Positions 1 through 64,000 of a DNA stretch of 64,000 bases are shown here, piece after piece. A program made the translations under genes and the position numbers. This DNA is from Vibrio palustris (GTDB lineage Bacteria > Pseudomonadota > Gammaproteobacteria > Enterobacterales > Vibrionaceae). The stretch is taken from NCBI RefSeq assembly GCF_024346995.1, contig NZ_AP024887.1, forward strand, positions 434,001 to 498,000, given 5' to 3'. The notes under the pieces were generated by a model, which saw only the letters and a list, made by a program, of their open reading frames with translations, did not search any database and was not told the origin of the DNA. Within the stretch, counting starts at the first letter, position 1. Each line of letters starts with the position of its first letter.

Positions 1-1
1 C

Positions 2-1060
2 CCTGTATTGGCAGCCGCTTTAATCGGCGGTATCTGGCAAATCATTGTTATTTTTGGTGTGCACTGGGGGATTACTCCTGTGGTGTTTGCTAACTACGAA
101 AACTTTGGCTACGACACCTTTCAAGCCTTCCAAGCGATTGCGGTCGTCGCTCAAATGGCCGCAGCTCTTGCGGTGGCGTTTAAATCGCGTAACAAACTAA
201 TGAAAGCCACAGGCTTTTCCGCCGGATTAACGGCCGTTTTCGGTATTACAGAGCCAGCTTTGTACGGGGTGACATTAAGACTGAAAAAGCCCTTTGTGTG
301 TGGTTGTATTGGCGGCGCATTGGGCTCGGTTGTCGCGAGCTTATTTGGCACGTATTACTATGCCTACGCAGGGTTACCCGGTTTATTGACCGTAGTAAAT
401 GCAATTAGCCCAAGTAATCCGGCCTCTTTCATGGGGGAGTTAGCCGGTGTTGGCGTTGCGATTGTCGCCACATTTGCATTGGTTTTTATCGTTGGGTTTG
501 AAGATCCGATTGATGAAGAGTTAGAGGCAGGGAAGGTTTCCGATGATCTTAAAGCATCGGATACACCGGCTCCAATTGTGACGGCGTCTGAGACCAGACA
601 GCTTGCCACCCTAGTGAGCCCGCTAAAAGGACACATTGTGCCTTTATCAACGGTTAAAGATGAAAGCTTTGCACAAAAATTATTAGGGGATGGTGTGGCG
701 ATTATTCCATCAGAGGGTGTGGTTCGCGCCCCGTGTGATGCCGTAATTTCTTCAGTTATCGACACTAAGCACGCCGTAGGTATGACAATGGCCAATGGCG
801 CAGAAGTGTTAATTCATGTTGGGTTAGATACCGTGCAACTCAAAGGAGAGCATTTTGATTGCCTAGTGACGCTAGAGCAGTCAGTGAAAGTGGGAGATCC
901 TTTAATCCACTTTGATCTCGAAAAAATTACCGCCGCGGGTTATGACGTAACCACGCCATGTATTGTCATGAACAGTGATGAGTTTGAATTTAACCTGATT
1001 GACCCAAATCAGGAACATCAAGACATTGAAGTAGGACAGCCAGTCATTCAAATGGCTTAA
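2..1060 (+). CDS. PTS beta-glucoside transporter EIIBCA, C-terminal part (5' end outside window)
   Basis: This is the end of a phosphotransferase permease that imports and phosphorylates aryl- or beta-glucosides. The reading frame is open to the left edge, so the IIB domain and most of IIC are missing. What remains is the end of the membrane IIC domain, including the family motif FGITEPALYG, then a linker and a complete glucose-type IIA domain. The phosphorylated histidine sits in LIHVGLDTV (codon at 815-817). It lies 12 bp before a 6-phospho-beta-glucosidase, which matches BglF-BglB type operons: the permease delivers the 6-phosphosugar that the next enzyme splits. Any antiterminator would be upstream of the window. 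The exact sugar (salicin, arbutin, cellobiose) cannot be read from this part. Confidence 0.93.
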   Translation, partial: PVLAAALIGGIWQIIVIFGVHWGITPVVFANYENFGYDTFQAFQAIAVVAQMAAALAVAFKSRNKLMKATGFSAGLTAVFGITEPALYGVTLRLKKPFVCGCIGGALGSVVASLFGTYYYAYAGLPGLLTVVNAISPSNPASFMGELAGVGVAIVATFALVFIVGFEDPIDEELEAGKVSDDLKASDTPAPIVTASETRQLATLVSPLKGHIVPLSTVKDESFAQKLLGDGVAIIPSEGVVRAPCDAVISSVIDTKHAVGMTMANGAEVLIHVGLDTVQLKGEHFDCLVTLEQSVKVGDPLIHFDLEKITAAGYDVTTPCIVMNSDEFEFNLIDPNQEHQDIEVGQPVIQMA

Positions 1061-1066
1061 GGATAA

Positions 1067-2509
<1,443 letters not shown>

Positions 2510-2540
2510 TTAGACTTAATAACCCAGTAACTCGAAGAAT

Positions 2541-2574
2541 AAAAAGCCTGATGGAGTTTTCCCTCAGGCTTTTT
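2541..2574. terminator. bidirectional terminator between the bgl operon and the SDR gene
   Basis: AAAAAGCCTGA and TCAGGCTTTTT form an 11 bp stem around a 12-base loop, with A and T runs on both sides. It serves the plus-strand bgl operon and the convergent minus-strand SDR gene ending at 2595. Confidence 0.88.
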
Positions 2575-2594
2575 ATTGTCAGTTTGCCAGTGCT

Positions 2595-3347
2595 TTAAAT
2601 ATTCCCCACGCCACCATCAATTAATAGCTCGGCACCGAGCATATAAGCGGATTCATCAGAGGCCATAAAGACTGCCGCTTTGGCAATTTCGACAGGCTGG
2701 CCTAAACGTTTTAAAGGCACTAATTCACCGACTTGCTGAATGAGCGCGGCCTTTTCTGCTTCAGGTAATCCAAATTTATCGAACGCATCGGTGGATGTGG
2801 GGCCTGGGCTTAACGCATTGACGCGAATACCACGATCTTTTAGCTCACCAGAAAGCGTACGAGCAAGCGAGATCAGGGCCGATTTACTGGCGGCATAAAG
2901 ACTGCTTTGCGCTAACCCAATTTGCGCAGACACACTGCCACACAGAATGATCGACGCCGACTCGGATAGGAGTGGCAATAACGCTTGAATTAAGAAAAAA
3001 GGGCCTTTCAAATTGGTTGCGATGATGTGATCGAAATCTGTTTCGCTCCATGATTCCATTGGCTTGTGAGTGACATCTCCAGCATTAATGTACACCACAT
3101 CTAACTTGGGAATGAGGTCGGTGAGTTGCGCCGCCAGCTCGCGTTGTTGCTGATAATCAGCGGCGTTATTTTGTATGACGATGGCAGAGTCGTTAAGTGT
3201 ATTGCGTGCATGGTCTAGGCCTGCGGGATTTCGCCCAGTGACGATGACGTGAGCGCCTTCCTGTTGGAACTGTTTGGCCGTTTCCAAACCAATACCTGCG
3301 GTTCCACCGGTAATTAAGGCGTATTTATTCAATAATCGTTGGCTCAT
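2595..3347 (-). CDS. SDR family NAD(P)-dependent oxidoreductase
   Basis: This is a classical short-chain dehydrogenase/reductase of 250 residues. The nucleotide-binding motif TGGTAGIG is at residues 13-20. INAG replaces the usual NNAG, and the catalytic Ser and Tyr-x3-Lys appear in CGSVSAQ and YAASK. The C-terminal half has the usual SPGPTSTD and LIDGGV motifs. The substrate cannot be told from sequence. It is divergent from an HxlR-type regulator with 77 bp between the genes, a common arrangement in which the regulator senses a reactive electrophile or quinone and controls the oxidoreductase. The role in detoxification is inferred from that context only. Confidence 0.93.
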   Translation of the reverse strand: MSQRLLNKYALITGGTAGIGLETAKQFQQEGAHVIVTGRNPAGLDHARNTLNDSAIVIQNNAADYQQQRELAAQLTDLIPKLDVVYINAGDVTHKPMESWSETDFDHIIATNLKGPFFLIQALLPLLSESASIILCGSVSAQIGLAQSSLYAASKSALISLARTLSGELKDRGIRVNALSPGPTSTDAFDKFGLPEAEKAALIQQVGELVPLKRLGQPVEIAKAAVFMASDESAYMLGAELLIDGGVGNI

Positions 3348-3398
3348 GATTTCTCCTACTTGTTATTTGCTCGACTAATAGCCATTATTGACTCATTC

Positions 3399-3433
3399 AG
3401 TATCAATAAGAAAGTAGGTACCAAATGGATACT
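3399..3433. promoter_or_regulatory. possible HxlR-type operator in the divergent SDR/HxlR promoter region
   Basis: AGTATC (3399-3404) and GATACT (3428-3433) are perfect inverted arms, with the palindrome GGTACC at 3417-3422 between them. The right arm overlaps the first codons of the regulator gene, as expected for an autorepressed gene. This is by inspection only; no binding is shown. Confidence 0.4.
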
Positions 3434-3802
3434 AAGGAAAAAACAACAAATAATCGTCCATCTTCTGCCATTTCTTGTCCCATGGTCGATTTTGTCAATA
3501 TTGTATCTGGGAAGTGGGCGATTCCGATTTTGTATCGTTTGATTGTGACGGATGAGACGATCCGTTTTGGCGCTTTGCAGCGTGCGATTGGGTCAATTAC
3601 CCAAAAAGAGCTCACCAAGCAATTACGCTCGTTTGAAACACAAGGGTTAGTCAGTCGTACGGTATATCCTGAAATGCCGCCACGTGTGGAGTATCAAATT
3701 ACCTCATTGGGCAAAACGCTAAAGCCAACATTGGACTCTCTTGCTCAATGGATGACGGTTCATAAACAAGAATTAATCGAGCATACATCTCAAGGTGAAT
3801 AA
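3425..3802 (+). CDS. HxlR family winged-helix transcriptional regulator
   Basis: This 125-residue MarR-like regulator has the HxlR signature: CPMVDFVNIVSGKWAIPILYRL, where one N-terminal cysteine precedes the SGKW helix, followed by the wing PRVEYQITSLGKTL. Several members sense quinones, aldehydes or hypochlorite through this conserved cysteine. The ATG at 3425 lies just downstream of an inverted repeat and is the first start that keeps the whole HxlR domain. The gene is divergent from the SDR gene, which is the likely target. The sensed compound is unknown. Confidence 0.92.
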   Translation: MDTKEKTTNNRPSSAISCPMVDFVNIVSGKWAIPILYRLIVTDETIRFGALQRAIGSITQKELTKQLRSFETQGLVSRTVYPEMPPRVEYQITSLGKTLKPTLDSLAQWMTVHKQELIEHTSQGE

Positions 3803-3911
3803 AATCCGCATGACCTAGTTATTTCTATCAAGTCAGCGAACGTATATACTTTGTGATTATGGCTTCTTTATCTAAACGTCAAATGGCAATAGATAGTCTC
3901 AGGAATTCAAT

Positions 3912-4397
3912 ATGTTAATGAAAAAGTTGGACGCGCCCAATGATATGCAAATAGGGACGAGGTTTGCGACCAAAAAACATGGCTACGCGGTTGTAGTTGA
4001 ATATTATAATACCTACACCGTCATTATTGCGTTTGAAAATACAGGCAATATACGCTCCACGACCGCCGCAAAATTACGTTGTGGTCAGGTTTTAGATCGT
4101 TCTGTGCCATCACAATCAACGCTGGTTGGGAAAATATTCATATCAGAAAAGTACGGCCCTCTCACAGTGGTACAGGTAGACTCTGACAATATCGTTGTCT
4201 TACATAATAGCGCTGGCGAGGAAATTCGTATGATTCGAGCCTCCGTCGAAAAACTGCGTGAAACGAGCACGCCGGATACGGATCCCCAAGAGGCCCTGCA
4301 AGCCCCGACATCATTAAGTGCATTGACGAAGCGCAGTAAAAAAACGAAAGATGTAAACAGTCTACTTAAAAAAATGCTGGCTGATTACGGAAAATAA
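3912..4397 (+). CDS. Hypothetical protein with two copies of a small beta-rich repeat and a basic tail
   Basis: This is a 161-residue protein of unknown function, well placed behind AGGA and seven bases. Residues about 14-62 and 72-117 are two diverged copies of one module: G-x-x-F-x-(T/S)-(K/E)-x-(H/Y)-G, a hydrophobic run, then a strand pair with N-x-x-V-(I/V). The first copy continues into ENTGNIRSTTAAKLRCGQVLD. Modules of this shape are seen in many phage and homing-endonuclease-associated proteins, where they are thought to bind DNA; that likeness is from memory of the family. The last 35 residues are Lys-rich (TKRSKKTKD, LLKKML). No nuclease motif is present. It stands alone between the HxlR gene and the PTS operon and could be phage-derived. 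Confidence 0.72.
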   Translation: MLMKKLDAPNDMQIGTRFATKKHGYAVVVEYYNTYTVIIAFENTGNIRSTTAAKLRCGQVLDRSVPSQSTLVGKIFISEKYGPLTVVQVDSDNIVVLHNSAGEEIRMIRASVEKLRETSTPDTDPQEALQAPTSLSALTKRSKKTKDVNSLLKKMLADYGK

Positions 4398-4516
4398 TCT
4401 TGTTTCTCACGGTATATCTCACGAATATTATTCGTTACTCAACGACTAGATCCTCATCACATATTTAACTCTTCTGTTATTTCTCTTTTTTTTGTATGGT
4501 TTTTTTAGTCTATTTG

Positions 4517-4532
4517 CATGATATAGGTCACA
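4517..4532. promoter_or_regulatory. possible CRP-cAMP site upstream of the Ula-type PTS operon
   Basis: CATGA-6 bases-TCACA resembles the CRP consensus TGTGA-6-TCACA, with a perfect right half and 3 of 5 matches on the left. It lies 117 bp before the first gene of a sugar PTS operon, a usual place for catabolite control. Confidence 0.4.
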
Positions 4533-4649
4533 AGAGCAATTTGACCTTGAGACAGAGATCTCGTTAAAAAGGTATGCGTTTAGGTATTGTTTTTTCGTCC
4601 AGTAACACAATAAAAATATACCTAAATAACCCTACAGAGAAATAATATT

Positions 4650-4919
4650 ATGAAAAAAATACTAGTAGTATGCGGTAACGGTCTTGGCACGTCACTCATG
4701 ATGGAAATGGCGGTTAAAGAAGTAATTAATAAAATAGGCTTAGAAGCTGAAGTTGATCATGAAGATCTATCTTCTGCTTCTTCAAGTAAAGCGGATATTT
4801 GGGTAGCAGCAAAGGATGTTGCGAATCAATTATCTGAACAAGGCAAAGATAACATTGTTAGCCTAAATAATATCTTTGATAAAGATGCCATTGAAGAACA
4901 ATTAAAAAACTTCATATAA
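4650..4919 (+). CDS. ulaB: PTS sugar transporter subunit IIB, SgaB/UlaB type
   Basis: This 89-residue cytoplasmic phosphocarrier takes phosphate from IIA and passes it to the sugar during transport. The phosphocysteine is Cys8 in the N-terminal loop VVCGNGLGTSLMMEM, typical for the lactose/ascorbate IIB fold. The size fits the family. It is first in a tight three-gene operon (IIB, IIC, IIA). L-ascorbate is the best-known substrate of this family, but members with other pentose or galactitol-like substrates exist and no ula catabolic genes lie beside it. The symbol is by family only. Confidence 0.88.
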   Translation: MKKILVVCGNGLGTSLMMEMAVKEVINKIGLEAEVDHEDLSSASSSKADIWVAAKDVANQLSEQGKDNIVSLNNIFDKDAIEEQLKNFI

Positions 4920-4931
4920 GGATATAACGTT

Positions 4932-6188
4932 ATGGCACAGTTCTTTGAATTTATGCTGGGCTTATTAAAAGAGCCAGCAATTATGGTTGGTATTATTGCA
5001 TTTATTGGTCTTATTGCTCAAAAAGCTGATGTTTCTACAGTTTTAAAAGGCACGATTAAAACCGTAATGGGGTTTCTCATATTAGGGTTTGGTGCTGGCG
5101 CTTTGATCGGTGCATTAAATAATTTTTCAACCGTATTTATTGAAGCATTCGGAGTCCATGGAGTTATTCCGAATAACGAAGCGATTGTCGCATTAGCTCA
5201 AGAAGCGTTTGGTTATGAAATGGCTCTTATTATGTTTTTTGCTTTCATAGTCAATATTTTATTAGCACGCTTTACTCCACTAAAATATATCTTCTTAACG
5301 GGTCACCACACCATGTTTATGTCGATGCTGGTGGCGGTTATCCTTTCTACCGCAAAGATTGAAGGCACATTAATGGTGGCTATTGGTTCCATAACGGTAG
5401 GCTCGTTGATGGTTATCATGCCAGCCCTCGCGCAAAAATACACTGAAAAGGTGATGGGAACGGATCAACTAGCGATGGGTCACTTCTCGACTTTTTCCTA
5501 TCTTATTGCTGGTTTTGTGGGATCGAAGTTTGGTGATACTTCTAAATCGACAGAAGATCTCAACGTACCGAAAAGCCTGATGTTTCTACGTGATACCCCG
5601 GTTGCAGTTGCGGTTACGATGGCATTATTTTTCATGGTGGCGTCTATTTTTGCTGGTGGTGAGTTCGTTGAAACCGTTTCAGATGGTCAAAACTGGGTTG
5701 TTTTTACATTCATGCAATCACTTGTCTTTGCGGGCGGTGTGTATATTGTACTGCAAGGTGTAAAGATGTTGATCGCAGAAATAGTCCCCGCTTTTAAAGG
5801 CATCTCAGATAAACTTGTTCCTGGTGCCAAGCCAGCTTTAGATTGTCCAATGGTTTTTCCGGTGGCTCCTAACGCCGTATTGATTGGCTTTTTATCGTCA
5901 TTTGCTGCCGGCCTTATAGCCATGGCAGTACAAGGTGCGATGGATTGGACCATCATTGTCGCAGGTGTTGTGCCGCATTTCTTTGTTGGTGGTGCATCCG
6001 GTGTGTATGGTAATGCGATGGGCGGCCGACGTGGCGCGGTACTTGGCGCGTTTACTCAAGGTTTGTGTATTTCATTTTTACCCATGATGTTGCTGCCGGT
6101 ATTAGGTGGTTTAGGCCTTAAAGCGACGACATTTGCCGACTTTGACTTTGGTGTTGTTGGTCTTATTCTAGGGTGGATCGTTTCATGA
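4932..6188 (+). CDS. ulaA: PTS ascorbate-type transporter subunit IIC (membrane permease)
   Basis: This 418-residue inner-membrane permease belongs to the SgaT/UlaA family, with about ten hydrophobic segments. It starts with FMLGLLKEPAIMVGIIAFIGL and carries GHHTMFMSML in the middle, a conserved family region. It is somewhat shorter than E. coli UlaA. It begins 12 bp after the IIB gene and overlaps the IIA gene by ATGA. It carries the sugar across the membrane while IIB phosphorylates it. The substrate is likely L-ascorbate or a related compound, inferred from family alone. Confidence 0.9.
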   Translation: MAQFFEFMLGLLKEPAIMVGIIAFIGLIAQKADVSTVLKGTIKTVMGFLILGFGAGALIGALNNFSTVFIEAFGVHGVIPNNEAIVALAQEAFGYEMALIMFFAFIVNILLARFTPLKYIFLTGHHTMFMSMLVAVILSTAKIEGTLMVAIGSITVGSLMVIMPALAQKYTEKVMGTDQLAMGHFSTFSYLIAGFVGSKFGDTSKSTEDLNVPKSLMFLRDTPVAVAVTMALFFMVASIFAGGEFVETVSDGQNWVVFTFMQSLVFAGGVYIVLQGVKMLIAEIVPAFKGISDKLVPGAKPALDCPMVFPVAPNAVLIGFLSSFAAGLIAMAVQGAMDWTIIVAGVVPHFFVGGASGVYGNAMGGRRGAVLGAFTQGLCISFLPMMLLPVLGGLGLKATTFADFDFGVVGLILGWIVS

Positions 6189-6634
6189 GTTTGTGTGATT
6201 TAATCAACGAGAGCAATATCGTTATTTCAACCGCTGAAAACCTTAGTGTTGATGCCGCATTGGACATAACGTGTTCTACATTAATTGAGCAAGGAAAAGT
6301 AGAAACACGTTATTTAGAAGCCATTAAAGCGAAACATAAAGAAATTGGTGCTTTCTATGTATTAGCACCTCGAATCGCCATGCCACACGCACGCCCTGAA
6401 GAAGGGGTGAATGAGGCTAGCTTACAAGTTACGGTATTTAAGCATGGTGTTGATTTGGAATCTGAAGATAATGGGGATGTGTTTTTTTCCGTCACTTTAG
6501 CGGCAAAGGATGCCGATAACCATATTCAAACGATTGTTGCCTTATCTGAGTTATTCCAAAATGAACAAGATATTGAGGCCATTATAGCCTCAGAGAGCAA
6601 AAGAGAAATCCAAGCAATTTTAAATAAATACTAA
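6185..6634 (+). CDS. ulaC: PTS sugar transporter subunit IIA, mannitol/ascorbate type
   Basis: This IIA component accepts phosphate from HPr. The phosphohistidine is His68 in MPHARPEEGV, the classic signature of fructose/mannitol-type IIA domains. The start is placed at ATG 6185, which overlaps the IIC stop as ATGA; an upstream GTG at 6173 in frame is less likely. The protein has 149 residues, normal for UlaC. The operon ends here with no phosphatase, decarboxylase or epimerase, so breakdown of the imported sugar phosphate must be encoded elsewhere. Confidence 0.9.
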   Translation: MSLCDLINESNIVISTAENLSVDAALDITCSTLIEQGKVETRYLEAIKAKHKEIGAFYVLAPRIAMPHARPEEGVNEASLQVTVFKHGVDLESEDNGDVFFSVTLAAKDADNHIQTIVALSELFQNEQDIEAIIASESKREIQAILNKY

Positions 6635-6649
6635 CTAAGCATGAGTTAA

Positions 6650-6679
6650 GAGGAGGCTATCATGATTTGGAGCCTCCTC
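6650..6679 (+). terminator. hairpin after the Ula-type PTS operon
   Basis: GAGGAGGCT and AGCCTCCTC pair over 9 bp with a 12-base loop. The following bases are T-poor, so termination may be weak or Rho-assisted. Confidence 0.5.
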
Positions 6680-7066
6680 ATCTCATAATAACATCCATTG
6701 AATCAGAACGATTTCATTGGGAAACTCTACAACCGTTGTCAACTTTCGTTAACCACGCCATGTACATGTCACGACCTCTTCTTTGCCATCTTGATTCTCT
6801 ATATAGTTGAGTGACTTTTTACCATAAAGAGCGTCTACTTATCTCAGATCTTACCAACACTGCATTGCGATTACCTTTAGAAAAATACAGAGCTATTTTC
6901 ACATCTACCTATTTTCGTTGATTTGGAATTGAATGTTTGCATTGTTGCATATGGCTTCTAAAGTTACCGATATCAGGTAGACAATCTATTTCTACTGACT
7001 TTTCTATCATGAAAGGTGTTTTTTCCTTACCACATGATTATATTTTTTTGAGTACATGAGGTGCCT
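6680..7066. other. AT-rich intergenic stretch without a gene
   Basis: No reading frame with a credible start and ribosome binding site is seen on either strand. The sequence is AT-rich, with short poly-T tracts and no clear repeat. It marks the change from the PTS operon to the accessory genes that follow. Confidence 0.6.
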
Positions 7067-7813
7067 ATGTTTCGCTCCCGGGGTCGTGCGTCTAAAATTT
7101 TTCGCTTTGCTATTTTATCTTCTTTCGCTTTAATTACTTCGAGCTGTGCGAGTAGTAATGGCCCTTTGACTGTTGCAAATGGCGATAAAATGGCACCAAC
7201 AATTGATTATGAATTTGTTGGTATTCCTTTCTTGTATCATGGTTTTGGCTCGAGTGTACCAATTACCCGAGACCTCAGTTTAACGGCCGCTCACGTTGCC
7301 AGAGTAAATTGGGATGATGTGATTGCTTATCATCCACGTTGTGATATTGCGATCATCCGAGCTGATAACCGTTTAGCGAGAAAGCTGCCGGATTTAGGAT
7401 TGATTCATACCAATGAAGATATGACGACCTACGGGCGAGATGGCACAGGTAATTTATTAAAGGGCGAAGGTAAATACCGTTTAGATATTAACTTTTCTAA
7501 CCATAGCTTCTTTGATCATTGCCAAGCAAGTGTTACGGATGCGCCAATTCGAGAAGGAATGAGTGGTGGTGGGGCATTTAATAGCCATGGTGAGTTAGTC
7601 GGAATTATTTCTGCGATGGCAAGTTCTAATACTCGTTTAGCGAATGGAGAAAAACTGCCTTTTGAACGGTTAAGTTTATTTGTTTCATTAAATCAAGTGC
7701 GCGATTGGTTAGATCTAGAAATTGCTAAACACTATATTTTAGAAGGAAAAGAAGGGGCCCCACTTAAATGGAGAATACCGATGACCAACCGATTGGCTAG
7801 TGCTAATAAATAA
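7067..7813 (+). CDS. Trypsin-like serine protease, lipoprotein
   Basis: This is a 248-residue secreted protease. A signal peptide with basic start and hydrophobic core leads to ITSSC, giving lipid-modified Cys27. The chymotrypsin-fold triad is visible as LTAAH (His76), CDIAII (Asp93) and GMSGGGAF (Ser166), followed by HGELVGIISA, the usual strand after the serine. Cys92 and Cys152 could form a disulfide. Start ATG 7067 is chosen over GTG 7061 because GAGG lies at the right distance. Family members act on the cell surface or periplasm and are close to V8/HtrA-like proteases, but no PDZ domain is present. Its target is unknown. It lies directly upstream of the PETase-like gene but has its own terminator. 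Confidence 0.82.
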   Translation: MFRSRGRASKIFRFAILSSFALITSSCASSNGPLTVANGDKMAPTIDYEFVGIPFLYHGFGSSVPITRDLSLTAAHVARVNWDDVIAYHPRCDIAIIRADNRLARKLPDLGLIHTNEDMTTYGRDGTGNLLKGEGKYRLDINFSNHSFFDHCQASVTDAPIREGMSGGGAFNSHGELVGIISAMASSNTRLANGEKLPFERLSLFVSLNQVRDWLDLEIAKHYILEGKEGAPLKWRIPMTNRLASANK

Positions 7814-7833
7814 TTGAAATAAATAAATTATGT

Positions 7834-7862
7834 AACCGCTCAAAATATTGAGCGGTTTTTTT
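7834..7862 (+). terminator. terminator after the trypsin-like lipoprotein gene
   Basis: AACCGCTCAA and TTGAGCGGTT form a 10 bp stem with loop AATA, followed by a T run to 7862. Confidence 0.88.
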
Positions 7863-8117
7863 GTAATATAAAAATCAAGCATTTGTTATATAAAAACAGT
7901 GATAGACTTCGTTAATATATAAGCATTTTCTTATGGATTAATAATCTTGTTATTTTTAGTTAGGTTATTGATTAAAAATAACTAATAGATACTTATCGTT
8001 TCAATCTAATCATTTAAATTATGGACTAATGTCATATTATTTTATAAATAATATATAGCGCTCTATTTCTTGGCTATTATTGTGTTGATTAACAACCTAC
8101 AGGTAAGTGGAGTCGCT
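7863..8117. other. very AT-rich leader/promoter region of the PETase-like gene
   Basis: The 255 bp hold no gene. They are strongly AT-rich with TA-rich tracts that could host several promoters. An in-frame alternative start at 8070 would add 16 residues before the signal peptide, but it has no ribosome binding site. Confidence 0.5.
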
Positions 8118-9017
8118 ATGAAATTTTTAATAAAAGTTAACTTTATATTAAGCATATTCGCAGTATTTATATCCCCTCAAATCTTTGCAGCGACGGTCGC
8201 CTGTTCGGATTGTTCTAATGGGTTTCAACGGGGCACGCTTCCTCGGGTTGATCAATTAGAGTCAAGCCGTGGACCTTACTCAGTGAAGACAAGCAATGTG
8301 TCTGTTTTCGCAAGAGGATTTGGTGGCGGTACTATTCACTATTCGACTGATTCTGGTGGTCAACAGGGGATTATTGCGGTTATTCCTGGTTATGTTTCTT
8401 ATGAGAGTAGCATTAAGTGGTGGGGGCCTCGCTTGGCTTCGTGGGGATTTACTGTCATCACAATAAATACCAATACTATCTATGATCAGCCCAATAGTCG
8501 CGCTAATCAATTAAGTGCCGCCATTGACTATGTGATTGATAAAGGCAATGACCGTTCTTCTCCCATTTATGGCCTAGTCGATCCTGAACGCGTGGGTGTG
8601 ATTGGTTGGTCGATGGGCGGCGGTGGTACCCTTAAGCTTGCCACCGACAGAGACATCGATGCAATAATACCACAAGCTCCTTGGTATTCTGGACTTAATA
8701 GCTTTTCTAGAATCACAACTCCGACTATGGTTATTGCGTGTCAAGCCGATGCTGTGGCACCTGTAGCGCTGCATGCTTCGATATTTTATAACCAAATTCC
8801 TAGATCCACGCCTAAGGCATTTTTTGAGATTGCGGCAGGTAGCCACTTTTGTGGTAACTCAGGATATCCGAACGAAGATATCTTAGGCCGCAATGGTGTT
8901 GCGTGGATGAAACGATTTATTGATAACGATACTCGCTATAACCAATTTTTATGCGGGCAAAATTTTGATCGTAGCCTGAGAGTCAGTGATTATAAAGATA
9001 CGTGTAATACCTATTAA
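8118..9017 (+). CDS. Secreted PETase-like polyester hydrolase (cutinase / dienelactone hydrolase superfamily)
   Basis: This 299-residue alpha/beta-hydrolase starts with a signal peptide cleaved near IFA-ATVACS, so it is exported. Many stretches match Ideonella PETase almost word for word: SIKWWGPRLAS, GWSMGGGG, PQAPW and GVAWMKRF-DNDTRY. The triad is Ser165, Asp211 and His243; Tyr92 and Met166 form the oxyanion hole, and Trp164 and Trp189 line the cleft. Two cysteine pairs match the two PETase disulfides: Cys208-Cys245 and Cys279-Cys296. The extended loop after the catalytic histidine has PETase length. At the positions where Ideonella PETase has Ser214, Ile218 and Ser238, this enzyme has His219, Phe223 and Phe244, the state of ordinary cutinases and slower PET hydrolases. 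An extra CSDC at 29-32 is present. Start ATG 8118 is set by AGTGGAG and the signal peptide. The natural substrate is probably a natural polyester or lipid ester; PET activity is a prediction. Confidence 0.9.
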   Translation: MKFLIKVNFILSIFAVFISPQIFAATVACSDCSNGFQRGTLPRVDQLESSRGPYSVKTSNVSVFARGFGGGTIHYSTDSGGQQGIIAVIPGYVSYESSIKWWGPRLASWGFTVITINTNTIYDQPNSRANQLSAAIDYVIDKGNDRSSPIYGLVDPERVGVIGWSMGGGGTLKLATDRDIDAIIPQAPWYSGLNSFSRITTPTMVIACQADAVAPVALHASIFYNQIPRSTPKAFFEIAAGSHFCGNSGYPNEDILGRNGVAWMKRFIDNDTRYNQFLCGQNFDRSLRVSDYKDTCNTY

Positions 9018-9053
9018 TGACCTGATAGTGCGCATCACGAATACATCATCAAT

Positions 9054-9076
9054 CCCCAGAGTGAGTCACTCTGGGG
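9054..9076 (+). terminator. perfect inverted repeat after the PETase-like gene
   Basis: CCCCAGAGTGA and TCACTCTGGGG are perfectly inverted around one G, leaving roughly a 9-10 bp stem. The tail (ATTTGCT) is poor in T, so it may be a weak terminator or a protein-binding palindrome. Confidence 0.55.
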
Positions 9077-9152
9077 ATTTGCTATCTGCCTACCGGTAGA
9101 CGAGAGAAGATGGAATCATCCAGTTAGCTCGCTTTACTAGTTCATCGATGGT

Positions 9153-9563
9153 GTGAAGAAAGACTGGAACCAGATGTTGTCGCTTCGTAATTGGAATTGG
9201 ATCTTTGAACGTTGGGATATTATGGGTGCCCTGTTAGTGGTTTTATTGACGCCAGATTGTAAGAATTGTGAGTGTTTGTTTGCCTGTAATGGCGGCTGCC
9301 CAAAACATCGATTTAATACATCACCCTCCGGGTTTCCTCAACACAATTATTTTTGCCAAGGGTATAAGCATTATTTTCGTCATGTTGCGGACACGATGGG
9401 ACAAATTAGAGAGTTGATTTTTAACCGCCATCCGATAAACGATATCATGATTGTAAAAAAAATTCAGGATTCCCCAATAGGGCGTATGCCAGAAAAAGTC
9501 GAGCGCGTAATAGCCCTTGCCCATGTGGTAGCGGAAAAATATAAAAAGTGTTGTATGCATTGA
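9153..9563 (+). pseudogene. 3' remnant of an anaerobic sulfatase-maturating enzyme (radical SAM/SPASM)
   Basis: The open frame encodes only the last part of an AslB/anSME-type enzyme. The SPASM iron-sulfur signature is clear: TPDCKNCECLFACNGGCPKHRF, then NYFCQGYKHYFRH and a typical C-terminal helix. The radical-SAM core with CxxxCxxC, normally about 250 residues upstream, is absent: the DNA before it belongs to the PETase-like gene and its terminator. The first 40 residues of the frame look scrambled rather than family-like. No ribosome binding site precedes the frame. No sulfatase gene is nearby. I read this as a 5'-deleted, decaying gene; residue likeness to the family begins near 9246. Confidence 0.8.
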
Positions 9564-9713
9564 TTGAATTGTTTTGGATTACATTATTCTCGGATCAGTC
9601 GAATAGTGGCAAAAAGCAAGATTGATCCCATACTCACTTATTCATAAACTTTTTACAATGGAGTATCCATATCGGATAATGTTACTCAGTATGTTTTTGA
9701 GGAGAATTAAGCG

Positions 9714-10574
9714 ATGATCAAACTATATAAATACATGAGTGAAAAGGCAGCTTTATCTTTTATTAAGCAACCACTACTCCGAATATCACCTAGTCATCAA
9801 CTCAATGATCCATTTGAATTTCTACCTTCGGCGTCTAGCCAGATGTCTCTAAAGAAACGGTTTAAACATAACATTAAAGAGTTTATGGACTTACATGGAG
9901 TTCTTTGTTTATCTGAGATACCAGATAATCTTTTAATGTGGAGCCATTACGCAGACAACCATAAAGGTGCTGTAGTTGAGTTCTTTGTTGACGAAAATGA
10001 TCCGTTTAACTTGTTTTACATTAATTACGTGGCGAAATCGTCTGATGCGAAGTTCGACAAGGTAAGCTACAAGAAAGATCGAGCCTATTTGGGTTGTTCA
10101 TTAACCGACGACCTCCAAAAAATACGAGAACATTATACTTTCACTAAATCAGAGGATTGGGACTATGAAAAAGAACATCGATTTATCTTTCCTTTTACTT
10201 CAATAAGTCATGAATTAAATACAGGAGAAGAGATGGCTCGTTTTGATAGTGGATTGGTTAACGACAGATTGACTCGAAAGTGGCTTAATGCTGATAGATC
10301 ATTCTTTGTTCAAATCGACCCATCAAAAATAGGTCGTATTATACTTGGTTTGAACGCTAACATGGACAAATACCTAGATGAAATGAAGAAAAGGCAACCT
10401 AGTGACTTTCACCGTGAGTTTTGGAACTTTGATGGAAATTTGATGAATGTAGAGAGTGCAGAGTTACATCCAGACAGATTTGAATTGATATTCAATAGAT
10501 TAGAGAAAAACCTATACGGTTGCACCAACATTGCCTCCTTCTCCAAAACCTTATCAAGCCAACTAAAACCCTAG
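9714..10574 (+). CDS. DUF2971 family protein
   Basis: This 286-residue protein has the DUF2971 hallmarks: LYKYMSEKAALSFI at the start, LNDPFEF at 30-36, LMWSHYADNHKGAVVEF at 74-90 and WDYEKEHRF in the middle. It has no signal peptide or membrane segment, so it is cytoplasmic. The function of the family is not established. Its members are typical cargo of genomic islands and are patchily distributed. The ribosome binding site GAGGAG, 11-16 bases before ATG 9714, supports the start. Codon use is AT-rich compared with the neighbouring core genes. The last 25 residues after NLYG may be a replaced tail, because the family-like part ends before them and the unexplained region begins right after the stop. 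Confidence 0.85.
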   Translation: MIKLYKYMSEKAALSFIKQPLLRISPSHQLNDPFEFLPSASSQMSLKKRFKHNIKEFMDLHGVLCLSEIPDNLLMWSHYADNHKGAVVEFFVDENDPFNLFYINYVAKSSDAKFDKVSYKKDRAYLGCSLTDDLQKIREHYTFTKSEDWDYEKEHRFIFPFTSISHELNTGEEMARFDSGLVNDRLTRKWLNADRSFFVQIDPSKIGRIILGLNANMDKYLDEMKKRQPSDFHREFWNFDGNLMNVESAELHPDRFELIFNRLEKNLYGCTNIASFSKTLSSQLKP

Positions 10575-11296
10575 CTCGGTGGGTCCGTCACACTAGACTG
10601 GCCCTATAATCTCGCTCTAAGGATTATCCTGCCTAACTTCTTGCCTGATGTAGTTTCTGTAATTATTGTAAGGGCGTCTTTGGTCCGGTCTTCAGCTGTG
10701 ATTTTCGCTAGATAATACCTAGCTGGACACGAATCCTAATGTAAGTTTCTTATTTAGGTTTTCCGTCTAGTTTGCCGTCGTCGGGAGCTCCATACTATTC
10801 GACTAACTCAACTCGACACCTTGACTCATACCAGAGCCATGTTGTAATTCAGTGTGCTGTCTGTTTTCCAGTTTAAGTATGGAATACCAGTCTGGTGATT
10901 AGCTGCTGACTCTGATCTAAATCGTTTACTAGATAACAGACCGATTACCGCTGAGATTAATCGCTCATCCTTGAATGCTGTTTTCCTGACTGACTAGTTC
11001 TAAGAGCTTTAGGATCATAGGTGTCCTTCCCATCATGGAACTCGCTTTCCATCCCATATCTATATGAATAATTTCAGCTAATGGACAGGATGTTGGTTAT
11101 ATTTTTATTGGTTCCAGCGCGAAGTTTTTCTGGGGATCAGTTCTGGTGTTAAGTGGTATGTATCTGCTCTGATTCGTGCTGTACAGACGAGAGAAGGTTC
11201 TGATGTTGGATATCTGTCTGGACTAGGAACGGTGTCTCTGTGGTGACTACGTGGCGTGTTTCGGCTGACCGAATATAGACTGGACCAGAAAAAACA
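10575..11296. other. gene-free block of about 720 bp between the DUF2971 gene and tRNA-Ile
   Basis: No credible reading frame occurs on either strand, yet base composition looks like coding DNA rather than an AT-rich spacer. CTAG, usually rare in enteric-type genomes, occurs at least seven times here. TAGACTGG is found near both ends (10594-10601 and 11276-11283). I recognise no RNA family, insertion sequence or gene remnant. Confidence 0.6.
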
Positions 11297-11324
11297 AAGG
11301 CCCGTAGATTTTTCTACGGGCCTT
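11297..11324 (-). terminator. terminator of the tRNA-Ile gene
   Basis: A perfect 12 bp stem AAGGCCCGTAGA / TCTACGGGCCTT with a 4-base loop is followed on the minus strand by a broken T run. It lies 9 bases beyond the tRNA 3' end. Confidence 0.88.
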
Positions 11325-11332
11325 CTAGAATT

Positions 11333-11408
11333 TGGTGGCCCCTCGCAGATTTGAACTGCGGACCAATCGATTATGAGTCGACTGCTCTAACCACTGAGCT
11401 AAGGGGCC
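11333..11408 (-). tRNA. tRNA-Ile(CAU), lysidine type (Ile2)
   Basis: The minus strand gives a full cloverleaf of 76 bases with encoded CCA. The acceptor stem is GGCCCCT/AGGGGCC, the D-arm TAGCTCAGTGG, the anticodon loop CTCATAA with anticodon CAU, and the T-arm GTTCAAAT. The acceptor stem and body match the minor isoleucine tRNA (E. coli ileX type), not initiator or elongator methionine tRNA, so the C is expected to be changed to lysidine to read AUA. The gene-free block lies on its 3' side. Confidence 0.9.
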
Positions 11409-11505
11409 AAACTGGTGAATGATTATAGGTGAAGCGAGGGGGCGTGTCTAGATGCAGGGTAGGGTATTTGCGCTTAGTTTTTATTCACTTAGAACCCCAG
11501 ATAGC

Positions 11506-11534
11506 AAAAAGGTGAGCTTTCGCTCACCTTTTTT
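11506..11534 (-). terminator. terminator of the rpsU-dnaG-rpoD operon
   Basis: AAAAAGGTGAGC / GCTCACCTTTTT with loop TTTC forms a 12 bp stem with A and T runs, 28 bases beyond the rpoD stop codon. Confidence 0.88.
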
Positions 11535-11561
11535 ACGTATTGCTTAAAAACACAACAGTGT

Positions 11562-13439
11562 TTATTCGTCGAGGAAGCTTCTCAGAGTTTCTGAGCGGCT
11601 TGGGTGACGAAGCTTACGTAGAGCTTTCGCTTCAATCTGACGGATACGCTCACGCGTTACGTCGAACTGTTTACCCACTTCTTCTAACGTGTGGTCTGTG
11701 TTCATGTCGATACCAAAACGCATACGCAATACTTTCGCTTCACGTGGCGTTAGGCCAGACAATACATCGCGCGTTGCGCCACGTAAGCTGGTTGATGTCG
11801 CAGAATCCAGTGGCAGTTCAAGCGTGGTATCTTCAATGAAATCGCCTAGGTGAGAATCTTCATCATCACCAATTGGAGTTTCCATTGAGATTGGCTCTTT
11901 CGCGATTTTCAGCACTTTACGGATTTTGTCTTCCGGCATTTGCATGCGTTCAGCCAATTCTTCCGGTAGTGGTTCACGGCCCATTTCTTGTAGCATTTGA
12001 CGAGAGATACGATTCAACTTGTTGATCGTTTCAATCATGTGCACGGGAATACGGATGGTACGTGCTTGGTCTGCGATAGAACGAGTAATCGCCTGACGAA
12101 TCCACCATGTTGCGTAGGTTGAGAATTTGTAACCACGACGGTATTCAAATTTATCAACTGCTTTCATTAGACCGATGTTACCTTCTTGGATAAGATCCAA
12201 GAATTGTAGGCCACGGTTGGTGTATTTCTTCGCGATAGAAATAACCAGACGTAAGTTGGCTTCAACCATCTCTTTCTTCGCACGGCGTGCTTTCGCTTCA
12301 CCGATAGACATACGACGGCTGATATCTTTAATACGTGTTACGCTTAACGACGTTTCATTCTCGATCATGTCGAGTTTTTGAATCGCACGACGAATGTCAT
12401 CTTCGCGTGAGCGAATTTTATCAACATACGGCTTGTTTGATGCAAGAACTTCGTCTAACCAAGCTTCGCTTGATTCGTTGCCGGTAAATAGGGCAATAAA
12501 CGATTTCTTCGGCATTTTTGCGTATTCAACAACGTGTTTCATAATGAGACGTTCTTGAGTACGGACGCGTTCCATTGAGTTACGCAGTGTGTTCACTAGG
12601 TGATCAAACTGTTTAGGGGTCAGACGGAACTCGCGGAAAACTTCTTGAACCAAGTCAGTTGCTGAGCGGAAGGCTTTACTTTCGTCGCCGTGCTCATTCA
12701 TCGCAAGTTGTAGGTTCTGATATTGGTTGCGTAGACTTGTGAACTTCTCTAGCGCTAACTCTGGATCGATACCTACGTCTTCTTCTTCCTCGTCGTCAGT
12801 ATCGGTCTTGTTTTCGCTGTTCTCGTCTTCGTCTTCGTCATCAGAGTCTTTCTTGCTGGCACCTAAGTCGGTTTCAGCCAGTTCTGAACCGATGTGTGTC
12901 GCGGTAGGTCCTTGAGAACCATCATCGTCAGGGTCAACAAAGCCTGAGATCAAATCAGTTAAGCGTAGCTCTTCTGCTTGAACTTTATCAAACTGTTCGA
13001 GAATGTATGGAATAGTACCTGGGTACTCAGCAACGGCGCTTTGTACTTGGTTAATGCCATCTTCAATACGCTTCGCAATATCAATCTCACCTTCACGAGT
13101 CAACAGTTCAACTGTGCCCATTTCACGCATGTACATGCGAACAGGATCGGTAGTGCGACCGATTTCACTTTCTACACTTGAAAGTGCGGCGGCTGCAGCT
13201 TCTGCAGCGTCTTCATCGGTAATGTTATTGTCATCGTTTAGCGCCAGATCATCGGCATCGGGTGCGGTTTCTACAACCTTAATACCCATGTCGTTAATCA
13301 TTTGAATAATATCTTCTACTTGCTCTGAATCTACGATTTCAGCAGGTAAGTGGTCATTGACTTCGGCGTAGGTCAGATAGCCTTGCTCTTTGCCTTTCAG
13401 GACAAGTAGTTTCAGCTGTGACTGCGGATTTTGATCCAT
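11562..13439 (-). CDS. rpoD: RNA polymerase sigma factor RpoD (sigma 70)
   Basis: This is the primary sigma factor that directs RNA polymerase to housekeeping promoters. The 625 residues compare with 613 in E. coli. Visible parts are region 1.1 at the start ([20 protein letters not shown]), a highly acidic non-conserved insert ([22 protein letters not shown]), region 2 with [14 protein letters not shown], and region 4 with the helix-turn-helix [20 protein letters not shown]. The start is ATG 13439; a longer in-frame start at 13490 adds 17 residues foreign to the family. It is the last gene of the macromolecular synthesis operon, 101 bp after dnaG. Confidence 0.98.
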
Positions 13440-13540
13440 AGACGGTATCCAACTTCGTATCTGGTGAAGGAATAAGTATGCGAAATGCAAACCACGTATT
13501 ATAACAAATAGAACATATACTGGCTAGATATTAATCAGGG

Positions 13541-15289
13541 TTACGCTTTCAAGTCGCTCATTAGCGCTAGTAGCTCCCTCTTCTCCTCGGCTGATAAACC
13601 GACGCTTCTTTCTTTAGCTAGCAGTGTTTCTATTTGCTTTTCTACACACTGGCCCAATATTTTGTCCAGTGAGTCTATAAATAATTCTTCTAAATTATCG
13701 TCAACAACGGGAATATCCCAGCTTGCTAGACGAGACAGTAATGCTTCATTTTTATTGTTACGCCAACGCTCTAAAAGTTGACCAGTCTTGATATTGGGGC
13801 TTTGTATACAATTATCAAGGACCTCGACAAGTAAACTTAAACCAGGGATCGCCAAACCTTTTACGGGGGTGATATCTGGTACCAATTCAGCATAGTTCGG
13901 ATTTTGCAGAAGCAAAGCAATCACCTCACGCATTGGCGTTCGTTTTATCTCTTTATGAGGTTGAGGTGCTTGAGTATTGTTCTGTTTTACAACTGGTTTT
14001 TTATAAAACCCAGTTTTTTGTTCCAAAATTCGTAATAACTGATCTTGTAGATATTCGTCTGGTACTTTCTGAATAAGCGGGAGCGCTAACGCTTCTAATG
14101 CCGCTTTTCCTTCATTGTTGCCCACATCGACTTGTGATAGTAAATTCGTAAACAGGTATTTAGACAATGGTTCGGCCTGTTGCACTTCTTGTTCAAATGC
14201 GTCTTTGCCGTATTGACGAATATAGCTGTCTGGATCTTCACCATCAGGTAAAAATAAAAATTTAAGTACATTACCGCTTTTTAAATAACCCAGTGCATTT
14301 TCTAGTGCACGCCAAGCGGCTTCACGTCCAGCACGGTCACCATCATAACAACACACAACGGTATTGGTTTGACGGAATAGCTGTTGTAAGTGATCGCCAG
14401 TTGTAGAGGTTCCCAATGAGGCGACGGAATAATCCACACCATATTGAGCAAGCGCTACTACATCCATATACCCTTCGACCACGAGGATCTGAGGTGGTTC
14501 ACGGTATGCTTGTAATACTTCATACAAACCATAGAGCTCTTTTCCTTTGTGGAAAATAGGCGTTTCTGGTGAGTTGAGGTACTTTGGGTTACCATCCCCT
14601 GTGATGCGTCCACCAAATCCAATCACACGACCACGTCGGTCACGGATAGGGAACATGATGCGCCCACGGAAACGGTCGTAACGATTCCCTTTATCATTTT
14701 CAATGAGCATACCACCTTCGACCAACATATCTTGTGTCGAACGGTTTTGCCCAAAGTTCTTACGAATAAGATCCCATTCGTCAGCCACATAGCCGATCCC
14801 AAACTTTTGCACAATATCGCCGCTTAAGCCGCGATTTTTGAGGTAATCAATGGCAACTTTGTTCGCAGATGCGCGCAGTTGCTGCTGATAAAATTGAGCA
14901 ATATTACCCATTAAATCATAAAGATTACGTTTGGTTTCTGGGTTGGCTTTCGGTGCTTGGTTGTGTGAGTGCGCATGATTAGAGCGCTCTTCACGTGGCA
15001 CATCAACACCGGCGATTGACGCCAGCTCTTCTATGGCTTCTGGAAATTCTAATCGTTCGTATTCCATAAGGAAGTCGATCGAGTTACCGTGCACACCACA
15101 GCCGAAGCAATGATAGAACTGTTTTTCCTGACTGACACTAAAAGAGGGGGATTTTTCGTTATGAAATGGACAGCAAGCGGAGTAGTTCTTACCCTTTTTT
15201 TTAAGTTTCACTCGTGCATCGATAATATCGACTATATCAAGTCGAGTTAATAGATCGTCGATGAAGCTACGAGGGATATGTCCAGCCAT
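13541..15289 (-). CDS. dnaG: DNA primase
   Basis: Primase makes RNA primers for replication and interacts with DnaB helicase. The 582-residue protein has an N-terminal zinc finger (Cys40, His43, Cys61, Cys64 in CPFHNEKSPSF and FYHCFGCG). The Toprim catalytic core follows, with VVEGYMDVVAL and CYDGDRAGREA as acidic metal-binding motifs, and then a C-terminal helicase-binding domain. It lies between yqeY and rpoD in the same direction; a hairpin upstream probably lowers its expression relative to rpsU. Confidence 0.98.
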   Translation of the reverse strand: MAGHIPRSFIDDLLTRLDIVDIIDARVKLKKKGKNYSACCPFHNEKSPSFSVSQEKQFYHCFGCGVHGNSIDFLMEYERLEFPEAIEELASIAGVDVPREERSNHAHSHNQAPKANPETKRNLYDLMGNIAQFYQQQLRASANKVAIDYLKNRGLSGDIVQKFGIGYVADEWDLIRKNFGQNRSTQDMLVEGGMLIENDKGNRYDRFRGRIMFPIRDRRGRVIGFGGRITGDGNPKYLNSPETPIFHKGKELYGLYEVLQAYREPPQILVVEGYMDVVALAQYGVDYSVASLGTSTTGDHLQQLFRQTNTVVCCYDGDRAGREAAWRALENALGYLKSGNVLKFLFLPDGEDPDSYIRQYGKDAFEQEVQQAEPLSKYLFTNLLSQVDVGNNEGKAALEALALPLIQKVPDEYLQDQLLRILEQKTGFYKKPVVKQNNTQAPQPHKEIKRTPMREVIALLLQNPNYAELVPDITPVKGLAIPGLSLLVEVLDNCIQSPNIKTGQLLERWRNNKNEALLSRLASWDIPVVDDNLEELFIDSLDKILGQCVEKQIETLLAKERSVGLSAEEKRELLALMSDLKA

Positions 15290-15333
15290 AAAACTTAAAA
15301 AGAAGTTCCAATAGTGATAAAGAGATATACAAA

Positions 15334-15366
15334 CAAGCCGTGCATTCCAATGGATAGCACGGCTTG
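15334..15366 (-). terminator. internal attenuator between yqeY and dnaG
   Basis: CAAGCCGTGC and GCACGGCTTG form a 10 bp stem with a 13-base loop, followed on the minus strand by TTTGT. A partial terminator upstream of dnaG is a known feature of this operon in E. coli and keeps primase scarce compared with S21. Confidence 0.65.
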
Positions 15367-15386
15367 ATGTAATTTGGGGCTGGGTG

Positions 15387-15830
15387 TTATGCGAGTTTTG
15401 TTTTCACTAATCCGCTAACTTTCCCCATATCAGCGCGCCCTTGAAGTTGCGGCTTCAAAAGTGCCATTACTTTTCCCATGTCTTGCATGCCTGAGGCTGA
15501 ACTTTCTGTAATCGCATTATCAATTAATGCGGATACTTCATCTTCAGTCAAAGCTTGAGGCATAAAGTCCTCAAGGATTGTAATTTCAGCTTTTTCCGCT
15601 GCAGCAAGTTCTTCACGACCTGCTGATTCATATTGAGCAAATGAATCGCGACGCTGTTTAACCATCTTAGTCAATACAGCAACGATATCATCGTCGGAAA
15701 GAGTAATCTTTTCGTCGACTTCACGCTGTTTAATGGCTGATAAGGCCAAACGAATTGTGCCAAGGCGTTGTTTATCCTTGGCCCTCATCGCTATTTTTTG
15801 CTCTTCTTTGAGTTGATCAATAAGAGCCAT
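15387..15830 (-). CDS. yqeY: GatB/YqeY domain-containing protein
   Basis: This 147-residue all-helical protein is related to the C-terminal tRNA-binding domain of the amidotransferase subunit GatB. The run EEQKIAMRAKDKQRLGTIRLALSAIKQREVDE is typical of YqeY. The start is set at the ATG coding MALIDQ because AGGA lies seven bases before it. It sits between rpsU and dnaG, a common layout in Vibrio. Its exact role is not settled; tRNA binding is inferred from the GatB relation. Confidence 0.92.
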   Translation of the reverse strand: MALIDQLKEEQKIAMRAKDKQRLGTIRLALSAIKQREVDEKITLSDDDIVAVLTKMVKQRRDSFAQYESAGREELAAAEKAEITILEDFMPQALTEDEVSALIDNAITESSASGMQDMGKVMALLKPQLQGRADMGKVSGLVKTKLA

Positions 15831-15857
15831 AACCAATTCCTATATTGAAATTAGTTA

Positions 15858-16073
15858 TTAGTACAAGCGAACGCGACGTGCATTTTCACGAGCAAGCTTT
15901 TTAGCGTGACGCTTTTGAGCTGCTGCTTTAGCGCGTTTGCGAACTGTAGTTGGTTTTTCATAGTGCTCACGACGACGCACTTCAGAAAGGATACCTGCTT
16001 TTTCACAAGAGCGCTTAAAACGACGTAGAGCTACGTCGAACGGTTCGTTTTCACGTACTTTAACTACTGGCAT
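15858..16073 (-). CDS. rpsU: 30S ribosomal protein S21
   Basis: This 71-residue basic protein helps the 30S subunit start translation. The sequence [21 protein letters not shown] to the end [10 protein letters not shown] is a near-perfect family match. It is the first gene of the macromolecular synthesis operon rpsU-yqeY-dnaG-rpoD and is divergent from tsaD across a 252 bp promoter region. Confidence 0.99.
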
Positions 16074-16325
16074 ATGCCTTTCACCTCGGGGGTTAATTCG
16101 TTAATGCTGATTTCTCTTTACCATTACAAGCCGCCTTTTTCATTAAAAGGTGCTGAACGGGTTTTTCACCAGCGAGATCAAAAATGGTGCGGAATTTTAA
16201 TCCGAACACCATGACTTTGTAAAGACTTTTATCGCCGATAGTCTGTACAAAATTTGTTTGTAATGCAAACCCAAGGTAACATAGCGTTAATTTAGAATTA
16301 ACCATGACAGCGTGCGAAGAAAATT

Positions 16326-17351
16326 ATGCGCATTTTAGGTATTGAAACCTCTTGTGACGAAACGGGTGTCGCGATTTACGATGATGAGCAAGGCTTGTTG
16401 TCACATCAATTATACAGTCAAGTCAAGTTGCATGCCGATTACGGTGGTGTGGTGCCTGAATTGGCGTCGCGCGATCACGTTAAAAAAACGGTGCCTTTGA
16501 TTAAACAAGCGTTGGCAGAGGCGAGCCTAACTGCAGCCGATATAGACGGTGTTGCGTATACCGCAGGTCCTGGTCTTGTTGGTGCATTGCTGGTTGGTTC
16601 AACCATTGGACGAAGCCTAGCGTATGCATGGGGTGTACCTGCAGTGCCGGTACACCATATGGAAGGGCATTTATTAGCGCCGATGTTGGAAGATTGCCCG
16701 CCAGAGTTTCCTTTCATTGCGATGTTAGTCTCGGGTGGGCACACCATGATTGTTGAAGTCCGTGCGATTGGCGAGTACATCATTTTGGGAGAGTCGATTG
16801 ATGATGCGGCGGGTGAAGCGTTTGATAAAACCGCTAAACTGATGGGCTTAGATTACCCAGGTGGGCCATTGCTGGCGAAGCTTGCAGAAAATGGTACCCC
16901 AGGGCGCTTTAAGTTCCCACGCCCAATGACAGATCGCCCAGGGCTGGATATGAGCTTTTCTGGCTTAAAAACCTTTACGGCGAATACGATTGCCGCGCAG
17001 GATAATGATGAGCAGACGCGCGCGGACATTGCCTACGCATTCCAAGAAGCCGTGTGTGATACGTTGGCGATTAAGTGCAAACGTGCACTATTACAAACCG
17101 GTTTAAAACGCATTGTTATTGCCGGTGGCGTAAGTGCGAATAAATCGTTGAGACAATCACTTGAAGCCTTAGCGACAAAAATTGGTGGCAGTGTTCATTA
17201 CCCACGAACTGAATTCTGTACTGATAATGGGGCGATGATTGCTTACGCGGGTATGCAACGCTTGAAGAATAATGATGTAACGGATTTGAGTATCGAAGCT
17301 CGGCCCCGTTGGCCTATTGACGAGTTGTCGCCGATAACCTCAGCAGAGTAA
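16326..17351 (+). CDS. tsaD: tRNA N6-threonylcarbamoyladenosine transferase TsaD
   Basis: TsaD transfers threonylcarbamoyl to A37 of tRNAs reading ANN codons, working with TsaB and TsaE. The 341 residues start with [20 protein letters not shown], the ASKHA phosphate-binding loop. Metal-binding histidines are in [10 protein letters not shown], and later motifs include [15 protein letters not shown] and [10 protein letters not shown]. It is divergent from rpsU, as in many gamma-proteobacteria, and ends before a strong terminator shared with plsY. Confidence 0.98.
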
Positions 17352-17368
17352 ATCCAATCAATGCAAAT

Positions 17369-17398
17369 AAGCGGTCGCCATCGGTGGCCGCTTTTTTT
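17369..17398 (+). terminator. terminator after tsaD
   Basis: AAGCGGTCGCC pairs with GGTGGCCGCTT (two G-T pairs) and is followed by seven T residues. Confidence 0.88.
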
Positions 17399-17443
17399 AT
17401 GCCTTCATGGTATGGCGAAGAGGTGTCGAGCTGGTTAATCGCG

Positions 17444-18043
17444 TTAGTATTGGGAAGGTTTATCGCCCACTTTGGGCTCTGTACCTAATAGTAGACGGCG
17501 AATATTTTGGTGATGTCGTAATACAATCAAGCAACATAACATTGACACAGGCAGGGTGTATTGTGGATTGACCATCCAAGTGTAGAGCGGAGTGAGCAAC
17601 GCGGTAATGATTGCTGCGAGTGATGAGAAACGGAAGACAACGGCAATTGCCAGCCATGTCAGTACCATCATGGCGGTCAGGCTTAAGCCAATCGGAGCAA
17701 TGGCGCCTAGCGCGGTTGCGACGCCTTTCCCTCCTCGGAAATGGAAGAAAATGGGATACATGTGCCCTAAGCAAGAAGCGATGGCAATGACCCCGAGTAC
17801 TATAGCGTCAATGCCAAGAAAATATCCACCCCAGACTGGAATAGTGCCTTTGAGCATATCCATTAATAAAACAGTAATGGCGATCTTTCTGCCACCCAGG
17901 CGTAAAACATTGGTTGCTCCTGGGTTCATAGAACCTGATTTTCTAGGATCGGGAAGGCGAACTAAACGACAAATTAACACTGCACTGGAAATTGACCCGA
18001 GCAAATAAGCGAAAATAGTCATGATAAGTGCCAGTGGCGTCAT
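17444..18043 (-). CDS. plsY: Glycerol-3-phosphate acyltransferase PlsY
   Basis: This inner-membrane enzyme acylates glycerol 3-phosphate from acyl-phosphate, the first step of phospholipid synthesis. The 199 residues have about five membrane helices and the three PlsY motifs: [23 protein letters not shown] and FRGGKGVAT. It stands alone, convergent with tsaD and divergent from folB. Confidence 0.97.
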
Positions 18044-18225
18044 AGGTGCCTCAAGTTCTAAGTGTTATGCCGGATAGTCTACCATTGGCTTTGGTTTGGA
18101 TCCGGAAAAAAAATAGTTGGATTTCACATTTTGATATTGTTTCGGTATATCATAGCGCGACACGAAAATAGTACGATTTTTAAAGCAGTTTGGGTAGCCG
18201 GCCTGTAGAAGGAAATAAGTAAATT

Positions 18226-18579
18226 ATGGATAAAGTTTTTATCGACCAGTTGGATGTAATTGCCACTATTGGTGTGTATGACTGGGAGCAACAAATCAAA
18301 CAGAAGCTTACGCTTGATATTGAAATGGCACATAATAATCGTCCTGCTGGCTTAAGCGATGATGTGGTTGATGCCTTAGATTATGCGTCAGTGAGTAATG
18401 CTATATTGCAACATATTGAAAGTGGTGCTTTTTTATTGGTCGAGCGTGTCGCCGAGGAAATCGCCGATTTGATTATGACGCAATTTAACGTGCCTTGGAT
18501 TCGCGTGAAAGTCTCGAAGCCTAAAGCTGTGCCACAAGCACACAGTGTGGGAGTTGTGATAGAACGAGGACAGGCATGA
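18226..18579 (+). CDS. folB: Dihydroneopterin aldolase
   Basis: FolB cleaves 7,8-dihydroneopterin in folate synthesis. The 117 residues start DKVFIDQLDVIATIGVYDWEQQIKQ, the conserved strand with the tunnel-fold active site, and end with KVSKPKAVPQAHSVGVVIER. It overlaps folK by ATGA, so the next two steps of the pathway are translationally coupled. The gene is divergent from plsY, with a 182 bp promoter region. Confidence 0.96.
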   Translation: MDKVFIDQLDVIATIGVYDWEQQIKQKLTLDIEMAHNNRPAGLSDDVVDALDYASVSNAILQHIESGAFLLVERVAEEIADLIMTQFNVPWIRVKVSKPKAVPQAHSVGVVIERGQA

Positions 18580-19076
18580 TAACCACCTATGTTGGCATAG
18601 GAAGTAACATTGATCGCCACACACACGTTGAGGCGGCAATCGAAGAGCTTGCGCAATTGGGAACCGATCTTAAGTGTTCGACGATTTATGAATCGTTACC
18701 GATTGGGTTTGATGGCCACCCTTTTTTTAATTTGGTGGTCGAGTTTAGAACAGCGTTATCGTTGGCAGAGCTGGCTAGGCAGTTACGTGATATAGAACTA
18801 CGCTGGGGGCGATCGGAACAAGCCCAAAAAAATGAAGATCGTACTCTCGATCTCGATATTGTGCTTTATGGTGATATTTGCTCTACGCAAAAACCTGAAT
18901 TACCTCGTTCAGACATCTATCGTTTTCCTTTTGTTATCCAGCCTTTATTTGAACTATGTCCGGAACTTATTCTGCCCGGTGATGGTCGTTCTATACGGCA
19001 GATCTGGTTGCAGTCAGATCAACAACATCTCATAACACCAGTAAAAACTTGGTTTACTATAACAACGGCAGAGTAA
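18576..19076 (+). CDS. folK: 2-amino-4-hydroxy-6-hydroxymethyldihydropteridine diphosphokinase
   Basis: FolK (HPPK) transfers pyrophosphate from ATP to hydroxymethyl-dihydropterin in folate synthesis. The 166-residue protein has the family motifs YVGIGSNIDR at the start, FNLVVEF and the metal-binding RTLDLDIVLYGD. It overlaps folB by four bases and precedes uppP by six bases. Confidence 0.96.
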   Translation: MITTYVGIGSNIDRHTHVEAAIEELAQLGTDLKCSTIYESLPIGFDGHPFFNLVVEFRTALSLAELARQLRDIELRWGRSEQAQKNEDRTLDLDIVLYGDICSTQKPELPRSDIYRFPFVIQPLFELCPELILPGDGRSIRQIWLQSDQQHLITPVKTWFTITTAE

Positions 19077-19082
19077 AATTTA

Positions 19083-19853
19083 ATGGATATAATTCAAAGC
19101 GCTATTCTTGGATTGGTTGAAGGGGTAACAGAGTTCCTTCCCATCTCTTCAACCGGACATTTGATTGTAGCGAGTGAGTGGTTAGGTTTACCACAAACAG
19201 ACAGTAACAAAGCATTCGAGGTAATTATTCAGCTGTCGGCTATTTTAGCAGTACTGACGAATTATAAAGAGCGCTTACATCCCAAGCATATGAAGCTATG
19301 GATTAAAGTGTTTATTTCGTTTCTCCCTATCGCGGCCATTGGCTTTTTATTTAAAGATGAAGTGAAATCGCTATTTACTATCACCGTTGTTCCTATCATG
19401 TTTATTGTCGGTGGCGTGATCTTCTTGTGGATGGAGCGATACCTAAAAGGGCGAGAGCCTACTACGCATTCTTTGGATGAGATTACGTATCGTCAAGCGA
19501 TAGCGATTGGTATTGCGCAAGTGTTTGCCTTAATTCCAGGAACTAGTCGCGCAGGGTCAACCATTGTTGGTGCTTTGTTGTCAGGAGTGAACCGTACTGT
19601 GAGTGCGGAGTTTTCGTTCTTACTAGCCTTGCCGGTGATGGTCGCGGCAGGTGGCTTAGAGTTAATCAGTAACTATCAAGAATTCTCTCACGCGCAATTG
19701 ACGACATTAGCTGTTGGTTTTGTTGTGAGTTACCTATCGGCTTGGATTGTAATGAAGCTATTCTTGGCGTTCCTGAATCGCTTTACGTTTAATGCCTTTG
19801 GTATTTACCGCATTATTTTTGGTATTGCTTTATTAGCGTGGATTTACGCGTAA
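19083..19853 (+). CDS. uppP: Undecaprenyl-diphosphatase UppP (BacA)
   Basis: This membrane enzyme removes a phosphate from undecaprenyl diphosphate to recycle the lipid carrier of cell wall synthesis; raised levels confer bacitracin resistance. The 256 residues carry the two catalytic motifs: GVTEFLPISSTGHLI near the N-terminus and PGTSRAGSTI in the middle, among about eight hydrophobic segments. It lies six bases after folK, so it is probably cotranscribed with folB-folK. Confidence 0.98.
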   Translation: MDIIQSAILGLVEGVTEFLPISSTGHLIVASEWLGLPQTDSNKAFEVIIQLSAILAVLTNYKERLHPKHMKLWIKVFISFLPIAAIGFLFKDEVKSLFTITVVPIMFIVGGVIFLWMERYLKGREPTTHSLDEITYRQAIAIGIAQVFALIPGTSRAGSTIVGALLSGVNRTVSAEFSFLLALPVMVAAGGLELISNYQEFSHAQLTTLAVGFVVSYLSAWIVMKLFLAFLNRFTFNAFGIYRIIFGIALLAWIYA

Positions 19854-19975
19854 AGGAAATAAAAGTAGGTTTAAAACCTATTTGGCTGCTGTTTTTCTAT
19901 AAGGTTCTGGGTCGCTTATTCGATCCGTAAGGTGCCATATGCTATAACAGGAGCCATTCGTAATGTTTAACGTAT

Positions 19976-20000
19976 GATGCCGCTTAATTGCGGCATCATT
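19976..20000 (+). terminator. terminator after uppP
   Basis: GATGCCGC and GCGGCATC form an 8-10 bp stem with loop TTAATT, followed by ATTTTC just before ftsB. Confidence 0.7.
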
Positions 20001-20021
20001 TTCAATGATGGGTAGAAATTT

Positions 20022-20315
20022 ATGCGCATTTTTGCAGTCGCATTGATGGTGTTACTGGGCATTTTACAATACACACTTTGGTTTGGAAAAAACGGAGTGT
20101 CGGATTATCAGAAAGTGTCGAGTGAAATCGCAGCGCAAGAAAAAGCGAATGCGAACTTGCATGAGCGTAATCAAGAAATGTTTGCGGAAATTGATGATTT
20201 AAGAAAAGGTAAAGATGCCATTGAAGAGCGAGCACGGCATGAGCTGGGCTTGGTAAAAAAAGGCGAAACCTTTTATCGAATTATTGGCGATGAGAATAAG
20301 GAAGAGGCACAATGA
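20022..20315 (+). CDS. ftsB: Cell division protein FtsB
   Basis: FtsB joins FtsL and FtsQ in the divisome. The 97-residue protein has one N-terminal membrane segment ([20 protein letters not shown]), then a leucine-zipper-like coiled coil and [19 protein letters not shown], the typical end. The gene precedes ispD with ATGA overlap, the usual gamma-proteobacterial order ftsB-ispD-ispF-truD-surE-pcm-nlpD-rpoS. Its partner gene ftsL is at the other end of this window. Confidence 0.97.
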
Positions 20316-21013
20316 CCGCCATGATTACGGCTATTGTGCCGGCCGCTGGTATTGGTAGCCGCATGCAAGCGGATCGCCCTAAACAATATTTATCGCTACT
20401 GGGTAAATCTGTCTTAGAACACACAGTCGATAAGCTTCTTCGCCACCCAAACATTGATCAGGTCGTGATCGCAGTGAGCGCTGAAGACCCTTACTATGCT
20501 CAGCTTTCATTGACTCAGCATCCGCGAGTAACGTCGGTGGTTGGTGGTGGTGAGCGAGCGGATTCAGTATTGTCGGCGCTCGATTATGTCCATCATCATA
20601 TGCACAGTGAATGGGTGATGGTTCACGATGCTGCTAGGCCTTGTGTGCAGTTATCCGATATTACTCGCTTGATTGAGACGGCAATATCTCATGAGGTGGG
20701 GGGCATTTTGGCCACTCCAGTGCGTGATACGATGAAGCGTTCTGGCCCCAATAACACGATTGATCATACGGTAGAACGCTTGGCATTATGGCATGCCCTG
20801 ACTCCGCAGATGTTTCGTTGTGATGCATTATTTACGATTCTTAGTGACGCTTTACAGCAAGGGGTTACTCTAACAGATGAAGCTTCTGCTTTTGAATGGC
20901 GAGGCGCTCAGCCTGCATTAGTCGCAGGACGTTCAGATAATATAAAAATTACTCAACCAGAAGATCTCGCATTAGCCGAGTTTTATTTACGACGTAATAA
21001 GGAGTCGACATGA
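20312..21013 (+). CDS. ispD: 2-C-methyl-D-erythritol 4-phosphate cytidylyltransferase
   Basis: IspD couples CTP to methylerythritol phosphate in the non-mevalonate isoprenoid pathway. The 233 residues begin with [20 protein letters not shown], the nucleotide-binding loop, and include VHDAARPCV and TDEASAFEW. It overlaps ftsB and ispF by ATGA on both sides, so the three genes are translationally coupled. Confidence 0.97.
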
Positions 21014-21486
21014 TACGAGTTGGCCATGGTTTTGATGTACATAAGTTTGGCGGCGAAGGCCCAGTAATCATTGGTGGCGTTGCCATTCCTTATGAGTACG
21101 GTTTACTCGCTCATTCAGATGGCGATGTTGCCTTGCATGCGTTGGCAGATGCTTTATTAGGAGCGATTGCTGAAGGTGATATCGGTCGACATTTCCCTGA
21201 TACGGATGACCAATGGAAAGGCGCGAACAGCCGAGATTTACTCAAGGATGTGTATCGCAGAGTGAAAGAACGTGGTTATAAATTAGGGAATGCTGATATC
21301 ACGATTATTGCGCAGGCGCCGAAAATGGCCCCTCATATTATGGATATGTGCGCGGCGATTGCTCAAGATTTAGAGAGTGAACTTGGGCAAATCAACGTGA
21401 AAGCGACTACCAGTGAACGTCTTGGTTTTACCGGGCGTAAAGAAGGCATTGCATGCGAAGCTGTAGTGTTGTTGACTCAAGCCTAG
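21010..21486 (+). CDS. ispF: 2-C-methyl-D-erythritol 2,4-cyclodiphosphate synthase
   Basis: IspF closes the cyclodiphosphate ring in isoprenoid synthesis. The 158 residues contain the metal-binding GHGFDVHKF, the loop [19 protein letters not shown] and the C-terminal [16 protein letters not shown], all family signatures. It follows ispD with a four-base overlap. Confidence 0.98.
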
Positions 21487-21505
21487 GGCTATCGGAAAGA
21501 AAAAA

Positions 21506-22555
21506 ATGACAGATATATTATCCCCTTTTGCCTATTTGTGCGGTCAGCCGACAGCCAAAGCGAAATTGAAAGCAAAACATGAACACTTTCGTGTCATTGA
21601 AAACTTAGGTTATGAGTTATCTGGGCATGGTGAGCATTGGATGGTACGCATCCGTAAAACCGGTGAAAATACCAGTTTTGTTGCCAATGAATTAGCCAAA
21701 GCGTGTGGCGTCACCTCCAAAGATGTGAGCTGGGCGGGGTTAAAAGATCGCCATGCCGTCACCGAACAATGGTTCAGCGTTTATTTACCTGGAGGGGAAG
21801 AGCCGGATCTTAGCGGTTTTTTACAAGAGCATACGACAATTGAAGTTTTAGACACGGCTCGCCATCATAAAAAATTACGCCCTGGTGATTTGCAAGGTAA
21901 TGCCTTTGAAGTGGTGTTATCTGAGGTGACAAATGTTGAAGATGTCTTGGCGCGTTTAGCCATCGTGAAAGAGCAAGGTGTACCCAACTATTTTGGTAGC
22001 CAGCGTTTTGGTCGTGAAGGTAATAACTTACATGAAGCTCGTCGTTGGGGGCGCAATAATGTCCGTACCCGTAATAGCAACAAACGAAGTATGTATTTGT
22101 CGACGGCTCGTTCATGGATTTTTAATCATATTCTCTCTAAACGGATTGAGCTGGGCCTCTTTGAGCAAGTGATTGTTGGCGATATTGTGCAACAACAAAA
22201 TGGCGAAACAACATTGGTCGATGAAGCATCACTGGCATCTATTCAGTCAAGTGTTAATAGTGAGCAGGCGGTGATTACGGCGGCTTTGGCTGGGGATAAT
22301 GCCTTGCCGACGCAAGGAAAAGCGCTAGACATTGAGCAAGCGTGTATTGATCAAGAAGGCGATTTAATGGCTCTGATTCGTGGTAATCGCATGCGTCATG
22401 ATCGCCGTGGCGTATCTTTACGAGCACAAAACTTTCACTGGAGTGTTGATAACGATATGATTACATTAAAATTCGAGCTCGATTCTGGTAGTTTTGCTAC
22501 TGCAATCACTCGCGAACTTATCGAAGAGATTCCAGTAGAGCGTCAATATGACTGA
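21506..22555 (+). CDS. truD: tRNA pseudouridine(13) synthase TruD
   Basis: TruD makes pseudouridine 13 in tRNA-Glu and others. The 349-residue protein has the catalytic aspartate in [18 protein letters not shown] and the [10 protein letters not shown] and [14 protein letters not shown] motifs. The stop of truD overlaps the start of surE by 8 bases. Confidence 0.97.
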
Positions 22556-23303
22556 AAAAAAATTGAACATATTACTGAGTAATGATGATGGCGTTCATGC
22601 TGAGGGGATTCGTACCTTAGCTGAAGAGCTAAAAGATATTGCAACGATAACGATCGTCGCTCCTGACCGTAACCGGTCAGGAGCATCAAACTCGCTCACT
22701 TTAGAACAGCCTTTACGAGTTAATGAAATTGCCCCGCGTTGTTATTCTGTGCAAGGGACACCCACTGATTGTGTACACTTTGCCTTAAATGAATTGATGA
22801 AAGGTTCACTACCGGATTTAGTGGTGACTGGCATTAATCATGGTGCCAATTTAGGTGATGATGTGTTGTATTCGGGGACGGTTGCGGCGGCAATGGAGGC
22901 CCATTTTCTTGGTGTGCCCGCGATGGCCTTTTCATTGGTAGGTAAACAATGCTTTACCACGGCCGCCAAGATTGCGAAGCGACTAGTACAGCAGCATGTA
23001 TCTATGCCTATTCCTGATAATCGTTTGTTAAACATTAATGTTCCGGACGTGATGTTGGAACACCTTGAGGGGATACAAACGACCCGGTTAGGCGCACGTC
23101 ATCATGCTGAAGCGATGATTCGCCAGCAAGATCCACGTGGGCAAGACATCTATTGGCTAGGTCCTCCAGGACAAAAGCAAGATGCAGGACAAGGAACGGA
23201 TTTCTACGCGATTGAGCATGGTTTTGTATCAATTACACCGCTACAGGTTGATTTAACTGCTCATGAAGCTCTGGGTTCTATCACTCAATGGTTGAAAGGA
23301 TAG
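22548..23303 (+). CDS. surE: 5'/3'-nucleotidase SurE
   Basis: SurE dephosphorylates nucleoside monophosphates and supports survival in stationary phase. The 251 residues begin with [16 protein letters not shown], whose Asp pair binds the metal, and carry [11 protein letters not shown] and [10 protein letters not shown]. Its order surE-pcm-nlpD-rpoS is a conserved stress-survival run. Confidence 0.97.
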
Positions 23304-23308
23304 GGATA

Positions 23309-23935
23309 ATGGCTAACCCAAAAGCTGAAAAGTTAGTTCAGTTTTTAGCCGAACAAGGCATTAGCGATGAACGTGTGTTATCGGCGATTTATGCTTTACC
23401 AAGGGAGCACTTTGTTGCACAAGCGATGATGCATCAAGCTTATGACAATAATGCGCTGCCTATTGGACAAGGACAAACCATCTCTCAGCCATATATTGTG
23501 GCAAAAATGACACAGTTGCTTGAATTAACGCCATTTAGTCGAGTGCTGGAAATTGGTACTGGCTCGGGCTACCAAACGGCAATCTTGTCACAATTGGTAG
23601 AGCGAGTGTACTCGGTTGAACGCATCAAGTCGTTGCAGTGGAATGCCAAACGTCGGCTAAAGAAATTGGATATTTATAACGTTTCGACCAAGCATAGTGA
23701 TGGCTGGGAAGGTTGGGCTAGTAAAGGACCTTTCGATGCTATTATTGTGACGGCTGCTGCGGATAACATACCTCAGGCATTAATTGATCAATTAGCGGAT
23801 CATGGGCGATTGGTTATTCCTGTCGGCAATGAACAGCAACAATTGTATAAGGTCGTACGTCAAGGCGGCACTTATTTATCTCAACCGGTGGAAGAAGTTC
23901 GCTTCGTACCTTTAGTCTCAGGTGAATTAGCGTAA
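23309..23935 (+). CDS. pcm: Protein-L-isoaspartate O-methyltransferase
   Basis: Pcm repairs damaged (isomerised) aspartyl residues using S-adenosylmethionine. The 208 residues match E. coli length exactly when starting at ATG 23309, which is preceded by AGGGATA; the ATG at 23288 adds seven residues and overlaps surE. Motifs are [31 protein letters not shown] (cofactor loop) and [12 protein letters not shown]. The stop overlaps the nlpD start as TAATG. Confidence 0.97.
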
Positions 23936-24852
23936 TGATTAAATCCCAACTTAAATGTGCCGTGCTGATGACAACATTATCTAGTGTATTACTAGGATGT
24001 GCTCCCCATGCGCCAGCACCAGTCTCTGGGTTGGGTAAAGATTATGACTCCATTCAACGAGGAAGTTACCGCGGGAGTTACTACGTTGTAAAACCGGGGA
24101 ATACATTGTATTTCATTTCTTATGTGACCGATAAGAGTATTGAAGAAATAATTAGTTACAACAATTTAACGCCTCCTTATGTGATTCACCCCGGAGATAA
24201 ACTTAAACTGTGGCAACCTCGCTACCAAGCGCCAAGTTATGGCCGTAAGTCCAAGACTTCTGAGCAAAAAAACAGCACCCCATCTGTGCCGTCAACCCCT
24301 AAAGCTGTGTATCCGCATGTCGCAAAAGCAGCATCTCCATCTAAAAAGTCTAAAAATACCCCTAAAGAGGGTGGAAAAACCACCAATAAGGGGATTGATT
24401 CAACAAAAACAAAAGAGTATGTTGGTTCTGAAAGTAAAGGCAATGTAAATGCTAATGTAAGTCATGCTAATTTTAGTGACCAAAAAATCACCAAATGGTA
24501 TTGGCCGACGAAAGGCAGAGTAGTGAAAAACTATTCTGCGGGTAACCAAGGTAATCGGGGTATTGATATCGCTGGTCAGCGTGGACAATCGATTACCGCG
24601 GCGGCTGCGGGGGTGGTTGTATACTCGGGTAATGCGTTACGAGGATATGGCAACCTGGTCATCATTAAACATAATGATGATTACATTAGTGCTTATGCGC
24701 ACAATGACAAGTTGTTAGTCAAGGAAGGCCAGAATGTGAGAGGTGGACAAAAGATTGCGACTATGGGCAGTTCTGGAGCATCTAGCGTTCGATTACATTT
24801 TGAAATTCGTTATCAAGGTAAGTCCGTTAATCCAAAACGTTACTTACCGTAA
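23935..24852 (+). CDS. nlpD: Murein hydrolase activator NlpD, lipoprotein
   Basis: NlpD activates the amidase AmiC during daughter-cell separation. The 305-residue protein has a lipobox LLGC (Cys22), a LysM peptidoglycan-binding domain at about 50-94 (YYVVKPGNTLYFISYV), a long low-complexity Lys/Ser/Thr linker, and a LytM (M23) domain from about 180. The first zinc ligand is replaced (NRGIDIAG instead of H-x3-D), so the domain is a degenerate activator, not a protease. The main rpoS promoter lies inside this gene in relatives. Confidence 0.95.
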   Translation: MIKSQLKCAVLMTTLSSVLLGCAPHAPAPVSGLGKDYDSIQRGSYRGSYYVVKPGNTLYFISYVTDKSIEEIISYNNLTPPYVIHPGDKLKLWQPRYQAPSYGRKSKTSEQKNSTPSVPSTPKAVYPHVAKAASPSKKSKNTPKEGGKTTNKGIDSTKTKEYVGSESKGNVNANVSHANFSDQKITKWYWPTKGRVVKNYSAGNQGNRGIDIAGQRGQSITAAAAGVVVYSGNALRGYGNLVIIKHNDDYISAYAHNDKLLVKEGQNVRGGQKIATMGSSGASSVRLHFEIRYQGKSVNPKRYLP

Positions 24853-24926
24853 TTATACTTTATAGATAGAGAATTTAGCAGCATTGAGGTTGTAATGTTT
24901 TGCTAAGCTCGCCATGGGGAGGCACT

Positions 24927-25904
24927 ATGAGTATTAGTAATACCGCTACAAAGGTTGAAGAATTTGAGTTTGATGCAATTCATCATAATGATTCGAGTTC
25001 TGATGCTCCAACGAAAAAAAGTAACGATTCTCACGAAGATGTAGAAGTATCTTCAAAGAGTTTAGACGCGACTCAAATGTACTTAAGTGAGATCGGCTTT
25101 TCACCACTCTTAACAGCAGAAGAAGAAGTACTGTACGCTCGACGTGCACTTCGTGGCTGTGATACTGCTCGAAAACGCATGATTGAAAGTAACTTGCGAT
25201 TAGTTGTTAAAATTTCTCGCCGTTATGGTAATCGTGGTCTAGCTCTTCTTGATCTGATTGAAGAAGGTAACCTTGGTCTTATTCGCGCCGTCGAAAAATT
25301 TGATCCAGAACGTGGATTTCGTTTTTCAACGTATGCAACGTGGTGGATTCGACAAACCATTGAACGCGCTCTTATGAACCAAACGCGTACAATTCGTTTA
25401 CCTATTCACGTGGTAAAAGAGCTCAACATTTACTTGCGTACTGCACGTGAATTGTCTCAGCGCTTAGACCACGAGCCGACAGCAGAAGAAATCGCGTTCG
25501 AGCTTGATAAGCCAGTGGAAGATGTCAGTAAAATGCTGCGTCTCAATGAGCGTATCAGTTCAGTAGATACTCCAATTGGTGGTGATGGCGATAAAGCGTT
25601 ATTAGATATCATTCCTGACGGTAACCATTCTGATCCTGAAGTTTCGACTCAAGACAATGATATCAAAGCGTCACTAGTCAACTGGTTAGATGAACTGAAT
25701 CCAAAGCAGAAAGAAGTTCTAGCTCGTCGTTTTGGGTTGTTGGGCTATGAACCCTCTACGTTAGAGGAAGTCGGCCGTGAAATCAGTCTGACCCGTGAAC
25801 GTGTTCGTCAGATTCAAGTAGAAGGCTTACGACGCTTACGTGAGATCCTTGTGAAACAAGGTTTGAGCATGGAATCGCTATTTAACGTTGAAACTGAATT
25901 CTAA
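24927..25904 (+). CDS. rpoS: RNA polymerase sigma factor RpoS (sigma 38)
   Basis: RpoS is the general stress and stationary-phase sigma factor. The 325 residues hold region 1.2 ([21 protein letters not shown]), region 2 with [21 protein letters not shown], and region 4 with [29 protein letters not shown]. The start is ATG 24927 behind GGGGAGG; the in-frame start at 24900 lacks a binding site. The 74-base gap after nlpD has an A/T-rich leader that could fold over the start, as is usual for this gene. Confidence 0.98.
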
Positions 25905-25927
25905 AAACACATTCAAGTTGTTTATTC

Positions 25928-25957
25928 AAAAGGCACTCCTATTGGAGTGCCTTTTTT
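25928..25957. terminator. bidirectional terminator between rpoS and mutS
   Basis: AAAAGGCACTCC and GGAGTGCCTTTT form a 12 bp stem with loop TATT and serve both convergent genes. Confidence 0.92.
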
Positions 25958-26003
25958 GATCTGCTTGAGTTTTGCATGTATCAATTCAGTATGAGTTTCA
26001 CAG

Positions 26004-28565
26004 CTACAGCATTTTCTTTAACTGATAAACCAGATCGAGCGCTTGACGTGGCGAGAGATCGTTCGGATCAAGATTGGCAAGACGCTCCTCTATTTCACTG
26101 GGTTCAGGGATCAAACTTAATTGATTGGCGATATCGACAGCATTCTGGGTTGATGGTGCTGATTGATGACCTAGTTGCTCAAGCTGCGCTAACTTTTGGC
26201 GAGCATTCTTAATCACTGTTTTTGGCACACCAGCGAGCCCTGCAACGGCTAATCCATAGGATTTACTGGCGGCGCCTTCATTGACTGAGTGCATAAAGGC
26301 AATGGTCTCGCCATGTTCTACCGCGTCTAAATGTACGTTGACTAAGTTAGGCAACAATTGTGGCAATTCAGTGAGTTCAAAGTAGTGCGTCGCAAATAAT
26401 GTGAGTGCACCGATTTGTTTAGCTAGCCATTCTGCACTTGCCCATGCGAGTGATAAGCCATCATAAGTGCTGGTACCACGACCGATTTCATCCATTAACA
26501 CTAAGCTATGTTTGGTGGCGTTATGCAAAATGTTGGCGGTTTCGGTCATTTCAACCATGAAGGTAGAGCGTCCCGATGCAAGATCATCTGATGCACCGAT
26601 ACGCGTAAAGATGCGATCAAGCAGACCGATGCTTGCCTGTTCTGCTGGGACAAATGATCCAATATGAGCCATGAGAGCAATTAAAGCAGTTTGACGCATA
26701 TAAGTTGATTTACCGCCCATGTTTGGTCCGGTAATGATCAGCATTTGGCGCTGAGGATCAAGGTCGATCGGGTTAGAAATAAAAGGGTCGCTCATGACCT
26801 GTTCGACCACTGGGTGTCGACCTGCTTGAATATGAATTCCCGTAGAGTCAGTCAACTGCGGGCGGCAATAATCGAGACTCTCCGCACGTTCAGCTAAGTT
26901 TTGCAATATATCGAATTGCGATAAGGCTGACGCTAAATTTTGCAGTGCTTCTAAGTGCGGGAGCAGTAAGTCAAATAATTGTTCCCACAATTTTTTCTCG
27001 AGTGCCAATGCTTGTGACTTGGAGTTAAGCACTTTATCTTCATGTTCTTTAAGCTCCGGAATGATATAGCGTTCAGCATTTTTTAACGTTTGGCGACGGA
27101 TATAATGCGGTGGTACAAGATGACTTTGCCCACGACTTACTTGAATATAAAATCCGTGTACATTGTTGTAACCAACCTTTAGCGTATCAATGCCGTGACG
27201 TTCACGTTCATCACGTTCCAGCTTCTCTAGATATTCTGTTGCGCCATTTGCGAGATCGCGGCAATGATCCAACTCTTCATTGTAGCCAGGGGCAATGACG
27301 CCGCCATCGCGGATCACCACTGGAGGGTTATCAATAATCGCGGACGTTAATAAGTCACATAAATCGTCTTGTGGGCGAGTGTATTGAGCCAGTTTATGTA
27401 AATACGGATGTTTCAGTTCTTGAGTGACTTCGCGTAATTCTTCTAACTGCTGGAGCGCATTACGTAAACGGGCGAGATCCCGCGGGCGCGCCGAGCGTAG
27501 AGCTAAACGCGCTAAAATACGTTCAATATCGCCAATCGCTTTTAGTACTGGCTGAATATCTGAAAATACGCCGCTGTCTTTAAATTCTGCAATGGCGTCT
27601 AAGCGCTGGTTTAGGGTATCAATATGGCGCATAGGCTGGTGAATCCAGCGTTTGAGCATACGACTTCCCATAGCAGTCGCACATTGGTCGAGTACTTCGG
27701 CAAGGGTATTATCAAGTCCGCCAGATAAATTTTGCGTCAGCTCAAGATTGCGTCGTGTCGCGGCATCCAAAATCACCGATTGATCTTGGCGATCTAAGGT
27801 TAACGAGCGAATATGAGGTAAAGTAGTGCGCTGCGTGTCTTTAACATATTGAATCAAACAGCCTGCTGCGCATAATCCGCGCTGGGCATTCTCTACGCCA
27901 AAACCAATTAAATCTTTTGTACCGAATTGTTGATTAAGTTGTTGTTTCGCAGTATCAATCTCAAACTCCCAGATAGGGCGACGTCGGTTACCTTGGCGAT
28001 GCTCCATCAAATGGACGGGGGTGAAATCTTCGGGAAATAACAATTCGCGCGGGGCTGTGCGTTGTAACTCCGCGGCCATTTCTTCTTCCGACTCAGGTTC
28101 ACATAATTGGAAGCGACCTGAAGTTAAATCCAGCGTAGAATAACCAAAGCGTCCATCTTGATAATAGATAGCCGCAATAAGGTTATCGACGCGCTCGGAG
28201 AGTAACGCTTCATCGGTGACTGTGCCTGGGGTAATAATCCGTACTACTTTACGTTCTACAGGGCCTTTGCTCGTGGCGGGATCGCCAATTTGTTCACAAA
28301 TAGCGACGGATTCACCTTGCTGTACTAACTTAGCTAAGTAGTTTTCGACAGCATGAAAAGGAACACCGGCCATTGGAATTGGCTCACCTGCTGAAGCTCC
28401 ACGTTTGGTTAGCGATATATCGAGCAATTGCGATGCCCGTTTCGCATCATCGTAGAAGAGTTCGTAAAAATCTCCCATACGGTAAAATAACAAAATATCT
28501 GGGTTCTCAGCTTTGAGTTTGAGATATTGTTGCATCATTGGGGTATGTTTTTGTTCAGCAGTCAC
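26004..28565 (-). CDS. mutS: DNA mismatch repair protein MutS
   Basis: MutS binds mismatched bases and starts mismatch repair. The 853 residues carry the mismatch-reading motif [15 protein letters not shown] at the N-terminus, the Walker [28 protein letters not shown] (Walker B) and [11 protein letters not shown] in the ATPase domain, and a C-terminal tetramer tail. It is convergent with rpoS, the usual neighbourhood in this group. Confidence 0.98.
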
Positions 28566-28649
28566 GGCTTATTTCTTTTCTTTGAGAACATTGCAGCTTA
28601 GGATACGTGAATCACTTTGATGCGAAAAGATGTAAAGAGGTTTTTGATC

Positions 28650-29144
28650 GTGGAATCGCAATACGCATTAAGTCAAAAAGTTGGTAGACAGCTACACGCG
28701 GCTAAGCATGTATTAGTGACTGCTGAGTCGTGCACGGGCGGCGGTGTAGCGGCTTTAGTGACCGATGTTGCTGGAAGTTCGCAGTGGTTCGATCGCGCTT
28801 TTGTGACTTATAGTAATGAAGCAAAACACGCGATGATTGGTGTAAAAGAGTCGACACTAGAGACTTTTGGCGCCGTATCTGAGCCGGTAGTTCAAGAAAT
28901 GGCGAGCGGCGCATTAGCAGCGTCACAAGGAACGTTAGCGGTTGCGATCAGTGGTATTGCCGGCCCAAGTGGGGGCTCAGAGCACAAACCGGTAGGGACG
29001 GTATGTTTTGCGTGGGCCGATACCTCAGGGTGGCAACATGTGAGTACTCAATATTTTACAGGGAGTCGCCGCGAGGTTCGCGCTCAAGCCGTTTGTTATG
29101 CTTTACAAATCATTAGCGAACATCTCAGTCCAGTCATAGAGTGA
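28650..29144 (+). CDS. pncC: Nicotinamide-nucleotide amidohydrolase PncC (CinA C-terminal type)
   Basis: PncC deamidates nicotinamide mononucleotide, returning it to NAD synthesis. The 164 residues from GTG 28650 match the E. coli length and follow AGAGG with nine bases between. An ATG at 28620 would add ten residues without a good binding site, and TTG 28644 is also possible. Signatures are TAESCTGGGVAALVTDVAGSS, FVTYSNEAK and SGIAGPSGGSEHKPVGTV. It is a stand-alone CinA C-domain and lies just before recA, as in many relatives. Confidence 0.92.
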   Translation: MESQYALSQKVGRQLHAAKHVLVTAESCTGGGVAALVTDVAGSSQWFDRAFVTYSNEAKHAMIGVKESTLETFGAVSEPVVQEMASGALAASQGTLAVAISGIAGPSGGSEHKPVGTVCFAWADTSGWQHVSTQYFTGSRREVRAQAVCYALQIISEHLSPVIE

Positions 29145-29182
29145 TGTGCGTCGAATGAGACCAAAAAATTCTTATACAGGGG

Positions 29183-29210
29183 TAGACACTGTATGAATAA
29201 ACAGTATAAT
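29183..29210 (+). promoter_or_regulatory. recA promoter with LexA (SOS) box
   Basis: TAGACA (29183-29188) and TATAAT (29205-29210) are spaced by 16 bp. That spacer, 29189-29204, is exactly an SOS box, CTGT-8 bases-ACAG, so bound LexA would occupy the polymerase site fully. Confidence 0.92.
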
Positions 29211-29292
29211 GAATGCTATCAAAGACATTAATTGTCGAATTCACAATGACGCATTCACCGATCACACAATGAGTGACAGTCTGGAGAAAGTA

Positions 29293-30336
29293 ATGGACGA
29301 AAATAAACAAAAAGCGCTGGCCGCAGCACTTGGCCAAATTGAAAAGCAATTCGGTAAAGGTTCTATCATGCGCTTAGGTGACAACCGCGCAATGGATGTA
29401 GAAACCATTTCAACGGGGTCGCTTTCTCTAGATATCGCATTGGGTGCTGGTGGCTTGCCAATGGGACGTATCGTTGAAGTATATGGTCCAGAATCATCAG
29501 GTAAAACAACGTTAACGCTTGAACTTATCGCGGCAGCACAACGTGTCGGTAAAACCTGTGCGTTTATTGATGCTGAGCACGCTTTGGATCCTATCTACGC
29601 TGGTAAATTAGGCGTTAATATTGATGAGCTTTTAGTCTCTCAGCCTGATACTGGTGAACAGGCACTAGAAATTTGTGATGCATTAGCTCGCTCAGGTGCG
29701 GTTGATGTGATGGTTATTGACTCGGTTGCCGCTTTGACTCCGAAAGCAGAAATTGAAGGTGAAATGGGCGATAGCCACATGGGTCTTCAAGCGCGTATGC
29801 TCTCTCAAGCAATGCGTAAGCTAACGGGTAACCTGAAAGCCTCTAACTGTATGTGTATCTTCATCAACCAAATTCGTATGAAAATTGGTGTTATGTTCGG
29901 TAACCCAGAAACGACCACAGGCGGTAATGCACTGAAGTTTTATGCGTCAGTTCGTTTGGATATTCGTCGTACTGGTGCTATCAAAGACGGTGATGAAGTT
30001 GTCGGTAACGAAACACGCATCAAAGTGGTGAAAAACAAAATTGCCGCACCATTTAGAGAAGCACATACGCAAATCTTGTATGGACAAGGCTTCAACCGTG
30101 AAGGTGAATTGGTTGACCTAGGCGTTAAACATAAGTTGGTTGAAAAAGCAGGTGCATGGTATAGCTACAATGGCGATAAAATTGGCCAAGGTAAAGCGAA
30201 TGCATGTAAGTACTTACGTGAGCATACTGAAGTAGGGACGACTATCGATTCAACTCTGCGCGAAATGTTGCTAAACCCAGTTAAGCCTGCCGAAGAAGCT
30301 GAGTTTGGCGCGGTACCAGAGAAAGAAGAAAAGTAA
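29293..30336 (+). CDS. recA: Recombinase RecA
   Basis: RecA forms filaments on single-stranded DNA, drives strand exchange and triggers LexA self-cleavage. The 347 residues start [21 protein letters not shown] behind GGAG; the longer frame from 29209 lies within the promoter and is not used. Walker A is GPESSGKTT, and the L1 and L2 loops are recognisable ([28 protein letters not shown]). The C-terminus is acidic ([14 protein letters not shown]), typical for RecA. A hairpin separates it from recX. Confidence 0.99.
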
Positions 30337-30364
30337 CACGTATTGCTTTAATGGTACGTTGATG

Positions 30365-30389
30365 AAAGCCTCGCCTATGCGGGGCTTTT
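30365..30389 (+). terminator. hairpin between recA and recX
   Basis: AAAGCCTCGC and GCGGGGCTTT pair (one G-T) around CTAT, followed by T residues. It likely ends most recA transcripts and lets a minority read into recX. Confidence 0.78.
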
Positions 30390-30408
30390 GGCTATCTGGA
30401 GAAAACAT

Positions 30409-30870
30409 ATGTACCCTAAAAAAAAGCCGACGCTTTCGGTAAAAGAAGCGGCGATTCAGTGTCTAAGTCGTCGTGATCATGGTATTCATGAATTACAGCA
30501 AAAGCTTTCGCAAAAAGGTTATGAAGATGATGAAATTCAAAAGGCTATGGCATTTTGTCACGAATATCATTATCTGGATGACTTGCGCTTTGCGAAAAGC
30601 CAAGTGCGTCAACATGTCTTTAAAGGCCATGGTAAACGTCGTATTCAACAAGAATTGAATGCTAAGCGTGTTGCTGAATCCGTGATTGAAGCGGCACTTG
30701 AAGAAGAAGGACCGGATTGGTTTGAGTTAGCTAAAGAAACGGCTTTGAAAAAATTTAAAGGTAAGCCTGCTGCGGATAAAAAAGAGTATGCCAAGCAAGT
30801 TAGGTTTTTACAGTATCGTGGCTATTCTTTTGATCAAATCCAATATGCACTAAATGAGGATGACGAGTAA
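30409..30870 (+). CDS. recX: Regulatory protein RecX
   Basis: RecX binds RecA filaments and limits their activity. The 153 residues consist of three-helix repeats ([69 protein letters not shown]). The start is ATG 30409 behind GGAG; the in-frame start at 30388 lies in the terminator hairpin. Expression by read-through from recA keeps it low. Confidence 0.96.
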
Positions 30871-31116
30871 TTATATTTTAAAACGATATAAACAGCGTAT
30901 ATTGAGTTTTATATGCTGGGTTGTTCTCTGGCAATTAAGCGCGCTAGCGTGTCGTGTAAAGTGTGCATCAATCGATTAATGCATTGGGTTGCCATTGTTC
31001 AGCGACTGGTTTCTGTCTTGTATTACGAATACTTTTTCTAGAAGAAACTAGGCGAAGTCTTATCCATGCTTTACAATAGCGCAAAAATCTCACTTAAGAA
31101 TTTCAGGAAGAGCTGC

Positions 31117-33699
31117 ATGTATATGAGCACGGATGAGGTTCGCAATGCGTTCCTCTCATTCTTTGAAAAAAAAGGTCACCAGATCGTCGATAGTTCATCG
31201 CTGGTACCTCATGATGATCCTACCCTGCTGTTTACTAACGCGGGGATGAACCAATTTAAAGACTGCTTTCTTGGTCTAGAAAAGCGCGCCTATACGCGAG
31301 CCACTACGGCTCAGCGTTGTGTTCGTGCGGGTGGTAAGCACAACGATCTTGAAAACGTTGGTTTCACAGCGCGCCACCACACCTTCTTTGAAATGTTAGG
31401 TAACTTTAGTCTTGGTGACTATTTCAAAGAAGAGGCTATTAAGTTTGCATGGGAATTCTTAACGGATGTTCTCAAATTACCCGCAGAACGTCTGTTGGTC
31501 ACTATTTATCAAACCGATGACGAAGCATTTGATATCTGGAATAAACAAATTGGTATTCCAGCAGATCGTATTGTACGCATTGGAGACAAAGAGGGCGGTA
31601 AACCTTACGAGTCAGATAACTTCTGGCAAATGGGGGATACGGGTCCTTGTGGTCCTTGTTCTGAGATCTTTTATGATCACGGTGAGCATATTTGGGGCGG
31701 TCGTCCAGGTACGCCGGAAGAAGATGGGGATCGTTTCATCGAAATCTGGAATAACGTTTTCATGCAGTTTAACCGTGATGCTGACGGTGTCATGCACCCA
31801 CTTCCTAAGCCTTCTGTCGATACAGGTATGGGAATTGAGCGTATTTCTGCGATTATGCAAGGCGTGCATTCAAACTACGAAATCGATGTGTTTCAAAAAC
31901 TGATAAAATCTGCTGCAGACGTTATTGGCTATGATGATTTATCGAGTCAATCACTGCGTGTTGTGGCTGACCATATTCGTTCTTGTGCATACCTGATTGT
32001 TGATGGTGTGATGCCATCAAATGAAGGCCGTGGCTATGTACTACGTCGTATTATTCGTCGTGCGGTTCGTCATGGTAATAAGCTAGGAGCGAAAGGTACA
32101 TTCTTCCATAAGCTAGTTGGACCTTTGGCTGAAATCATGGGCTCGGCTGGTGATGTCATCAAACAGCAGCAAGACATGGTTGAAAAGATCTTACGTATTG
32201 AAGAAGAAAACTTTGGACGTACGCTAGATCGCGGTATGACCATCTTGAACGAAGCTCTTGATAACGTGAAAGGCGATGTTTTAGATGGTGAAATGGTATT
32301 TAAACTTTACGATACGTACGGTTTCCCAGCTGATTTAACCAACGATGTTGCTCGTGAACGTGGCTTTACGATTGATGAAGCGGGTTTTGAGTCAGCGATG
32401 GAATCACAGCGTCAACGAGCGCGTGAAGCTGGACAGTTTGAAAAAGATTACAATGACCAAGTGGTAGCGCAAAGTGCCTCTGATTTTTGTGGCTATACAC
32501 AGGATCAAGGACAAAGTGTTGTGGTAGAACTCTTTGTCGATGGCGCGTCTGTTGAGTCACTGTCTGCGGGTGACCATGCGATTGTGGTTCTACAAGAAAC
32601 GCCATTTTATTCAGAATCTGGTGGTCAATGTGGTGACACGGGTGTCCTAGAAACGTCTACTGGCCGTTTTGTGGTTCACGATACGCAAAAAATTGGTCAA
32701 GCAATTGGTCATTATGGTGTGCTAGAACACGGTGTGTTGAGCAAAAAAGATAGTGTTGATGCTAACGTAGACAAAGAGCGCCGTAATGCGAGTGCGTTAA
32801 ACCACTCAGCAACACACTTGTTGCATGAAGCGCTACGTCGTTTACTTGGCACGCATGTTATGCAAAAAGGCTCGTTAGTTCGTCCTGAAGGCTTACGTTT
32901 TGACTTTTCTCATTTAGAAGCGGTAAGTGCAGATGAGCTCAAGCAAGTTGAGCGCATGGTGAACCAACAAGTTCGTCGTAACTTAGAAATCGATACCAAC
33001 ATCATGAACATCGAAGATGCAAAAGCACTGGGTGCCATGGCATTGTTCGGTGAAAAATACGATGATGAAGTTCGTGTGTTGAGCATGGAAGACTTCTCTA
33101 CGGAATTGTGTGGTGGTATTCACGCGCATCGTACTGGTGATATTGGCTTGTTCAAAATCACGCATGAAGGTGGCGTTGCAGCGGGTGTGCGTCGTATCGA
33201 GGCGGTCACGGGTGAAGCAGCACTCGATTACGTTGAAGAGCAGGCGCAGAAATACGCGGAAAAATCCGATGAGATGGCAAATAAAGCCAAGTCATTAGAG
33301 AAAGAAATTCAGAACTTGAAAGAGCAGCTAGCGGCGCAAGCAGGTTCAAGCCTAACTAGCCAAGTTAAGCAAATTTCAGGTGTGAACGTATTAGTGGCTC
33401 AACTTGATGGTGCAGAGAATAAAGCGCTGCGCGGTATGGTTGACGAACTGAAAAATCAATTAGGCAGCGCTATTATCATGCTAGGTAATGTAGCAGATGG
33501 TAAAGTTGGTCTAATTGCTGGTGTTACTAAAGATTTAACAGGCAAAGTTAAAGCAGGTGAGTTGGTCAATATGGTGGCTCAACAAGTCGGCGGTAAAGGC
33601 GGTGGTCGTCCAGATATGGCTCAAGCGGGGGGGAGTGATGCTCAAGCATTACCGAATGCGCTTGCGTCAGTTGATGAATGGCTAACTGAACGTCTGTAA
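31117..33699 (+). CDS. alaS: Alanine--tRNA ligase
   Basis: AlaRS charges tRNA-Ala and edits mischarged Ser or Gly. The 860 residues include the class II catalytic domain ([41 protein letters not shown]), the editing domain with zinc ligands in [11 protein letters not shown] and [10 protein letters not shown], and a C-terminal glycine-rich oligomerisation domain ending [15 protein letters not shown]. Start [10 protein letters not shown] follows AGGAAGAG; a start six bases later is also possible. It heads the order alaS-lysC-csrA-tRNA seen in Vibrio. Confidence 0.98.
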
Positions 33700-33728
33700 T
33701 AATATTAGATAATGCAATAACAATAATA

Positions 33729-33747
33729 GGGCTCCGTTATGGAGCCC
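33729..33747 (+). terminator. hairpin after alaS (first of two)
   Basis: GGGCTCC and GGAGCCC with loop GTTAT; no T run follows, so it may only protect the mRNA 3' end. Confidence 0.45.
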
Positions 33748-33763
33748 ATATTCACTTAATTAG

Positions 33764-33812
33764 CCAAGTAGCATTACGGGGATGTCCGGTAAGCTACTTG
33801 GTTTTGTTTTTG
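33764..33812 (+). terminator. terminator between alaS and lysC
   Basis: CCAAGTAGC and GCTACTTGG frame a 20-base interior that itself can pair, and TTTTGTTTTTG follows. Confidence 0.82.
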
Positions 33813-33893
33813 TCACTTGCATATCGATATACAACAAGTTTATTAAACGGCAATAAGCGTGTTAATGCTTATTGCCGAGCAAGGTAGAGAACG

Positions 33894-35072
33894 GTGGTAA
33901 AGCCCCTTATTGTGCAGAAATTTGGTGGAACTTCTGTAGGCTCAATAGAGTCTATTCAAAAAGTTGCCAAGCATATCATCCAAGCAAAAGAAGCAGGATG
34001 TCATGTTGTTGTGGTGGTTTCCGCTATGGCAGGAGAGACAAATCGTTTGCAAAGCTTGGCTGATGACATTGATGCGGTTCCTAATGCTCGAGAGCTCGAT
34101 GTATTGCTTTCTGCTGGGGAACAGGTATCGATGGCATTAGTGGCTATGATGCTCAATAAGCTGGGTTATTCAGCAAGCTCACTCACGGGTGGGCAAGCGA
34201 ATATTGTGACTAATGATCAATATAACAACGCAAGTATTCTCGATATTAGAGTTGAGCGCATTGTAAATTTGTTATCACATAATCATATTGTGATCGTGGC
34301 AGGTTTTCAGGGTGTGAATAAACTCGGTGATATTACTACGCTTGGTAGAGGTGGGTCTGATACGAGCGCTGTGGCCTTAGCTGGCGCGTTAAACGCCCAG
34401 GAGTGTCAAATATATACAGATGTTGATGGTGTTTACACTAGTGACCCTCGTATTGTACATCGTGCTCAGAAGCTCGCTGTGGTCGATTTTCCTTCTATGA
34501 AGGTGATGGCGCAGAAAGGGGCAAAAGTCCTGCATTTACCGAGTGTGTGCTATGCCCATGAGCATAAGATACCACTGCGAGTTTTATCAACATTTCAACC
34601 GGGCTCGGGAACCTTGATAAAAGGAGATAAGAGCTATCAAAACGTGACGGGTCTTGCTATTCAGAAAACGTTGACGTTGGTGACTCTAGCTCCAGAGTTC
34701 TGTGACAGTGTGTTAAAACAATGCCAATTATTGGGTGTTGAGGTCTGGAATGTGATCAGGGAAGCAGAATGGGCAGGAGTCGTAATAAAACAAGAGTCTT
34801 GTGCGAAGTTGATGCTGGTTTTTAGCGAAAAAATCCGCAACACTAAAGCGGTGAGTTTATTAACCATGGTTGGTTTACAAGCCTCTCATTTTGTTGATGC
34901 GGCGTTCGACTGCTTAAGCAATGTAAATATTGAAATTTGTTACACTTTTACCACGGTTCAAGCATTGATGCTGTTATTAGCGCCGTGTGATATCGAAAAA
35001 GCAGCTAATGTATTACATGATGCTTTTGTCGTGTTCAGTGATTCTAAGGCTCAACAGAGCATTTTTGACTGA
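33894..35072 (+). CDS. lysC: Aspartokinase (lysine-sensitive type)
   Basis: Aspartokinase phosphorylates aspartate, opening the Lys/Thr/Met branch. The 392-residue monofunctional enzyme has the kinase signature VQKFGGTSVGSIESI, the aspartate-binding TLGRGGSDTSA and two ACT-type regulatory domains after about residue 260. It starts with GTG; the next residues VKPLIVQKFGG fix the start. In relatives of this size class an internal start makes a separate regulatory subunit; that is not visible here with certainty. It has no homoserine dehydrogenase part. Feedback by lysine is inferred from family and neighbourhood. Confidence 0.93.
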   Translation: MVKPLIVQKFGGTSVGSIESIQKVAKHIIQAKEAGCHVVVVVSAMAGETNRLQSLADDIDAVPNARELDVLLSAGEQVSMALVAMMLNKLGYSASSLTGGQANIVTNDQYNNASILDIRVERIVNLLSHNHIVIVAGFQGVNKLGDITTLGRGGSDTSAVALAGALNAQECQIYTDVDGVYTSDPRIVHRAQKLAVVDFPSMKVMAQKGAKVLHLPSVCYAHEHKIPLRVLSTFQPGSGTLIKGDKSYQNVTGLAIQKTLTLVTLAPEFCDSVLKQCQLLGVEVWNVIREAEWAGVVIKQESCAKLMLVFSEKIRNTKAVSLLTMVGLQASHFVDAAFDCLSNVNIEICYTFTTVQALMLLLAPCDIEKAANVLHDAFVVFSDSKAQQSIFD

Positions 35073-35152
35073 ATAAATTTACCTATTTATGACTTTTGAT
35101 CGATAATAGTGTAGTTGCAGAAAAATGATAGAGATTACTCAAGGAGCAAAGA

Positions 35153-35350
35153 ATGCTAATTTTAACTCGCCGTGTTGGCGAAACTCTCATGATTGGTGAT
35201 GAAGTCACCGTAACGGTTTTGGGCGTAAAAGGTAACCAAGTACGTATCGGTGTTAACGCACCTAAAGAAGTATCTGTACATCGCGAAGAGATCTACATGC
35301 GTATTCAAGCTGAAAAAGGCAGTAGTGACGTAGCAACAGACGATTACTAA
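35153..35350 (+). CDS. csrA: Carbon storage regulator CsrA
   Basis: CsrA binds GGA motifs in mRNA leaders and controls carbon flow, motility and quorum-sensing outputs. The 65 residues [20 protein letters not shown] to [11 protein letters not shown] are a near-perfect match. The start is preceded by AAGGAGC, itself a GGA site that could allow self-control. A terminator follows and then the tRNA array, as in E. coli. Confidence 0.99.
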
Positions 35351-35361
35351 AGAACACTCTG

Positions 35362-35391
35362 AGGCTAGCAAATTTTTTGCTAGCCTTTTTT
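35362..35391 (+). terminator. terminator after csrA
   Basis: GGCTAGCAAA and TTTGCTAGCC form a stem of about 10 bp with a T-rich loop, followed by TTTTTT. Confidence 0.9.
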
Positions 35392-35492
35392 AGTACTTGA
35401 GTGATTTACTGTGTTTAAAGTGTAAATTCACAGCGCTTTGGTTAAATACCCAACGCTTAAGTGTTTTTTTGCAAAGTTTGCTAAGAAAGTGT

Positions 35493-35520
35493 TTGACATA
35501 TTTTCGCTACCCCTTAATAT
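35493..35520 (+). promoter_or_regulatory. promoter of the Ser/Arg tRNA array
   Basis: A perfect -35 TTGACA (35493-35498), a 16 bp spacer and TAATAT (35515-35520) are followed by the GC-rich discriminator GCCCCCGC, the hallmark of stringently controlled stable-RNA promoters. It lies 16 bp before the first tRNA. Confidence 0.82.
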
Positions 35521-35535
35521 GTGCCCCCGCAAGAC

Positions 35536-35628
35536 GGTGAGGTGGCCGAGTGGCTGAAGGCGCTCCCCTGCTAAGGGAGTATACGGTTTGTAGCCGTATC
35601 GAGGGTTCGAATCCCTCCCTCACCGCCA
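35536..35628 (+). tRNA. tRNA-Ser(GCU), copy 1
   Basis: This is a 93-base class II tRNA with long variable arm (TATACGGTTTGTAGCCGTAT) and anticodon loop CTGCTAA, reading AGC/AGU. CCA is encoded. It is the first tRNA of the array. Confidence 0.97.
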
Positions 35629-35661
35629 TTCTTGCAACGCTTAATTTATTAAGCACAATGT

Positions 35662-35738
35662 GCGCCTGTAGCTCAGCTGGATAGAGTACCTGGCTACGAA
35701 CCAGGCGGTCAGAGGTTCGAATCCTCTCAGGCGCACCA
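35662..35738 (+). tRNA. tRNA-Arg(ACG), copy 1
   Basis: 77 bases with encoded CCA; anticodon loop CTACGAA. The A34 is expected to become inosine, reading CGU, CGC and CGA. The acceptor stem is GCGCCTG/CAGGCGC. Confidence 0.97.
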
Positions 35739-35771
35739 TATTTTCTTATAGAAAATATAAAAACAAAAAGT

Positions 35772-35864
35772 GGTGAGGTGGCCGAGTGGCCGAAGGCGCT
35801 CCCCTGCTAAGGGAGTATACGGTTTGTAGCCGTATCGAGGGTTCGAATCCCTCCCTCACCGCCA
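35772..35864 (+). tRNA. tRNA-Ser(GCU), copy 2
   Basis: 93 bases, identical to copy 1 except for one D-loop base (GGCCG instead of GGCTG). It repeats the Ser-Arg pair of the first unit. Confidence 0.97.
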
Positions 35865-35928
35865 TTTTGGCCTTAAGGTCATTTTTTTGTTTGATAATAA
35901 AATTTTTGTGATAAACTTCACAAACTGT

Positions 35929-36005
35929 GCGCCTGTAGCTCAGCTGGATAGAGTACCTGGCTACGAACCAGGCGGTCAGAGGTTCGAATCCTCTCAGGCG
36001 CACCA
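35929..36005 (+). tRNA. tRNA-Arg(ACG), copy 2
   Basis: 77 bases, identical to copy 1. It is followed by a type A spacer (74 bp). Confidence 0.97.
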
Positions 36006-36079
36006 CTTTTAAGGGACTTGTTTTTAAATAAACTTACGTTCCTGATATGGCTTAATAAGCGGTATCGAAAGCACCATGT

Positions 36080-36156
36080 GCGCCTGTAGCTCAGCTGGAT
36101 AGAGTACCTGGCTACGAACCAGGCGGTCAGAGGTTCGAATCCTCTCAGGCGCACCA
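36080..36156 (+). tRNA. tRNA-Arg(ACG), copy 3
   Basis: 77 bases, identical to copy 1. It is followed by a type B spacer (73 bp). Confidence 0.97.
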
Positions 36157-36229
36157 CTTTTAAGGGATTTGTTTTTAAATAAACTCATGTTCCTGATACA
36201 GCTTATACGCGGTATCGAAAGCACAATGT

Positions 36230-36306
36230 GCGCCTGTAGCTCAGCTGGATAGAGTACCTGGCTACGAACCAGGCGGTCAGAGGTTCGAATCCTCTCAGGC
36301 GCACCA
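36230..36306 (+). tRNA. tRNA-Arg(ACG), copy 4
   Basis: 77 bases, identical to copy 1. It is followed by a second type A spacer (75 bp). Confidence 0.97.
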
Positions 36307-36381
36307 CTTTTAAGGGACTTGTTTTTAAATAGACTCATGTTCCTGATATGGCTTATATAAGCGGTATCGAAAGCACCATGT

Positions 36382-36458
36382 GCGCCTGTAGCTCAGCTGG
36401 ATAGAGTACCTGGCTACGAACCAGGCGGTCAGAGGTTCGAATCCTCTCAGGCGCACCA
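36382..36458 (+). tRNA. tRNA-Arg(ACG), copy 5
   Basis: 77 bases, identical to copy 1. It is followed by a second type B spacer (72 bp). Confidence 0.97.
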
Positions 36459-36530
36459 CTTTTAAGGGATTTGTTTTTTATAGATTCATGTTCCTGATAC
36501 AGCTTGTACGCGGTATCGAAAGCACAATGT

Positions 36531-36607
36531 GCGCCTGTAGCTCAGCTGGATAGAGTACCTGGCTACGAACCAGGCGGTCAGAGGTTCGAATCCTCTCAGG
36601 CGCACCA
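36531..36607 (+). tRNA. tRNA-Arg(ACG), copy 6
   Basis: 77 bases, identical to copy 1. It is the last tRNA of the array, directly before the terminator. Confidence 0.97.
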
Positions 36608-36612
36608 TATTT

Positions 36613-36643
36613 AAAAAAACCTCGCTTATGCGAGGTTTTTTTT
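36613..36643 (+). terminator. terminator of the tRNA array
   Basis: AACCTCGC and GCGAGGTT form the core of the stem with loop TTAT, preceded by A and followed by eight T residues. Confidence 0.93.
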
Positions 36644-37022
36644 CGCCTGAATGTTTTATTCCTTCCATACTTCTCTCTTCGCGAGGGCTAGAGCGTGTTT
36701 TGACTTTGCACTGCATCTCCTAACTCTTATTCTGAAATTTTTGTGTTTGAGCTAATATTAAGCTTATTGCACCGTTATGCGTTTGCTGATTCAAGCCACA
36801 CTCTGAAGGTTGCGTTGCTGTTATTTGATGGTAGGTATGGGGAGGTTGCGCTAGATTGAAGGACAAGGCTCTGCTTTTTCATCATGTTAGGTTGACGAAA
36901 GATGGTCAGAGTAGGATAGACTAAGGTAGATATGACTGTTACCTATGAGTCATACACGTTAACAATACCGAATATTTATTAACCGCTCATTTGTTTTAGC
37001 CGTCAAAGTAGGGAAATGTAAA
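36644..37022. other. intergenic stretch without a gene
   Basis: 379 bp between the tRNA terminator and the MDR gene. No credible gene or repeat is seen. The last 60 bases are AT-rich and should hold the promoter of the following operon. Confidence 0.55.
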
Positions 37023-37973
37023 ATGGAAAATACACAGATAGCTATCTCCAGTTTCGGAGGTCCGGAAACGCTTGTCATGCAATCGACAGAGATTCCAACA
37101 CCACAAACCGGTGAAGTGTTAGTGAAAGTTGCTTTCGCCAGTGTGAACCCGATTGACGTAAAAACTCGCGCCGGTTTGGGGTGGGCGGCTGAACAAAATA
37201 AAGATCAATTACCATGGGTTCCTGGTTATGATATTTCAGGCAAGATAGAAGCCTTAGGTGAACAAGCACAGCGATTTGTCGTGGGCGATAATGTTGCTGG
37301 GTTTATTGGTTTTCCATTGCAAGCTGGTGGCTACAGTCAGTATGTGTGTGTGCCTGAAAGCGAATTAAGTTTAGTCTCGGATGCGATTACCTTAGAAGCG
37401 GCCGCAGCCTTACCGTTAGCGGGCCAAACGGCGGCACAAGCATTGAGTAATGCGGAGTTAAAAGAAGGCGAGCGTGTGCTAATTCTAGCTGGTGCTGGCG
37501 GTGCAGGACATTTAGCGGTGCAATTTGCTTTAGCAACGAAAGCAGAAGTCTATACCACATGTAGCGAAGCGAATTTAGATTACTTGGCGACTTTAGGGGC
37601 GCATGCCATCAATTATAATTTTGAGCCAGTTTCTCAACGCTTGAATCAAGTGGATGTACTCATTGACTTGGTTGGGGGGGATGCTGCTCTCGATGCGTTG
37701 AAATGTTTAAGTGATAATGCGCGCGTGGTCACCGTGCCGACAAATACCGCGGAAATGATTTGTGAAAAAGCACAAATGCTAGGTTTTAGTGCAACGGGAA
37801 TGTTAGTGGATCCGCAGCCTGAGCAATTAGATACAATGCTTTATATGGTCAGTGTTGGACTCTTGAAGGTTGAAATATTTAATATCTTTCCGATGAATCA
37901 AGTGGTCGATGCTCATAAACAAATCGAAACTGGCCACACTAGGGGTAAGGTTTTACTTGATATGCAATCGTGA
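37023..37973 (+). CDS. NADP-dependent oxidoreductase, MDR/quinone oxidoreductase type
   Basis: This 316-residue zinc-independent medium-chain dehydrogenase/reductase has the GroES-like N-domain (VKVAFASVNPIDVKTRAGLG, VPGYDISGKIEALG) and a Rossmann domain with LILAGAGGAGHLAVQFA, which binds NADPH. Zinc ligands of alcohol dehydrogenases are missing. Such enzymes reduce quinones or alpha,beta-unsaturated carbonyls; the substrate is unknown. The stop overlaps the next gene start by four bases. Confidence 0.9.
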   Translation: MENTQIAISSFGGPETLVMQSTEIPTPQTGEVLVKVAFASVNPIDVKTRAGLGWAAEQNKDQLPWVPGYDISGKIEALGEQAQRFVVGDNVAGFIGFPLQAGGYSQYVCVPESELSLVSDAITLEAAAALPLAGQTAAQALSNAELKEGERVLILAGAGGAGHLAVQFALATKAEVYTTCSEANLDYLATLGAHAINYNFEPVSQRLNQVDVLIDLVGGDAALDALKCLSDNARVVTVPTNTAEMICEKAQMLGFSATGMLVDPQPEQLDTMLYMVSVGLLKVEIFNIFPMNQVVDAHKQIETGHTRGKVLLDMQS

Positions 37974-38422
37974 TTGCGTCACTATTTTACGATATTTATC
38001 AGTACATTCTAAATTATCCGTTGCTTGTATTGTTTCTAAGTGCGTTTATTAGTGCCACCCTAGTTCCGATGGGGTCTGAAGCAATCTTCGTGATGGCGTT
38101 AAGCGAGACAACCCTCGCAGCTTGGGTTGTCATTACTGTTGCGAGTTTGGGGAATACACTCGGAGGCATCACCAACTATGCGTTAGGGCGTTGGCTATCT
38201 AGATACAAGGCTTCTCAACGTTCGCAGCGTCGAGCAACAGAATGGTTGCGACGATATGGCGTTTGGGCATTGTTGCTCAGTTGGTTACCTGTTGTTGGCG
38301 ATCCCATCTGTGTGGCAGCTGGTTGGCTAAGAGTGCCCGCCTATTTTGCGATAGCGATGATGTTTATTGGAAAAATGTCTCGTTATATGGTGCTAGCAGC
38401 AATATTTTATCATTTTGTTTAA
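37970..38422 (+). CDS. yqaA: YqaA family (DedA-like) inner membrane protein
   Basis: This 150-residue membrane protein belongs to the SNARE-associated/DedA superfamily, several members of which move lipid carriers across the membrane. It has three to four hydrophobic segments and the motifs LVPMGSEAIFVMAL, GNTLGGITNYALGRW and WLPVVGDPICVAAGWLR. It starts with GTG inside the stop of the oxidoreductase gene, so it is coupled to it. The role of YqaA itself is not settled. Confidence 0.88.
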   Translation: MIASLFYDIYQYILNYPLLVLFLSAFISATLVPMGSEAIFVMALSETTLAAWVVITVASLGNTLGGITNYALGRWLSRYKASQRSQRRATEWLRRYGVWALLLSWLPVVGDPICVAAGWLRVPAYFAIAMMFIGKMSRYMVLAAIFYHFV

Positions 38423-38432
38423 AGGATTGAAC

Positions 38433-41285
38433 ATGAAACACTGTTGGCTGTTTTTGGTCGCTGCGATGACACTTTCTGGGTGTGAAACAGCATTGGATAC
38501 TAAAGTAGATTCACTCCCTAGCGGTATTACACAGATTGAACATGTTGCCGCCAAGCCTGGCACCTCTGTTATTCCTTATACTAAATACCGTTTAGACAAT
38601 GGAATGACGGTGATTTTAAGCCCCGATCATTCAGATCCTCTTGTCCATGTTGATGTTACGTATCACGTCGGGTCGGCACGCGAAGATATCGGAAAATCTG
38701 GCTTCGCGCACTTCTTCGAACACATGATGTTTCAAGGTTCAGAGCATGTTGGTGATCAGCAACATTTTAAAATTGTGACTGAAGCAGGCGGTAAGCTCAA
38801 TGGCAACACAACGCGTGATCGCACTAAATATTTTGAAACCCTGCCATCCAATCAATTAGAAAAAGCTTTGTGGTTAGAGTCTGATCGTATGGGATTTTTG
38901 TTGCAAGCTGTTTCAAAACGTAAGTTTGAAATCCAGCGTTCAACCGTAAAAAATGAACGCGCTCAAAACTATGATAATCGCCCGTATGGTTTGATTTGGG
39001 AACGGTTAGATGAGGCGTTATTTCCCGTGGGTCACCCTTACTCTTGGTCGGTGATTGGCGATGTTGACGATCTCAATAAAGTCGGTGTTAACGATTTAAA
39101 AACTTTTTTTCAACGCTGGTATGGCCCCAATAATGCCGTTCTCACCATTGGCGGAGATTTGGATTCTGAGCAAACGTTAGCTTGGGTGAAAAAATACTTT
39201 GGCTCAATACCGAAAGGGCCCGCTGTAGACAATGCGCCAAAGCAACCCGTTAAATTAAACAATGATCGATTTATTACCTTATCGGATCGTATTCAGCAGC
39301 CTATGCTGGTGCTCAGTTGGCCTACGAGTTTTAAAGGCGCTCAAGATCAAGTGGCACAAGATGTCTTGGCAAGCGCTATTGGTAGTGGAACCAATAGTTT
39401 GCTGTACAAACGTTTAATTAAAACGCAAAAAGCCGTTGATGCAGGCGCGTTCTTACGCTGTGATGAGTTGGCGTGCACGTTTAATATTTATGCGATGGCC
39501 CCTTCAGGAAAAAATTCTGACTTAACTCCTTTATATCATGATGTTATGGCGGTATTGGAGCGCTTTAAGCAGCAGGGAATATCATCAAGTAAGCTTGAGG
39601 AGATTACTAACAGTTCTGAATCTGGGGCAATCTTTGCTCTGCAAAGTGTGTCTGGAAAAGTGACAGAACTTGCCAATAGCCAAACTTTTTATGGCAATCC
39701 CGCTCACTTGCAAACTGAGTTAGAGCGACTCCGTCATTTGACGAAGGATGATGTGATGGCCGTATTTGATAAATATATCAATGGCCATGCCAAAGTAGCG
39801 TTAAGCGTTATTCCTCACGGCAAGCCTGCACTTGTTGCACAGAAGTCTAATTACACTCCACCACCGCGTGAATTACCTGACTACAGTAAAGAGCAAGCGG
39901 ATGAAGTGCAACCGACTGAGATTTCTGACGATTTTGATCGCTCAGTCATGCCGCAGGTGACACACGGTGTTTATGCGCATTTACCCCAAAGCTATCACTG
40001 GAACACAGCGAATGGCATGACAATTCGTGGTATCGAGCAAACAGAGACACCGACGGTTGTGATGGAGTTTCGAGTGCCTGCTGGTTCTCGAGTCGTGCCT
40101 GAAGGCAAAGAAGGATTAGCAGGTTTAACGGCCGCTTTATTGAAGGAAGGGACAACGACACAGACTGCACAAGCGCTACAAGCCAAATTGGATCAGTTAG
40201 GGTCGAGTGTTGATGTCAGCGCGGGAATGTATACCACGAGCATTGTGGTGAGATCGTTACGTAAAAATGTTTCGCAAACCTTAGCAGTTATGCAAGATAT
40301 GTTATTGCATCCCAAATTTTCCCCACAAGATTTTGAACGCTTACGTCAACAAAGCTTACAAGGTGCAGTTTATAAGCAGCAGTCCTCTTCATGGATGAAT
40401 AGCCAAGCGATACGTCATGTCTTATTCCATGGAACACGGTTTGCAAGAGATGCCTCGGGAAATAAAGACAGTTTGTCTTCATTGACACTGGCAGATGTGA
40501 AGCAGTTTTATCAGCAGTACTACACGCCAAACGACACTAATGTCGCTGTCGTGGGCGATATTACGCAGACACAAGCTCGTAAGGCGCTCGCCAGTTTTGC
40601 TGTTTGGCAAGGTCATAAAGCGCCTCCGTGGCAGCCAGTCGCTTTACCTAAGCAATCTCATCAATCTCATATCTACTTAGTGGATAAACCTAATGCTAAG
40701 CAAACTACGGTAAGCTTCGTTCGCTTAGGGCCTGCTTATAGCGCGACAGGAGAGCGGTATAAAGCGTATTTAGCCAATTTCAATTTGGCCGGTAACTTTA
40801 ATAGCCGAATTAATCTTAATTTGCGTGAAGACAAAGGGTATACCTATGGTGCCTTTGGATATATCTCTACGAATAAAGAATTTGGACATTGGGTGTTTAG
40901 CGCTGAGGTTAAAGCGCCAGCAACTGCTGATTCGATCATTGAGATACATAAAGAAATGGCTCAATATAGTCAATCCGGACCAACCGAAAGCGACGTGAAG
41001 TTTATGCGGCTTGCCGTCGGTCAGAAAAAAGCGCTGTCATATGAAACTCCGGGACAAAAAGCGCAGTTACTCGGCCATATGATGAGTTATAAGTTAGAAA
41101 CTAATTACTTGGATGAACAAGAGCACATCATTAAAACGATCCCTCGTTCTACCTTGAAACGCTTGGCCCATAAATGGTTTGATCCGAATGAATATCAGAT
41201 TGTTGTAGTAGGAGATGCAAAAACTCTTAAGCCACAATTACAAAAAACAGGATTACCAGTAGAACCGCTTGAAATCATCCGTTAG
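38433..41285 (+). CDS. M16 family zinc metallopeptidase, lipoprotein (insulinase-like)
   Basis: This 950-residue protein has the lipobox LSGC (Cys17), so it is probably an envelope lipoprotein. The N-terminal M16 domain carries the inverted zinc motif HFFEH at 93-97 and the downstream glutamate in TVKNERAQNYDN. The second M16 half, from about 530, has no zinc motif, as usual in two-halved M16 enzymes that clamp peptides in a cavity. ATG 38433 follows AAAGGA and keeps the signal peptide; an in-frame ATG at 38415 overlaps yqaA. The likely role is degradation of small peptides in the periplasm. Confidence 0.94.
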   Translation: MKHCWLFLVAAMTLSGCETALDTKVDSLPSGITQIEHVAAKPGTSVIPYTKYRLDNGMTVILSPDHSDPLVHVDVTYHVGSAREDIGKSGFAHFFEHMMFQGSEHVGDQQHFKIVTEAGGKLNGNTTRDRTKYFETLPSNQLEKALWLESDRMGFLLQAVSKRKFEIQRSTVKNERAQNYDNRPYGLIWERLDEALFPVGHPYSWSVIGDVDDLNKVGVNDLKTFFQRWYGPNNAVLTIGGDLDSEQTLAWVKKYFGSIPKGPAVDNAPKQPVKLNNDRFITLSDRIQQPMLVLSWPTSFKGAQDQVAQDVLASAIGSGTNSLLYKRLIKTQKAVDAGAFLRCDELACTFNIYAMAPSGKNSDLTPLYHDVMAVLERFKQQGISSSKLEEITNSSESGAIFALQSVSGKVTELANSQTFYGNPAHLQTELERLRHLTKDDVMAVFDKYINGHAKVALSVIPHGKPALVAQKSNYTPPPRELPDYSKEQADEVQPTEISDDFDRSVMPQVTHGVYAHLPQSYHWNTANGMTIRGIEQTETPTVVMEFRVPAGSRVVPEGKEGLAGLTAALLKEGTTTQTAQALQAKLDQLGSSVDVSAGMYTTSIVVRSLRKNVSQTLAVMQDMLLHPKFSPQDFERLRQQSLQGAVYKQQSSSWMNSQAIRHVLFHGTRFARDASGNKDSLSSLTLADVKQFYQQYYTPNDTNVAVVGDITQTQARKALASFAVWQGHKAPPWQPVALPKQSHQSHIYLVDKPNAKQTTVSFVRLGPAYSATGERYKAYLANFNLAGNFNSRINLNLREDKGYTYGAFGYISTNKEFGHWVFSAEVKAPATADSIIEIHKEMAQYSQSGPTESDVKFMRLAVGQKKALSYETPGQKAQLLGHMMSYKLETNYLDEQEHIIKTIPRSTLKRLAHKWFDPNEYQIVVVGDAKTLKPQLQKTGLPVEPLEIIR

Positions 41286-41378
41286 AGTACATACATAATC
41301 TAAGGTTGAGAAGGCTTCTCATGGATTGAGAAGCCGTCTGCTTTCATTGGAACAATACAACAATAAGCGAATGCTATT

Positions 41379-42941
41379 TTGACTAAATTTTCCGAGCGAC
41401 TTAAAAAAGTTGCGACAAAACCTGATACATTTAAGCAGTTTGGCCGCGGGGTCGAACGCGAAACATTACGTTATACTCCTCAAGGTAGTATTGCTTTAAC
41501 GCCTCATCCTGACTCCTTAGGTAAAGCGCTCACTAATGATTTGGTAACGACGGATTTCGCTGAGTCTTTGTTAGAGTTCATCACTCCAGTGTCCAAAAAT
41601 GTGCATACATTATTGAATCAATTGGAAGACATTCATCATTTTGCCCAAAAACATATTGGCGATGAAAAGCTATGGCCTTTATCTATGCCATGTTTTGTCG
41701 GAGAAGAAGATGATGTGAAAATCGCGCAATTTGGCGAGTCTAATTCTGGAAAAATGAAAACATTATATCGCGCTGGACTAAAGCGTCGCTATGGCAGCTT
41801 AATGCAGATTATTTCTGGAGTTCATTTCAATTTTTCGTTCCCAGATAGCTTTTGGGACTCTTTGTTTGGTGAGCAATCTGAGCAAGAGCGACAAGACTCC
41901 CAGTCTGACGCGTATTTCTCTGTTATCCGTAATTATTATCGCTTTGGTTGGTTAATCCCTTACTTCTTTGGTGCTTCTCCAACATTATGCTCCTCTTTTA
42001 TTCAGGGAAGAAAAACAGATTTACCCTTTGAGAGTATTGGCCAAACGTTATATTTACCTTACGCGACATCGCTGCGTCTTAGTGATTTAGGCTATACCAG
42101 TAATGAGCAGAGTTCGCTAAAAATTGGTTTCAATAGTCTTGATGAGTATCTTGAAGGGCTTAATCGTGCGATTCGTACACCATCGGAACGCTTTGCTGAT
42201 ATGGGTGTAAAAGTCGATGGAGAATATCGTCAACTAAACAGTAATGTTCTACAGATCGAAAATGAACTGTATGCGCCGGTTAGACCTAAACGTGTTGCTA
42301 AACGCGGGGAGAAACCCTCTGAAGCTTTACGCCGTGGTGTTGAGTACATCGAAGTGCGCTCTTTAGATGTCAATCCATTCAGCCCTATTGGCATTACCGA
42401 GCAGCAAGTGCGTTTCTTGGACATGTTTGTGACTTGGACCGCGTTGAGCGATTCTGAAGAAATGAACGATTGTGAGTTAGAATGCTGGCGCGATAATTGG
42501 CGTAAAGTTGTGCTCGAAGGTCGTAAACCTGGATTAGAGCTGCAAATAGGTTGTAACGGTGAAAAGCTAACTCTGCAAGCTTGGGCGAAGCGCGTGTTTA
42601 GTGAGTTGCGTCAAATCGCTGAAACGATGGACGAGGCTAACGGTGGGCGTGCCTACCAAGATGTTTGTGATGAATTAGAAGGTTGGATTGATAATCCAGA
42701 GTTGACGTTATCTGCGCAAGTGTTGAGTCAAACCAAACAAGCGGGTGGTTTGGGTAAAATGGGCTGTCAGTTAGGTAATGAGTATCGTGAGAAAAATCTC
42801 GCACATACGTATCAGTATTACTCTGAAGCGACAATGCAGCAAGAAGTCGCGGATTCGCAAGTACAAGCTCAAGCGGTGGAAGAAGCCGATGACGTGAGTT
42901 TTGATACGTATTTGGATCAGTACTTTAGTTATCTTAAATAA
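41379..42941 (+). CDS. gshA: Glutamate--cysteine ligase
   Basis: GshA makes gamma-glutamylcysteine, the first and limiting step of glutathione synthesis. The 520 residues are full length for the proteobacterial type: [12 protein letters not shown] at the start, then [13 protein letters not shown] and [15 protein letters not shown]. The start codon is TTG (41379), fixed because [12 protein letters not shown] aligns with the family and no in-frame ATG exists upstream. TTG would give modest expression. The 3' end nearly touches the transglycosylase gene. Confidence 0.95.
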
Positions 42942-42942
42942 C

Positions 42943-43548
42943 ATGAAATCAATAATTCAGAGCTTGATGATGGTTGCAATACTTACGTTAGCTGGATGTG
43001 CTACGTCGCCGCCACGCAATCAAGCGAATTTATGTGATATATTTCGTGAAAAACCGGATTGGTATGAAGACGCCCTCGATATGAAAAAAGAATGGGGGGT
43101 GCCAATCCAGATTGCTATGGCTTTTGTGAAACAAGAAAGTTCATACAGGCATGATGCAAGACCACCAAAAGATTATATACTAGGTTTTATTCCTTGGGGC
43201 CGCGTAAGTAGTGCCTATGGGTATGCACAAGCTCAAGATCCAGCTTGGGATGATTATCAAACCGCCACCGATAATGGTGGTTCGCGTAATAGCTTTGATG
43301 ATTCACTCCTGTTTGTTGGGTGGTATATCAGTGAAACACATCGTTTATTAGGCGTGTCGAAATGGGATACTTACCATCAATATCTCGCTTATCATGAAGG
43401 ACGTGGTGGATTTAAGCGTCGTTCTTACCTGCACAAGCCCACGTTAATGCGTGTGGCGAGAAAGGTAGAGAAACAAGCGAAAGATTATGGTTGGCAATTG
43501 AAGAAGTGCCGCAAGGAACTTGATGACAATTTAAGCTGGTTTTTTTAA
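42943..43548 (+). CDS. Transglycosylase SLT-type lipoprotein
   Basis: This 201-residue lipoprotein has the lipobox LAGC (Cys19). The soluble lytic transglycosylase fold is visible in IAMAFVKQESSYRHDARPP, whose glutamate would be the catalytic acid, and in SSAYGYAQAQDPAWDDYQ and YLAYHEGRGGF. It should cut peptidoglycan between MurNAc and GlcNAc on the inner face of the outer membrane. The ATG lies two bases after the gshA stop; a longer start at 42901 lies inside gshA. The order gshA-this gene-luxS is typical of Vibrio. Confidence 0.9.
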   Translation: MKSIIQSLMMVAILTLAGCATSPPRNQANLCDIFREKPDWYEDALDMKKEWGVPIQIAMAFVKQESSYRHDARPPKDYILGFIPWGRVSSAYGYAQAQDPAWDDYQTATDNGGSRNSFDDSLLFVGWYISETHRLLGVSKWDTYHQYLAYHEGRGGFKRRSYLHKPTLMRVARKVEKQAKDYGWQLKKCRKELDDNLSWFF

Positions 43549-43575
43549 ACCAGCGATTAAAGGAGAAAAGTAATT

Positions 43576-44094
43576 ATGCCGTTATTAGACAGCTTTACCG
43601 TCGATCACACGCGTATGCATGCACCTGCAGTTCGTGTCGCAAAGAACATGCAAACACCAAAGGGTGACGACATCACGGTCTTTGATTTACGCTTTACCGT
43701 ACCAAACGAAGCTCTCCTTTCTGAAAAAGGGATTCACACATTAGAGCATTTATTTGCAGGCTTTATGCGTGCGCATCTTAATGGTGACGATGTGGAAATT
43801 ATCGATATCTCTCCGATGGGCTGTCGTACTGGTTTTTACATGAGTTTAATTGGCACGCCGGGTGAACAGCGTGTTGCTAACGCTTGGTTGGCGGCAATGA
43901 ACGATGTACTAAAAGTTGCGGATCAAAACCAAATCCCTGAATTGAATGAATACCAATGTGGTACCGCCACTATGCACTCGCTTGATGAAGCGAAGCAAAT
44001 TGCTCAAGCTGTGATTAGCAGTGGCATTCAAGTGAACAAAAATGATGATCTTGCATTGCCTGATGCAATGCTGCAAGAGTTGAAAGTAGACTAA
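43576..44094 (+). CDS. luxS: S-ribosylhomocysteine lyase LuxS
   Basis: LuxS splits S-ribosylhomocysteine to homocysteine and DPD, the precursor of autoinducer-2, joining methyl-cycle recycling and quorum sensing. The 172 residues contain the iron-binding HTLEH (His54, His58), the third ligand in QCGT (Cys128) and the catalytic Cys83 in MGCRTGFY. The start follows AAAGGAGAAAAG. A terminator follows. Confidence 0.99.
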
Positions 44095-44130
44095 GTCTTC
44101 TCAAGCTAAGCGTTAAAATAGCTTATCATT

Positions 44131-44167
44131 AAAAAAGCCCCTGACCATTTGCTCAGGGGCTTTTTTT
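44131..44167. terminator. terminator after luxS (also reads for the convergent corC-type gene)
   Basis: GCCCCTGA and TCAGGGGC form the stem core, flanked by A6 and T7 runs. Confidence 0.92.
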
Positions 44168-44210
44168 ACAGCGGATATATTGCGCTGCTTGGTTCATATA
44201 ACCATAAAAT

Positions 44211-45488
44211 TTAGCTTTGTTTGCGCACTTTGGTTGGGAATACTTTAACCAGTTTTATACGGTTTTCTTCAAGCTCAACGATTTCCATCGGGTGCTTGGC
44301 GACAAATAAGCTGAGTTTACTTTCTGGAATATGCTCAAGGTGTTCGAGTATTAAACCATTCAAAGTCCGTGGACCGTCGGTCGGTAACTTCCATCGTAAA
44401 CTTTTATTGATATCTCGAATGTTGGCACTGCCTTCGATTAAGAAACTGCCATCGCTTTGTGGGGTGATTTCTTCAGCGAGGCTAGGGGCCATAGAAGTCG
44501 TGAACTCACCAACAATCTCTTCAAGAATATCTTCCAACGTAATTAAGCCAACAATGTCACCATATTCATCGACGATTAAACCAACGCGTTCTTTATTGCG
44601 CTGAAACTTTAATAACTGAACATTAAGTGGTGTCGATTCAGGAATAAAATACACTTCATCAGCTGCTCGCAATAAGGTTTCTTTATTAAACTCATTTTTT
44701 TCGAGCATCAGTCGAGAAGCATCGCGTAAACGTAGCATACCGACCACTTCGTCGATTTGATCACGATAAAGCACGACGCGGCCATGAGGTGAGTGAGTTA
44801 ATTGACGAACAATCGACTTCCAATCATCGTTAATATTGATCCCCGTAATTTCATTACGTGGCACCATAATGTCATTGACTGTCACATGCTCTAAATCAAG
44901 AATGGAAATCAGCATATCTTGGTGACGACGTGGGATAAGCCCACCGGCCTCATTCACGACGGTTCTTAACTCTTCAGGATTGAGGGAGTCATCACCTTGG
45001 CTTTGTGGTTTTAACCCCAGCAAGCGAATAAAAGTATTCGTAATGAGGTTAACAAACACCACAAGGGGTGACAGAACTTTCATTAACACAGATAGCAGTA
45101 CACTACTGATATACGATACTTTTTCAGGGTAAAGCGCCGCGACAGTTTTCGGTGTCACCTCAGCGAAAACCAGCACGACGAGGGTAAGCACACCCGTCGC
45201 AATCGCCACTCCCATATCGCCATATAAACGCATACCAATAATCGTCGCAATCGCCGACGCTAAGATATTAACGAGGTTGTTACCAATAAGAATTAAACCA
45301 ATTAGGCGATCTGGGCGCTCAAGCAATCGCTCAACACGCTTGGCACCCTTGTGACCAGTATTAGATAAGTGCTTCAATCTGTAACGGTTCAAAGACATCA
45401 TTCCTGTTTCTGAACCTGAAAAATAAGCTGAAATGACAATAAGGCACGCCAATAGCGCAAACAATAAACCCGTCGAGATGTCGTCCAA
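44211..45488 (-). CDS. HlyC/CorC family transporter (YfjD/CorB type)
   Basis: This 425-residue inner-membrane protein has an N-terminal DUF21 domain with four hydrophobic segments (SAYFSGSETGMMSLNRYRL is a signature), two CBS domains in the middle (NDIMVPRNEITGI, VGLIVDEYGDIVGLITLEDILEEIVGE) and a C-terminal CorC_HlyC domain. Family members are linked to magnesium or cobalt handling. It is next to ypjD and ffh on the same side as in E. coli (yfjD-ypjD-ffh), which supports YfjD identity. Confidence 0.92.
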   Translation of the reverse strand: MDDISTGLLFALLACLIVISAYFSGSETGMMSLNRYRLKHLSNTGHKGAKRVERLLERPDRLIGLILIGNNLVNILASAIATIIGMRLYGDMGVAIATGVLTLVVLVFAEVTPKTVAALYPEKVSYISSVLLSVLMKVLSPLVVFVNLITNTFIRLLGLKPQSQGDDSLNPEELRTVVNEAGGLIPRRHQDMLISILDLEHVTVNDIMVPRNEITGININDDWKSIVRQLTHSPHGRVVLYRDQIDEVVGMLRLRDASRLMLEKNEFNKETLLRAADEVYFIPESTPLNVQLLKFQRNKERVGLIVDEYGDIVGLITLEDILEEIVGEFTTSMAPSLAEEITPQSDGSFLIEGSANIRDINKSLRWKLPTDGPRTLNGLILEHLEHIPESKLSLFVAKHPMEIVELEENRIKLVKVFPTKVRKQS

Positions 45489-45573
45489 AACGGTCCGTTT
45501 CCTTTTAACTATGTTAGTAAGTAATAACCTACATGAGGTTGAGTATTAATGATACCAAGGTGTGATGCTACGA

Positions 45574-46368
45574 TCAGTTAAGAATGACTTCTTTGACAAA
45601 GCGACTACCAAAATACGCCAATGTGAGTAAAAATGCACCAGTGACTGAGAGCCAAGTGACTTTTTTACCCCGCCAACCTTTTTGATAATGTCCCCATATT
45701 AACAGAGAGTACACAACCCACGCGAAAACTGATAGCACGCCTTTATGCGCTTTACCTTGTGCCAGCATATCACTCAAGAACCCGACACCTGTAATAATCG
45801 TCACAGTTAATAAGAGGTTGCCCACAATTAGGATATTAAAACAGTGGCGCTCTACACGTAGCAGTGGTGGGAAGTTTGGGTTGATCGCTAAACTTTTTTT
45901 CTTTTTCAACTTGTGATTGAGCCAAGCAAGTTGGATTGAATACAAAGTACCAATACATAAAGTAGAGTAAGAGAACAACGCAAAAGAAATGTGGGTCATT
46001 AACGTGAGGTCATCTTCTAAATGTGTCATGAAGGTATCAGGCACAAAATTAGCAATAACTAAGACAATAGCTGAAAAGCTATAAACTATAGGTAGTAAGA
46101 ACCATAAGCGTGTCTTAAACATTGCGATGGTCATTAATGCTGAAATCATAAAGCTGACAACGGATGCGACATTTAAGATGCTAAGGTTTTGACCGTTATG
46201 ATGAAAGATTAGATCACTAAGAAGCCACGCATGAAACAAAAGTGCGCAAACAGCACTAACAAATACTGCTTTTGTTTTAATTCCCGTTTGGTTCACAATA
46301 CCTGGAACAATCATAGCAATGGCAATGAAGTATAACAGGGCGGCAACTAATGTAATTAGATTGTCCAT
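45574..46368 (-). CDS. ypjD: Inner membrane protein YpjD (cytochrome c assembly-like)
   Basis: This 264-residue membrane protein has eight hydrophobic segments and the CcsA/CcmC-like fold. The conserved tail VFAWVVYSLLIWGHYQKGWRGKKV is the YpjD signature. Start ATG 46368 is preferred to the in-frame GTG three codons upstream. It is divergent from ffh, as in E. coli. Its function is not well known; a role in cytochrome or heme-related assembly is a family guess. Confidence 0.9.
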   Translation of the reverse strand: MDNLITLVAALLYFIAIAMIVPGIVNQTGIKTKAVFVSAVCALLFHAWLLSDLIFHHNGQNLSILNVASVVSFMISALMTIAMFKTRLWFLLPIVYSFSAIVLVIANFVPDTFMTHLEDDLTLMTHISFALFSYSTLCIGTLYSIQLAWLNHKLKKKKSLAINPNFPPLLRVERHCFNILIVGNLLLTVTIITGVGFLSDMLAQGKAHKGVLSVFAWVVYSLLIWGHYQKGWRGKKVTWLSVTGAFLLTLAYFGSRFVKEVILN

Positions 46369-46582
46369 ATTTCTCACAAAGCTAGTAGACGAAGTTTTTA
46401 ATTATACCCTGCCTGTCGACGATGGGCTATGACGTTTAATGACTGATTTTTTGACTTATGATGGGAAAAGTGGATTTATATGTCCAATGAAATGTGCGTT
46501 GAAGTTTGCAACGGGTATGACTATGGTTCTGCCTAAGGTATACTTACTGAAGATTATCGCCTCATAGCGAAGAGAAAAGAAT

Positions 46583-47965
46583 ATGTTTGAGAATTTAACC
46601 GATCGATTGTCGAGTACGCTGAAGAACATCAGCGGTAAAGGTCGCCTGACTGAAGATAATATTAAAGAAACGCTGCGTGAAGTCCGTATGGCGTTGCTTG
46701 AAGCGGACGTTGCGCTGCCTGTCGTTCGCGAATTTGTGAAGCGCGTTAAGGAAAACGCTGTCGGAGTGGAAGTGTCTAAATCACTGACTCCGGGGCAAGA
46801 GTTCATCAAGATTGTTCAGGCTCAGCTTGAAGCGGTAATGGGCGATGCCAATGAAGCGCTCGATCTTGCTGCTCAGCCGCCAGCCGTCGTATTAATGGCA
46901 GGTTTACAAGGTGCTGGTAAAACAACCAGTGTTGGTAAACTGGCGAAATTGCTGACTGAGCGTGATAAGAAAAAAGTGTTGGTAGTTTCAGCCGACGTTT
47001 ATCGCCCTGCAGCGATCAAACAGTTGGAAACGTTAGCTGAAGGCGTTGGGGTTGAATTTTTCCCATCCTCGGCGGATCAAAAGCCGCTTGATATTGCCAA
47101 CGCAGCGATTGACCATGCTAAGAAGAAATTCTTCGATGTGGTGATTGTCGATACCGCCGGTCGCTTAGCGATTGATGAAGACATGATGACAGAGATTCAA
47201 TCTCTGCACTCGGCAATTAAACCTGTTGAAACCTTATTCGTCGTTGACGCCATGACGGGTCAAGATGCGGCGAACACGGCGAAAGCGTTCGGTGATGCAC
47301 TGCCATTAACGGGTGTTGTCTTAACGAAAGTGGACGGTGATGCGCGTGGTGGTGCCGCTCTATCGGTACGTCATATCACAGGTAAACCAATTAAATTTTT
47401 AGGTATTGGTGAAAAAACTGATGCACTAGAACCGTTCCATCCAGATCGCGTGGCATCACGTATTTTGGGAATGGGCGATGTTCTGTCTTTGATTGAAGAC
47501 TTACAAAAAAATGTTGACCATGAACAAGCAGAGAAACTTGCGAAGAAGTTCAAACAAAAGAAAGGGTTTGATCTTGAAGACTTCCGTGAGCAGCTTGGGC
47601 AAATGCAGAATATGGGCGGCATGATGGGGATGATGGATAAACTTCCCGGTATGTCCAAACTGCCAGCCAACGTTAAAGATAATGTTGATGATAAAGTTTT
47701 TAAACAAATGGAAGCGATGATTTCATCGATGACGATGAAGGAGCGCAATAACCCTGAATTGATTAAAGGCTCGCGTAAAAAGCGGATTGCAGCCGGTTCA
47801 GGTACCCAGGTTCAAGATGTGAATCGTATGCTCAAACAGTTTACCCAGATGCAGAAGATGATGAAGAAAATGCAAAAAGGTGGCATGAAAGGTATGATGC
47901 GCAATATGCAAGGCATGATGGGCGGCGGTGGCATGGGTGGCGGAGGAGGTTTCCTCGGCCGATAA
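46583..47965 (+). CDS. ffh: Signal recognition particle protein Ffh (SRP54)
   Basis: Ffh binds 4.5S RNA and signal sequences and targets nascent membrane proteins. The 460 residues have the N domain, the GTPase with GLQGAGKTTSVGKLAKL (P-loop), DTAGR and TKVDGDARGG, and a Met-rich M domain ending in GMMRNMQGMMGGGGMGGGGG. The reading frame from 46583 is strongly conserved from MFENLTDRLSS on. A terminator separates it from rpsP. Confidence 0.98.
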   Translation: MFENLTDRLSSTLKNISGKGRLTEDNIKETLREVRMALLEADVALPVVREFVKRVKENAVGVEVSKSLTPGQEFIKIVQAQLEAVMGDANEALDLAAQPPAVVLMAGLQGAGKTTSVGKLAKLLTERDKKKVLVVSADVYRPAAIKQLETLAEGVGVEFFPSSADQKPLDIANAAIDHAKKKFFDVVIVDTAGRLAIDEDMMTEIQSLHSAIKPVETLFVVDAMTGQDAANTAKAFGDALPLTGVVLTKVDGDARGGAALSVRHITGKPIKFLGIGEKTDALEPFHPDRVASRILGMGDVLSLIEDLQKNVDHEQAEKLAKKFKQKKGFDLEDFREQLGQMQNMGGMMGMMDKLPGMSKLPANVKDNVDDKVFKQMEAMISSMTMKERNNPELIKGSRKKRIAAGSGTQVQDVNRMLKQFTQMQKMMKKMQKGGMKGMMRNMQGMMGGGGMGGGGGFLGR

Positions 47966-48073
47966 CATTAGGTTTTCACTCCTTTATTTCGAGTGTTTAC
48001 TGAAACTGTTATAAGTGTCACAGATTTTTTACCAGGTTACGGTGGTGAAAAAACTAGCTAAACCCCTTGCATT

Positions 48074-48110
48074 GCCTCGGAATAAGAGTAAAATTCCGAG
48101 GCTTTATTTT
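48074..48110 (+). terminator. terminator after ffh
   Basis: GCCTCGGAAT and ATTCCGAGGC form a 10 bp stem with a 9-base loop, followed by TTTATTTT. Confidence 0.88.
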
Positions 48111-48185
48111 GGCACGAGACCCCAAGCTGTGATGTTAATACGGTGATGGGGTTATTTTAATTATTGAGAAAGCAAAGAGGACGAC

Positions 48186-48434
48186 ATGGTAACCATTCGT
48201 TTGGCACGTCACGGCGCTAAAAAGCGTCCATTCTATCAAATCGTTGTTGCAGATAGCCGCAACGCTGCTACAGGCCGTTTCATCGAGAAAGTAGGTTTCT
48301 TTAACCCTACTGCTACTGGCCAAGAAGAAGGCCTACGTCTAGATGTAGACCGTGTGAACCACTGGGTTTCACAAGGTGCAACTGTATCTGACCGTGTAGC
48401 AAAACTAGTAAAAGACGCTAAAGCTGCGGCTTAA
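48186..48434 (+). CDS. rpsP: 30S ribosomal protein S16
   Basis: This 82-residue small-subunit protein has the typical start [20 protein letters not shown]. It is the first gene of the rpsP-rimM-trmD-rplS operon, which joins ribosomal proteins with ribosome and tRNA maturation enzymes. Confidence 0.99.
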
Positions 48435-48459
48435 TCGTTTTTGTAAGTAGTGCTAGTTT

Positions 48460-49014
48460 ATGTCGATGAAAGGTAAAGAAACAATGAGCAAACAAGACGA
48501 AACCATTACGGTTGGAAAATTTGGTTCGACCTATGGCATTCGAGGTTGGCTTAAAGTTTTTTCCTATACAGACAATCCAGAAAGTATTTTTGATTACAGT
48601 CCTTGGTTAGTAAATAACAAGGGCGTGTGGGTTGAGCATAAAGTAGAGGCTTGGAAGCGCCATAATAAAGGCATGGTCGTGAAATTGAGTGGGTTAGATA
48701 TCCGCGAAGATGCACACCAACTGACAAACTTTGAAATTTCTATTAACCCGGCGGTACTTCCAGAACTGCCAGAAGATGAATTCTACTGGCGAGAATTGTT
48801 TGGTATGCAAGTCGTGACGACAAAAGGGTATAACCTTGGCGAAGTCACCGATGTTTTAGAGACTGGCTCAAACGATGTTTTGGTTGTTAAAGCAAATCCA
48901 AAAGATGCTTTCGGCCAAAAGGAACGCTTAATCCCGTTCCTTGAAGAGCAAGTGATCAAACATATTGATCGCGAAGCTCAACGGATCGAAGTTGACTGGG
49001 ATCCTGGATTCTAA
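48460..49014 (+). CDS. rimM: Ribosome maturation factor RimM
   Basis: RimM helps the 30S head assemble by binding S19. The 184 residues include the N-terminal RimM domain ([21 protein letters not shown]) and the C-terminal PRC barrel ([22 protein letters not shown]). ATG 48460 gives the [12 protein letters not shown] start usual in Vibrio; ATG 48484 has a slightly better binding site (AAAGG) and may be the true start. Confidence 0.96.
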
Positions 49015-49040
49015 CTTCAGAACGGTAAGGCAAGATACAT

Positions 49041-49784
49041 ATGTGGGTTGGCGTAATAAGCCTCTTTCCTGAAATGTTTCAAAGCATTACGGATTTTGGA
49101 GTAACAGGTCAAGCGGTAAAAAGTGGGGTGATGTCTGTGCAAACTTGGAATCCTCGTGATTTCACGCACGATAAACGTCGCACTGTCGACGATAAACCCT
49201 ACGGTGGTGGTCCTGGTATGCTAATGATGGTTCAGCCTTTGCGCGATGCCATTCAAGCTGCGAAACAGGCCGCACCGAAAAAGGCGAAAGTGATCTATCT
49301 TTCTCCGCAAGGTCGTAAACTCGATCAAGCGGGAGTAGAAGAACTGGCTACCAATGAGAACTTGATTCTGATTTGTGGTCGCTACGAAGGAATAGATGAA
49401 CGTGTCATAGCATCTGAAGTCGACGAAGAATGGTCGATTGGGGATTTTGTGATGACGGGAGGGGAAATCCCAGCCATGACGTTAATTGATTCTGTCTCGC
49501 GGTTTGTTCCGGGAGTTTTAGGCGATTTTGCGTCAGCAGAAGAGGATTCTTTTGCAAATGGTTTATTGGATTGCCCACACTATACGCGTCCTGATGTATT
49601 GGATGGAAAAGAGGTACCGAGTGTACTGAAATCTGGTAATCATGAGGATGTGCGCCGCTGGCGACTCAAACAGTCGCTAGGCCGAACTTGGCAGAGAAGA
49701 CCAGAGCTCCTGGAAAACCTAGCTCTGACTGACGAACAGGAAAAATTACTGGCTGAATTCATTAAAGAATTTCAGACCTCGTAA
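49041..49784 (+). CDS. trmD: tRNA (guanine-N1)-methyltransferase TrmD
   Basis: TrmD methylates G37 next to the anticodon and prevents frameshifts. The 247 residues show the trefoil-knot motifs [23 protein letters not shown] and [11 protein letters not shown], which bind S-adenosylmethionine. It lies between rimM and rplS in the operon. Confidence 0.98.
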
Positions 49785-49825
49785 ACCTATTAAATTTAGT
49801 ATCAGTTTATTCTAGGAATTAAATA

Positions 49826-50179
49826 ATGAGTAACATCATCAAAGCTCTAGAAGATGAGCAAATGAAACAAGACCTACCTAACTTCGCACCAGGTGACACT
49901 GTTGTGGTTCAAGTTCAGGTAAAAGAAGGTGACCGTGAACGTCTACAGGCGTTTGAAGGTGTTGTGATTCGTAAACGCAACCGTGGTCTACACTCAGCAT
50001 TCACTGTACGTAAAATCTCGAACGGTGAAGGTGTAGAGCGTACTTTCCAAACTCACTCACCAGTTGTTAATAGCATTGCAGTGAAACGCCGTGGTGCAGT
50101 ACGTCGTGCCAAATTGTACTACCTACGCGAACGCTCTGGTAAGGCTGCTCGTATTAAAGAGAAGCTTACTAAAAAATAA
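49826..50179 (+). CDS. rplS: 50S ribosomal protein L19
   Basis: This 117-residue large-subunit protein sits at the subunit interface. The sequence from [18 protein letters not shown] to [18 protein letters not shown] is a strong family match. It is the last gene of the operon, before a perfect terminator. Confidence 0.99.
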
Positions 50180-50204
50180 TGCTAGAACTCGCGTTCTCAT
50201 GAAA

Positions 50205-50232
50205 CGGAGCCCAATGGGCTCCGTTTTTTTTA
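50205..50232 (+). terminator. terminator of the rpsP-rplS operon
   Basis: AACGGAGCCC and GGGCTCCGTT form a 10 bp stem with loop AAT, followed by a T run. Confidence 0.92.
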
Positions 50233-50343
50233 TCCGGATCAGAGTGGCAACGAGACTCGTAAGTGATTGAAGGATAAAAAAATGCCACCAATGATAATGG
50301 TGGCACGAGTTTATATAGAGGTTATACGCGATAGCAATGACGA

Positions 50344-51405
50344 CTAATCATAATTATCTTCCGCGATTGTGACGGAGAGCGTCATTTCTTTGCCGTTACG
50401 TAATAGCGTGACTTTTACGACTGTCCCGGGGCGTAAATTGGTCACCGTATCCATCACTTCTTGTCTACCCGTCACTTTGTGACCATCGATTTCAGTAATG
50501 ATGTCATTCTTCTTCAATCCCGCTTTTTGTGCCGGACCATTAGGGTCGACGCCAACAACTAAAATACCGCCTACATGCTGGCCATTCATAATGTGACCCG
50601 TTAATGAATTCATATCTTCGCCATCGACTCCTATATAGCCGCGGATTACGCGGCCGTCGGCAATGATTTTTTGCATGATGGTGTTGGCCAGTGAAAATGG
50701 AATAGCAAAAGAGATACCATAAGTTTCAATATCGGTTGCTTGCTGGAAAGAGGCCGTATTTATACCGACTAATTCCCCACGTGAATTAACAAGAGCACCA
50801 CCGGAATTACCGGCATTTATGGCTGCATCGGTTTGAATAAAGGCTTGGCGTCGTCCTGCGCTGATTGACGAACGTCCTGTTGCCGAAATAATTCCGAATG
50901 TCGTTGTTTGCCCTAAGTTATAGGGATTACCAATCGCCATCACTACATCGCCCACTTTTGGATGGTAATGAGGGTTTAAAGGGATGACGGGGAGGTGGTC
51001 CCCTTCTATACGCAAAACCGCAAGGTCAGTACGTTTATCTTTCCCCACCAATTGCGCGGCCGCTACACGGCCATCCTGTAGCGCGACAATAATTTGATCG
51101 GCTTTCGCGATGACGTGGTAATTGGTAATGATATAACCTTTTTTGCTTACAATAACGCCAGAACCTAGACCTTGTGTTGAAAGCTTTTTGCGATTACTTC
51201 TATCATATTGGCGACTGTAAATATTAACGACGGCTGGAGCTGCACGGCGCACCGCCGGATTAAAAGACAGTTCAGTTGAGGAAATGTTAGCCACGCTGGG
51301 GCTTGCTGACGGTATAAAGTGCTCTCTTAGTGAGGGGACAGCCGCAATGATAATCGCTGCAGAAGCGAGCCCAATAACCACTGAACGAATCCAGAATTTC
51401 AGCAT
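50344..51405 (-). CDS. degS: Outer membrane-stress sensor serine endopeptidase DegS
   Basis: DegS senses unfolded porins and cuts the anti-sigma factor RseA, freeing sigma E. The 353 residues have one N-terminal membrane anchor (FWIRSVVIGLASAAIIIAAVP), a trypsin-like domain with triad motifs TNYHVI, RTDLAVL and NAGNSGGALV, and a single PDZ domain at the C-terminus. A single PDZ and a membrane anchor separate it from DegQ/DegP. It follows degQ on the same strand with a 190 bp gap and a terminator between, so it probably has its own promoter. Confidence 0.97.
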   Translation of the reverse strand: MLKFWIRSVVIGLASAAIIIAAVPSLREHFIPSASPSVANISSTELSFNPAVRRAAPAVVNIYSRQYDRSNRKKLSTQGLGSGVIVSKKGYIITNYHVIAKADQIIVALQDGRVAAAQLVGKDKRTDLAVLRIEGDHLPVIPLNPHYHPKVGDVVMAIGNPYNLGQTTTFGIISATGRSSISAGRRQAFIQTDAAINAGNSGGALVNSRGELVGINTASFQQATDIETYGISFAIPFSLANTIMQKIIADGRVIRGYIGVDGEDMNSLTGHIMNGQHVGGILVVGVDPNGPAQKAGLKKNDIITEIDGHKVTGRQEVMDTVTNLRPGTVVKVTLLRNGKEMTLSVTIAEDNYD

Positions 51406-51551
51406 AAAATCCTCAAAGTGAATAACAATAGTAAAGTAAACAGAATTGACATTGTATGCTGAATGAGGCCAATCCTGCTACATTGTTTTCGTTTGATTAC
51501 ACTTTTTCATGAGATGGATGAATGGTTGGAAAGTATTATGCGAGTAAATAA

Positions 51552-51574
51552 AAGAGCAGGCGAGGCCTGCTCTT
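51552..51574 (-). terminator. terminator after degQ
   Basis: AAGAGCAGGC and GCCTGCTCTT form a 10 bp stem with a 3-base loop and a T-rich tail on the minus strand. Confidence 0.82.
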
Positions 51575-51595
51575 AACGTTGAGCATTGTGGGCGT

Positions 51596-52966
51596 TTATT
51601 GGACGACGAGGTAAAGTGTCTGTGCACCTCGTTTTATATTTAGTGCTAATACGTTGGATTTTTTCTCAAGAACATGACGTAAGTCGGCAATATTTTTGAT
51701 GCGCTGGCGGTTGACGCCAATAATGATATCGCCTTTTTTCAACTGGTATTGAGCGGCAGGGGAGTGTGGTTTTACAGCGGAAACCTTCACGCCTTGCATC
51801 GCATCATCAGATGAGGTGTTGACAAACGAAGCACCAGATAATCCTTTATGCAAATCGGCGGCTTTTGTTTTGCTTTCAACTTGTTTACCGAGCGTGACAT
51901 CGAGAGTCTTATGCTTGCCATCACGAATGATGCCCATCGTTATCTTACGGCCGACTCCTAGAGTCGCGACTTTAGCACGTAGTTCGGAGAAAGAATGGAT
52001 GGTTTTACCATTGATCGACATAATCACATCGCCAGCTTTCAAACCCGCTTTGGCGGCTGCCGTTTTCGGCATCACTTCACTCACAAACGCGCCTTGACTT
52101 GAGTCGAGATTCAGAGCTTCTGCGAGATCAGAGTTAACTTCTCCCCCTTTCACGCCAAGCATGCCACGTTTTACTTCACCGTATTTCAATATTTGGTCGG
52201 TAAGGTTTTTCATCATATTGGATGGGATTGAAAAACCAATACCAATATTACCGCCATTGGGGCCTAATATCGCGGTATTAATACCGATAAGTTCACCTTT
52301 CAAGTTCACCAGTGCTCCACCTGAATTACCACTATTTATTGCCGCATCGGTTTGGATGAAGTTTTCAAAGTTTTCAAGATTGAGGCCGCTGCGACCGAGT
52401 GCAGAGATAATCCCTGATGTGACGGTTTGACCAAGGCCAAACGGGTTACCAATCGCGACAGAAAAATCGCCGACTTGTAAGTTATCTGAATCCGCTATTT
52501 TGATTTGTGTTAGGTTTTTTGCGTCTTTGAGTTTAAGCAATGCAATATCAGACATTTTATCACTGCCAACGAGTGTGGCATCGAACTCGCGGCCGTCTTT
52601 CAATTGTACTTTGATGGAGTCCGCCCCTTTAATGACATGGTAGTTAGTCACTACATAGCCCTTATCGGCATTGATGATGACACCTGATCCAAGGCCTTTA
52701 AATGGTCGTTTTTCTAATTGTTCTGTCGGAAAATCTGGACCAAAGAAAAAACGGAATTGCTCAGGGATATGTTGACGAGAAACTTGAGTACCTTCCACCG
52801 CAATGCTCACCACTGCGGGGGTGACTTTCTTGAGCATAGGGGCGAGACTTGGCATTTCGGCGCCATTTACAGCGACTGGCAATGCCGCTGACGCCGATAC
52901 TGGGGTTATAATCGAGGTTAAACTAAGGGAAAGGACGGTTAACGCAAGTAAAGGTTTTTTCATCAT
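51596..52966 (-). CDS. degQ: Periplasmic serine endoprotease DegQ (Do family)
   Basis: This is a periplasmic quality-control protease and chaperone. The 456 residues have a signal peptide (MMKKPLLALTVLSLSLTSII, cut near SASA), the protease domain with TNYHVI, MSDIALL and NSGNSGGALV, and two PDZ domains. The LA loop between the first strands is short (HIPEQFRFFFG), as in DegQ rather than DegP. GAGGAG four bases before the ATG at 52966 fixes the start. Confidence 0.95.
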   Translation of the reverse strand: MMKKPLLALTVLSLSLTSIITPVSASAALPVAVNGAEMPSLAPMLKKVTPAVVSIAVEGTQVSRQHIPEQFRFFFGPDFPTEQLEKRPFKGLGSGVIINADKGYVVTNYHVIKGADSIKVQLKDGREFDATLVGSDKMSDIALLKLKDAKNLTQIKIADSDNLQVGDFSVAIGNPFGLGQTVTSGIISALGRSGLNLENFENFIQTDAAINSGNSGGALVNLKGELIGINTAILGPNGGNIGIGFSIPSNMMKNLTDQILKYGEVKRGMLGVKGGEVNSDLAEALNLDSSQGAFVSEVMPKTAAAKAGLKAGDVIMSINGKTIHSFSELRAKVATLGVGRKITMGIIRDGKHKTLDVTLGKQVESKTKAADLHKGLSGASFVNTSSDDAMQGVKVSAVKPHSPAAQYQLKKGDIIIGVNRQRIKNIADLRHVLEKKSNVLALNIKRGAQTLYLVVQ

Positions 52967-53087
52967 AAAACTCCTCAAAGTTACACGGATATAGAATTGA
53001 ATATGGGTGGTAAACCACCCATATTCAATATAATCAATGCGAGTTATGACTCAAAAACTTGAATAAAGTTCATTGGTTATTTAACAA

Positions 53088-53537
53088 TTAACTTGCTTGA
53101 TTCTTGATAACCTCTGACGAATCTAAAAATTGCTTCTCTTCACCTTTTAAAAGCCCAGTCGCTCCGGATGCATAATCTTTTGGCGGTAAGCTATCGTCTT
53201 CACTCGTGTTTTTATCGGTGTTATCTGGTTTTTCTTGGCTGACGAGTTTGTCAAACGGGTTATCTTGCTCTGGTAGATGAGCGAGTAACTCTGCAGAAGT
53301 TTTCGCCATATGTTGATAAATTTTTGTGTAATCTTTTCCTAGTGTATCAAGAAGATCTGCTGATTGACTTAGGTGATCGGCAAACTCTTGACGTTGTTGT
53401 TCAAGTTCGTAGTTAGCGTGTTGCAACTCATTATGTAAGGACTTTTGAGATTTATATTGCGGCGTCGTGAGACGAGTAATGATAATTCCCACCACAATAC
53501 CTATCAACAATCCTACAATCGCATATATCCAAGGCAT
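53088..53537 (-). CDS. zapG: Z-ring associated protein ZapG (YhcB, DUF1043)
   Basis: This 149-residue protein has one N-terminal membrane helix (WIYAIVGLLIGIVVGIIITRL), a coiled coil (HNELQHANYELEQQRQEFADHL) and a disordered acidic end. It is the DUF1043 family; E. coli YhcB is linked to cell division and envelope growth. It is divergent from zapE, a pair also found together in E. coli. Confidence 0.94.
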   Translation of the reverse strand: MPWIYAIVGLLIGIVVGIIITRLTTPQYKSQKSLHNELQHANYELEQQRQEFADHLSQSADLLDTLGKDYTKIYQHMAKTSAELLAHLPEQDNPFDKLVSQEKPDNTDKNTSEDDSLPPKDYASGATGLLKGEEKQFLDSSEVIKNQAS

Positions 53538-53678
53538 AACAGCTCCTTATTGTTGTTATTTAACATGTTTTTACCATTTGGTTACACATGCCCTCAGCCC
53601 ATGTTACTATGATTTCATAGGTTGGATAAAGAAAAAGCATGTGCGCGATACGTCAGTTTTCCTTTTTAAAAATAGTAG

Positions 53679-54788
53679 ATGGCTATGACACCAAAGCAAC
53701 GTTATGAACAAGATTTAATTAAGCTTGAATTTCAAAGAGATGAAGCGCAGTCCATCGCCATAGAGGCTCTGGATGCGCTTTATCATCAATGCATCGAATT
53801 TTCTCAAGCTCCCGCAGTTGAGCCAACATGGTGGCAAAAAATAACCAAACGAGTACCAGAACCGGTGGCACCGCCTAAGGGACTATACTTTTGGGGCGGA
53901 GTCGGACGTGGAAAAACGTACTTAATGGATCTTTTCTACGAATCGTTACCACTTGATAGAAAAATGCGTAGTCACTTTCATCGTTTTATGTTGCGTGTTC
54001 ATCAAGAACTGGCACAACTTGGTGAAATTAGTGACCCTTTGAATAAAGTAGCGGATATTTTGGCAAAAGAAACTCAGATTATCTGTTTTGATGAGTTCTT
54101 TGTCTCTGATATCACGGATGCCATGATTTTGGGGACTTTATTTCAAGAGTTATTTCAGCGTGGTGTTATTTTAGTCGCGACTTCGAATATTCCTCCCCAT
54201 GATCTCTACCGTAATGGTTTACAGCGCGCACGGTTTCTACCTGCCATTGCTTTGATTGAAGCAAACTGTCGTATTCTCAATGTTGATAGTGGGGTGGATT
54301 ACCGTTTGCGCACCTTAGAACAAGCCGAAATTTATCACTACCCGTTGGATAAGTACTCGAGTGATTATTTGCTTAATTACTATCGACAACTCTCAGGTGT
54401 GAATGAAGTTCAGCCACTGTCGATACGGGTTAATCATCGTGATATCGCCGTAAGTGGGGCTCATGACGGCATGTTATATGCGACATTTGAGCAATTATGC
54501 GAAACGGCACGCAGTCAGAATGATTATATTGAGATCTCGCGTTTGTACCACACGGTATTTCTACAAGGTGTGCCTCAAATGGAGAGAAGTATGGATGACT
54601 CAGCACGACGTTTTATTGCTCTAGTCGATGAGTTTTATGAACGCCACGTCACACTTATTATCTCAGCAGAGGTGTCGCTTGAAGCGTTATACACTCATGG
54701 TCAACTAGAGTTTGAATTTCAACGCTGTCAATCCAGATTGATAGAAATGCAAAGCAAAGAGTATTTAGCTCGGGAACATCTGATTTAA
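53679..54788 (+). CDS. zapE: Cell division protein ZapE (AFG1-type ATPase)
   Basis: ZapE is an ATPase that destabilises FtsZ polymers under low oxygen or high temperature. The 369 residues have Walker A YFWGGVGRGKTYLMDLFYE, Walker B ICFDEFFVSDITDAM and the AFG1-type motifs ATSNIPP and RRFIALVDEFYERHV. The ATG 53679 and the ATG two codons later are both possible. Confidence 0.96.
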   Translation: MAMTPKQRYEQDLIKLEFQRDEAQSIAIEALDALYHQCIEFSQAPAVEPTWWQKITKRVPEPVAPPKGLYFWGGVGRGKTYLMDLFYESLPLDRKMRSHFHRFMLRVHQELAQLGEISDPLNKVADILAKETQIICFDEFFVSDITDAMILGTLFQELFQRGVILVATSNIPPHDLYRNGLQRARFLPAIALIEANCRILNVDSGVDYRLRTLEQAEIYHYPLDKYSSDYLLNYYRQLSGVNEVQPLSIRVNHRDIAVSGAHDGMLYATFEQLCETARSQNDYIEISRLYHTVFLQGVPQMERSMDDSARRFIALVDEFYERHVTLIISAEVSLEALYTHGQLEFEFQRCQSRLIEMQSKEYLAREHLI

Positions 54789-54913
54789 CGTCGACTTAGT
54801 GATCACTTTCAGGCATGATACCGGGCTGGGCAACGCGAGCCTTAGTAATAAACTTTTTTTAAAATTTTCTTAATTTTTTTATGAAATGAGGTGATTTTTT
54901 CTTCAGTCTTCTC

Positions 54914-55056
54914 TATAATCTCGCGACCCACCGTTACTGCAGGTCTTGAAGACCGAGAGTGCATCCACTCGAAGGGGTGATGACTGGGCTCTTAGACAGT
55001 GGGAGTATATGTATGCTCCTTAATGTGTAAATTTAAATAAACGGGTTATTATTAGC
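54914..55056 (+). promoter_or_regulatory. promoter -10 and structured leader of rplM-rpsI
   Basis: TATAAT is at 54914-54919 after a long A/T tract (54850-54890) that looks like an UP element. The leader of about 130 bases holds the inverted repeats GGTCTT/AAGACC, CCACTC/GGGGTG and GGAGTATA/TATGCTCC (55002-55019). Gamma-proteobacterial rplM leaders are known to be targets of L13 autocontrol; folding here is my reading. Confidence 0.55.
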
Positions 55057-55485
55057 ATGAAAACTTTCGTTGCTAAACCAGAAACTGTAAAACGTGACTG
55101 GTATGTTGTAGACGCTGAAGGTAAAACTCTTGGCCGTCTAGCAAGTGAAATTGCATTACGCCTACGTGGCAAACATAAAGCTGAATACACTCCTCACGTT
55201 GACACTGGCGATTACATCGTCGTTGTAAATGCTGAGAAAGTTGCTGTTACTGGTAACAAAGCTAAAGACAAAGTGTACTACCGTCACTCTGAATTCCCAG
55301 GCGGCCTAAAATCAATCACGTTTGAAAAACTGATCGATCGTAAGCCAGAAATGGTAATTGAATCAGCGGTTAAAGGCATGCTTCCGCGTGGTCCTCTAGG
55401 CCGTGCTATGTACCGTAAGCTTAAAGTTTACGCTGGCGCTGAGCATAACCACATTGCTCAACAACCAAAAGTACTAGACATTTAA
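55057..55485 (+). CDS. rplM: 50S ribosomal protein L13
   Basis: This 142-residue early-assembly large-subunit protein has the start [20 protein letters not shown] and the end [13 protein letters not shown]. It is the first gene of the rplM-rpsI operon, with rpsI 15 bases behind, and has a structured leader. Confidence 0.99.
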
Positions 55486-55500
55486 TCGGGGACTTGGAAA

Positions 55501-55893
55501 ATGGCAGAGAATCAATATTACGGCACTGGCCGTCGCAAAAGCTCAGCTGCACGCGTTTTTATCAAACCAGGCAGTGGCAACATCGTAATCAACAAGCGTA
55601 GTCTTGATGAATACTTTGGTCGTCCAACAGCTCGTATGGTTGTTAAACAACCTCTTGAGCTAGTTGAAATGACTGACAAACTAGACCTATACATCACTGT
55701 TTCAGGCGGTGGTATTTCTGGTCAAGCTGGCGCAATCCGTCACGGTATCACTCGCGCTCTTATGGAGTACGATGAGTCTCTACGCCCAGCACTACGTGCT
55801 GAAGGCTATGTGACTCGTGATGCACGTCAGGTTGAGCGTAAGAAAGTTGGTCTACGTAAAGCACGTCGTTCACCACAGTTCTCAAAACGTTAA
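55501..55893 (+). CDS. rpsI: 30S ribosomal protein S9
   Basis: This 130-residue small-subunit protein contacts P-site tRNA through its C-terminal SKR tail, visible as RRSPQFSKR. The N-terminus is [19 protein letters not shown]. It follows rplM and ends before a terminator. Confidence 0.99.
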
Positions 55894-55939
55894 TATCGTT
55901 TTGTTCGAATCGACATCCAGTTTTCTGGATTGTGGTATC

Positions 55940-55968
55940 AAAGCCCGGTTTATACCGGGCTTTTTGTT
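55940..55968 (+). terminator. terminator after rpsI
   Basis: AAAGCCCGGT and ACCGGGCTTT form a 10 bp stem with loop TTAT and a T run. Confidence 0.93.
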
Positions 55969-56334
55969 TTTTATCTTTTCAAATTCCCCCTATTTCTCAT
56001 CATCTTTTTATCCTGTGTCTGTCACGCTATTCGAGTGATACAGGTGATTTCTTATCTTATACTGAGCGTCCTATTTTATTGTTATCACTGCTCGTGAGGG
56101 GCTTTGCAAGCGATAAGTAAACATCGAGCTGTTGGAAGTCTGAATGACTTACTGAACTGGGTTTGATTTTCTTGGTAACGCGTCTTTGTGTAGTAATTAT
56201 GAGAGAGTGACAGAAAGAGTAATGGCGTGATGTGCACTAAATGTGCTATTATACCGTGCTAATTTCCTTTTTTTATAAATCAGTGGATAAAATATGCCAT
56301 TGATTTTCTCTGTTTAAGTGTGCTGGAGGGCTCC
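55969..56334. other. intergenic region before sspA
   Basis: 366 bp without a credible gene. The last 100 bases are AT-rich, contain TATTAT-like boxes near 56245 and should carry the sspA promoter. Confidence 0.55.
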
Positions 56335-56970
56335 ATGGCTGTTGCTGCCAATAAACGTTCTGTGATGACTTTGTTTTCAAGTGCCACTGATATGTATAGC
56401 CATCAGGTTCGCATTGTTTTGGCTGAAAAAGGCGTGAGTTTTGAAGTGGAGTTGGTTGACGAAACTAACCTACCAGCAGAACTTATTGAATTGAACCCTT
56501 ATAAATCAGTTCCTACTCTCGTCGACCGTGAACTGGCGTTATACGATTCAAACATCATCATGGAATACCTTGATGAGCGTTTCCCACATCCACCATTGAT
56601 GCCAGTTTATCCTGTTGCTCGTGGTAACAGCCGTTTGATGATTTATCGTATCGAACGTAACTGGTACACTTTGGTTGATAAGGTTGTAAATGGTTCTGCT
56701 GAAGAGTCAGAGAAAGCCCGTGATCGTTTACGTAATGATTTGCTAACACTTGCGCCAGTATTCGCTGAATATGAATACTTTATGAGCGAAGAGTTTAGCC
56801 TAATTGATTGTTACTTAGCACCGCTACTATGGCGTTTACCTGTATTGGGTATTGATCTAGTAGGTCCTGGTTCTAAAGAATTAAAAGTGTACATGAACCG
56901 TGTCTTCGAACGTGATTCGTTCTTGGCTTCACTTACTGAAGCTGAACGTGAGATGCGCCTAGCTCGTTAA
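56335..56970 (+). CDS. sspA: Stringent starvation protein A
   Basis: SspA is a GST-fold protein that binds RNA polymerase and supports stress survival and virulence control. The 211 residues start MAVAANKRSVMTLFS behind GGAGGG, contain MEYLDERFPHPPLMPVYPVARG (a near-invariant surface) and end LASLTEAEREMRLAR. An in-frame start five codons upstream is not needed. It is cotranscribed with sspB. Confidence 0.98.
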   Translation: MAVAANKRSVMTLFSSATDMYSHQVRIVLAEKGVSFEVELVDETNLPAELIELNPYKSVPTLVDRELALYDSNIIMEYLDERFPHPPLMPVYPVARGNSRLMIYRIERNWYTLVDKVVNGSAEESEKARDRLRNDLLTLAPVFAEYEYFMSEEFSLIDCYLAPLLWRLPVLGIDLVGPGSKELKVYMNRVFERDSFLASLTEAEREMRLAR

Positions 56971-56979
56971 TGGTTGTTT

Positions 56980-57513
56980 ATGGATATTGAAACAATGACA
57001 CCGCGCCGTCCATTCATGTTGAGAGCCTTCTATGAATGGTTGTTGGATAATGATTTAACACCTCACCTTGTGGTTGATGCCACAATGAATGGTGTGAATG
57101 TTCCATTAGAATTTGTGCAAGATGGACAGATTATTTTAAATGTCGCGCCTCGCGCAGTTGGCAATCTTCAATTAGGTGATGATGCTGTAACTTTCAGCGC
57201 TCGCTTTGGTGGTCGTCCACATTCAGTGATGGTTCCTCTTTATGCCGTGCAAGCGATATATGCACGTGAAAATGGCGCAGGAACCATGTTTGATCCTGAA
57301 CCAGCATACGAAGATCATATCGATGAGTGGCAACCCCCTATGGAAAACGAAGACAGCGCGGAAGACACTATGACGTTAGTGTCTGATACCGATGATATCG
57401 TTGAAGTGGAACCAGAAGCTACTGCTGACACTGCCAAGGCAGATGACAACGATGACAATGACGACGAACCGCCTCGTCCACGAGGTAAACCAAGTTTACG
57501 CGTTGTAAAATAA
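56980..57513 (+). CDS. sspB: ClpXP adaptor SspB
   Basis: SspB hands ssrA-tagged proteins to ClpXP. The 177 residues have the substrate-binding domain (RRPFMLRAFYEWLLDNDLTPHLVVD, LNVAPRAVGNLQLGDD, IYARENGAGTMF), a long acidic flexible linker and the C-terminal ClpX-binding tail GKPSLRVVK. Start ATG 56980 is chosen; a TTG two codons upstream is in frame. It begins nine bases after sspA. Confidence 0.97.
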   Translation: MDIETMTPRRPFMLRAFYEWLLDNDLTPHLVVDATMNGVNVPLEFVQDGQIILNVAPRAVGNLQLGDDAVTFSARFGGRPHSVMVPLYAVQAIYARENGAGTMFDPEPAYEDHIDEWQPPMENEDSAEDTMTLVSDTDDIVEVEPEATADTAKADDNDDNDDEPPRPRGKPSLRVVK

Positions 57514-57534
57514 TGTGTTTAAGGTTTTCATTGA

Positions 57535-57568
57535 TAAAAAAGCAGCGTTTATACGCTGCTTTTTTTTA
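57535..57568. terminator. bidirectional terminator between sspB and dolP
   Basis: AGCAGCGT and ACGCTGCT with loop TTAT form the stem core, flanked by six A and eight T residues. Confidence 0.92.
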
Positions 57569-57601
57569 TCGTTAATTAAGACGTTTGTAATACCGAATAG
57601 A

Positions 57602-58174
57602 TTAATCTGCGTAGTTAAAGGCGCGCACGACTTGTTTTACGCCAGAGATGTGCCTTGTGATATCAGTAGCAACTTTGGCCTGTTCATGCGTAATATAACC
57701 AAATAAGTAAACGACATTATCTTCTGTTGCAACGGTGATCTTAACGCCGTTAAGTTTTGAATCAGTTAGTAACGAGGATTTAACTTTAGTCGTAATCCAA
57801 GTGTCATCACTAACCTGAGCAAAACTCAGCGGATTTTTTATATCGACTTTGTTGTGTAGTTCACGCACACCCTGCAGTTTACGTATTTTCGTTAAGAACT
57901 GCTCAAGGACTGCTTTTTGCTTGGCTTGACCAATAATAACCACTTTGCCTTGATAAGATACCGCGGTAATACGTAGCTGATCTTTGTAGGGAGCTTTATG
58001 ACTTAAGCCTCCAATATCCAATTCTAAATGGTTGTCGTCCCAAATCTGTTGGGCAGAACGCGGATCCGTAACGATGTTCGCCGTTGTTGCCGCCCCAGCA
58101 ATAAGAAAGCCAGCACATCCTGTGGTAGAAAAAGCGAACACGCATACAAGGATCAAAGACAGGGTTTTTTTCAT
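57602..58174 (-). CDS. dolP: BON domain lipoprotein DolP (YraP)
   Basis: This outer-membrane lipoprotein supports membrane integrity at division sites. The 190 residues have the lipobox TTGC (Cys20) and two BON domains (about 45-110 and 120-185), the second with DDTWITTKVKSSLLTDSKLNG. Start ATG 58174 follows the diaA stop closely; a longer start at 58213 lies inside diaA. It is the last gene of lpoA-yraN-diaA-dolP, which is also the E. coli order. Confidence 0.95.
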   Translation of the reverse strand: MKKTLSLILVCVFAFSTTGCAGFLIAGAATTANIVTDPRSAQQIWDDNHLELDIGGLSHKAPYKDQLRITAVSYQGKVVIIGQAKQKAVLEQFLTKIRKLQGVRELHNKVDIKNPLSFAQVSDDTWITTKVKSSLLTDSKLNGVKITVATEDNVVYLFGYITHEQAKVATDITRHISGVKQVVRAFNYAD

Positions 58175-58178
58175 AATA

Positions 58179-58772
<594 letters not shown>

Positions 58773-59141
58773 TTATCCTTCCGTTATTGCGTTCTTTATC
58801 CATTCGATATGGTGTCCAGAATTATGGATAGCAACTATATCAAATCGGAAGTCAGTTGTATGAATATTCAGGTGCTGATGTTTCATCCATACATTAGCTG
58901 TACGAATGAGAAAGCGTTGTTTCGTGCGAGTAACCATTTCAGCAGCATGACCATGTTGCTGATTTTTTCGATATTTGACTTCAACGAAAACTAGGGTGCC
59001 ATTATCGTTCATTATGAGATCAAGTTCACCACCTCGTATTGAAAAATTCTTTTCAATTAAAATGAGCCCTTGGCGGCCGAGGTACTCGGCTGCCAATTGC
59101 TCATAGTGTTCACCGGTTTTACGTCGATTACTCGAAAACAT
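58773..59141 (-). CDS. yraN: YraN family protein (UPF0102, nuclease-like fold)
   Basis: This 122-residue protein has the PD-(D/E)xK-like core seen as GGELDLIMNDNGTLVFVEVKYR, which resembles Holliday junction resolvases. No enzyme activity is established for the family. It lies two bases after lpoA and three before diaA. Confidence 0.93.
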   Translation of the reverse strand: MFSSNRRKTGEHYEQLAAEYLGRQGLILIEKNFSIRGGELDLIMNDNGTLVFVEVKYRKNQQHGHAAEMVTRTKQRFLIRTANVWMKHQHLNIHTTDFRFDIVAIHNSGHHIEWIKNAITEG

Positions 59142-59143
59142 AC

Positions 59144-60946
59144 TTAATGTTTAGCCCAACTGATTTCACGATGTACTAAGCATCGATCATCAATACTCAA
59201 CACGCCAGTTTGACCGTTAATAGTATAACCCTGCACAATTTTCATTTGTGGTAATTCCATCATTAAGCGGTAGGCATCCATCCCTAGAGCTTGTAAGCGG
59301 CGTTCACCATTTGAGTCTTGTGGCCATAGTTTCTCCATCTGATGTTTAATTGATACATCTGGATGAATCAACAAAGGGATATCGCTGTATGTCACTCCCG
59401 ACATATCTTCATACTGTTTGCTTGCTCCGTTACTGGTTGAGTTAGCAAATAGGCGAGGTGGCTTTGTATCTGGATTAATCGCGACATCAATGAAAGGTTT
59501 TATCAGTGTTAGCTCTGAGCTTTTTGTCACAATGTACACGGCATCAATATCGCGACGACTACGTGGCTGAGTTTTTAAATTCAGGTTGGTGAGTTGTTCA
59601 ATTTGAGCAATGTTCTGTTGACTGTTTTGCAAACCAAACACGGCGTTAATATTACGCTGTAATTGGCTTTTATCACCAAACAAGCGAGAAGCAACATGGT
59701 GCTCGCTGTATTTTTTCCACTCTTTCGAAAAAGCGTCAACTACACGTTGACCATAAGCCCCTTTCGGCGCAAGGATGAGTGGGTAATGATAACCCGCACT
59801 GAAAATATGCTTAGCCGCTTGAGCGACTTCTTGTTCTGGAGAGAGGTTAAGATAGCAAGTATCATAACCTTCTTGCACATGCTCAGGAATGTTTAACGCC
59901 AATGTATGAATAGGCTGGTCGCTATCTTCTTGCGCTTCTTGCAGCTTTTCTACCTTACTTTTCTCTAGGGGGCCGACGATGAAGTCGATGTTTTTCTGAT
60001 GCAATGTGGTGTTAATGTCTTCAATAGAGTGTTTATTCGTATCGATAACCGTAAAGTTAGTGTCTTCTTTGCGTGTTTCATCATTCATCAAGGATAAAAT
60101 AAAACCGTCGCGAATCAGCTTTGCTTGATTTGCGTATTTACCACTTAAAGGCAGCAAAAGCGCGATATTTTCTGGACGGCTAATGTTCATAGCCAAAATA
60201 TCTTTAATATCTTTTGGGGTATTTAGTGCCGCTGGGTGTTGTGGGTTTTCTTTTAGCCAATGCTTGAGGGTATTTTGCAATTGCGGTAAATCACTTCCCA
60301 ACGTTTTCATATAAATCGCGAGTTGTAACCAACCATCTAAGGTCCCTTCATCCGTATTCGGTGATAAGGTCGTAATGGATTTTGCGTTAAATGTATTGAG
60401 TTTTTGCCAAATCTTTTCTGAGATTTCACCCCATTGATTTTGCGGTAGAAAATCATATAGCTTAACCAGTTGACGGCTCGATTCAAATGGTTGGTCGAGG
60501 TGGTTATAAACCGTTGATTTGAGGCGGTAATAATGGATCCACTGTGCATCGACGAGTGACCAATCAGATTTGAACTCTAACTGTTCCAGGGCTTGCGGGT
60601 ATTGGCCTATGCTGATCAATAATTGAGCTTTGGCCAGTTGCCATTCTGCTTTTTGTTTATCTGACAGTGTTTGTTTGGATAAACGCTTGCTCAATAGTTG
60701 AGCTTGTTGAGTACTATTTGCAGAGTTAGCGGCTTTCATCGCCATTATCAACAAATCGTTTTGCAGACTGCCTTGAGTGGTATCTGCTTGCATGATATAG
60801 GTTTGTGCCGTCTCGCTTGGCTGGCTCGCAATATTAACAGAATTAGGTGCTGATGGCGTGATTGAACAAGCCGATAGCATCATTGCTAATGCAACAGGAG
60901 TGAGTAAGCGTGGTACACTGAGTCTCTGATGGTTTTTCATAGCCAT
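59144..60946 (-). CDS. lpoA: Penicillin-binding protein activator LpoA, lipoprotein
   Basis: LpoA is an outer-membrane lipoprotein that activates PBP1A across the periplasm. The 600 residues have the lipobox LSAC (Cys27), an N-terminal TPR-like helical domain and a C-terminal domain resembling type 1 periplasmic binding proteins (NIALLLPLSGKYANQAKLIRDGF). Start MAMKNHQRLSVPRLLTPVAL is the form usual in Vibrio; ATG two codons later is possible. It is divergent from rsmI with a short gap. Confidence 0.96.
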   Translation of the reverse strand: MAMKNHQRLSVPRLLTPVALAMMLSACSITPSAPNSVNIASQPSETAQTYIMQADTTQGSLQNDLLIMAMKAANSANSTQQAQLLSKRLSKQTLSDKQKAEWQLAKAQLLISIGQYPQALEQLEFKSDWSLVDAQWIHYYRLKSTVYNHLDQPFESSRQLVKLYDFLPQNQWGEISEKIWQKLNTFNAKSITTLSPNTDEGTLDGWLQLAIYMKTLGSDLPQLQNTLKHWLKENPQHPAALNTPKDIKDILAMNISRPENIALLLPLSGKYANQAKLIRDGFILSLMNDETRKEDTNFTVIDTNKHSIEDINTTLHQKNIDFIVGPLEKSKVEKLQEAQEDSDQPIHTLALNIPEHVQEGYDTCYLNLSPEQEVAQAAKHIFSAGYHYPLILAPKGAYGQRVVDAFSKEWKKYSEHHVASRLFGDKSQLQRNINAVFGLQNSQQNIAQIEQLTNLNLKTQPRSRRDIDAVYIVTKSSELTLIKPFIDVAINPDTKPPRLFANSTSNGASKQYEDMSGVTYSDIPLLIHPDVSIKHQMEKLWPQDSNGERRLQALGMDAYRLMMELPQMKIVQGYTINGQTGVLSIDDRCLVHREISWAKH

Positions 60947-61009
60947 GAGTTCTTATATTAATCCGTATAAAATTGTCTTTATAATAATCGCTGAAGTGAT
61001 GGTAAACAA

Positions 61010-61867
61010 ATGACTGATAACAAAACCTTGGACGTTCCAACGTTATATATAGTTCCCACGCCAATTGGTAACCTTGGTGATATAACTCAACGAGCTTTAG
61101 ATGTACTTTCAAGTGTAGATGTTATCGCCGCTGAAGATACACGCCATACTGGCCGATTGCTCTCTCACTTCAACATTCAAACGAAGACGTTTGCGCTTCA
61201 TGATCACAATGAACAGCACAAAGCTCAAGCATTAGTTGATAAATTATTATCAGGATTATCGATTGCTCTTGTCTCTGATGCAGGAACACCATTGATTAGT
61301 GATCCAGGTTATCATTTAGTCACACAATGTCGTCAGGCCGGTGTTAAAGTTACGCCACTTCCTGGTGCATGTGCGGTTATTACTGCGCTCAGCGCTTCCG
61401 GCTTACCTTCTGACCGCTTTAGCTTTGAGGGATTTTTCCCTGCAAAAAGTAAAGGTCGTAAAGATAAGTTAATGGAAATCGCACAAGTTGAGCGTACGTG
61501 TATTTTCTACGAGTCTCCACACCGTATCACGGATTCGCTCCAAGATATGCTCGAGATTCTTGGCCCTGAACGTGAAGTGGTGTTAGCTCGCGAGCTTACT
61601 AAGACGTTTGAAACCATTCAAGGTATGCCACTTGGTGAATTGATTGAGTGGGTTGAGGCTGATACGAACCGTAAGCGTGGAGAAATGGTGCTTTTAGTGC
61701 ATGGGCAACGTGAAAAGAAAGCAGAAGCTTTACCTGAAGAGGCGCTGCGCACATTGGGTATTTTAACCAAAGAACTGCCACTGAAGCGTGCCGCGGCGGC
61801 AACAGCAGAAATTTATAATTTGAAGAAAAATGCGCTGTATAAATGGGGATTAGAGAATCTAGATTAA
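61010..61867 (+). CDS. rsmI: 16S rRNA (cytidine(1402)-2'-O)-methyltransferase RsmI
   Basis: RsmI methylates the ribose of C1402 in the 16S decoding centre. The 285 residues have [43 protein letters not shown] and [21 protein letters not shown], all typical of this tetrapyrrole-methylase-fold family. Its partner rsmH, which acts on the same base, lies 0.7 kb downstream in this window. Confidence 0.98.
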
Positions 61868-61924
61868 GGTGTGTTGTTATTTTGCACATTTATCGATGAA
61901 TTTACCGATTTTCCTTATTCTTGG

Positions 61925-61954
61925 TGGACACTAAGAAGGGTTATCGATATTATG
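61925..61954 (+). promoter_or_regulatory. probable rnpB promoter
   Basis: TGGACA (61925-61930) and TATTAT (61949-61954) are spaced by 18 bp, and GCGCGC follows as a GC-rich discriminator just before the RNA start. Confidence 0.6.
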
Positions 61955-61961
61955 CGCGCTC

Positions 61962-62361
<400 letters not shown>

Positions 62362-62367
62362 AATTGA

Positions 62368-62404
62368 AACCCATCATGGCTCTTGAGTTATGATGGGTTT
62401 TTTG
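62368..62404 (+). terminator. terminator of rnpB
   Basis: AACCCATCAT and ATGATGGGTT form a 10 bp stem with a 12-base loop and a T run after. Confidence 0.92.
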
Positions 62405-62540
62405 CTTTATATTGACTCAACCGATACGAAAAGCTTTAAACTTAGTGCCCCATCACGCCCATATCTGGGTAATGAGTAGCGGTAGTGTCGGAAATAGGTA
62501 CACTAATTAAGACAATACACCGCCGAGCAGGCGTAATGAG

Positions 62541-63497
62541 ATGACTATGACTGAATCTTTCCAACACATATCTGTGCTACTCAATGAATCCATTGATGGG
62601 TTAGCAATTAAACCCGATGGAACCTACATCGATGGAACGTTTGGACGAGGTGGTCACAGTCGAACTATCTTGTCCAAATTAGGTCCAAATGGTCGTTTGT
62701 TTAGCATTGACCGTGATCCACAGGCCATCGCTGAAGCACAAAAAATTGATGATCCACGTTTTACCATTGTTCATGGTCCGTTTTCAGCTATTGCCGAATA
62801 CGCAGTTGATTACGATCTCGTTGGCAAAGTGGATGGCGTCTTGTTTGACTTAGGTGTGTCGTCACCTCAACTTGATGATGCGGAGCGCGGCTTTAGCTTT
62901 ATGAAAGATGGCCCGTTAGACATGCGTATGGATCCAACATCAGGGATGCCAGTATCAGAATGGATCGCCAAAGCGGATCTTGACGATATTACTTGGGTCA
63001 TCCGTCAGTTTGGTGAAGATAAGCATGCACGTCGTATTGCGCGTGGCATCGTTGAGTATCGTGATAATGAAGCCAATGAACCATTGTTACGCACGGGGCA
63101 ATTAGCCAAGCTTATTTCAGATGTCGCCCCTAAAAATTATAAAGAAAAGAAACATCCAGCGACGCGTTCGTTCCAAGCATTCCGTATTTACATTAATAGC
63201 GAGCTGGAAGAAATTGATAAAGCCCTGCAAGGAGCCATGAGTATTTTGGCGCCAGAAGGTCGCTTGTCGGTTATCAGTTTCCATTCATTAGAAGATCGCA
63301 TGGTTAAACGTTTCATGCGTAAAGAAAGTCAGGGCCCTCAAGTGCCACCTGGAATTCCTATGACGGAAGACCAGATCAAAGCGCTAGGAAGTGCTAATCT
63401 TAAAACCATTGGAAAAGCAATCAAGCCGAGTGAAGCTGAAGTTGATATAAACACACGCTCGCGTAGCTCAGTATTAAGGATTGCAGAGAAACTTTAA
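62541..63497 (+). CDS. rsmH: 16S rRNA (cytosine(1402)-N4)-methyltransferase RsmH
   Basis: RsmH methylates N4 of C1402, next to the ribose methyl added by RsmI. The 318 residues start [14 protein letters not shown] and carry [13 protein letters not shown] (cofactor loop), [32 protein letters not shown] and [20 protein letters not shown] 62541 and ATG 62547 are both plausible. It opens the division and cell wall cluster. The 137 bp in front cannot hold mraZ, often the first gene of this cluster. Confidence 0.97.
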
Positions 63498-63505
63498 CGG
63501 TCACT

Positions 63506-63823
63506 ATGTCTCAGCCATCTCCTAAACTTGCCAAAATTATTTTATTCGACCTGCTTAAGGTAGGTCGTATTCCTCTGATTCTCATGGCTTTGATTTTTGC
63601 CAGTGCGATGGGGGTTGTTCTTACTACGCATGACACTCGTCAATCCGTCTCTCGTCTAAATCAGGTGCAAAGTGAGCGCTTTCATCTCGATAATGAATGG
63701 CGCAATCTTATCATTGAAGAAACAGCCTTGGCTGAGCATAGCCGTGTTCAGGAAATTGCAGAAGAGCAGTTACACATGCAGCGTCCTGATGCGGACAAAG
63801 AAGTAGTGATTAATCTGAAATGA
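63506..63823 (+). CDS. ftsL: Cell division protein FtsL
   Basis: FtsL forms a complex with FtsB and FtsQ that activates septal wall synthesis. The 105-residue protein has one membrane segment (IPLILMALIFASAMGVVLTT) and a coiled coil (TRQSVSRLNQVQSERFHLDNEW). It lies nine bases after rsmH and overlaps ftsI by ATGA. Confidence 0.97.
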   Translation: MSQPSPKLAKIILFDLLKVGRIPLILMALIFASAMGVVLTTHDTRQSVSRLNQVQSERFHLDNEWRNLIIEETALAEHSRVQEIAEEQLHMQRPDADKEVVINLK

Positions 63824-64000
63824 AAAAACCATTCAAGAGTAAAAAACCGCAAGCCCCAAATACCAAAAAACGTCAGAAAGACACCGCCTACGATCCTTTA
63901 TTCATACGCTGGCGTTTTTATTTAATTCTCGGATTCGTTTTTGTCGCGTTTGCTATTTTGGTGATCCGCGCTGCCTATATACAAGTGATTGAACCTGACA
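63820..64000 (+). CDS. ftsI: Peptidoglycan transpeptidase FtsI (PBP3), N-terminal part cut by the window end
   Basis: Only the first 60 codons are present. A basic N-terminus is followed by RWRFYLILGFVFVAFAILVIRAAYIQVIEPD, the membrane anchor and start of the PBP3 fold. The start overlaps the ftsL stop (ATGA). Place and sequence fit FtsI, the septum-specific transpeptidase. Confidence 0.92.
   Translation, partial: MKKPFKSKKPQAPNTKKRQKDTAYDPLFIRWRFYLILGFVFVAFAILVIRAAYIQVIEPD

Follow-up and report, generated by a model that had tools for sequence, protein, structure and literature searches.

A gene orthologous by sequence to Vibrio gazogenes pet6 in a second Vibrio lineage

The pet6-type gene of the window and its features

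The window is a stretch of 64,000 nucleotides from Vibrio palustris. It carries a gene for a PET hydrolase-like serine hydrolase with the following features, positions being those of the window.

8118..9017, + strand: pet6-type gene, 299 amino acids plus stop (open frame; PF12740, 336.1 bits; PDB entry 7z6b, 546.9 bits; tree)
8109..8112, + strand: GGAG, ribosome-binding-like, 5 nucleotides 5' of the ATG
8118..8189, + strand: putative signal peptide, residues 1-24, probable cleavage after A24 (by eye and by comparison with PET6)
8202..8213, + strand: C29-x-x-C32, the third pair of cysteines, whose counterpart in PET6 is disulfide DS3 (residue alignment; PMC9679969)
8610..8612, + strand: catalytic Ser165 in G-W-S-M-G (alignment)
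8739..8852, + strand: stretch bounded by C208 and C245, the cysteines of the type II disulfide near the active site (DS2 in PET6; alignment)
8748..8750, + strand: catalytic Asp211 (alignment)
8844..8846, + strand: catalytic His243, followed by Phe244, a type IIa mark (alignment)
8859..8876, + strand: extended loop SGYPNE, residues 248-253 (alignment); Tyr250 corresponds to Tyr248 of PET6, described as groove-blocking in PMC9679969
8952..9005, + strand: stretch bounded by C279 and C296, the cysteines of the C-terminal disulfide (DS1 in PET6; alignment)
7834..7857, + strand: terminator-like hairpin with a T tract, separating pet6 from the protease gene upstream (terminator scan)
9051..9079, + strand: perfect 14-base inverted repeat, possible transcript end

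An earlier reading of this DNA from its letters alone (the sequence-only reading) had described a secreted, type II PETase-like polyester hydrolase with a signal peptide, a Ser165-Asp211-His243 triad, and Trp164 and Trp189 in the cleft. We found a hydrophobic, signal-peptide-like start over residues 1-24, as judged by eye, and each of the named residues at its number, together with His219, Phe223, and Phe244. Both cysteine pairs that it proposed are present, but the protein has six cysteines (29, 32, 208, 245, 279, and 296) and hence a third pair, C29/C32, which had been overlooked. Upstream of the start codon, TGGAGT precedes the ATG here and in all four other Vibrio copies of pet6.

The gene is flanked by the hairpin on one side and the inverted repeat on the other, and pet6 therefore seems to stand alone as a transcript unit. 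The terminator scan gave four such sites in the region, where chance alone would give 3.5, so that the hairpin carries little weight on its own; the inverted repeat, which starts 34 bases past the stop codon, is absent from the list that the scan produced.

Family membership and placement among PET hydrolases

At an E-value of 0.001, the Pfam search of the window protein reported the PETase family PF12740 alone (E 1.9e-100, profile positions 3-262 of 263, gathering cut-off 28 bits) and no dienelactone hydrolase (DLH) family. The NCBIfam equivalog for BHET hydrolase, NF051441, matched at 279.4 bits, below its cut-off of 520. The best sequence match in the PDB is 7z6b, PET6 of V. gazogenes, and the next scores 338.8 bits. 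Over 275 aligned residues the window protein is 83.3% identical to 7z6b, compared with 47.7% over 281 residues for the Ideonella sakaiensis PETase. An AlphaFold2 model built from 37 sequences (the window protein and 36 of the 80 loci described below) reached a pLDDT of 90.0 and a pTM of 0.91, and 7z6b was also the top match of the predicted fold (TM 0.95, E 3.3e-51).

We confirmed 115 relatives in the genome collection and kept 80, of which 75 bear a gammaproteobacterial name, the rest being four Planotetraspora and one 'Proteobacteria bacterium'; these are relatives by sequence, and not all of them are marine. The sequence-only reading had considered marine gammaproteobacterial members of the type II group rare. 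This did not hold, given these 115 relatives, a crystallised Vibrio member, and the Vibrio homologues listed in PMC9679969. Since PET6, its Vibrio homologues, its low activity on PET, and its salt dependence are already published, the argument from rarity fails.

The residue alignment comprised 94 rows (the window protein, four further Vibrio copies, eight PDB chains, one plasmid copy, and the 80 loci), and the maximum likelihood tree comprised 93, a second V. ruber row having been dropped. The six Vibrio rows of the tree form a single clade with support of 100/100 and all other genera outside it, and within this clade the five other Vibrio rows group against the window copy (99/98). A long-branch warning applies to the tree, in which the Ideonella PETase joined the type I rows; the Vibrio clade is untouched by it. 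The sequence-only reading had proposed such a phylogeny as a check, and the window protein falls with PET6 and not with the Ideonella PETase. The window protein equals 7z6b at 21 of 22 key positions, the sole difference being at 248. Judged by sequence and tree, the window gene is an orthologue of V. gazogenes PET6, an identity that the sequence-only reading missed.

Type II PET hydrolases are defined by an additional disulfide near the active site and an extended loop; type I enzymes have His before the catalytic Ser, where Trp is implied for type II. Within type II, type IIa has Phe or Tyr at the position of Ideonella Ser238, while type IIb has Ser there together with a conserved subsite II (PMC5785972). 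Type III enzymes also have His before the catalytic Ser, with disulfides far from the active site (PMC13396203). In the window protein, C208/C245 align with the cysteine pair of Ideonella PETase and PET6 (the bond itself being predicted), the extended loop follows the catalytic His where five type I-like rows are gapped, and Trp164 precedes the catalytic Ser where those five rows have His. Phe244 stands at the Ser238 position, as in type IIa; the type IIb residues are replaced by Phe244, His219, and Phe223, and Trp164 and C208/C245 differ from the type III pattern. Our alignment also bears out that the loop after the catalytic His is as long as in Ideonella PETase and that His219, Phe223, and Phe244 are the equivalents of its Ser, Ile, and Ser. 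The earlier assignment to type II is thus backed by orthology with PET6 and is more exactly type IIa.

The CxxC pair at the N-terminus, described as uncommon for PET6, was found in 34 of the 94 alignment rows, with three rows starting too late to tell. Relatives from Ketobacter, Aestuariicella, Pseudomonas, Stutzerimonas, some Marinobacter, and others also have it, so that it is a wider feature and not unique to Vibrio. Separately, Ideonella PETase agrees at 282 of 290 positions with a protein encoded on a plasmid of 201 kb in Piscinibacter gummiphilus SBD 7-3 (NZ_CP136337.1, 162405-163277).

Neighbourhood and distribution in Vibrio

Directly upstream of pet6 lies a trypsin-like protease gene (PF13365, 7061-7813), a second copy of which, 70% identical, is located at G000:C1:834662-835360 (G000 being the window genome). 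The region 4932-6634 holds a PTS IIA gene and an ascorbate-type PTS IIC gene that scores above the cut-off of NF006919, in a genome that gave no match to UlaG, the ascorbate lactonase. We considered a link between pet6 and these PTS genes and rejected it, as we found no evidence for it, the hairpin lies between them, and a UlaG match is absent. Just after pet6, a 136-residue frame (9153-9563) resembles anaerobic sulfatase maturases solely at their C-terminal SPASM end (NF010308, positions 334-404 of 412), and by sequence the frame looks like what is left of a larger gene. The approximately 750 bases between the DUF2971 gene and tRNA-Met (10575-11330) contain no stop-to-stop frame above 55 residues except one, a 93-residue minus-strand frame running into the tRNA gene.

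The names rpoD, dnaG, yqeY, tsaD, plsY, and folK are used here for genes that we take to be these. All 11 stretches compared from relatives contain the rpoD-dnaG block, and DNA similarity to the relatives starts no more than roughly twelve bases from the end of tRNA-Met. Since similarity starts only there, the tRNA end marks a synteny break. The window genes to the left of tRNA-Met (8-10574, pet6 included) were found in none of the 11 stretches, 10 of which extend approximately 10 kb or more past tRNA-Met, while that of G133 extends only approximately 460 bases and is too short to judge. A search of 6600-11700 for boundary repeats of an island gave nothing convincing, only short families of two copies. 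In G060 and G061, a stretch of 111 bases close to pet6 was considered as a mobile repeat and rejected, as it occurs in two of six genomes with one copy in each.

We found full-length pet6 in only 5 of 227 Vibrio genomes (the window genome, G060, G061, G133, and G201); G130 gave a 29% partial match only. None of the five genomes nearest to the window genome by DnaG (G103, G217, G055, G051, and G122, at 84-85%) carries a full-length copy, and the DnaG proteins of the four other carriers are 71-72% identical to that of the window genome. In the 20-kb stretch around each of those four copies, pet6 is the only gene with a match among the window genes, and similarity to the window at the DNA level ends with the coding region or right at its border. 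Among themselves, the surroundings of the four are partly shared and partly different.

At four-fold sites, the window copy is 26-32% identical to the four other copies, and six neighbouring core genes from the same genomes are 21-46% identical. The proteins are 79.5-82.1% identical, within the core-gene range of 60-87%, and the mature parts 83-86%. Saturated silent sites together with this identity of the mature protein point to long purifying selection. Since four-fold-site identity is no higher than that of core genes, our data argue strongly against recent exchange between the window and gazogenes lineages. What remains is that the gene was transferred long ago, was gained separately from related donors, or was lost in many lines.

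Horizontal transfer of PET6 within the genus has been proposed (PMC9679969), and the patchy distribution and unlike neighbourhoods agree with that proposal. Vertical descent from a common Vibrio ancestor with loss in nearly all species would account for four-fold-site and protein identities that do not exceed those of core genes, and for a single Vibrio clade. Against it stand the small number of carriers, the lack of full-length copies in the nearest genomes, and neighbourhoods that share no other gene and no DNA similarity beyond the coding region; we regard descent of this kind as possible but doubtful. Carriage by a phage or a plasmid was considered and rejected: 16 stretches of viral contigs were pattern-matched and none was confirmed, by a method that reaches close relatives only, and five plasmid records held relatives, all below 60% identity and none from Vibrio.

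UlaG was searched with the NF008688 profile. There was no match in the window genome, in a search in which 6 of 14 controls responded, one of them over the cut-off; the other six of the seven genomes searched, including all four other pet6 carriers, had UlaG over the cut-off. UlaG is therefore not a constant companion of pet6. The tannase family PF07519, to which MHETase belongs, gave no match in the window genome, but all 14 search controls were silent as well. PF00848, a ring-hydroxylating oxygenase family that is not specific to terephthalate (TPA), gave one match in each of the three Vibrio genomes searched.

On a more speculative note, pet6 might be a wandering one-gene module, that is, a secreted polyesterase kept by purifying selection for a marine natural polyester and placed at unrelated sites in two distant Vibrio lineages; we hold this to be improbable. 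If it were true, a genome with pet6 but without a UlaG match would be a natural background for finding the substrate.

Proposed function and comparison with known systems

By analogy with PET6, we are highly confident that the window gene is a PET6 orthologue, apparently a one-gene unit, whose product would be exported, would cut polyesters and other esters, and would be slow on PET. The protein would leave the cell via its signal peptide and adopt an alpha/beta hydrolase fold held by three disulfides. Esters would be cleaved by the Ser165-His243-Asp211 triad in a shallow surface groove, predicted from homology with the Ideonella PETase subsites to be lined by Tyr92, Trp164, Met166, Trp189, and Phe244. 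The expected substrates, taken from PET6, are short-chain esters, aliphatic polyesters, and BHET, with amorphous PET probably hydrolysed slowly and better at high salt.

PET6 has been crystallised and has three disulfides including DS3, its optimum is 1-1.5 M NaCl and 45-50 °C, and its PET activity is far below that of Ideonella PETase at 50 mM NaCl but slightly above it at 1 M NaCl and 50 °C, where the Ideonella values are extrapolated (PMC9679969). It is best on C2-C4 p-nitrophenyl esters and comes from a set active on polycaprolactone (PMC5881046). In V. gazogenes, pet6 has low and broad expression and is induced by BHET, which both PET6 and UlaG hydrolyse (PMC12211005). The same study reports that BHET, TPA, and ethylene glycol do not support growth of V. 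gazogenes. Since V. gazogenes does not grow on these compounds and the window genome has no UlaG match, the physiological substrate is most likely a natural ester and not PET, and PET is unlikely to serve as food for the window host. Modest activity on PET and another natural ester polymer as substrate, as the sequence-only reading had anticipated, are likewise favoured here, through orthology with PET6 rather than through an assay. Its observation was correct, and its interpretation is in part supported.

We also weighed whether the protein is a general secreted esterase or lipase, or a DLH-like enzyme, with no real polyester activity. PET6, the nearest characterised orthologue, is termed a promiscuous esterase (PMC12211005) with a preference for short esters, and some relatives in the PDB are labelled 'DLH domain-containing protein'. 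However, Pfam returned PETase alone, the active site equals that of PET6, a PET hydrolyser, and the genome's sole other match, a protein of 447 residues encoded on C2, is significant over one stretch of approximately 70 residues. We therefore rejected the DLH reading and consider an enzyme of this general kind very unlikely. A fast, Ideonella-like type IIb PETase adapted to PET as food can be dismissed with near certainty: the second disulfide cysteines, the extended loop, and Trp164 are shared type II features, but Phe244 in place of Ser238 by itself refutes the type, His219/Phe223 replace Ser214/Ile218, the tree groups the protein with PET6, and the genome lacks a UlaG match.

The PET6-like polyesterase favoured here is an ordinary find, since PET6 of V. 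gazogenes is already crystallised and tested and the window gene is its close sibling. Homologues more than 79% identical to PET6 are listed for V. gazogenes, V. spartinae, V. ruber, V. zhugei, and V. palustris in PMC9679969, the one paper we found that joins V. palustris and PETase; the window gene may well be among the homologues given there for V. zhugei or V. palustris. New here are the presence in 5 of 227 genomes, the unlike neighbourhood, the saturated silent-site divergence, and the missing UlaG match. With respect to PET6, the silent-site divergence sharpens the case against recent exchange and UlaG is seen not to be a constant companion, and neither changes the kind of enzyme.

Among known systems, Ideonella PETase (6eqe, type IIb) has the fold, triad, and loop length of the window protein, and of its three cysteine pairs it has two. 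The Ideonella enzyme differs in having Ser214, Ile218, and Ser238 where the window protein has His, Phe, and Phe, and it lacks the N-terminal cysteine pair. The type IIa-like enzymes of Pseudomonadota, PE-H (6sbn), Ple628 (7vmd), PsCut (8ais), MG8 (9vzr), and PET2/LipIAF5-2 (7ec8), are 49-57% identical to the window protein and have the same fold family, triad, second cysteine pair, Trp164, His219/Phe223, and an aromatic residue at 244. The C29/C32 pair is absent from 6sbn, 8ais, and 9vzr, and the compared stretch of 7ec8 and 7vmd starts too late to tell. The V. ruber homologue is 79.5% identical to the window protein, which lies outside the gazogenes/ruber lineage.

PET6 itself (7z6b) has the same triad, three cysteine pairs, chloride-site residues, and clade, besides the shared key positions. 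The V. gazogenes-like copy in G060, 99.3% identical to 7z6b, has the same seven chloride-site residues as the window protein and differs from it at 42 of 271 compared mature residues. The window loop is SGYPNE where PET6 has TGYPSE, and Val63 replaces Arg61 of PET6 at sodium site 1, where contacts are made via backbone carbonyls; Phe65 as given in PMC9679969 falls on Gly in the numbering used here. The residues of sodium site 2 (D284, S286, and V289) are equal in both. Given these 42 differences, one of which is the replacement of Arg61 by Val63, the salt response may differ from that of PET6. The window copy differs further from the other Vibrio copies in its neighbourhood and in a host genome with no UlaG match, and it adds the sequence of a second Vibrio lineage to a characterised group of marine polyesterases.
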